This document shows positions 1 to 24,767 of a DNA stretch of 24,767 nucleotides, in pieces. Source of the stretch: a virus. A model generated the notes under the pieces. That model had not been told where the DNA came from. It did no database searches and saw only the letters and a program-made list of their open reading frames with translations. The stretch is from the IMG/VR virus record IMGVR_UViG_3300025087_000289, positions 1-24,767 of that record; one strand, written 5' to 3'. The translations under genes were made by a program, and so were the position numbers. The first letter of the stretch is position 1. The number at the start of each line of letters is the position of its first letter.

Positions 1-1
1 G

Positions 2-85
2 GGGTTTAAGGTCAAAAAGTACGCACAGCCCAAACCTGTTAAATTTATTAATACGTTGGCGGGTGGTTTGACAAAGCTTGTTTAA
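2..85 (+). CDS. 3' end of an upstream structural gene (partial)
   Basis: An open frame enters from the left edge and ends at TAA 83-85, giving 27 visible residues that finish LAGGLTKLV. The start lies outside the window. It sits just before the connector and nozzle genes, where a capsid or head-completion gene is expected, but the fragment is too short to identify. The consensus promoter at 68-96 overlaps its last codons. Confidence 0.55.
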   Translation, partial: GFKVKKYAQPKPVKFINTLAGGLTKLV

Positions 86-96
86 AAATATATAAT
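68..96 (+). promoter_or_regulatory. Consensus sigma70 promoter, copy 1 of the promoter-leader-terminator module
   Basis: TTGACA at 68-73, a 17-base spacer and TATAAT at 91-96 form a perfect consensus. Transcription should start near 103. The leader carries ATCTTT (104-109), a 6-bp hairpin (110-115 with 123-128) and then the terminator at 130-156, so an RNA of about 54 nt is predicted unless the terminator is overridden. Confidence 0.8.
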
Positions 97-129
97 TTAT
101 CTAATCTTTACCTACAAGGATGGTAGGTC

Positions 130-156
130 AGACGGGCACAAGGCTCGTCTTTTTTT
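130..156 (+). terminator. Intrinsic terminator in leader 1
   Basis: An 8-bp stem pairs 130-137 with 143-150 (one G.U pair) around a 5-base loop and runs into seven T residues (150-156). It lies downstream of the promoter at 68-96 and only 6 nt before the ATG at 163, so it would attenuate its own transcript. The same layout recurs at 3045-3079 and 22347-22378. Confidence 0.75.
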
Positions 157-162
157 ATTTAT

Positions 163-333
163 ATGTGCAAAAAAGGTCACGTTCCGTGGAATAAGGGGAT
201 AAAAACAGGTCTTGTGCCTAAAAGTGCTTTCCAGAAGGGCAACAGCCCGTGGAACAAGGACACAAGTAGAAAGGATGGTTTGTTAAATTGGCAAAAGTCA
301 TTGATACCGTCTCTGACGCAATTACATATATAA
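163..333 (+). pseudogene. Truncated homing-endonuclease remnant (NUMOD3-like N-terminus only)
   Basis: The 56-codon frame encodes GHVPWNKG and then a second FQKGNSPWNK unit. These basic PWNKG motifs are typical of the N-terminal DNA-binding part of phage HNH homing endonucleases; the intact HNH gene at 3087 carries GHIPWNKGK. No HNH domain follows: after about residue 40 the frame runs out of phase into the next gene, whose TTG start at 288 lies inside it. There is no SD; the ATG follows the terminator U-tract by 6 nt. I infer a decayed endonuclease that lost its catalytic half, although a small expressed DNA-binding peptide is possible. Confidence 0.5.
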
Positions 334-974
334 ACAGTCTTTATGAATCTGACTCATCGGCACCATCATCCGGAGATGAGGATTTTACTGTTTGGTTGTC
401 ACTCTTGAATGTTGCCGTCAATATCTGGGAAAACGAGGAGGGTGTGTTGTGGAAGGAGTTGTTTGTTAAGTTGGCCGATGCTGCGACGGGGGATAAAACT
501 ACGTCCGCGGAAGATACGTCTTATGCGTGCCCAACAGATTTTAAGTTTCCTGCTAGTGGTTATGTGTGGCTGGGTTCTGGGACGAATAAAGTCGCATATA
601 AGGTAATATCCCAAGAAAAGGCACAGACTTTGGAGAATGATACATCCCACTGGTGCTATTTCCTCCTAGACGGTTCGCCAACTCTGGAATTTAATCCGAA
701 TCTTTCTAGCACTTTTCCCGCAAATTACACTATTTCCTATAATTACTACAAGAACGCTACCAAACTAACCGCGGGGGCATCCGTGTTTGAGATGGCCGAC
801 CCCATGTTCGCAGTTTATTATGTTCTATCAGAGCTTAAAAAAGACGAGGGGGATACATCTGCCCTTGGAATAGCTACGCAGAAACTAGAGGGCATGCGAA
901 CGCGGAACGTCGCTCCCGCATGGTTGCAGGACAGTACAGAATTTAGTCCCGCAGATGACGGGTTTGGTGTTTAA
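288..974 (+). CDS. Head-tail connector/adaptor candidate
   Basis: A 228-residue acidic protein with no signal peptide or membrane segment. Its N-terminal third is helical and includes a Trp-rich amphipathic stretch (about residues 34-60, with VWLSLLNVAVNIWENEEG); the middle looks beta-rich, and residues 165-190 form another helix (MADPMFAVYYVLSEL). Its position directly before the nozzle-like gene matches the head-tail adaptor (gp11 or tail tube A) slot of short-tailed phages. The start is the TTG at 288, because the only stop-free upstream stretch contains no ATG, and a purine-rich AAAGGA lies about 13 bases upstream. The family is not recognised from sequence alone; the role is inferred from position and size. 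Confidence 0.6.
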   Translation: MAKVIDTVSDAITYINSLYESDSSAPSSGDEDFTVWLSLLNVAVNIWENEEGVLWKELFVKLADAATGDKTTSAEDTSYACPTDFKFPASGYVWLGSGTNKVAYKVISQEKAQTLENDTSHWCYFLLDGSPTLEFNPNLSSTFPANYTISYNYYKNATKLTAGASVFEMADPMFAVYYVLSELKKDEGDTSALGIATQKLEGMRTRNVAPAWLQDSTEFSPADDGFGV

Positions 975-2981
975 ATGCGTTTTACAGGTCGTGGAAACGG
1001 CGGACAAAAAGAAATAACCATCGGAATCGATGATTTTTCCGGGGGTAACTCCTCTTTGGTGCAGGAGGCGCGAATGAGTCCGAAATTTGCGGTTCAAAGC
1101 ACCAACCTCATGCAGGTACAGGACGGTTTGTGGAAAACACGCTGGGGTAGAAATTACTACGGTGCATCCCACCCCGCAACAATCGATGGTGCGGCCGAGT
1201 ATGTGAAATCCGACGGAACCACGGAACTAATTACTATCAGTAACGGCACTGCTTATAAATCTACTGATGGGGGGACTCTCACCGCAATAACGGGCGCAAG
1301 TTTTACCGCAGGAATACAGTGTTACTTCATGCAAATCGCCGGATATTTGTATATTGCCAACGGAACGGACTCACTGACCAGGTATGATGGGTCGGTTTTA
1401 ACCACGTACACAGAAATATCAGCCCCAACCAATCTGACAGCATCTCGGGTCGCCTCGGGGCTTACTAGCGGTATTTATACATATTACGCTCAGGTTACTG
1501 CGCTTAACAGCGTGGGTGAAACTGTGGGATCTACCGAAGCCTCGATCACGGTCAATAAGACCAGAGATAGTTGGGTCGCGGGAACGGATAAATTAACATG
1601 GTCTTGGACGGCGTCATCTGGCGCTACCCGATATCAGATATATCTCTCAGATCAATCCGGTTATGAGGTACTCCTAGGGAACAGCGATGTAACAAACTTT
1701 ACCGATGACGGCACAAACGACCTGAATGTTTATATAGAGGTTCCTGATGCCAATACTACCGGAGCACCAAAATTTATCTCCATGGTTCTGTCGGGTAATA
1801 GAGTTTGGGCAACCAACAACACAGCGGACATGTACAAGGTATATTTCTCGGGGACGGGTTCTTTTATTGGAAACTTCTCTGATTTTTATGGCGGCGGTTG
1901 GATTAATCTGGAAAAGGGTGGGCGCGAGATTCCTGTTGCAGTAAAACACTACCAGAGTGGTACCGGTGAGGGTAGAGCCACGGTTTTATCGAGAACTCCC
2001 GACGGCAGGGGAGCCGTCTGGCAGATAACCATCACAAGTGCTACTGTTGGGAGTACATCTTTTTCGGTGCCGTCCGCAACAAAGGTGGTGGGGTCGTTTG
2101 GTACTGAGTCAGCACTGGGGGTTGTTGCTACCCCGAATAATCTAGCCTTCCCAAACAGGAAGGGTTGGTTTGATTTAGGTAGCGAAAAGAATTATTACGG
2201 TATCCTGCGAACAAATGAAAAGTCTCAAAACATTCGTCCCTACTGGAGGAGCTTGTCTGGAGCTAAAATGAACACTGTTTGTTCGTATTATTACGATGCT
2301 AAGGTTTTTATATCGGTTCCCACATCGAGTTCAGGGAATGACCGGGTTATCGTGTGGGACGACGAAAGAGCAAACTGGTCGGTTGATTGGTCGTTTGGTG
2401 TTAAACAGTTCCTTGAATATACTACAGTATCGAAGGATACGAAGTTTTTGTGTATTCCCACGACCGGAACTCGATTGGTAGAGATCTCAGAAAACATACT
2501 TAACGATTTTGGAGCTGCTTTTACACAAACATATTTATCTCCGCTTATCCCGGTGTCCAAGGTAAAAACCGATATTTTGAATCTAAAAGAGACTGTTCTG
2601 GAGCTTGGAAACCCGCGCGGAGCTATAAACTTTCAAGTATTGGGAATTGGCAAGTCCAACAGTTTCAGTACAATCGCTACAGCGACCATAACCGATTTTG
2701 GATCTAACACAGGTATTGGTACCGATTTATTTGGTGAGAATCATTTCTCTGAAACGCAGACAAACACTTCGGGGGGGGCGGGGAGTTGGGCAATAATTCT
2801 TGTGGACGCACCATCGACATTTACACAGGCCACAACTAAAAAGGCTATCAGAAAAAGAGCTAAGGTGTACAACATTCAGTACAAGGTTTCTTCCAGCACG
2901 GCGGACACGGATTTTACCATACTATCTCTTCAATCTAAGGGCACTTTGGTTAGACGTAGACTGCCATCTAGTTGGACGTAA
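975..2981 (+). CDS. Nozzle / tail tube B-like protein (beta-propeller with FN3-like insert)
   Basis: A 668-residue, Gly/Thr/Ser-rich, beta-dominated virion protein. The N-terminus has the layout typical of tail tube B or P22 gp10-type plugs: IDDFSGGNSS, then an Asn-x-Met segment and GLWKTRWG near residues 18-60. A short WD-like repeat follows (ISNGTAYKSTDGG; YIANGTDSLTRYDG). Residues of about 143-247 look like an inserted fibronectin type III fold (SAPTNLTAS to WTASSGATRYQIYL), after which the propeller-like region resumes with VWDDERANWSVDWSFGV near 455-471. The gene abuts the connector gene without a gap, suggesting translational coupling. Expected role: distal tail tube, retaining DNA and binding fibres. 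A generic tail protein remains possible. Confidence 0.65.
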   Translation: MRFTGRGNGGQKEITIGIDDFSGGNSSLVQEARMSPKFAVQSTNLMQVQDGLWKTRWGRNYYGASHPATIDGAAEYVKSDGTTELITISNGTAYKSTDGGTLTAITGASFTAGIQCYFMQIAGYLYIANGTDSLTRYDGSVLTTYTEISAPTNLTASRVASGLTSGIYTYYAQVTALNSVGETVGSTEASITVNKTRDSWVAGTDKLTWSWTASSGATRYQIYLSDQSGYEVLLGNSDVTNFTDDGTNDLNVYIEVPDANTTGAPKFISMVLSGNRVWATNNTADMYKVYFSGTGSFIGNFSDFYGGGWINLEKGGREIPVAVKHYQSGTGEGRATVLSRTPDGRGAVWQITITSATVGSTSFSVPSATKVVGSFGTESALGVVATPNNLAFPNRKGWFDLGSEKNYYGILRTNEKSQNIRPYWRSLSGAKMNTVCSYYYDAKVFISVPTSSSGNDRVIVWDDERANWSVDWSFGVKQFLEYTTVSKDTKFLCIPTTGTRLVEISENILNDFGAAFTQTYLSPLIPVSKVKTDILNLKETVLELGNPRGAINFQVLGIGKSNSFSTIATATITDFGSNTGIGTDLFGENHFSETQTNTSGGAGSWAIILVDAPSTFTQATTKKAIRKRAKVYNIQYKVSSSTADTDFTILSLQSKGTLVRRRLPSSWT

Positions 2982-2983
2982 AA

Positions 2984-3012
2984 TTGACAATTATGTACGG
3001 AGGTTATAAAAT
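2984..3012 (+). promoter_or_regulatory. Sigma70 promoter, copy 2 of the promoter-leader-terminator module
   Basis: TTGACA at 2984-2989, a 17-base spacer and TAAAAT at 3007-3012; an overlapping TATAAA begins at 3005. Predicted start is near 3019, at an ATCTTT box (3019-3024) also seen at 104-109 in copy 1. A 5-bp hairpin (3026-3030 with 3038-3042) precedes the terminator. Confidence 0.75.
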
Positions 3013-3044
3013 TACAATATCTTTGCTAACATGAGCGGTTAGAC

Positions 3045-3079
3045 AGACCAAGAACCTTGGGGTGATTGGTCTTTTTTTT
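3045..3079 (+). terminator. Intrinsic terminator in leader 2, with a competing hairpin
   Basis: A 7-bp stem (3045-3051 with 3066-3072) is followed by eight T residues at 3072-3079. The 5' arm can instead pair with 3056-3060 (CCAAG-AAC-CTTGG, 3048-3060), which would exclude the terminator stem as in an attenuator. The HNH start codon is 7 nt past the T-run. Confidence 0.7.
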
Positions 3080-3086
3080 GTTTACT

Positions 3087-3647
3087 ATGCCTAAGGGAAT
3101 TTATAAAAGAACGCCGCAAGGGTTGAGGAACCTAAGTATCGCACAGAAAGCAGTTGGAAGAACATCTGTACCCGAAGGGTGTAAGAACACCGGGAGAACA
3201 AGGTTTAAGAAAGGCGATAATATCGGCAATAAGAGTGCGTTGGGACACATACCGTGGAATAAAGGAAAGCGCATGTCCGAGGAAACAAAAAGGAAACTTA
3301 GCCAAAGTTTGAGGGGAAAGTTAGCGGGGGAAAAGAATCCGGCGCGGAGGGGCGGGATACAATCTAAAGACAGGCTCGAAAGGGTTAGGTTTCAGAGAAC
3401 TATACAAAGAGGGGTGTTCGAACGAGACGACTACACATGCCAGATGTGCGGGGCGCGAGGTGTTGATTTGCAAGTCGATCATATTCAGTCTTGGTCGGAA
3501 TATGTCGAGTTACGATTCAATATGGACAACTGTAGAACATTGTGCGCTAAGTGCCACTATGGAATTACTTTTGGTAGACCCGTGCCGTCGGGCGTTAGGG
3601 GCTGGGGTCATAATAAATTAAACGCGGAAAAGAGGATAGTAAAATAG
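3087..3647 (+). CDS. HNH homing endonuclease with NUMOD3-type motif
   Basis: A 186-residue basic protein. The N-terminal half is a DNA-binding region with FKKGDNIGNK and GHIPWNKGKRMSEETKRKL (about residues 40-71), a NUMOD3-like helix. The C-terminal half is an HNH nuclease: CQMC at 118-121, the catalytic DH of LQVDHI at 131-132, Asn148, and CAKCH at 153-157, with four Cys binding a structural zinc. A TTG at 3066 would extend the frame but lies inside the terminator hairpin, so the ATG at 3087 is preferred. No SD is visible. The gene is wedged between tail genes, has its own promoter and leader, and its stop codon overlaps the damaged start region of the next gene. It is probably a free-standing selfish homing gene. 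Confidence 0.88.
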   Translation: MPKGIYKRTPQGLRNLSIAQKAVGRTSVPEGCKNTGRTRFKKGDNIGNKSALGHIPWNKGKRMSEETKRKLSQSLRGKLAGEKNPARRGGIQSKDRLERVRFQRTIQRGVFERDDYTCQMCGARGVDLQVDHIQSWSEYVELRFNMDNCRTLCAKCHYGITFGRPVPSGVRGWGHNKLNAEKRIVK

Positions 3648-4501
3648 CTGCAAGCTCAACGGATTTATTTAAAAAAGGAGCTAGGAAATGGGTTGGACAG
3701 ATAGGCTCGGGAGGGGTCTCGGACGCAGTAGTTACTACCATCCCACTCTCCTCGGCTACAGGGCTTCCCACCGACACCGCAGTGGTTGCAGTAATCGACC
3801 GTGTGGATTCTGCGGGAACTAAAACTCCGTCACTTGAGGAAACTGTTGTGGGTGTAGTTAGTGGTTCTAACCTCGTGACTGCCACACGCGGCGCAGAGGG
3901 AACCGCGCAGGCACATTTAGCAGGCGCTGTGGTCGAAATACTGATAACTAACGTTGGGTGGAATGATCTGATAGATGGGTTACTTGTCGCGCACAATCAA
4001 GATGGAACGCATAAATCCGGCTCTGTATTAACACTTCCTCAAATTAACGATACTTCCTCGGATCATCAATACATACTTTCTGTCTGCGAACTTGCCGCTG
4101 ATAGAACAGTAGCGTTACCACTTTTGACAGGAAATGACGAATTTGTATTTAAAGACCACACACAAACATTTACCAACAAACGTATATCCAAACGTGTTGT
4201 GGTAACTACCCAAAGTGCCACACCTACTATAAATACAGACAGCGGGGATATTTTCCAGATAACGGGACTCGCCCAGGCTATAACTTCTATGACAACAAAT
4301 CTAACGGGAACACCGGTCGCTGGGGACATGATCGAAGTTCAGATAACGGACAACGGTACGGCGCGGGCCATAACATGGGGCGCATCTTTTTCCGCAACTA
4401 CAGTGGCTCTGCCGGCTACCACCACAGTGTCTACTATGTTGCGCGTACTATTTCAACGTAATAACGCGAACACTGTTTGGGATTGTATTGGGAGCATATA
4501 A
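3644..4501 (+). CDS. Tail fibre protein lacking a canonical start codon
   Basis: The frame is open from 3617. The first ATG, GTG or TTG is a GTG at 3782, yet the 46 codons before it read as coherent protein (SSTDLFKKGARKWVG, then VVTTIPLSSATGLPTDTAV) typical of a fibre N-terminus. An ATA at 3644 lies 7 nt after AGAGGA and overlaps the HNH stop as ATAG, so AUA initiation coupled to HNH translation is the best explanation; a -1 slip on AAAA (3641-3644) is an alternative. From ATA the protein has 285 residues. DHTQTFTNKRIS near residue 170 is a fibre signature, and the C-terminal beta-rich domain (about 185-285) may be a receptor-binding tip. Conservative annotation would begin at 3782 (239 residues). 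Confidence 0.7.
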   Translation: MAASSTDLFKKGARKWVGQIGSGGVSDAVVTTIPLSSATGLPTDTAVVAVIDRVDSAGTKTPSLEETVVGVVSGSNLVTATRGAEGTAQAHLAGAVVEILITNVGWNDLIDGLLVAHNQDGTHKSGSVLTLPQINDTSSDHQYILSVCELAADRTVALPLLTGNDEFVFKDHTQTFTNKRISKRVVVTTQSATPTINTDSGDIFQITGLAQAITSMTTNLTGTPVAGDMIEVQITDNGTARAITWGASFSATTVALPATTTVSTMLRVLFQRNNANTVWDCIGSI

Positions 4502-5164
4502 ATGGCGGAATTGGTAAACCTTCCTTTATTCAATGACGCAAACATCGTTTCCTATTGGAAAATGGAAGGCAATAGCAATGACAGCAAGGGATCAAACAAC
4601 GGTACCGACACAGGCATTACCTACGGTGCGGTAAAAGGCAAGTTCAACCAGGGCGCCGGTTTTAACGGAACTTCTAGTTTCATTTCTGTCGGTACAGCAG
4701 TGCCGAATTTCACAAACGGTTTCTCCTTTGTTGCGCACTGCATGCCGTTGGGGGCACATGGGGGGGGTTATGGAGGGCTTTGGCACGATCAAAGAGACGC
4801 CACGAGAAGTCGTTTGCTCATAAACGATAACGGGAGTGTTTTAGCTCAATTTAATATTAACGGCGTAGATGGCTCCTTTGCGAGTTCTGCCGGTGTTGTA
4901 ATTTCTAATTTTTATAACTCTGTTATTTATACCTATAATGGATCGCAGGAAAAGATTTATGTGAACAGCATTCTAGTTGCGTCACAAAATACGACAGGAA
5001 ATATGGGAACAAGTGCGGGTGCGAGGATTATTGGACGGGGTTCCTCCGCGACCTATTATTTCAACGGTAATGTCGACGATGTAGCTATTTTTAGTAGGGC
5101 ACTGACTCAGGCCGAGGTAATACTTATACACAATCCTGGTGGCGGTTTCTTTGGGTTTCTATAA
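4502..5164 (+). CDS. LamG / concanavalin A-like tail protein (receptor-binding candidate)
   Basis: A 220-residue protein reading as one LamG or ConA-like jelly roll. It has the opening VSYWKMEGNSNDSKGSNNGT, AGFNGTSSFISVG, the central strand IYTYNGSQEKIYVNSILVAS, and the closing FNGNVDDVAIFSRALTQAEV, which is the usual end of this fold (DDVAIFSRALT-x-x-E). Such domains bind glycans, so a fibre tip or accessory adhesin is likely. The start follows the previous stop directly, with GGGAG 7 nt upstream. There is no signal peptide, as expected for a virion part. The C-terminus ends in a Gly/Phe-rich tail. Confidence 0.75.
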   Translation: MAELVNLPLFNDANIVSYWKMEGNSNDSKGSNNGTDTGITYGAVKGKFNQGAGFNGTSSFISVGTAVPNFTNGFSFVAHCMPLGAHGGGYGGLWHDQRDATRSRLLINDNGSVLAQFNINGVDGSFASSAGVVISNFYNSVIYTYNGSQEKIYVNSILVASQNTTGNMGTSAGARIIGRGSSATYYFNGNVDDVAIFSRALTQAEVILIHNPGGGFFGFL

Positions 5165-5446
5165 ATGAATAATAAAGACGAGTTGTTTAAAATAATACTA
5201 GACCAACAAGAACGAAATATACAGGCCTTTGAGGGGGTAAAAAACGCTCTCCAAAATATTAATGATTTTAACGTCCTGCACGCAACAAAAGAAGGAGACA
5301 ATTATATGGCTATAAAGAATTTAATTTCTTCCAATAAGTCCGTTGTATCAATATTGCAGTGGGTGATCGTGGCCGTAGTATCGGCCCTAATCGTACTGGC
5401 GGGTGCGGGAAGGGTATTAGAATTCTTGCCCTTTTTGGGTAAATAG
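5165..5446 (+). CDS. XhlA-like small membrane protein, lysis module
   Basis: A 93-residue protein with a polar helical N-terminus (ELFKIILDQQERNIQAF, likely coiled coil) and one hydrophobic segment near residues 62-83 (VSILQWVIVAVVSALIVLAG). This topology resembles XhlA-type holin partners and tail-anchored lysis proteins. It sits between fibre genes and the endolysin, immediately followed by another membrane protein. The family assignment is inferred from topology and position, not from a specific motif. Confidence 0.55.
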   Translation: MNNKDELFKIILDQQERNIQAFEGVKNALQNINDFNVLHATKEGDNYMAIKNLISSNKSVVSILQWVIVAVVSALIVLAGAGRVLEFLPFLGK

Positions 5447-5447
5447 T

Positions 5448-5786
5448 ATGCTCCTAACTATTCTGTACTACGCAACCCTTCTTCGTATCCCTATTTTTCT
5501 GCTAGTCGGCGTAGAATCCTTAGCAACGTTTTTCTTATACCGCTACGGGTATTTCAAGTTTAAACCGACTAAGATTATTTCCATACTATCTTATTTCTTT
5601 CTTTTTCTAGGTTTAGATATGATATACCAATCCTTTATACCGTTCGCACTTATGACAAATGCAGAGGCGCACGTTTACCTTACTACAGCACTACCCGTTT
5701 TCTTAATTCCGTTGTTTATCTCTATTCGTGCGTTTCGTCTCGAGTCGGTTCGAGATGATGGCAAGAAACTGGAGGTTAAGAAATGA
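5448..5786 (+). CDS. Three-helix membrane protein, holin candidate
   Basis: A 112-residue protein with about three hydrophobic segments (residues 4-28, 43-68 and 77-97) and a charged C-terminal tail (ESVRDDGKKLEVKK). The gene ends 4 nt inside the endolysin gene (ATGA at 5783-5786), and the tail codons contain the endolysin SD (GGAGG), so the two are translationally coupled. Several TM segments plus a short charged cytoplasmic end are typical of holins. The TM segments contain some charged residues, so a different membrane role remains possible. Confidence 0.55.
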   Translation: MLLTILYYATLLRIPIFLLVGVESLATFFLYRYGYFKFKPTKIISILSYFFLFLGLDMIYQSFIPFALMTNAEAHVYLTTALPVFLIPLFISIRAFRLESVRDDGKKLEVKK

Positions 5787-6595
5787 AACAAATAGTACTT
5801 CAGGCAGGACACGGGGGTATCACTTCCGGAGCTACAGGTGCCCCCGGGGAACAAAGGTGGACAACAACTATAGTTCCTATGATAGCTAAGCTCCTCGAAA
5901 ACGCGGGGGTGGTGGTTTATCAAACGGGTTCAAAGGCCAACGAAGATCCAAAGGTAGTAGAGACCGATTGGGACATCTTTTTAGCAGTTCATTACGATGC
6001 TGATATTTACAACGATTCCGGTGGATTTGTGGACTTTGCCGACCCAACAATGGATTTAGCAACAAAAGAATCCCAACGAATGGCTGCAGTACTCGCGGAG
6101 ACCTATTTCGATAGAACGGGGATAAAAAACATGCCTAAACGCTCTAACGCCAACACGAGAGGTTATTACATGTGGTCGTCTCTAACACCTAAAACTCCCT
6201 GCGTCATAATCGAGTGCGGAGTTGGAAATAGAAAGCCTAGGGACTACGAAATCCTCCACAACGAGATGGGTAGGGTGGCGAGTGCTATCTCCGACGGCCT
6301 ACTTATTGCTCTTGGAGAAAAAAATGCGTGTACGGACCTCGTAGACGCTTTAAACATAGAGCTAGATGGGGTGCGAGACTCGAGGGATAGATGGAAAAAA
6401 GTAGCAAAGGACGCGGAAAAATTACTTACAACCTCCACAGAGAACTTAGAAACAGCAAACGCCAGAATAATAACCTTAGAAAAAGCACTTTCCGAAAACG
6501 TAACCCCACTTAACGCCAAAAAGGACGGGAAGTTTATCTACGAAACTAGAGCGTTGTTTAATGAAATGTTTAGAAGATGGGGAGGTGGTAATTAA
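5783..6595 (+). CDS. Endolysin: N-acetylmuramoyl-L-alanine amidase (Amidase_3) with C-terminal coiled coil
   Basis: A 270-residue zinc amidase that cleaves the bond between MurNAc and the stem peptide. Amidase_3 motifs are all visible: QAGHGG (His10), GEQRW (Glu23), AVHYDAD (His70) and the catalytic Glu144 in IIECGVGN; His10, Glu23 and His70 are the expected zinc ligands. The catalytic domain covers residues 1-175. Residues 185-240 are charged and heptad-like (RWKKVAKDAEKLL, ENLETANARIITLEKAL), a coiled coil rather than a recognised wall-binding domain. There is no signal peptide, so release depends on a holin. A strong GGAGG precedes the ATG. Confidence 0.88.
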   Translation: MKQIVLQAGHGGITSGATGAPGEQRWTTTIVPMIAKLLENAGVVVYQTGSKANEDPKVVETDWDIFLAVHYDADIYNDSGGFVDFADPTMDLATKESQRMAAVLAETYFDRTGIKNMPKRSNANTRGYYMWSSLTPKTPCVIIECGVGNRKPRDYEILHNEMGRVASAISDGLLIALGEKNACTDLVDALNIELDGVRDSRDRWKKVAKDAEKLLTTSTENLETANARIITLEKALSENVTPLNAKKDGKFIYETRALFNEMFRRWGGGN

Positions 6596-6807
6596 TGCTT
6601 GAAAAAATCAAAGAATTGTGGGGAAAACTCCCCAAGGAGATAAAAGTATCGACCTATCTAATCGGTGCGGGGCTTTTAAACGAGTTATCGTCTGCACTTT
6701 TAGGAACCAAATCTTTAGACCTTATAACATTCGCGAAAGTATCCGTCGCGAACTTGTTACTTGTTTTCGTTGTTCAAATAAAGACTCGTATTAACGCCAT
6801 AAAGTAA
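6595..6807 (+). CDS. Small membrane protein, second holin candidate
   Basis: A 70-residue protein starting at TAATG, overlapping the endolysin stop, with GGAGGTGG upstream. A charged amphipathic N-terminus (LEKIKELWGKLPKEIK) is followed by two moderately hydrophobic segments (about residues 19-37 and 46-62) and a basic end (KTRINAIK). The topology and position after an endolysin fit a small class II-type holin. No family motif was recognised, and it competes with the 5448 product for the holin role. Confidence 0.5.
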   Translation: MLEKIKELWGKLPKEIKVSTYLIGAGLLNELSSALLGTKSLDLITFAKVSVANLLLVFVVQIKTRINAIK

Positions 6808-6828
6808 TTATTTAAAGGAGAATTTTCT

Positions 6829-6921
6829 ATGATGAATAAGAAGATGACAAGAATGATGACAAGAGAGATGGAAAAGACAAAGAAAAAAAAGACGATGAAA
6901 CCCTCAAATAAGAGGAAGTAG
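6829..6921 (+). CDS. 30-residue Lys/Met-rich basic peptide
   Basis: An unusually strong AAAGGAG lies 8 nt before tandem ATG codons. The product has only 30 residues: about 12 Lys or Arg, seven Met and a few Thr, with almost no other hydrophobic residues (MMNKKMTRMMTREMEKTKKK at the start). No family was recognised. The good SD argues for translation; the low-complexity composition argues for care. It could bind nucleic acid or be a leader peptide. Confidence 0.45.
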   Translation: MMNKKMTRMMTREMEKTKKKKTMKPSNKRK

Positions 6922-6958
6922 TTTAGGAAAGGTACGTTGACAACACAGGAGGTGTGAA

Positions 6959-7168
6959 GTGTATTGGTGGAGAATGGTATTTGTGTGCGGTAATGAAGAG
7001 TGCCACGTTGACGGCGTTATAAAGCATTTTACTGCAGAAGACGCCGAAGCCGACGCATGGGATGTAGAAAATTCCATAGGGTTAATAAATTACGCCCGTT
7101 CCAAAGGCGTTGATTTAACTAGGTGGGAGTTTTCTGCCGTGTGTGTTATGAGGAGTGCGAACCAATAA
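6959..7168 (+). CDS. Small hypothetical protein
   Basis: A 69-residue protein starting at GTG with AGGAGGT 5 nt upstream. The N-terminus is aromatic (YWWRMVFVCG), followed by a mixed soluble sequence with AEDAEADAWDVEN and three Cys (CGNEEC, CVMR). It resembles the small one-domain beta-alpha proteins common in phage accessory regions, but no family was recognised. A later ATG at 6974 would remove the first five residues. Another GTG-start gene of similar size follows 9 nt downstream. Confidence 0.55.
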   Translation: MYWWRMVFVCGNEECHVDGVIKHFTAEDAEADAWDVENSIGLINYARSKGVDLTRWEFSAVCVMRSANQ

Positions 7169-7177
7169 GGAGGAGAG

Positions 7178-7363
7178 GTGGGTAATATTGTGGTTTTCGC
7201 AGTTACGCTCGAAGTTATGTTAGGGGAAGAAATTTATTTCTTCTACGGTGTCTCGACCTGTCTGCAGTCTGCACAGGATAGGGCCTTGGCAAATATGCAC
7301 CAAGACGAATACCTAAACTGTGTGAAATACACACTCGTTGCGACTCACTACACAGTACTATAG
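7178..7363 (+). CDS. Small hypothetical protein
   Basis: A 61-residue protein starting at GTG behind AAGGAGGAG. It begins with hydrophobic strands (NIVVFAVTLEVMLG, EIYFFYGVST) followed by a helix (QSAQDRALANMHQDEY) and a final strand. The pattern resembles that of the 6959 product (strand, strand, helix with Ala/Asp, strand), so the two may be distant paralogues. No function was recognised. Confidence 0.5.
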   Translation: MGNIVVFAVTLEVMLGEEIYFFYGVSTCLQSAQDRALANMHQDEYLNCVKYTLVATHYTVL

Positions 7364-7373
7364 CGGAGATGTC

Positions 7374-8204
7374 ATGGAGAAGTTAACGAATGCCCAACTA
7401 ATTGAAGAGTTAAAAACAAGAGGATATTTCGTATCGAAAGTCCCTCCTGCGGTGTCGGGAAAAACTTTTAAGTTCGACCTGACCAAGCTGAAGGGAAATA
7501 CCTATCAATTCGCAGTTATTTCCTGCACCCAAATCGGTTCCAAATATCAGCAACTCACACACCTTCACAGCTTCTACAAGCTGTGTAAGAAACGTGGAAT
7601 TGAACTTGTCCTGCACTGCGGCGACCTCGTGGATGGTTCCAAGGTCTACAAAGGCCAAGAGTATGAATTATTCCTCCACGGAGCAGATGCTCAACGGGAG
7701 TATGTCGTTGCAAACTATCCCAAGATTGAAGGCATCAAAACCAAAGTAATTCTTGGGAACCATGACGAAAGCTTCTGGAAAACGGATGGCTACAACATAG
7801 TCAAAGCCATCTGCGAAGAACGCGAGGACATGGAATACCTCGGAGATTATCTTGCTTTTATTCACTTGGCGGGATTAAAAATTGCTCTAATGCATTCTGC
7901 GGGGGGCGTTGCATACGCAAGGTCCTACAAGTTGCAAAAAATCTGTGAGCAATTTTCCCCAGAAGTGAAGCCGCACGCACTGTTTGTCGGTCACTGGCAC
8001 ACTCAATGTCACATCCCACACTATAGGAATATTGAAGCGTTTTCCATGGGGGCATTCCAAAGCCAAACTCCTTTTCTCACGCGCCTGGGTTTATCACCTG
8101 ATATGGGTGGGCTCATCTGCGAAGTGAGGACGGACGCTTCGGGGCTTTTGGGAATCAAGACTGAGTGGATACCTTTCTATGTTCCCGTGAAACTGGATTT
8201 TTAG
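7374..8204 (+). CDS. Calcineurin-like metallophosphoesterase with altered motif I
   Basis: A 276-residue protein (ATG at 7374 with GGAG 5 nt upstream). Metallophosphoesterase motifs are in order: GDLVDGS (Asp84), LGNHDESFW (Asn129, His130), MHSAGG (His174) and GHWHTQCH (His207, His209). The usual first motif, D-x-H in an ISDTHLGS-type context, reads ISCTQIGS, so the Asp and His ligands of metal site 1 are replaced by Cys51 and Gln53. The N-terminal 28 residues form a separate helical segment (LTNAQLIEELKTRGYF). From about 7470 codons more often end in C or G (CTG, ATC, TTC, TGC) than in neighbouring genes, hinting at transfer. It may be a phosphodiesterase or nuclease; the substrate is unknown. 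Confidence 0.8.
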   Translation: MEKLTNAQLIEELKTRGYFVSKVPPAVSGKTFKFDLTKLKGNTYQFAVISCTQIGSKYQQLTHLHSFYKLCKKRGIELVLHCGDLVDGSKVYKGQEYELFLHGADAQREYVVANYPKIEGIKTKVILGNHDESFWKTDGYNIVKAICEEREDMEYLGDYLAFIHLAGLKIALMHSAGGVAYARSYKLQKICEQFSPEVKPHALFVGHWHTQCHIPHYRNIEAFSMGAFQSQTPFLTRLGLSPDMGGLICEVRTDASGLLGIKTEWIPFYVPVKLDF

Positions 8205-8210
8205 TAAAAA

Positions 8211-8247
8211 GGGGGTAAGTCATGTATTAGCATATTGATTTACCCCC
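8211..8247 (-). terminator. Inverted repeat with terminator geometry on the minus strand
   Basis: An 8-bp perfect stem (8211-8218 with 8240-8247) around a 21-base loop. AAAAA precedes it on the + strand, so the T-run follows the stem only when read on the minus strand. No minus-strand gene was seen nearby. It may instead stabilise the 3' end of the metallophosphoesterase mRNA. Confidence 0.4.
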
Positions 8248-8252
8248 GAAAT

Positions 8253-8281
8253 TTGAAATAATAAGTTTGGACAGTTATACA
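8253..8281 (+). promoter_or_regulatory. Possible weak sigma70 promoter for the first small RNA
   Basis: TTGAAA at 8253-8258, a 17-base spacer and TATACA at 8276-8281 (5 of 6 and 4 of 6 matches). It would drive a transcript of about 85 nt from near 8288 to the terminator at 8372. It is weaker than the other promoters in the window. Confidence 0.35.
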
Positions 8282-8341
8282 GAGTCACTAGCACGTCTAA
8301 CGACTTCTTCGCTAGGCTACTTTCAATTGTATAGCATCCCG

Positions 8342-8372
8342 GCCTGCGGATTCTTCTGCGGGCTGTATTTTT
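8342..8372 (+). terminator. Intrinsic terminator, first small-RNA candidate
   Basis: A 9-bp stem with G.U pairs (8342-8350 with 8355-8363) closed by TTCT and followed by GTATTTTT. Its 5' strand contains GCGGATTCTTCT, which is repeated exactly at 8402-8413 just before the second promoter. Confidence 0.6.
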
Positions 8373-8412
8373 CCTTTAATAACAAGTAAATCCGCCCGAA
8401 AGCGGATTCTTC

Positions 8413-8441
8413 TTGACACGTTTAACGTCGGCGCGTATATT
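8413..8441 (+). promoter_or_regulatory. Strong sigma70 promoter for a small RNA
   Basis: TTGACA at 8413-8418, a 17-base spacer and TATATT at 8436-8441. The predicted start is near 8448. No coding frame with an SD follows before the terminator at 8522-8556. Confidence 0.75.
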
Positions 8442-8447
8442 AGTCTT

Positions 8448-8557
8448 TGATGAAAAAAACTATATATATTATAGCGAACGACTATCACCTTGTCAACTTG
8501 AGTGATAACGTGGTGGACAGAACTAGCTCCCTGACTTCGGTTGGGGGGCTAGTTTTG
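8448..8557 (+). ncRNA. Candidate small structured RNA of about 110 nt
   Basis: Bounded by a near-consensus promoter and a strong intrinsic terminator. An internal perfect 6-bp stem, TATCAC with GTGATA (about 8483-8505, 13-base loop), precedes the 14-bp terminator hairpin. No known RNA family was recognised. Similar in plan to, but longer than, the three terminated leaders in this window. The start is an estimate from the -10 position. Confidence 0.5.
8522..8556 (+). terminator. Strong intrinsic terminator with UUCG tetraloop
   Basis: A 14-bp stem (8522-8535 with 8540-8553; G.U pairs included) is closed by a TTCG tetraloop with the preferred C-G closing pair and followed by TTTT. It ends the small-RNA candidate. 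Confidence 0.75.
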
Positions 8558-8614
8558 TAAGTGCGGAGGTTGAAAGTGGTCGGCACTCAAAAAAAGTAAC
8601 CACACTACACCGAA

Positions 8615-8812
8615 CTGTAACCGAATAGACGAAGACCCAACAAAGTAGAACTAAAGGACACAGCCACTCACGTCAAACAAGTCGTGTCCCTTCGTGCGAG
8701 TTAAAGACACACGAACTGATAGGTTGACTGATACGGTACCGGGAAAAAACGGAAACCGCCGTAAATAATTAGGTATCTTAAACGAGGTACTAACCCACCT
8801 GTAACCGAATAG
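8615..8812 (+). repeat. 14-bp direct repeat, two copies
   Basis: CTGTAACCGAATAG occurs at 8615-8628 and 8799-8812. The second copy is just upstream of the SD of the 8826 gene. Two copies are too few to call iterons, but chance is unlikely in so short a region. Confidence 0.5.
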
Positions 8813-8825
8813 GTAGAAAGGACGT

Positions 8826-9035
8826 ATGACCGAGCAACAGTCAGATTTTAGGAAAATACAAAAGATGATCGGAAGATGTACGCCGGAACAATTAGGCTCC
8901 CTTATGAAGCAGTATTCCGAACGGTATTTTAAATCGGGCGTTGACAAGACGGACGACAAGGTGTACACTGACGACGTATTAAAAATATTCGACGGAAGTG
9001 TATATGAGCCAAATAGACCCACTTTGTTTACATAA
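8826..9035 (+). CDS. Small hypothetical protein
   Basis: A 69-residue soluble protein with AAAGGA upstream of its ATG. The helical N-terminal half (SDFRKIQKMIGRCTPEQLGSL) is followed by an acidic stretch (DKTDDKVYTDDVLKIFDG). No family was recognised. It is the first gene after the non-coding island and overlaps the next small gene by 32 nt in another frame, so it probably heads the transcript leading to the methyltransferase. Confidence 0.6.
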   Translation: MTEQQSDFRKIQKMIGRCTPEQLGSLMKQYSERYFKSGVDKTDDKVYTDDVLKIFDGSVYEPNRPTLFT

Positions 9036-9159
9036 ACTTTATAAAATCTTAAAAGATTACGAACGTATTTCTTTGAAAAAAAATGGGCGAACAAGAAAGG
9101 GGTTCCAACGCGTTGATTGGATCCTTGAGTATGTGGAAAGGGAAATATTAAAAATATAA
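9004..9159 (+). CDS. Small basic hypothetical protein
   Basis: A 51-residue protein whose ATG lies inside the end of the 8826 gene, with GGAAG a few bases upstream. The sequence is Lys/Arg-rich (KKNGRTRKGFQRVDW) with flanking amphipathic helices (HKLYKILKDYERI and WILEYVEREILKI). The size and basic character suggest a nucleic-acid or partner-binding helical hairpin. No family was recognised. Confidence 0.5.
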   Translation: MSQIDPLCLHKLYKILKDYERISLKKNGRTRKGFQRVDWILEYVEREILKI

Positions 9160-9262
9160 GCCTTTGGACGGCAATTAGAATAAAGCTTTTTGAAGATTGG
9201 ATAGCTTTTGGTGCGTGGGTGTTCGGGATGAATATGATTGAAACCCGGGTCGGGAGGAAAAG

Positions 9263-10132
9263 ATGAGGGATTTAGCGAAAATTCAGGAGTGGTACGACCT
9301 TTTAGTGGAAGACTGCAAGGCAATAGTTACGGAAGCGGTTTTTACATCTAGGTGGGCGCTGGTTCAGGGTTATTGGGAACTTGGGCAAAGAATCCGGGAA
9401 GATGAAAATTTCAAAAAATACGCTAAAGGAAACGAAAGTTCCCTGACAGACCTGTCAAAGAACATCGGGGTAGGGCATCGGGATGTTTACAGGGCGGTAC
9501 AACTTCACGAAAAATACCCCAATATAAACGATATCCCGGAAGGAAAAAATATCACATGGAACAAACTCGTTACAAAATACCTACCCGCACAAAAAGAAAC
9601 CCCGCAAGCGTTGCCACTAATAGAAGGTAAATATAACGTTATTTATGCGGATCCTCCGTGGGATATAGGTTCGTTTGTTTTGGAAAAGTGGGAAAGTCCT
9701 CTAGAAGATAAGTACCCAACCATGACCGAACAACAGCTTATGGAACTAGACGTAAAAAGCATCTCGGCGGAAGACTGTGTTTTGTTTCTTTGGTCTACGT
9801 TAAGTACCCTTCCCGAAGCCTTGCGTTTGTTGGAATTTTGGGGGTTTAAGTACCACATAACAATAACGTGGGACAAGGTGGGGGGTTGGAGTTCCAACGG
9901 GTTCCACCGAAGAACCGAACTTTTACTTGTAGGGTATAAAGGTATCTTAAGCAAGGTTATTAAGCAGGAAGGTGATTATATCCCCACAGTCTTTACGGAA
10001 GCCAAACGGGAACACTCCAAAAAACCGGATATTATGTATCAATATATTGAAGACAGAACCTTAGGAAGTAAGGTGGAACTTTTTGCTAGAAATACTAGGG
10101 AAGGTTGGTCATCGTGGGGGAACGAGGTCTGA
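9263..10132 (+). CDS. MT-A70 family adenine-N6 DNA methyltransferase with DUF1016-like N-terminus
   Basis: A 289-residue protein behind GGGAGG. Residues 120-289 form an MT-A70 methyltransferase: IYADPPW (catalytic DPPW, 130-133), a FLWST strand, a long helix ALRLLEFWGF, ITWDKVGG, the RTELLLVGYKG strand and the closing ELFARNTREGWSSWGNEV that marks this family. The expected reaction is methyl transfer from S-adenosylmethionine to adenine N6. Residues 1-110 resemble the helical N-terminus of DUF1016/YhcG proteins (RWALVQGYWELGQRI, then LSKNIGVGHRDVYRAVQLHEKYP) and may read DNA. It probably protects phage DNA from restriction. The next gene starts on its stop codon. Confidence 0.85.
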   Translation: MRDLAKIQEWYDLLVEDCKAIVTEAVFTSRWALVQGYWELGQRIREDENFKKYAKGNESSLTDLSKNIGVGHRDVYRAVQLHEKYPNINDIPEGKNITWNKLVTKYLPAQKETPQALPLIEGKYNVIYADPPWDIGSFVLEKWESPLEDKYPTMTEQQLMELDVKSISAEDCVLFLWSTLSTLPEALRLLEFWGFKYHITITWDKVGGWSSNGFHRRTELLLVGYKGILSKVIKQEGDYIPTVFTEAKREHSKKPDIMYQYIEDRTLGSKVELFARNTREGWSSWGNEV

Positions 10133-10503
10133 TGGGAATACAAATAGAAGGGATAGAAGGTGAACAAAAGCTTTTAAAACTCTTAAAAGACGATGGGTGG
10201 GAAGTATTTCAACCCGATACTATAGGAAAGAAAGATGGGGAGTGGTGTTTGTTTGAGTGTAAACACCAAGCCCGGTTTTTATCACCACCCTTTGACGGTC
10301 ACGGACTTCCTAGATGGCAAGTTGCCCGCAGGTTACAGTTTGAAAAGGAAACAGGTATCAAGTGTTACTTATATATTTTTGATAAAGAAACGGACGAAAT
10401 CTTTTATCAACTGCTTTCTGTGTTAGAAGAAGGGGAATATTTCGACACTCACGGAGAAAAACCCCGGCGTATTTATAAGCTAGATAGTTTTAAAAAGATA
10501 TGA
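10132..10503 (+). CDS. PD-(D/E)XK nuclease, resolvase-like
   Basis: A 123-residue protein starting at TGATG, overlapping the methyltransferase stop. The core fits the PD-(D/E)XK fold: an N-terminal helix with Glu11 (EGEQKLLKLLKDDGW), a first strand with Asp29, a second strand WCLFECK (Glu42-x-Lys44), and a following helix with Gln63. Small stand-alone proteins of this type in phages include Holliday-junction resolvases and VRR-type nucleases. Coupling to a DNA methyltransferase could mean a recombination or modification role. It is too small for a typical restriction enzyme, though that cannot be excluded. Confidence 0.65.
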   Translation: MGIQIEGIEGEQKLLKLLKDDGWEVFQPDTIGKKDGEWCLFECKHQARFLSPPFDGHGLPRWQVARRLQFEKETGIKCYLYIFDKETDEIFYQLLSVLEEGEYFDTHGEKPRRIYKLDSFKKI

Positions 10504-10679
10504 AATACCGCAAAGAAACAATATTTGAATCAGACATACTTGATAACAAGATGTCAGCATACGAAATAGCCCGGCTTGTAGGGTGTGACCACTCGTACAT
10601 ATCCCTGCTTAGATCGGGTAAAAGGGTTGCAACGGAAGCGTTCTACCAACGGTTATTAGGGGTATTGACAAACAAGTAA
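10500..10679 (+). CDS. Small Xre/Cro-type helix-turn-helix regulator
   Basis: A 59-residue protein, ATGA-overlapping the nuclease gene. The helix-turn-helix is clear: MSAYEIARLVGCDHSYISLL (about residues 18-37) followed by RSGKRVATEAFYQRL, matching the Cro/CI fold with A-x-x-x-G at the turn and the S-x-I-S-x-x-x-x-G recognition helix. There is no dimerisation or cleavage domain, so it is Cro-like rather than CI-like. The promoter at 10665-10693 overlaps its 3' end and carries an inverted repeat, a plausible operator for this protein. Confidence 0.75.
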   Translation: MKYRKETIFESDILDNKMSAYEIARLVGCDHSYISLLRSGKRVATEAFYQRLLGVLTNK

Positions 10680-10693
10680 CTAGGGTGTAGAAT
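10665..10693 (+). promoter_or_regulatory. Sigma70 promoter with operator-like inverted repeat
   Basis: TTGACA at 10665-10670, a 17-base spacer and TAGAAT at 10688-10693. AGGGT (10682-10686) and ACCCT (10694-10698) form an inverted repeat that brackets the -10 box, so a protein bound there would block polymerase. The transcript starts near 10700 and serves the 10724 gene and those after it. Confidence 0.75.
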
Positions 10694-10723
10694 ACCCTTA
10701 GTATGAAATTAGGAAAGCCCAAG

Positions 10724-11020
10724 ATGACTAATACTACCGCCAAACTCGTACATATTTACCGTAGCCAAGGAAAGCACGAACTTGCCGATACGGTACAATC
10801 TTTTGCCGATTCCCTTAAAAGATACTCTGATAATATCTCAAAGATGTGGGTTCTATACGAACACCGCTGTAGCTGTGGTAAAGCCCCGGTAGATCCTGTG
10901 GAGGTTGCTTTTATGCAAGAAACCGGCTACTGCGCTACCTGTGATCATATAAAGCAAGAAGTCTTGGAACAACAAGCTTATGATACATGGAAAGAATCGG
11001 AAGGTGGTGATAATTCATGA
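10724..11020 (+). CDS. Small protein with zinc-ribbon-like cysteines
   Basis: A 98-residue protein. The ATG at 10724 is chosen over that at 10703 because AGGAAAG lies 6 nt upstream and the earlier ATG would sit at the predicted transcription start. The helical N-terminus (residues 1-40) is followed by CSCG and, 20 residues later, CATCDH, a possible four-Cys zinc site. The acidic C-terminus ends in EGGDNS. No family was recognised; it could be a regulator. The next gene starts 4 nt before its end. Confidence 0.6.
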   Translation: MTNTTAKLVHIYRSQGKHELADTVQSFADSLKRYSDNISKMWVLYEHRCSCGKAPVDPVEVAFMQETGYCATCDHIKQEVLEQQAYDTWKESEGGDNS

Positions 11021-11616
11021 ACGAACTTAAACAAATAGACGTAGCCGATTTTGTAAAACCCGAAAGAAAGAAAAGGGTTAAGAAAGAAAAGACTACGTTT
11101 AAAAGAAAGATGTTTCGATTGTTATCTGTTTTAACGTTAGTTGCTATTGGTGTAGCTTACGGTGCCGAAGGGTACCATGGCTGGAGAGCTGGACATGAGT
11201 GGCAATTTCCGACTAGATGGATAGGTTTTGTTAGGGAAACCAAAAAAGAACTGACTGTTGAACAAGTGAACGCTGAAAACAAACCTAAAACGGACATCGA
11301 GGTCATAGAGCAGTACCACCTAAGTCCGGCACTAAAGACGATCTATTTTCTTGAAAGTACATCCGGGAAAAACGACTTTTGTAAGGAAAGCGGAAAGTTC
11401 AACGGATACGGCTACAGGCAAAATAGTTTCGAGAACAAGTGCTACGATACGTTCGAGCAAGTGACCGAAAAGGTCAACGATTGGCTCGAAGAAAGGTTAA
11501 GTATGAACGGAAACGACCTCGTAGAAGCGATATGCCTATATAACAAAGGCGTACAAGGCTTACAAGTGTGCGATTATTCCGTGAACTTTATGGGGGTTCT
11601 AACAAAGAACTTCTAA
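11017..11616 (+). CDS. Membrane-anchored lytic transglycosylase-like protein
   Basis: A 199-residue protein of type II topology: a basic cytosolic N-terminus (residues 1-32, KKRVKKEKTTFKRK), one TM segment (about 34-51) and an extracytoplasmic domain. Residues 104-195 resemble a lysozyme/transglycosylase core: FLESTSGKND has the ES(x)GKN context of a catalytic Glu (Glu113), then FNGYGYRQN, a V-x-x-W helix and AICLYNKG. Four Cys (122, 142, 173, 185) could form two disulfides outside the membrane. Its place among DNA-metabolism genes, away from the lysis module, suggests a role in wall remodelling or exclusion rather than lysis. The call rests on motif resemblance. Confidence 0.55.
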   Translation: MNELKQIDVADFVKPERKKRVKKEKTTFKRKMFRLLSVLTLVAIGVAYGAEGYHGWRAGHEWQFPTRWIGFVRETKKELTVEQVNAENKPKTDIEVIEQYHLSPALKTIYFLESTSGKNDFCKESGKFNGYGYRQNSFENKCYDTFEQVTEKVNDWLEERLSMNGNDLVEAICLYNKGVQGLQVCDYSVNFMGVLTKNF

Positions 11617-11627
11617 CGAAAGGAAAC

Positions 11628-11667
11628 CCTAGCTGGAGGCCATTCCTAAGCTCCAGCTGGGGAATGG
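11628..11667 (+). promoter_or_regulatory. Interleaved inverted repeats occluding the RBS of an HNH gene
   Basis: Two inverted repeats are interlocked in the order 1-2-1'-2': 11628-11638 pairs with 11651-11661 (11 bp), and CCATTCC at 11640-11646 pairs with GGAATGG at 11661-11667 (7 bp). Either fold buries GGGGAA (11659-11664), the only SD-like sequence before the ATG at 11672. Full simultaneous pairing is sterically unlikely, so alternative folds or a partial pseudoknot are implied. Confidence 0.6.
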
Positions 11668-11671
11668 CAAC

Positions 11672-12043
11672 ATGACTAAAAGACTAAGGGACAAAGAAAA
11701 GATGAGAAAAGCAAACAACGAATATAGAAAACGAAACCCAATTAAGGTGAAGTACGCTAGTAAAAAAGCGACCTGCAAGGGGAAAGGAATAGATTTTGAA
11801 ATAAGTGCCGAAGATTTTGTTGATTGGTATTCAGCCCAACCAAAGACATGCCACTACTGCGGTAGGGAGTTTAAGGATAAGTTTGACACCAAAATAGATA
11901 GGAAAGATGCTAGGGGTGGTTATAGGCCGGGAAACCTAGTTTTAGCTTGTTTTATGTGTAACCGCCTTAAAAGCGATATCTTCACCGAGGAAGAGTGGTT
12001 TGAGATAGTTCAAAAATATAATTTAGTAAGAAGGTATAAATAA
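11672..12043 (+). CDS. HNH endonuclease, probably free-standing homing type
   Basis: A 123-residue basic protein. The N-terminal helix is Lys/Arg-rich (residues 1-37), followed by a short alpha-beta segment. The HNH/treble-clef core has CHYCG (60-64), KIDRKDARGGYRPGNLVLAC (Asp76, then Asn88), CFMCN (93-97) and a terminal helix. The D-R-x-D...G-Y-x-x-x-N-L pattern is that of phage HNH proteins related to endonuclease VII-type folds. It sits between unrelated genes, has its own structured leader and ends 1 nt before the next ATG, all typical of an inserted homing gene. Confidence 0.8.
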   Translation: MTKRLRDKEKMRKANNEYRKRNPIKVKYASKKATCKGKGIDFEISAEDFVDWYSAQPKTCHYCGREFKDKFDTKIDRKDARGGYRPGNLVLACFMCNRLKSDIFTEEEWFEIVQKYNLVRRYK

Positions 12044-12044
12044 T

Positions 12045-12725
12045 ATGAACGAAAAACACACAAAACGCGCCGGGATGTATTGGGTAGAAAAAAAGCCATA
12101 TATTTCGGTAACTACAATACTGGGCATAATAGACAAGAGCGCCGCCTTGCTGTATTGGGCTTGTGGGGAAACCTACGATGCCGTTATACTAAACCCCGAA
12201 ATATCGAGGGAGGAAGCCATATCCGCCCGTAAGGACGTGTCACAAAAAGCTATGGGCAGGGGATCTGCAATCCACGACCTTGTAGAAGCTTACGAAAACA
12301 TAGGCGAGGTTAGAGGCCAAGGAGGTATTTACGGCGGGTACGCTCGCGCTTTTCAATCATGGATTAATAGCCATAACCCCAAGGTAATAGAACACGAAAG
12401 GACAGTAATAAGCAAAAAGTACCAATATGCCGGAACACTAGATATGTTGGTAGACGTCGGTGGAAAACAGTACTTAATAGACGTCAAGACCCAAAAGGAT
12501 GGTAGACTTTTTCAAGAAATACAACTCCAACTAAGTGCCTATAAGAACGCACTGTCCGAGTGTGGCACGGAAGTGGCGGGGATGTTCGGCTTGGCTTTAG
12601 CGGAGGACGGCACGTTTACTTATAAGGAATTCGTGTACGAGTTGGAACCGTTTTTATCGGCCAAGAACCTGTACGAGTGGAAGAATAGAAGTAGCTTAAT
12701 TAAGATGGGATATTATGAAGATTAA
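12045..12725 (+). CDS. RecB/Cas4-like PD-(D/E)XK exonuclease
   Basis: A 226-residue protein with all the landmarks of phage RecB-family nucleases: GRGSAIHDLVEAY (His77), EHERTV (Glu117), YAGTLDML (Asp133), LIDVKTQ (Asp146, Lys148) and the downstream QLSAYKNAL (Gln162, Tyr166). No Cys cluster is visible, so unlike Cas4 or AddB it has no Fe-S site. The expected role is 5'-3' DNA degradation for recombination or genome processing, which suits its place beside an SSB candidate and NinG. A tiny zinc-finger gene starts inside its last codons. Confidence 0.8.
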   Translation: MNEKHTKRAGMYWVEKKPYISVTTILGIIDKSAALLYWACGETYDAVILNPEISREEAISARKDVSQKAMGRGSAIHDLVEAYENIGEVRGQGGIYGGYARAFQSWINSHNPKVIEHERTVISKKYQYAGTLDMLVDVGGKQYLIDVKTQKDGRLFQEIQLQLSAYKNALSECGTEVAGMFGLALAEDGTFTYKEFVYELEPFLSAKNLYEWKNRSSLIKMGYYED

Positions 12726-12858
12726 CTACAAATGTAAGTTCTGCGGAAAAACCTTCCAGGACTATGCGTGCAACCCCAGATCTTACTGCCGTAAAGAACA
12801 CACAAATAAAAAAGCACGAACACCGCCTTTATTATTTAATTCTGAAGGGAACCCATGA
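12715..12858 (+). CDS. 47-residue zinc-finger protein
   Basis: Starts at an ATG 7 nt after a GGGA, overlapping the exonuclease end by 11 nt, and ends in an ATGA overlap with the next gene. YKCKFCGKTF (Cys7, Cys10) and CNPRSYCRKEH (Cys19, Cys25, His29) give four to five zinc ligands in a treble-clef-like spacing. A basic tail follows. Its tight coupling between exonuclease and SSB-like genes suggests a DNA-binding accessory. Confidence 0.6.
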   Translation: MKINYKCKFCGKTFQDYACNPRSYCRKEHTNKKARTPPLLFNSEGNP

Positions 12859-13187
12859 TAGAAAAGATAAAAATCGCAACGATAGAAACCAAATCCGGCA
12901 CAAGTAAGACCGGAAGGGGATATAACATGGTCATAATTATGGCCGAAGACGGAAGGAAGATGTCTTGTTACATAGATAAGGAACTCGACCTTAAATATAA
13001 GAAACAAGAAAAGATGGTCGATTGGAAGCCCGGGATGGAAGTTACCGTTAAGGTAGACAAAAACGGCGACTACCTGAACTTCGAATTACCTAGCAAGAAC
13101 GACCTATTAGAAGATCGTATAATTGAGGTAGAAAAACGCCTTTCGGTGATTGAAATTGCCATAAGACATGCCAAAAAAGCCGACTAA
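12855..13187 (+). CDS. OB-fold single-stranded DNA-binding protein candidate
   Basis: A 110-residue protein. Residues 3-80 alternate beta strands in an OB-like order (IKIATIETKSGTS, GYNMVIIMAEDGRKMSCYI, MEVTVKVDKNGDYLNFELP), including the K-T-G-R-x-Y and YLNFELP elements seen in small phage SSB-like proteins. Residues 83-106 form a heptad-like helix (LLEDRIIEVEKRLSVIEIAI), probably for oligomerisation. It lacks the acidic tail of classical SSB. Position between exonuclease and ninG supports a recombination role. The assignment is by fold pattern only. Confidence 0.5.
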   Translation: MIEKIKIATIETKSGTSKTGRGYNMVIIMAEDGRKMSCYIDKELDLKYKKQEKMVDWKPGMEVTVKVDKNGDYLNFELPSKNDLLEDRIIEVEKRLSVIEIAIRHAKKAD

Positions 13188-13611
13188 AAAGAAAACAATA
13201 ACTAAGTCAAAAGTCAAGAAAGAAGCGTGGGGCGCGTTTTCTAAGTACATTCGTTTAAGGGACGGTCTTATAAGTATGGGTTCCAAGGAAACGGGCAAGT
13301 GTTTTACTTGTGGGCGGGTAACACCACTATTTACTTTGTATGGGGGTCAGGCAGGCCACTTTATAGATGGGAGAGGAAATGCAGTTTTGTTTGAAGAAGA
13401 ACTGGTTCACTTACAGTGTAGGCAGTGCAACCTTTTTAAACACGGCAACAAAGAAGCTTACGAAACAAAGATGGTTGAACTTTACGGGTCAAAGAAAGTT
13501 GAGGCGCTCAAGCAACTAAGGCACACAACAAAAGAATATACGAAGGAAGACTACGAAAGAATACGGGATTTTTATAAAGAAGAATTTAAGGGTTGTTATG
13601 AAAACAACTGA
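13168..13611 (+). CDS. ninG: NinG-like recombination protein (HNH-related)
   Basis: A 147-residue protein matching lambda NinG (Rap) in its core: KKEAWGAFSKYIRLRDGL (residues 17-34), TGKCFTCGR (Cys45, Cys48), QAGHFIDGRGNAVLF (His64, Asn71), VHLQCRQCN (Cys84, Cys87) and FKHGNKEAY. NinG promotes phage recombination and acts on branched DNA. The N-terminus is a Lys-rich extension (PKKPTKKKTITKSK). It overlaps the previous gene by 20 nt. Large hairpins follow its stop. Confidence 0.88.
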   Translation: MPKKPTKKKTITKSKVKKEAWGAFSKYIRLRDGLISMGSKETGKCFTCGRVTPLFTLYGGQAGHFIDGRGNAVLFEEELVHLQCRQCNLFKHGNKEAYETKMVELYGSKKVEALKQLRHTTKEYTKEDYERIRDFYKEEFKGCYENN

Positions 13612-13724
13612 CCTAGAACTTAAAAGTAGGGGGTGATTTTTACTCTTGGGCACATTCTATTGCCCCCTACTTCTAGGCCCTAGTGTTTCGTCGCCGAACG
13701 GCAGCCCGGCAGGTGCTGGGCTGT
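13612..13724 (+). promoter_or_regulatory. Two stable hairpins between ninG and a zinc-finger gene
   Basis: A perfect 10-bp stem (AAGTAGGGGG 13624-13633 with 13663-13672), extended by CCTAGA/TCTAGG (13612-13617 with 13672-13677), encloses a 29-base loop. A second 10-bp stem pairs 13701-13710 with 13715-13724 around AGGT. Neither is followed by a T-run, so this reads as a structured leader or RNA-stability element rather than a terminator. Confidence 0.5.
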
Positions 13725-13740
13725 GCGGGGTATAAAAAAT

Positions 13741-14094
13741 ATGCCGTCATACCTCATAAGAAAAGCAAAAGCGCTTGAAAACTTAAAAGAACACCTGGAA
13801 AGGATGGGCGAGGATCCTTCATACTTCCCGGCCATAAGGATGGTCGCCGGTAAAGCGATAGACTTTTATATGTGTGGAGACCGAAGATGCCCAAAGTGCC
13901 GAACTTTAGTAAGTAACTACAGTAAGTCGGGACTTTGCAAAAAGTGCTACAACAAGCTTTATATGCGTAAAAGAAGAAAAGACGGGGAATTTGCCCGGAT
14001 AGAGAGGTTAAAGATGCGTCAGCGTAGAAGATTAGTACGGCGAGGGGCGGGGATAACAATGTCTCCTGGGGGTGTTGACAAGATAGGCAACTAA
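13741..14094 (+). CDS. Basic zinc-finger protein
   Basis: A 117-residue protein. The ATG at 13741 is preferred over GTG 13723, which lies in the arm of a stable hairpin; only GGGG about 11 nt upstream resembles an SD. It contains CPKC and, 14 residues on, CKKC (about residues 53-73), a zinc-ribbon pair, followed by an intensely basic tail (KRRKDGEF, MRQRRRLVRRG). It is probably a nucleic-acid-binding regulator. The promoter for the next gene overlaps its last codons. Confidence 0.6.
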   Translation: MPSYLIRKAKALENLKEHLERMGEDPSYFPAIRMVAGKAIDFYMCGDRRCPKCRTLVSNYSKSGLCKKCYNKLYMRKRRKDGEFARIERLKMRQRRRLVRRGAGITMSPGGVDKIGN

Positions 14095-14102
14095 GTTATA
14101 CT
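14075..14102 (+). promoter_or_regulatory. Sigma70 promoter for the repeat-protein operon
   Basis: TTGACA at 14075-14080, a 16-base spacer and TATACT at 14097-14102. A GGAGGA SD and the ATG at 14120 follow. It heads the accessory-gene run up to about 20052. Confidence 0.7.
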
Positions 14103-14119
14103 AGATCTGGAGGACAAAA

Positions 14120-15148
14120 ATGAAAAAACTAACTAAACTCACAGACGCCCAAATAGACAGGATGTGCGAGTTTGCTAAAGAACGTATTGCGATTCAGTTA
14201 AATACGATTTCAACCCCCGATACTGAAAAAGAAGCTGAATACAATCTTCGAGAAGCCTACAAAGTAGCCGGTCTTAAAGAAAGTATAAAAATAACTTGGG
14301 TAGACTCGCCTAGCGAGGGAATGAAATATCTGCGCGGGGCCAGCGTTGGGGCCAGCGTTGGGGCCAGCGTTAGGGACAGCGTTTGGGACAGCGTTTGGGC
14401 CAGCGTTAGGGCCAGCGTTAGGGACAGCGTTTGGGACAGCGTTTGGGCCAGCGTTAGGGCCAGCGTTTGGGCCAGCGTTAGGGACAGCGTTTGGGACAGC
14501 GTTTGGGCCAGCGTTAGGGCCAGCGTTGGGGCCAGCGTTTGGGCCAGCGTTGGGGCCTATTACAATGCGGATCTTCTGTCCTTTTATGGGTTTTTCAACG
14601 AGGTGTTAGAACCCAATAATTTAAGATGGCTAGATAGAACAAATCAATTAGTATCTGGCTACCACTTATATTCTAAAGAGGCTGTTCTTGTAAGAAAACC
14701 AAAACTTCTAACCCTTGATGAAAACGGAAAACTTCACAACGAAGTACAAAAATGTATGGAGTACCGAGATGGTTGGGGGTTTTATGCGTGGCACGGAACA
14801 AAAGTACCAGAATATGTGATAACAACACCCAAAGAACAGATAACTAAAGAGGTTTGGTTAAAGGAAGAAAACCAAGAAATCAAAAGGTGTTTGGTTGAAA
14901 AGGTCGGCTACGACAAGTTTATGGAATGGTTCAAACCCGCAACGATAGACACTTGGGCGGATTACAAATTACATCGTATTTTTGAGCAAGTTGATGGGGA
15001 GGAGTTAAGACTTCTCCAGATGAAAGATACATCAACAGAACGTATATATTTTTTGAGAGTTCCTCCTACAGTTAAGACCTGCAGGGAGGCAGTGGCGTGG
15101 TCATTTCAGCTAGATGCTGATAAGTACCTGCCGGAACAGGAGGCTTGA
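14120..15148 (+). CDS. DUF6745-like protein with SV-tetrapeptide repeat array
   Basis: A 342-residue protein behind GGAGGA. After a helical N-terminus (1-70) comes an array of 18 four-residue units (residues 73-144) of type (G/R/W)(A/D)SV, including three copies of the higher-order block [16 protein letters not shown]. The C-terminal part (about 190-300) carries the DUF6745-type pattern: [44 protein letters not shown], then [11 protein letters not shown]. The period of four suggests a beta-solenoid-like or helical repeat, comparable in look to pentapeptide repeats. No enzymatic motif was seen and the function is unknown. The promoter at 14075-14102 appears to be its own. Confidence 0.7.
14336..14551 (+). 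repeat. 12-bp tandem repeat, 18 units, inside a coding region
   Basis: Units follow the pattern (G/A/T)GG(G)(C/A)CAGCGTT with a strict 12-bp period over 216 bp; a diverged nineteenth unit follows. The 12-bp unit keeps the frame whatever the copy number, so length changes by slippage would alter the protein repeat without truncating it. A 48-bp higher-order unit occurs three times. Confidence 0.9.
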
Positions 15149-15149
15149 A

Positions 15150-15446
15150 ATGTCTATTCTAAGACAAGGTGATGTTTTACTTGAATCAGTATCAAATTTG
15201 CCCAAAGGGTTAAAGAAACGAAAGGACAACATTTTGGTTCGTGGGGAAACTACAGGACACGCCCACCGCTTAAACACCCCCACATTAAGTGTTTATGGCA
15301 CAGATGACGAAATGTTCGTAAATCTCGACAAGCCTACGGAATTGGTCCACGAGGAGCATAAAACAATACAAGTGGATAAAGGAACGTGGAAAGTTGTCAG
15401 ACAGAGGGAATACTCCCCGGTGGAAAACAGGAGAGTTGCGGACTAA
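15150..15446 (+). CDS. Conserved partner of DUF6745-like proteins (RQGDVLL family)
   Basis: A 98-residue protein. ATG 15150 with AGGAGG about 8 nt upstream is preferred over an earlier in-frame start. The sequence is distinctive: RQGDVLLESV, GETTGHAHRL (two His), HEEHKTI and ending WKVVRQREYSPVENRRVAD. I recall small proteins of this pattern encoded next to DUF6745 repeat proteins in bacteria and phages, so the two may act together. The His-rich TGHAH and HEEH could bind metal. No biochemical function is known to me. Confidence 0.6.
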   Translation: MSILRQGDVLLESVSNLPKGLKKRKDNILVRGETTGHAHRLNTPTLSVYGTDDEMFVNLDKPTELVHEEHKTIQVDKGTWKVVRQREYSPVENRRVAD

Positions 15447-15449
15447 CCC

Positions 15450-15611
15450 ATGATCTGCCCACAATGCCAGACAAATGAGGTAGTACGAGGTAGAAAGTAT
15501 TGTTCACACGAATGCGCTTACATAGCAATGAGGCAGGGGGGTAGGGGTTGGTTTGCAGATAAGAGGGCTTATGTTCCAACAACCGATACAACAGGAATAT
15601 ATACACGCTAG
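15450..15611 (+). CDS. 53-residue zinc-finger protein
   Basis: Starts at ATG 15450, 3 nt after the previous stop. It has MICPQC (Cys3, Cys6) and KYCSHECAY (Cys18, Cys22), a four-Cys zinc site of the small treble-clef kind, followed by RQGGRGWF. No clear SD is present, so translation may be coupled to the 15150 gene. It overlaps the next gene by about 41 nt in another frame. Confidence 0.5.
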   Translation: MICPQCQTNEVVRGRKYCSHECAYIAMRQGGRGWFADKRAYVPTTDTTGIYTR

Positions 15612-15828
15612 AAATACTGAACAACACGCGGAACGCGTAGCGAAGAAGATAGATAAAGAGATTGAAAAGATATGGACCGACATCGCTTTGTATGCACTAG
15701 CTTGTGGGATAGAAAACTACGAGAGCTTTGCAGAGTATGGATTCCGCCGGATAGGCGGTAAGCCTTGTGAAGATGAGTATTTAAGGTTAAAGGAGCTAAG
15801 ATGTCAGAAGAAACAGCAATACAAATAA
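15571..15828 (+). CDS. Small helical hypothetical protein
   Basis: An 85-residue protein from ATG 15571 (AAGAGGG just upstream; an earlier TTG at 15553 is less likely). It is largely helical and charged (AERVAKKIDKEIEKIWTDIALYALACG). The C-terminal half (YESFAEYGFRRIGGKPCEDEY) looks like a small structured cap. No family was recognised. The SD of the next small gene lies in its last codons. Confidence 0.55.
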   Translation: MFQQPIQQEYIHARNTEQHAERVAKKIDKEIEKIWTDIALYALACGIENYESFAEYGFRRIGGKPCEDEYLRLKELRCQKKQQYK

Positions 15829-15899
15829 TCAAAGAAGCCACAAGCAGTAAGTTATTTGGTTTGAACGAACTAAGGAAAGTTCGGGAAGGAAAAATATGA
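15801..15899 (+). CDS. 32-residue peptide
   Basis: AAAGGAG lies 6 nt before ATG 15801, and the gene ends in an ATGA overlap with the YopX-like gene. The sequence (SEETAIQIIKEATSSKLFGL, then NELRKVREGKI) could form a short amphipathic helix. A good SD and tight coupling on both sides support it as a real small gene. The function is unknown. Confidence 0.45.
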   Translation: MSEETAIQIIKEATSSKLFGLNELRKVREGKI

Positions 15900-16369
15900 G
15901 AGAGATAAAGTTTCGTGCTTGGGATAAGGGGGGTAAAAAGTGGTTAAGTCCCGATTATTTTGCTGTATTCGGAAACGGTACTTTGACAGATTCAAACACA
16001 ATAGATTTGGATAACTGCGAACTAAATCAATACACAGGACTTAAAGACAAAAACGGTAAGGAGATTTACGAGGGGGATATTCTAAAAGATACCTATCCTG
16101 CTAGTTACAGTACTTATGAAGTGCAGATAGGATTTTTTGACAACCACGAAGGTTATGAGGACCACGAACACGGTTGCGGGGTATATCTAAAACAAATATT
16201 TGAACATTACTATGTTGAAAAGTGGAAAGAACAGGCCTACGACAAGTGGTACGGGGATGGAGAGGAAAAAATCAGTAACATCTTTGGGTATCCGAACATA
16301 AACAAGCTAGAAATAATCGGCAACATCTACGAAAACCCCGAACTACTAAGGAAAGTGAGGGGAAGATGA
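15896..16369 (+). CDS. YopX family protein
   Basis: A 157-residue protein with the YopX hallmarks: MREIKFRAWDKGGKKW at the N-terminus, QYTGLKDKNGKEIYEGDIL near residues 45-63, and the closing IIGNIYENPELL. YopX proteins are common phage and prophage accessory proteins of beta-rich fold and unknown function. It is longer than a minimal YopX domain because of an acidic, His-containing insert (DNHEGYEDHEHGCG). It starts and ends in short overlaps with its neighbours. Confidence 0.88.
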   Translation: MREIKFRAWDKGGKKWLSPDYFAVFGNGTLTDSNTIDLDNCELNQYTGLKDKNGKEIYEGDILKDTYPASYSTYEVQIGFFDNHEGYEDHEHGCGVYLKQIFEHYYVEKWKEQAYDKWYGDGEEKISNIFGYPNINKLEIIGNIYENPELLRKVRGR

Positions 16370-16542
16370 AACTATTAACTATTAGACTTAGGGTGTGGGT
16401 GGCTAACAAATTGATTAAACTCGCACATTGGATAAGACCTAAAGATGTGAACGCTTGGCTGGAGTCGGTACAAAACGCCATTATGTACGGGAACGGAATA
16501 ACAACAATAGACCCTAAAGAATTTTATAAGGAGAACCTATGA
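16366..16542 (+). CDS. Small hypothetical protein
   Basis: A 58-residue protein beginning with a basic amphipathic helix (LLTIRLRVWVANKLIKLAHW) and ending in a soluble tail. The pattern could be a membrane-associated helix. AGGGGAAG just precedes its ATG, and it ends in an ATGA overlap with the next gene. No family was recognised. Confidence 0.55.
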   Translation: MKLLTIRLRVWVANKLIKLAHWIRPKDVNAWLESVQNAIMYGNGITTIDPKEFYKENL

Positions 16543-16853
16543 CCAAACAAGAGAAGGAAATAGAGGTAACGATAAGAGCAATAAGGGATAGTTTTGTTGG
16601 CTCTGAACACATTTACAAGAACGGAAGTTGTTGGTATTTTGCCAATATCCTACGAACCATTTATGGTGGGGATATTGTGTGTACATCAGAACACTGTTTG
16701 CTTAGACTTGGTGGCAAGTATTATGATATTGAGGGCGAGGTAAATCCTAAGAAATACGATTCAGAGGTGTTTGAAGTTATAAACGAGCTAAACGGCACTA
16801 AAACCGAAAAGATAGACTTATTTAACATGATAAGGAGTTTTAATAAAATATGA
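16539..16853 (+). CDS. Papain-like fold candidate (Cys-His-Asp triad)
   Basis: A 104-residue protein in which NGSCWYFANIL (Cys31), SEHCLLRLGGK (His52) and YYDIEGEV (Asp63) line up as the Cys helix, His strand and Asp strand of a minimal papain or transglutaminase-like fold. Small proteins with this C-W-x-F-A ... H-x-x-x-R ... Y-D-x-x-G pattern occur in phages. It could be a protease, amidase or deamidase, or an inactive relative. It begins with MTKQE, as does the next gene at 16850. There is no signal peptide, so it would act in the cytoplasm. Confidence 0.45.
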   Translation: MTKQEKEIEVTIRAIRDSFVGSEHIYKNGSCWYFANILRTIYGGDIVCTSEHCLLRLGGKYYDIEGEVNPKKYDSEVFEVINELNGTKTEKIDLFNMIRSFNKI

Positions 16854-17578
16854 CCAAACAAGAATATAGACAGAAGGTAGAGGAGATACTGCAAAAAGTT
16901 CACGATGACGCAGTAAGACCGACTCACTTGAAAGAACTAGGTTATTCAGACAGGGCGGTTGACGAACTCGTATCTTTATATGAGGAAACACCGGGATTCC
17001 CGGCAACGGGTAAAAATAAGGCGATTCCCGGTAACGGGGGTGTTAGTAAACCCGACCAAAGATTTAGTGATTTCAAAGAGTTCTTGGCAGACAACTGCTA
17101 CGACCTCAAGAAGTTCAAAGAGGGCAAGTACGATAGGAAGATATTTAAGTGGTTTCAGCCCGACTTAACCGAAACGGTAAGGGAAGTAGTTGAATCGGAG
17201 GGTTTCAAGAAAACCCACGAAGAAGAGATAGAAAAGTCTTTTGGAAGACCTGACCAAAACGTCGGCGGGGTAACGAATAAGGTAACGAAAAAGCATAACC
17301 GACCTATTGAACCCGTTATTAGACCCGACAGCCCTGAAGGTTTAATAGAAGAAATACTAAGAGCCTGTTTTGATAGTGAGTACAACGGATTTAACTTTGC
17401 AAGAGCCGAAAGGGAGCTTTCTACTCTCATAAAGAACCTAGCATATCTTTCAATTACGAGAAAAAAGAAGGCTTTTAGGGAACGATTCACAGAGGAAGGC
17501 AGTTTCAAAGTGTACGGAACACCTAATGAAGTATTTGATTTCTTCTTGGAGGATTATGATGAAAAAGTACAACAGTAA
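16850..17578 (+). CDS. Hypothetical protein of 242 residues
   Basis: A charged soluble protein. The N-terminal 45 residues are helical (MTKQEYRQKVEEILQKVHDD). A Gly/Pro-rich linker near 48-68 is encoded by a near-duplicated stretch (ATTCCCGG-AACGGG type, about 16995-17037). The middle has FKWFQPDLTET and the C-terminal 70 residues are helical (ERELSTLIKNLAYLSITRKK). WFQPDL resembles FFQPYL in the next gene, hinting at a shared short motif. It sits in the accessory run with overlaps at both ends. No family was recognised. Confidence 0.55.
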   Translation: MTKQEYRQKVEEILQKVHDDAVRPTHLKELGYSDRAVDELVSLYEETPGFPATGKNKAIPGNGGVSKPDQRFSDFKEFLADNCYDLKKFKEGKYDRKIFKWFQPDLTETVREVVESEGFKKTHEEEIEKSFGRPDQNVGGVTNKVTKKHNRPIEPVIRPDSPEGLIEEILRACFDSEYNGFNFARAERELSTLIKNLAYLSITRKKKAFRERFTEEGSFKVYGTPNEVFDFFLEDYDEKVQQ

Positions 17579-17828
17579 GGTTAAACCTAACAACTCACAG
17601 ATAGATGTAAGGGACCCACAGAGCGTGGGCGTGGAACGTATCAAAAAGACATTTATGGAAAAAGAGATAGATATCGGTACAACAGTTCGTCACGGCGAAG
17701 AATACGCGGACTACTTGTCCGAAGAAAAAAAAGAAGAGATATTTGATTTCTTCCAGCCTTATCTCAAACCCACCAAAGATAGCAGGGAGTCCGATAAAAG
17801 TAATAAATTAAATGAAAGGTTTATATGA
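17559..17828 (+). CDS. Small hypothetical protein
   Basis: An 89-residue protein. Of the paired ATG codons at 17556 and 17559, the second has the better spacing (6 nt) from GGAGG. It is Lys/Asp/Glu-rich with a central helix (EEYADYLSEEKKEEIFDFF) and the FFQPYL motif noted in the previous gene. It overlaps both neighbours. No function was recognised. Confidence 0.5.
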   Translation: MKKYNSKVKPNNSQIDVRDPQSVGVERIKKTFMEKEIDIGTTVRHGEEYADYLSEEKKEEIFDFFQPYLKPTKDSRESDKSNKLNERFI

Positions 17829-18154
17829 AACGATTAGTTTTAGATATAGAAGAATACGATATCCCACAGCTCCTAAACAGTTGTGAGATTGATACCGAAA
17901 CAGGTAATAGAGTCCTAAATAGTTTGAGAAGCGGAAACTCTAACGGCATAAAAGCTGTTGTTGTCAAAGAGGAGTATAAAATTGCCGATTTAGACCAAAA
18001 ATTACAGTCCTTAAAAGACGGCTTGGACGCACTAACAAGAGCAGGTTTTAGCCTTAATTTACTTGAAAGGTATTTGCGAACCAAAGGTGTTAGTCAGAAA
18101 ACATTTAAGTTGGTTATGGGCGGTATCAAAGAGTTTTTCTATGAAATTAAGTAG
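17825..18154 (+). CDS. Small hypothetical protein
   Basis: A 109-residue protein, ATGA-overlapping the previous gene. The beta-like N-terminus (RLVLDIEEYDIPQLL) is followed by a helical C-terminal two-thirds (LQSLKDGLDALTRAGFSLNL, then LLERYLRTKGVSQKTFKLVM). The latter resembles a compact helical DNA- or protein-binding unit, but no specific helix-turn-helix match was recognised. No membrane segment. Confidence 0.55.
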   Translation: MKRLVLDIEEYDIPQLLNSCEIDTETGNRVLNSLRSGNSNGIKAVVVKEEYKIADLDQKLQSLKDGLDALTRAGFSLNLLERYLRTKGVSQKTFKLVMGGIKEFFYEIK

Positions 18155-18187
18155 TGTAGCCCTCAAAACCAAACAAAAGGAGACAGA

Positions 18188-18556
18188 ATGAAGACAAAAA
18201 GATTTTTTGACAAGGTGTTCGTTGTAGACGTAGTTGCTCTGTCGGGAACAAAGGATGAAATAAACAAGTGGTTGAAGAAAGAGAAATCTGATTATAAGAT
18301 TTCCGAAGGCGTGAAGGGTTTTTGTCGTCGTGAAGAAGGTAAAGCCTTTTGGGTTTATATATCAAACCCCTTGGATTTTTATGCGTTATTGCACGAAGTT
18401 ATCCACCTTGTGGGGATGATTACGGATAGGAACGGCGTAGGAGCCTGTCTTATGCGAAGTGCTACCGAGGTGGACGAGACCCTCGCTTACTACCTATCTT
18501 ATTGGTTTAAGGAGCTGTGGAGATTTTACGGCAAGTTAAAGAAAGGGAAAAAATGA
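18188..18556 (+). CDS. Zincin-like metalloprotease candidate
   Basis: A 122-residue protein with a clear HExxH site: ALLHEVIHLVGMI (His69, Glu70, His73), and a third ligand candidate Glu97 in EVDETLAYYLSYWF, in the usual gluzincin order. Short phage zincins of this pattern (HEVIH then an E-x-x-A-Y helix) are common and of unknown substrate. No signal peptide is present, so it would act inside the cell, perhaps on a host or phage protein. AAGGAG precedes the ATG. It overlaps the next gene by 4 nt. Confidence 0.65.
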   Translation: MKTKRFFDKVFVVDVVALSGTKDEINKWLKKEKSDYKISEGVKGFCRREEGKAFWVYISNPLDFYALLHEVIHLVGMITDRNGVGACLMRSATEVDETLAYYLSYWFKELWRFYGKLKKGKK

Positions 18557-18780
18557 AAAGAATAGACGGACTAACAATCAAAGAAAAGATAGCCATTATA
18601 GTTAACAATGGGGATGGGAAGTACCATAAAAATAAGGTTGAAGCCCTCGTCACCCTCATACAAAAGGAAAGAGAAGAAGCTGTGTGGGATTATATAAGGT
18701 ATGCCAATCCAGACGATTTTAATGATTATGTGGAAGGGGTGGAAACCTACCTATCACAAACCAAAAGAGGTAAGAAATGA
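18553..18780 (+). CDS. Cassette gene 1 (C-terminal LSQTKRGKK tail)
   Basis: A 75-residue protein from ATG 18553 (overlapping the previous TGA). It contains LIQKEREEAVWDYI and ends ETYLSQTKRGKK. The next two genes end YLSQTKGGKR and LLSQTKGGKGE, and the next one also has LQKEREEAV, so the segment is duplicated. The shared 3' DNA (TATCACAAAC..AAAGAGGTAAG) also carries the SD for the following gene. Function unknown. Confidence 0.55.
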   Translation: MKRIDGLTIKEKIAIIVNNGDGKYHKNKVEALVTLIQKEREEAVWDYIRYANPDDFNDYVEGVETYLSQTKRGKK

Positions 18781-19223
18781 AACTAGATGAAAAGATAGAG
18801 GAAATAAAGAAAGAATATGAGGATTTATTCACTAAACCTTTTGAAGACACGGACGATTGGGTTGCTCACGATAGTGAAAAGGTTTGGGCTTGGTTTGAGT
18901 CTAAGTTACAAAAGGAAAGAGAAGAAGCGGTGAGGTCTGAATATATAAAGTGGGTAGATGAGAAACTTATATTGAAAACTAATGGAATTGAAAATGTATT
19001 TATTAGACCTGTTTTGTATCAAGTTTGGGCAAATGTAAAAGCACTTGTTTGTGAAGAACTACATAGGCATTATTCAGACGAAAGGTGGTATCACGAGTAT
19101 AAAAGAGATGTTTACAGGTTTGTTAGTGATGCGGTAGCTAACTCAATGTTCATACTAGATAAGATAGGTGCGTTAAAAGTACAAAACGAATACCTATCAC
19201 AAACTAAAGGGGGTAAGAGATGA
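18777..19223 (+). CDS. Cassette gene 2 (C-terminal LSQTKGGKR tail)
   Basis: A 148-residue, mostly helical charged protein. It shares KLQKEREEAV with cassette gene 1 and the tail YLSQTKGGKR with genes 1 and 3. The middle is unique (NGIENVFIRPVLYQVWANVK; EELHRHYSDERWYHEYKRD). It overlaps genes on both sides by 4 nt. It looks like a mosaic in which the tail, which doubles as an RBS, has been copied along the operon. Confidence 0.55.
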   Translation: MKLDEKIEEIKKEYEDLFTKPFEDTDDWVAHDSEKVWAWFESKLQKEREEAVRSEYIKWVDEKLILKTNGIENVFIRPVLYQVWANVKALVCEELHRHYSDERWYHEYKRDVYRFVSDAVANSMFILDKIGALKVQNEYLSQTKGGKR

Positions 19224-19441
19224 GTAAGAAACTAACAAAAGACATAGGTGCAGTAGACATCTTAATCAAAGAGATAGATAAACAATGGGGAACACCAGCA
19301 GATATGTTGGATACCGTTGGTAGGGTTGAAAGATTAGAGAATATAAAAAACTTGGAACAGGATTTATTGTTATTAGTAAAAGACCGTAAAAAAAGATTGA
19401 AGAAACTTTTATCACAGACTAAGGGGGGTAAGGGGGAATGA
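19220..19441 (+). CDS. Cassette gene 3 (C-terminal LSQTKGGKGE tail)
   Basis: A 73-residue helical protein (AVDILIKEIDKQWGTPADML, then ERLENIKNLEQDLLLLVKD) ending KKLLSQTKGGKGE. The 3' DNA matches that of cassette genes 1 and 2 and supplies the SD (AAGGGGG) for the next gene, which it overlaps by 4 nt. No family was recognised. Confidence 0.55.
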   Translation: MSKKLTKDIGAVDILIKEIDKQWGTPADMLDTVGRVERLENIKNLEQDLLLLVKDRKKRLKKLLSQTKGGKGE

Positions 19442-19635
19442 GAAAGAAAGTAAAGAAACTAATAAAAGTAACAGTTGAGTATAATGACGGAACTATAAGA
19501 GTTCTTGATAAAAGATGCGATGAGTGGGAGTCAGAATGTAATAGTGCAATATTTATGAATTGGACTCACGGACACTCTGTGCCTGATTTTCCTTGGAAAG
19601 AGATAAGAGGAGACCCCGATGAGAATAAAAAATAA
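19438..19635 (+). CDS. Small hypothetical protein
   Basis: A 65-residue protein with a basic N-terminus (RKKVKKLIKVTVEY) and a beta-like segment (NDGTIRVLDKRCDEW) followed by FMNWTHGHSVPDFPW. It overlaps the previous gene by 4 nt and the next by 17 nt. No family was recognised. It lacks the cassette tail of the preceding three genes. Confidence 0.5.
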   Translation: MRKKVKKLIKVTVEYNDGTIRVLDKRCDEWESECNSAIFMNWTHGHSVPDFPWKEIRGDPDENKK

Positions 19636-19786
19636 GTTTTGGAAAGAAATTTGGTTTTCGCTACAAGAATTCTTCGCCGAACCGGACGAAGTAACCACGA
19701 TCAACCCAGAACAAGATGTTACGGCGATAGCAATAGGTTGTGGGTTTTTGTTTGCCGTGTTTATATTTATTTATATGATTCTATGA
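19619..19786 (+). CDS. Small single-pass membrane protein
   Basis: A 55-residue protein with GGAG upstream of ATG 19619. An amphipathic Trp/Phe-rich N-terminus (NKFWKEIWFSLQEFFAE) is followed by a polar stretch and a C-terminal hydrophobic segment (about residues 35-55, ending FAVFIFIYMIL). It ends in an ATGA overlap with another membrane-protein gene, so the two may form a complex. Function unknown. Confidence 0.5.
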   Translation: MRIKNKFWKEIWFSLQEFFAEPDEVTTINPEQDVTAIAIGCGFLFAVFIFIYMIL

Positions 19787-20052
19787 TATTTTTCTTAACA
19801 AGACTTTTAGATTTACACTCAACGTACCTAAACGTAACGAAGTGGGGTACGTCCGTCGAGGGTATTCCTTTCAACCGGGGACTTCTTGAGAGCCTGACCT
19901 ACGGGCAATTCGTCGTGCTTAATCTGACGCTATCTATGCTTGCTTACTTCGTGCTTAAAAGGTTCAAGCTAGGGCGTCCGGCGGTAAGAATATTCACGCT
20001 AGTAAACCTTCTTGTCGTAATCCAAAACTACATACTTTATATGGTGGTATAA
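19783..20052 (+). CDS. DUF5658-like small membrane protein
   Basis: An 89-residue protein from ATG 19783, which overlaps the previous stop (an earlier in-frame ATG at 19639 would read through the neighbouring gene out of frame). The N-terminus MIFFLTRLLDLHSTYLNV carries the D-x-H/x-S-T-Y element of DUF5658-like proteins. Two further hydrophobic segments cover about residues 40-58 and 69-88. The function is unknown. The last codons contain the extended -10 promoter for the terminase operon. Confidence 0.55.
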   Translation: MIFFLTRLLDLHSTYLNVTKWGTSVEGIPFNRGLLESLTYGQFVVLNLTLSMLAYFVLKRFKLGRPAVRIFTLVNLLVVIQNYILYMVV

Positions 20053-20053
20053 T
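20045..20053 (+). promoter_or_regulatory. Extended -10 promoter for the packaging genes
   Basis: TGG followed by TATAAT (20048-20053) gives a TGn extended -10 with no recognisable -35. The predicted start (about 20060) is only a few bases before ATG 20064, so either a leaderless mRNA or activation by a phage factor is implied. Confidence 0.5.
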
Positions 20054-20063
20054 TAACAAACAT

Positions 20064-20498
20064 ATGGATTCTGTGAAAGAAAATCTGCCTTCATTAGAAG
20101 AACTAGAGAACGTGCTTGGTTCAAAGGAGCGGTTAGTATTTTTCCTAAAGTGGTTGGAAAACGACCGGAATGCCACAAAGACTTATAAGGAGCTCCACCC
20201 AGACTGCTTGGATGTTACTGCGCAGGTAAACGGAAGCAGAATGTTATCCAAAATCCCGGTGGCGGCTGTTGCGGCGGCATATGGGTTGGACCATGAGAAA
20301 TATTTCGCGGTGCTAAGAAACGCTATTGATGCCGAGAAGTGGAACGATTTTACAGGTGAACGAGAGCCTGATTATAAGACCATAAAACCCTATCACGACA
20401 AGTTGGGAAAACTGCTAGGGGTAGAGACAGACGCTCTCGGCGTACAGGTGAATATCGCGAATATAATCCAGAAACAAAAATCTGAGTATGGTATTTGA
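20064..20498 (+). CDS. Terminase small subunit
   Basis: A 144-residue helical protein directly before TerL. Residues 25-65 match the DNA-binding part of small terminases (LKWLENDRNATKTYKELHPD, then AQVNGSRMLSKIPVAAVAAAY), in which the NATKAY-type helix and the GSR-x-L element are typical. Residues 75-125 carry the linker. It should recognise the packaging site and load TerL. No SD is visible and the mRNA may be leaderless. It overlaps the TerL gene by 11 nt, as is usual for such pairs. Confidence 0.8.
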   Translation: MDSVKENLPSLEELENVLGSKERLVFFLKWLENDRNATKTYKELHPDCLDVTAQVNGSRMLSKIPVAAVAAAYGLDHEKYFAVLRNAIDAEKWNDFTGEREPDYKTIKPYHDKLGKLLGVETDALGVQVNIANIIQKQKSEYGI

Positions 20499-21291
20499 AA
20501 AATATCAACGATTTATAGAGGAACAGTTCGAGATTGTGAATAAACAGGGTGAGGCGGTGTCTTTCTTTCTCAATCTTCCACAACAGCAGTTTGTGAAACA
20601 GGCAACCGGGAGAGATATAGTACTAAAAGCCCGTCAGGAAGGTTTTAGTTCTCTCGTCGGGGGGATATTTACAACAGATTTTATACTCGACCCAAACTCA
20701 TACTCGGTGGTTCTTGCGGATATATCAGATAATGCTGAGGGGTTGTTAGATCGGGTTAAGTTTTCGCTCAAAAGTTACGAGGAAAAGAATGGTTTTAAAA
20801 TACCATTAAAGTATAATTCTAAGTACGAGCTAGTAAACGAGGCCATAAATTCCAAATACCAAATAGGAACTGCCGAGAACACGGACTTTGGGCGTTCCAA
20901 GACTATAAAGAATTTACACATGAGCGAGGCAGCATTCTTTAAGCATTTTGGAAGATTGATGGCTGGAGCTTTGCAAGCCGTTAGACCGGACGGTAGGGTG
21001 GTCATAGAGACCACGGCGAACGGGTATAACGAATTCAAGGAGTTTTGGGACGATTCTGTGCGCGGTGAGACGGGTTTCAACCCGCTGTTTTTTAGTGCGT
21101 CTAGTTTTTACCCCCAAGAGTTTTTGGAGCAAAGAAAAAGGGAGTTGGGAAGGCTGTATGTGCAGGAGTACCCAGAAACGGCTGAACAGGCATTTTTGAC
21201 TACCGGCCAGTGTTTTTTTGATACCGATGTTTTAAGTACCCTACTTGCGGGGGTACGCGAACCTACAAAGGAGGGGGCTATATATCTTTAG
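20488..21291 (+). CDS. Terminase large subunit, ATPase part (first reading frame)
   Basis: A 267-residue product covering the packaging ATPase. VLKARQEGFSS (about 45-55) is the variant Walker A of TerL; NLHMSEAAFF (143-151) is Walker B with catalytic Glu147; IETTANGYNEF (173-183) is the coupling motif. The frame then stops at TAG 21289-21291, exactly between the ATPase and nuclease domains, while the nuclease continues in the +1 frame. A +1 shift at CTT-TAG would join the two as a 477-residue TerL, a normal length. Without a shift this half would lack nuclease activity and could not cut the genome. Confidence 0.85.
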   Translation: MVFEKYQRFIEEQFEIVNKQGEAVSFFLNLPQQQFVKQATGRDIVLKARQEGFSSLVGGIFTTDFILDPNSYSVVLADISDNAEGLLDRVKFSLKSYEEKNGFKIPLKYNSKYELVNEAINSKYQIGTAENTDFGRSKTIKNLHMSEAAFFKHFGRLMAGALQAVRPDGRVVIETTANGYNEFKEFWDDSVRGETGFNPLFFSASSFYPQEFLEQRKRELGRLYVQEYPETAEQAFLTTGQCFFDTDVLSTLLAGVREPTKEGAIYL

Positions 21292-21922
21292 GCAATTTCG
21301 TCCCTTAAAACAGGGGGAGTTTATCCTCGTAGGTGGGGATTGTTCTCAGGGGGGTGCTGATTACGGTGCGTGCGCTTTTCTTTCCAAGAGCAGTCTAGAT
21401 ATTCCTCTGATTTACCACTCCCGCGGTGTTGCGGCACAGATGACTGCGGCAATATTTCCTATTCTTGAGAGGATTTTTGACGTTACAGGTGTTCCCCCGG
21501 TGGTGGCCTTTGAGTCTAATAACGGGGGGGCTTCTGAGATGGAACGCCTTTCCGTGTTGAATAGATTAAATAAATATCGTTTATATGTTATGAAATCCGT
21601 AGGAAGGGTAGAGTCCGAGCCTACGGGGAAGTACGGGTATCAGACAAATGCGGCTACTCGCCCAATTTTACTCGGTGATTGGAAGCAGGCTGTGGATGGA
21701 AGGTTGGTAACTATTTACGATAGGGAAACTATAAAAGAACACTTGAGTTTCATCATAACCCCGAACGGTCGCCCGGCGGCCGAGATTAACGCGCACGACG
21801 ACTTAATCTTCGCACACGCTATTGCGTGGCAGTTGTTTCAGACCGAACAGCCCGAGGTTAGTTATGATTGGGACGTGCCGCCCGACGATACGGTAATGTT
21901 TTCTAAGGAGGGGCTTTATTAA
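21245..21922 (+). CDS. Terminase large subunit, nuclease part (+1 reading frame)
   Basis: This frame holds the RNase H-like TerL nuclease: FILVGGDCSQGGADYGACAF (first catalytic Asp), PVVAFESNNGGASEM (second acid) and EINAHDDLIFAHAIAWQLF (third Asp). Homologous sequence seems to begin near 21278 (YIFRQFRPLKQGEF), so the TTG at 21245 is only the formal ORF start; no SD precedes it. Translation probably comes by a +1 shift from the upstream frame at 21286-21291, adding residues from AGG 21290 on. If the break is instead a base error in GGGGG (21273-21277), the joined sequence would read EGLYIFRQFRP. Confidence 0.8.
   Translation: MRGYANLQRRGLYIFRQFRPLKQGEFILVGGDCSQGGADYGACAFLSKSSLDIPLIYHSRGVAAQMTAAIFPILERIFDVTGVPPVVAFESNNGGASEMERLSVLNRLNKYRLYVMKSVGRVESEPTGKYGYQTNAATRPILLGDWKQAVDGRLVTIYDRETIKEHLSFIITPNGRPAAEINAHDDLIFAHAIAWQLFQTEQPEVSYDWDVPPDDTVMFSKEGLY
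21267..21291 (+). other. Candidate programmed +1 frameshift site in terL
   Basis: A strong internal SD, AAAGGAGGGGG (21267-21277), precedes CTT-TAG-G (21286-21292). The Leu tRNA can re-pair from CTT to TTT, moving to the +1 frame that encodes the nuclease. The E. coli prfB site has AGGGGG, 3 bases, then CUU-UGA. Here the spacing from the last G to CTT is 8 bases, longer than in prfB. Confidence 0.55.
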
Positions 21923-22132
21923 ATGAACTATGATCTAATCATAAGGGAGTCGAATGTTCCCGCACACGCAGATATTGAAGCAAGTATCGCGGAAAAGAAT
22001 ACTGGTCAGATTACCTTTACCCTTAGGATTAATGGCGGAAATATTGTAGATGTTTCGTTTGTGGAGTACGTGGATGTACGAAAGAAATATGCAACAGATA
22101 AATACCACCCCACTGGCACAACTATTAAGTAA
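21923..22132 (+). CDS. Small protein, paralogue A
   Basis: A 69-residue protein starting right after the TerL stop, with AAGGAGGGG about 10 nt upstream. The C-terminal half GQITFTLRINGGNIVDVSF...RKKY is matched by GQITFNFEVKNGVVVSET...RRRY in the next gene, so the two are tandem paralogues of a small beta-hairpin domain. Position between terL and portal suggests a minor virion or regulatory protein. No family was recognised. Confidence 0.55.
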   Translation: MNYDLIIRESNVPAHADIEASIAEKNTGQITFTLRINGGNIVDVSFVEYVDVRKKYATDKYHPTGTTIK

Positions 22133-22298
22133 GAACTTACTGTTTCACGTCATTCTTGAACGAGAAGTACAGACAACCCCCTTTGGGCAAATAACCTTCA
22201 ACTTTGAAGTAAAAAACGGTGTCGTAGTGTCGGAAACGCTCAACATAGTAAAAAACCGCAGAAGGCGTTATTCCGGAACGCGTATTGACACAGAATGA
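22074..22298 (+). CDS. Small protein, paralogue B
   Basis: A 74-residue protein from ATG 22074 (GGAG 7 nt upstream); ATG 22089 is an alternative. It overlaps paralogue A by 59 nt in another frame. The shared G-Q-I-T-F ... N-G-x-V-V ... (R/K)-x-x-Y layout covers residues 40-68. The N-terminal part (QQINTTPLAQLLSKNLLFHV) differs. The promoter at 22285-22313 overlaps its last codons. Confidence 0.5.
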   Translation: MYERNMQQINTTPLAQLLSKNLLFHVILEREVQTTPFGQITFNFEVKNGVVVSETLNIVKNRRRRYSGTRIDTE

Positions 22299-22313
22299 CG
22301 TCGGTTGTATAAT
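22285..22313 (+). promoter_or_regulatory. Consensus sigma70 promoter, copy 3 of the promoter-leader-terminator module
   Basis: TTGACA at 22285-22290, a 17-base spacer and TATAAT at 22308-22313: a perfect consensus. The predicted start near 22320 gives a leader of about 59 nt with a short hairpin (22329-22332 with 22339-22342) before the terminator at 22347-22378. Confidence 0.8.
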
Positions 22314-22346
22314 TACCTTGAGTCGAAAATACTGAAATGTATATTA

Positions 22347-22378
22347 AGACGAGCTATATTATGTGCTCGTCTTTTTTT
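22347..22378 (+). terminator. Intrinsic terminator in leader 3, just before the portal gene
   Basis: A perfect 8-bp stem (22347-22354 with 22365-22372) around a 10-base loop, followed by seven T residues (22372-22378). The stem sequence GACGAGC/GCTCGTC nearly repeats that of leader 1. The portal ATG is 6 nt past the T-run. Confidence 0.75.
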
Positions 22379-22384
22379 GTTCTT

Positions 22385-24184
22385 ATGAGCACAATTATAA
22401 ACGAGATTAAATCGAGATTTCAAGCGTCCTATGATAACCTTTCTACTAAAAGAGAGGTTTGGGACAGTATGGAAGATCTTTTTCACGGCAGGTTAAACGA
22501 CACTGTATCTAGTAGAACTAAATCTCAGATTTTCGACCACCGTCTATCAACACTCATAATAGAGCGTGCCCACAGAGTTATGGCACAACTTCCCGTCGGT
22601 AAGGTGAGGGGCATTTCTAAGAATGACCTAGGAGATGCCAGGTTGAAGAATTTGATCTTAGATAAGTACGTCGTTCCAAATGCCAACGCTCAGTTCGATT
22701 TTTTAACTAAGCTAAGGATGGTCGATATGTATTCTAATGTCTACGGAGCGTTCGATGTTCTCGTGGATTGGGACGTACGCTCAAACGGGTATGCTGGTCC
22801 AGACATATGGCTATTAAATGTTCGTGACGTGTTTCCCCAGGCGGGGGCTGTTTCTCTCGAGGATAGTGATTTTGTTATCGTAAGAACGTGGCAACCCCTA
22901 TCTTATTTTGAACGATTGGGTAAGAAGGATGGTTTCAAAAACATTTCTAGTATTGTGGGTAGATTAAAGGATAAATCTGGTTCCAAACAAAACCGTACCT
23001 CCGAAGACCAATCTAAGCGTGGGGAAACACAATATCCCAATACTTCGACGGCTAAAGGCATGGGGTTTTTTGAGGTTTTAACTCAATTCGAGGGGGATAG
23101 ATGGGTCGATTTTTGCGTTGATGCGGACATGGAGTTTAGGGACATCGAAAACCCACACAAGAATGGGGAATTGCCTATCGTTCGTAAGTATTCCATGCCC
23201 CTGCTTGATGATATATCTGGCATGGGGGATATGGAACGGGGAGAGTCTATGCAAAAGACCATCAATGCTGTGTGGAATCTGTACTTAGATGGGGTAAAAA
23301 TGTCTATCTTTCCGCCCGCACTGATAAACAAGGACAACATCGCTGCAATGAGTTCTATCAAGTGGGGTGCGGCCGAGAAGTGGTTAGTTAGGGGGCAGAT
23401 AGACAATGCCGTCAGGACTATCAATCTATCTCCGCAAGGTATTTCTACGTTTAATAACACACTCCAGACAGCCAACGCTTCAATCCTCAATCTATTTGGT
23501 ACATCGGATACAACAGTAACCAAGGAAACCGACGCGGGTTATGGTAGGACTCCACAGGCGTTGCAAATGCAACAGGCACGGGAAAATACAAGAGATGCCG
23601 CAGACAGGTTCTATATGGAGAGATTTTTGACCTCCGTGATGAAAAAGATGGTAAACCTCGTATCCAAGAAGCAACCGTCGTCTGTTGCTATAAGGATGTT
23701 TGAGGAGGAAATCGCAGAGATTGCAAGGAGTTACCCGGAGATTGAGGAGATGTATGACAAGGAGAGTGGAAAACTGGTTATAAGTAAGAAAGGATCCGGT
23801 TCCAACCTCTATGATTACGAGATCGTATCTGGGTCTACGTTTGCTGCGGACCAAAAAGTGCAACAGGACAACCTGTCTTCACTCATAACGCTGTATAAGA
23901 GCTCTCAGACACCAAATGGAAATACTTTGGTGGCGGATTTGGATAAAGAGGGTTATATATTGAAGTTCGGCGAGCTTTTCAAGAAAGTGATTGCAAGCTC
24001 CGGCATTCAGGATTGGGATAAAATTCTTGTCGAAAAGACCGAGGAGGAGAAAGACCAGACCGTTCTAAGCAGTGACGCTCAAATTTTCCAAAATGTTTTA
24101 GCACAAATGCAACAGGGGCAGAATATGAACGCAACGCCGCCCGAGATGGGGACGGCACAACAACCGCAGGGGGGGGTTTTATGA
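22385..24184 (+). CDS. Portal protein
   Basis: A 599-residue protein placed after terminase, where the portal is expected. Evidence is the size and portal-like layout: helical N-terminus (STIINEIKSRFQASYDNL), a wing region with GAFDVLVDWDV and LNVRDVFPQ (about 125-160), a central helix pair (MQKTINAVWNLYLDGVKMSI), a crown/stem region with TDAGYGRTPQALQMQQARE (near 390-410), and a Gln-rich C-terminus (AQMQQGQNMN). Twelve copies would form the DNA channel. ATG 22385 is preferred; in-frame ATG 22337 lies upstream of the terminator stem. There is no SD. The gene overlaps the next by 4 nt. Confidence 0.82.
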   Translation: MSTIINEIKSRFQASYDNLSTKREVWDSMEDLFHGRLNDTVSSRTKSQIFDHRLSTLIIERAHRVMAQLPVGKVRGISKNDLGDARLKNLILDKYVVPNANAQFDFLTKLRMVDMYSNVYGAFDVLVDWDVRSNGYAGPDIWLLNVRDVFPQAGAVSLEDSDFVIVRTWQPLSYFERLGKKDGFKNISSIVGRLKDKSGSKQNRTSEDQSKRGETQYPNTSTAKGMGFFEVLTQFEGDRWVDFCVDADMEFRDIENPHKNGELPIVRKYSMPLLDDISGMGDMERGESMQKTINAVWNLYLDGVKMSIFPPALINKDNIAAMSSIKWGAAEKWLVRGQIDNAVRTINLSPQGISTFNNTLQTANASILNLFGTSDTTVTKETDAGYGRTPQALQMQQARENTRDAADRFYMERFLTSVMKKMVNLVSKKQPSSVAIRMFEEEIAEIARSYPEIEEMYDKESGKLVISKKGSGSNLYDYEIVSGSTFAADQKVQQDNLSSLITLYKSSQTPNGNTLVADLDKEGYILKFGELFKKVIASSGIQDWDKILVEKTEEEKDQTVLSSDAQIFQNVLAQMQQGQNMNATPPEMGTAQQPQGGVL

Positions 24185-24501
24185 CAGTAAAAGTCGCCAT
24201 TAAACCCGATTTTTTTGTGAATGTCCCGTCGTTAGCAAAAACTGGAGGAAACGAGGCTTTGACCGAGGAAGAATTGGCTTTGCACGCAATGTCTCAAACC
24301 GCTGGGTGGAAGATTTTTAAGGACATCGCAATAAGCGCCACCTCAGAGTTAGGTGGTATAAACAAACTGGCTATTTCCCAAGGACTGCCTTTGGACGAAA
24401 TAGGACGAAACGCCGTGGTAGTTAGCTTGGCACAAGAGGCGATTGAAAGGCTGCTTAATAAGGTGGCAGACGCTTCGGAGGCCTGTGCAAAAAACGAGTG
24501 A
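24181..24501 (+). CDS. Small head-region protein
   Basis: A 106-residue protein, ATGA-overlapping the portal gene. It is mostly helical and Ala-rich (EEELALHAMSQTAGWKIF; VVVSLAQEAIERLLNKVADA). The position suggests a scaffold-like or portal-associated protein. No family motif was recognised. Confidence 0.55.
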   Translation: MTVKVAIKPDFFVNVPSLAKTGGNEALTEEELALHAMSQTAGWKIFKDIAISATSELGGINKLAISQGLPLDEIGRNAVVVSLAQEAIERLLNKVADASEACAKNE

Positions 24502-24712
24502 TGAGAACATTGAAATAATACCAGAGTCTGAGACGCTGGATTTTAACCGACCTGCGTTTGTCTTTAAGCCGAACGAACAACATAGTTGGCGGCAACAAGG
24601 ACCGTATTTGGTTTGTAAGTCCTGTGAGTTGCAACACGCTATCTACATTGGAATGGATAAATTGCTTGTTGGACTAGACGAATCAGGAAGACCAATACTT
24701 AAAAACAGATAG
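24485..24712 (+). CDS. Small conserved phage protein with Cys pair
   Basis: A 75-residue protein from GTG 24485 (GGAGG 3-4 nt upstream; an earlier TTG at 24443 is less likely). HSWRQQGPYLVCKSCELQHA (two Cys and flanking His) and the closing VGLDESGRPIL form a pattern I associate with small proteins encoded near phage portal genes, possibly a zinc-bound fold. The function is not known to me. It overlaps the previous gene by 17 nt in another frame. Confidence 0.55.
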   Translation: MQKTSDENIEIIPESETLDFNRPAFVFKPNEQHSWRQQGPYLVCKSCELQHAIYIGMDKLLVGLDESGRPILKNR

Positions 24713-24740
24713 TGTTCTTGTATCTGCGTGTGCAGGAACA
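24713..24740 (+). other. Hairpin after the head-region genes
   Basis: An 8-bp stem (24713-24720 with 24733-24740; one G.U pair) around a 12-base loop directly follows the stop at 24712. No T-run follows within the visible sequence, so it may be a processing or stability element, or part of a longer structure cut off by the window edge. Confidence 0.35.
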
Positions 24741-24767
24741 AGCACATTATTGCTTGGGATGACCTCA

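Follow-up and report, generated by a model that had tools for sequence, protein, structure and literature searches.

Why should a phage set an intrinsic terminator between a consensus promoter and the portal gene behind it? The question is raised by the 24,767-base virus record analysed here (the window, by which we mean that whole stretch of DNA), which reads as a partial tailed-phage genome with genes for an endolysin, NinG, an MT-A70 methylase, a large terminase (two ORFs), a portal protein and an SU10-like head-tail adaptor. The portal gene lies behind the third of three promoter-hairpin-terminator modules, M1, M2 and M3. Together with the near-identical record G001 the window suggests a circle of about 38.7 kb, an estimate built on the spans from M3 to M1 in G001 (16.5 kb) and from M1 to M3 in the window (22.2 kb). 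A phage collection contained a single weak relative of the portal protein (26.8% identity over 30% of the query), and viral contigs gave 39 confirmed portal relatives with a single protein query and 202 with an alignment, the best 80 of 202 being used.

The initial annotation had read the order promoter, hairpin, terminator and ATG at 68-162, 2984-3086 and 22285-22384, and all three modules lie exactly there:

68-96, plus strand: M1 promoter, TTGACA (68-73), 17 nt, TATAAT (91-96), 12/12 consensus
105-132, plus strand: M1 leader core, with TCT (105-107), stem ACCTAC/GTAGGT (110-115 with 123-128) and AGA (130-132), the last common to the terminator
110-128, plus strand: M1 hairpin; ATG at 163
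130-156, plus strand: M1 intrinsic terminator
2984-3012, plus strand: M2 promoter, TTGACA (2984-2989), 17 nt, TAAAAT (3007-3012), 11/12 consensus
3020-3047, plus strand: M2 leader core, with TCT (3020-3022), stem CTAAC/GTTAG (3026-3030 with 3038-3042) and AGA (3045-3047), the last common to the terminator
3026-3042, plus strand: M2 hairpin; ATG at 3087
3045-3079, plus strand: M2 intrinsic terminator, with an internal loop in the stem
22285-22313, plus strand: M3 promoter, TTGACA (22285-22290), 17 nt, TATAAT (22308-22313), 12/12 consensus
22322-22350, plus strand: M3 leader core, with GTC (22322-22324), stem ATAC/GTAT (22329-22332 with 22339-22342) and GAC (22348-22350)
22329-22342, plus strand: M3 hairpin; ATG at 22385
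22346-22378, plus strand: M3 intrinsic terminator, stem AAGACGAGC/GCTCGTCTT, T7

The AGAC...GTCT bases, the runs of 7-8 T and the 6-7 nt before the ATG also agree with that annotation, and the ATCTTT that it saw at the predicted start of two copies belongs to M1 and M2. We scanned both strands for sigma70 promoters that have a hairpin and T-run 15-75 nt downstream. The scan of the window returned exactly the places of M1, M2 and M3 and no others, and it found no case of the reverse order (terminator, then promoter). Dinucleotide-shuffled windows (n=200) gave 0.185 modules on average and 2 at the maximum when promoters from 9/12 upward were accepted; with the threshold raised to 11/12 there were none. 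Facing promoters are seen at 8388-8496 (12/12 on the minus strand, 8496-8468; 11/12 on the plus strand, 8413-8441); they adjoin terminator-like hairpins and are perhaps an early control region.

The genes that adjoin the modules are the following:

163-333, plus strand: homing endonuclease remnant (NUMOD3-like by eye) between the M1 T-run and the adaptor start
288-974, plus strand: head-tail adaptor gene, the original gene behind M1 (SU10_adaptor, 26.1 bits, cut-off 27)
3087-3647, plus strand: HNH/NUMOD3 homing endonuclease between the M2 T-run and the tail gene
22050-22298, plus strand: small conserved ORF adjoining M3 upstream, its end overlapping the -35 box, with a basic NIVKNRRRRY stretch
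22385-24184, plus strand: portal gene (PHROGs head-tail adaptor, E 3e-6; portal, E 3.8e-5), its ATG 6 nt past the T-run

M1 sits behind a same-direction ORF of at least 305 aa whose end lies within the M1 promoter, and M2 behind the same-direction ORF 975-2981, so transcripts from upstream must read through these two modules as well. Between terminase and portal, at 21923-22298, two small overlapping ORFs in different frames are kept in most relatives compared; both contain a similar GQITF... stretch, and the second finishes, at the -35 box, in a basic NIVKN(K/R)RKKY-like tail. Elsewhere in the window, near-identical short repeats (VGASV.../VRDSVWDS...) occur at 14346-14609 within ORF 14120-15148, where a second frame is also open.

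Homing endonuclease genes (HEGs) thus follow two of the three copies. The ORF at 163-333 is 47% identical to a HEG-like ORF of G001 and has no Pfam or PHROGs match of its own. The M1 insert is present in the window, L236 and L237, where the NUMOD3-like remnant intervenes and the adaptor begins with TTG; it is absent from L233, L234 and L235, where the adaptor ATG directly abuts the M1 T-run. The M2 insert, an HNH/NUMOD3 gene, is present in the window, L041, L042 and L043, where the tail gene has lost its ATG; it is absent from G001 (L122), where M2 runs into the tail gene with an ATG about 40 nt past the T-run. As 3300025009_000315 has the M2 insert (L043) without the M1 insert (L235), the two were gained or lost independently. 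In the window the N-terminal codons of the tail gene (about 3645-3700) differ from those of the HEG-free allele of G001, a pattern such as a co-conversion tract would leave.

With HEG ORFs in these places, a mobile cassette of homing endonucleases might have carried in the promoter and stem-loop, or a shuffling cassette like the PeSLs, the promoter early stem loops described as mediating shuffling in T4-like phages (PMC4503421). The modules, however, stay before the adaptor and tail genes in the HEG-free alleles, and in relatives the module stands immediately in front of portal and adaptor genes. We regard a cassette origin as extremely improbable, and its homing-gene form as ruled out by the retention of the modules. 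Judged from these alleles, the HEGs are guests that use a leader belonging to another gene; several free-standing endonucleases of T4 rely on upstream promoters (PMC2988022). The earlier statement that the modules precede structural or homing genes therefore stands for the structural genes, the homing link being a later insertion at two modules.

The layout is kept far beyond the window. A strong terminator lies just 5' of the portal start in 55 of 60 parsed upstream regions, a count from which near-identical loci and the incomplete L169 and L200 were left out, as were beforehand L040, L213 and L219 with no visible terminator (55/63 with them), and in which L220 duplicates L004 and L221 duplicates L024. 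The five exceptions are L022, L025 and L222 with no terminator, L032 with a weak one and L224, where the call is a chance match inside coding sequence. Within 10-90 nt before the portal terminator a promoter of at least 9/12 is found in 52/55 regions, against 15/55 on the complementary strand; L006, L033 and L193 have none of that strength. Across 17 contigs (the window and 16 relatives), 115 terminator calls yielded 38 modules and 3 cases of the reverse order, with G022 and G027 covered in part, M2 unscored for its internal loop and terminators possibly double-counted where pieces overlap. Chance would give about 4 modules by an arithmetic estimate from 649 promoter-like sites and about 1.2 Mb of strand, and G023 and G030 gave no module. 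BLAST against the window proteins identified the gene behind the module as portal in 13 cases and adaptor in 8. An ORF of at least 100 aa follows closely in 29/38; the other nine have none in reach, and some of these nine are surely chance. By eye, the upstream regions of adaptor genes, down to 35% identity, have a hairpin-terminator before the start in 19/20 (the exception is L253), some with a portal-type leader, and a canonical promoter is not seen in all. From their structural role the module genes would be late genes.

Such a terminator could also be explained without any regulation: it would end the upstream transcript just past the next promoter, and its leakiness would set a constant level downstream. 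Signals do overlap in compact phage genomes, and leakiness needs no factor, none having been found in the CAT_RBD and lambda-type Antiterm searches described below. A terminator of the upstream gene could, however, precede the promoter, yet that order was found 3 times against 38, and a bare terminator has no need of the covarying hairpin and outer helix described below. Constant leakage is in our judgement quite unlikely.

In 52/67 leaders the T-run overlaps the start codon or stops no more than 10 nt away from it, and a Shine-Dalgarno-like sequence was found for 10/67 module genes against 18/28 other window ORFs (an author-chosen set), so translation start at module genes is unusual. No Shine-Dalgarno sequence was seen before the window portal start at 22385. 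This position of the T-run also bears on whether the released RNA of 55-60 nt might itself be the product, a small regulatory RNA, with the downstream gene served by leakage. The compact promoter-hairpin-terminator anatomy would suit such an RNA, and a Bacillus sRNA model matches M3 weakly, below threshold (E 0.042; 22.9 bits, the gathering score being 60). Most Rfam matches below threshold arise by chance, though, and no family reached its gathering score in the whole window. The leader sequence is moreover unconserved between most modules of one genome, and the T-run lies close to the gene start in most leaders; we hold this explanation to be very unlikely.

Portal and adaptor leaders of one genome are often alike in layout and not in sequence. 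Within-genome leader similarity was reached by 49/5000 permutations and rests mainly on a pair in G025 and two leaders of G006. In G025 the portal leader and a second leader, in front of an ORF that is epimerase-like by eye, have 37 nt in common without a difference (L194, the two cores starting at bases 2932 and 7658), while their promoters and terminator loops differ. Since the leaders of one genome often differ in sequence, a single sequence-specific factor for all modules is not evident. Only two contigs contained the exact type-B pattern, with two copies each, and model R1, made from 9 leaders, recovers close members only and is no family-wide detector. A host riboswitch was also considered: over five MAGs, with up to 150 candidates per genome scored, model R1 matched once, at G014:C135:377-413, which fits the portal leader of L221 (core at base 380), and this candidate was dropped.

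In the leaders parsed, a small hairpin stands between promoter and terminator; the core is 29 nt long in M3 and 27 to 34 nt in 46 hand-marked cores. The stem flanks are conserved, with roughly G-C/T-C/T-N-A-A/T-A/G on the 5' side and a T- and A-rich stretch before the terminator. For the inner helix we took 17 of the 46 leaders chosen for a 4-bp stem and a 6-nt loop, so that pairing is 100% by construction and, the leaders having been picked for this layout, only two-sided changes are informative. Such changes occur in 4/4 pairs and fill 24 cells, where shuffling gives 7.1, and the covariation score is 0.915 against at most 0.347 when the partner is slid. The six-base loop reads TNTAAT in 12/17.

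We found that the triplet 5' of the stem can pair with the one that forms the foot of the terminator 5' arm, which gives a three-pair outer helix. The pair types include GTC with GAC, GCC or GCT with GGC, ACT or ACC with GGT, and AGC with GCT; M1 and M2 pair TCT with AGA in the same layout, and in M3 the outer partner GAC (22348-22350) is also part of the terminator 5' arm. In the 8 leaders with a 5-nt 3' flank, 95.8% of positions are paired and double changes occur in 3/3 pairs. In the 9 with a 6-nt flank, 88.9% are paired, a double change occurs in 1/3 pairs and one pair is broken in 3/9. Over the 46 cores, whose outer triplets were hand-marked with pairing in view, the counts are 10, 2, 0, 34 for the middle pair (T/A versus the rest) and 5, 3, 0, 38 for the first pair (A/T). 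When hairpins were located automatically in 70 leaders, blind to outer pairing, the summed pairing was 428.5 against 313 (SD 23.6), which 0/2000 permutations reached, and 44/70 leaders were paired against 29.9 expected (1/2000 permutations); these permutation counts, like those of covariation, take no account of kinship among leaders. The remaining 26/70 fall below the pairing threshold, some from a mislocated hairpin. The initial annotation had proposed a search of related phages for the same layout with covariation, and the answer is positive in the portal regions, in the contigs and in both helices.

As the 3' strand of the outer helix is the base of the terminator 5' arm, hairpin and terminator would compete, and the bases common to both structures make them a terminator/antiterminator pair. 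For the nascent chain up to the triplet, the predicted minimum free energy fold is the outer-helix form in M1 and M3; in M2 it is another fold, at -5.1 kcal/mol where the outer-helix form has -2.9. Once the leader is complete, the terminator is predicted to be the more stable of the two forms, with a margin over the outer helix of 4.8 (M1), 5.8 (M2) and 5.7 (M3) kcal/mol. The predicted energies thus favour termination at all three modules and support the suggestion, made in the initial annotation, of a short terminated RNA by default. Leader-peptide attenuation was considered as well and rejected: some loops have an ATG and a quick stop (by eye), many leaders have none, and no Shine-Dalgarno sequence was seen. 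A boxA-like reading of UCUUU and GCUCUAAU (by eye) was dropped because these letters change along with the stems.

We consider it somewhat probable that the module is a cis-acting antiterminator switch at the start of late genes, built like the RAT of the BglG family. RNA polymerase would start at the strong sigma70-type promoter and make the leader hairpin first, and the three nucleotides 5' of the hairpin could then pair with the three that also form the base of the terminator 5' arm. Where nothing holds the outer helix, the terminator would displace it and an RNA of about 55-60 nt would be released. A trans-acting factor or ligand, probably available only late, would hold the hairpin and outer helix; the lowest terminator pairs beside the U-tract would then stay open, with readthrough into the portal, adaptor or tail gene. 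The evidence for the switch consists of the layout, its conservation, the covariation of both helices, the common bases and the predicted energies, and from it we infer where transcription starts and ends, that the module switches, that it does so late and that a factor acts in trans. An outer helix of only 3 bp counts against such a switch.

We searched for proteins that might act on the leader. No CAT_RBD protein was found in 17 phage records (4/14 control genomes were positive), and no lambda-type Antiterm (PF03589) in the same 17. An ANTAR-domain search was negative in 17/17 phage records, with the control genomes silent too. The small ORF 22050-22298 appears as a candidate factor only; it has no Pfam match, and one relative resembles DUF2292 weakly (E 0.029, below cut-off). 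The Zn-ribbon ORF 13723-14094 by NinG was considered as a Q-like protein; it has no PHROGs match and no relative in the 11 other contigs compared. This ORF has a CxxC...CxxC ribbon and a basic C-terminus.

These searches bear on processive antitermination of the Q type, in which a phage protein would load at the late promoter and make polymerase ignore terminators, the hairpin being a pause or loading aid. The modules share their promoter-then-terminator order with AlpA/PalpB-tB and phage Q late promoters as described (PMC9371919), and a processive mechanism would let upstream transcripts pass M1 and M2, as their place between same-direction genes demands. PF03589 is nevertheless absent from the 17 records, and a covarying outer helix that shares the terminator base would be left unexplained by Q. 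We take Q-type control to be possible, if unlikely, and the RAT-like switch remains our preferred reading.

The portal promoter of relatives may carry a second signal. TTAGCA-N15-TGCTAA (at least 10/12) occurs in 23/55 portal upstream regions, against 0-3 at other spacings from 5 to 27; given TGCTAA, TTAGCA lies exactly 15 nt upstream in 12/35, against 0-2 at other spacings. This dyad has the core and spacing of CIRCE, the HrcA operator, whose consensus is TTAGCACTC-N9-GAGTGCTAA; the inner triplets of the dyad vary among relatives. Carriers include L004 (an 81% relative), L011, L153, L155, L157, L165, L171, L173, L179, L182 and L205, and in many the 3' half of the dyad overlaps the 5' triplet of the leader RNA. 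M1, M2 and M3 of the window lack it (best score 7-8/12). A count over the window plus 19 pieces from relatives gave 8 places with at least 11/12 at N15 (one being a portal promoter) against 0-4 at other spacings, so the dyad elsewhere is little above background.

HrcA was found in 0/18 phage records; HrcA and CIRCE-consensus sites are present in 3/5 MAGs holding a portal relative. G013 holds L220 with the dyad (11/12) and has neither HrcA nor CIRCE sites, and G014 has both, but its L221 is without the dyad; the MAG binning may be wrong, completeness being uncertain. Among the matches listed in a literature search of titles and abstract openings with partial coverage, none was for CIRCE at a phage promoter. 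In this family of uncultured phages the portal promoter might be a double gate on particle production, where host HrcA at a CIRCE-like operator would report free chaperones and a new leader-RNA class, present at several late genes, would choose between a short terminated RNA and readthrough, its antiterminator having bases in common with the terminator. Since dyad and HrcA do not coincide in two MAGs with close relatives, we regard the double gate as speculative and improbable.

What is known of late control in phages comes mainly from antiterminators bound at promoters and from new polymerases or sigma factors. If true, a leader RNA that covaries and has bases in common with a terminator, at several structural genes, would be a new RNA-level route to late control. 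The leader RNA is kept in portal relatives down to about 56% identity and is a compact part that could be tested without the uncultured host, and the CIRCE-like operator raises the question of whether phages read the chaperone state of the host before making capsids. The finding is real and wider than a single window: a phage late-gene leader that resembles an attenuator, from which we infer the switch itself.

How does this leader compare with known systems? HK022 put is a promoter-proximal structured RNA that promotes readthrough. PUT RNA is described as binding the beta' zinc finger (PMC4499122); the overlap of the module hairpin with the terminator argues instead for local attenuation. In Q/AlpA systems (lambda, 21, 82; PalpB-tB) an intrinsic terminator likewise lies shortly past the promoter of the regulated genes (PMC9371919). 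Those systems act through promoter DNA, with a QBE between -35 and -10 and a -10-like pause element; the phages studied here have several modules in each genome and an RNA hairpin that covaries. The initial annotation had suggested a distributed antitermination switch for late genes; the modules are indeed distributed over structural genes, and lambda Q and put give way as closest analogues, since the leader hairpin has bases in common with the terminator, an attenuator layout, and PF03589 is missing from the 17 records. PeSLs, which a title cited in PMC4503421 calls promoter-terminator motifs, resemble the modules as a repeated small cassette of promoter and stem-loop in T4-like phages; the modules differ in keeping their place before portal and adaptor genes across diverged relatives and in covarying.

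In ANTAR antiterminators a small hairpin, whose loop often has six bases, precedes the terminator, and the terminator 5' part can pair in an alternative way (PMC3369931). They comprise two hairpins where the module has one hairpin and an outer helix, and their loop starts with A and has G as its fourth base, whereas none of the six-base module loops (n=17) has A first. The RAT of BglG/SacY/LicT consists of one hairpin, about 29-30 nt long, which overlaps the terminator in part, and formation of either one prevents the other (PMC3369931). The module core is of similar size, and its hairpin appears mutually exclusive with the terminator through common bases, as judged from covariation and fold prediction only. 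The modules differ from RAT in fronting phage structural genes, in stems that vary freely between conserved flanks and in the lack of CAT_RBD in the 17 records. We place the leader in none of the RAT, ANTAR, Q or put groups; it looks like an attenuator.
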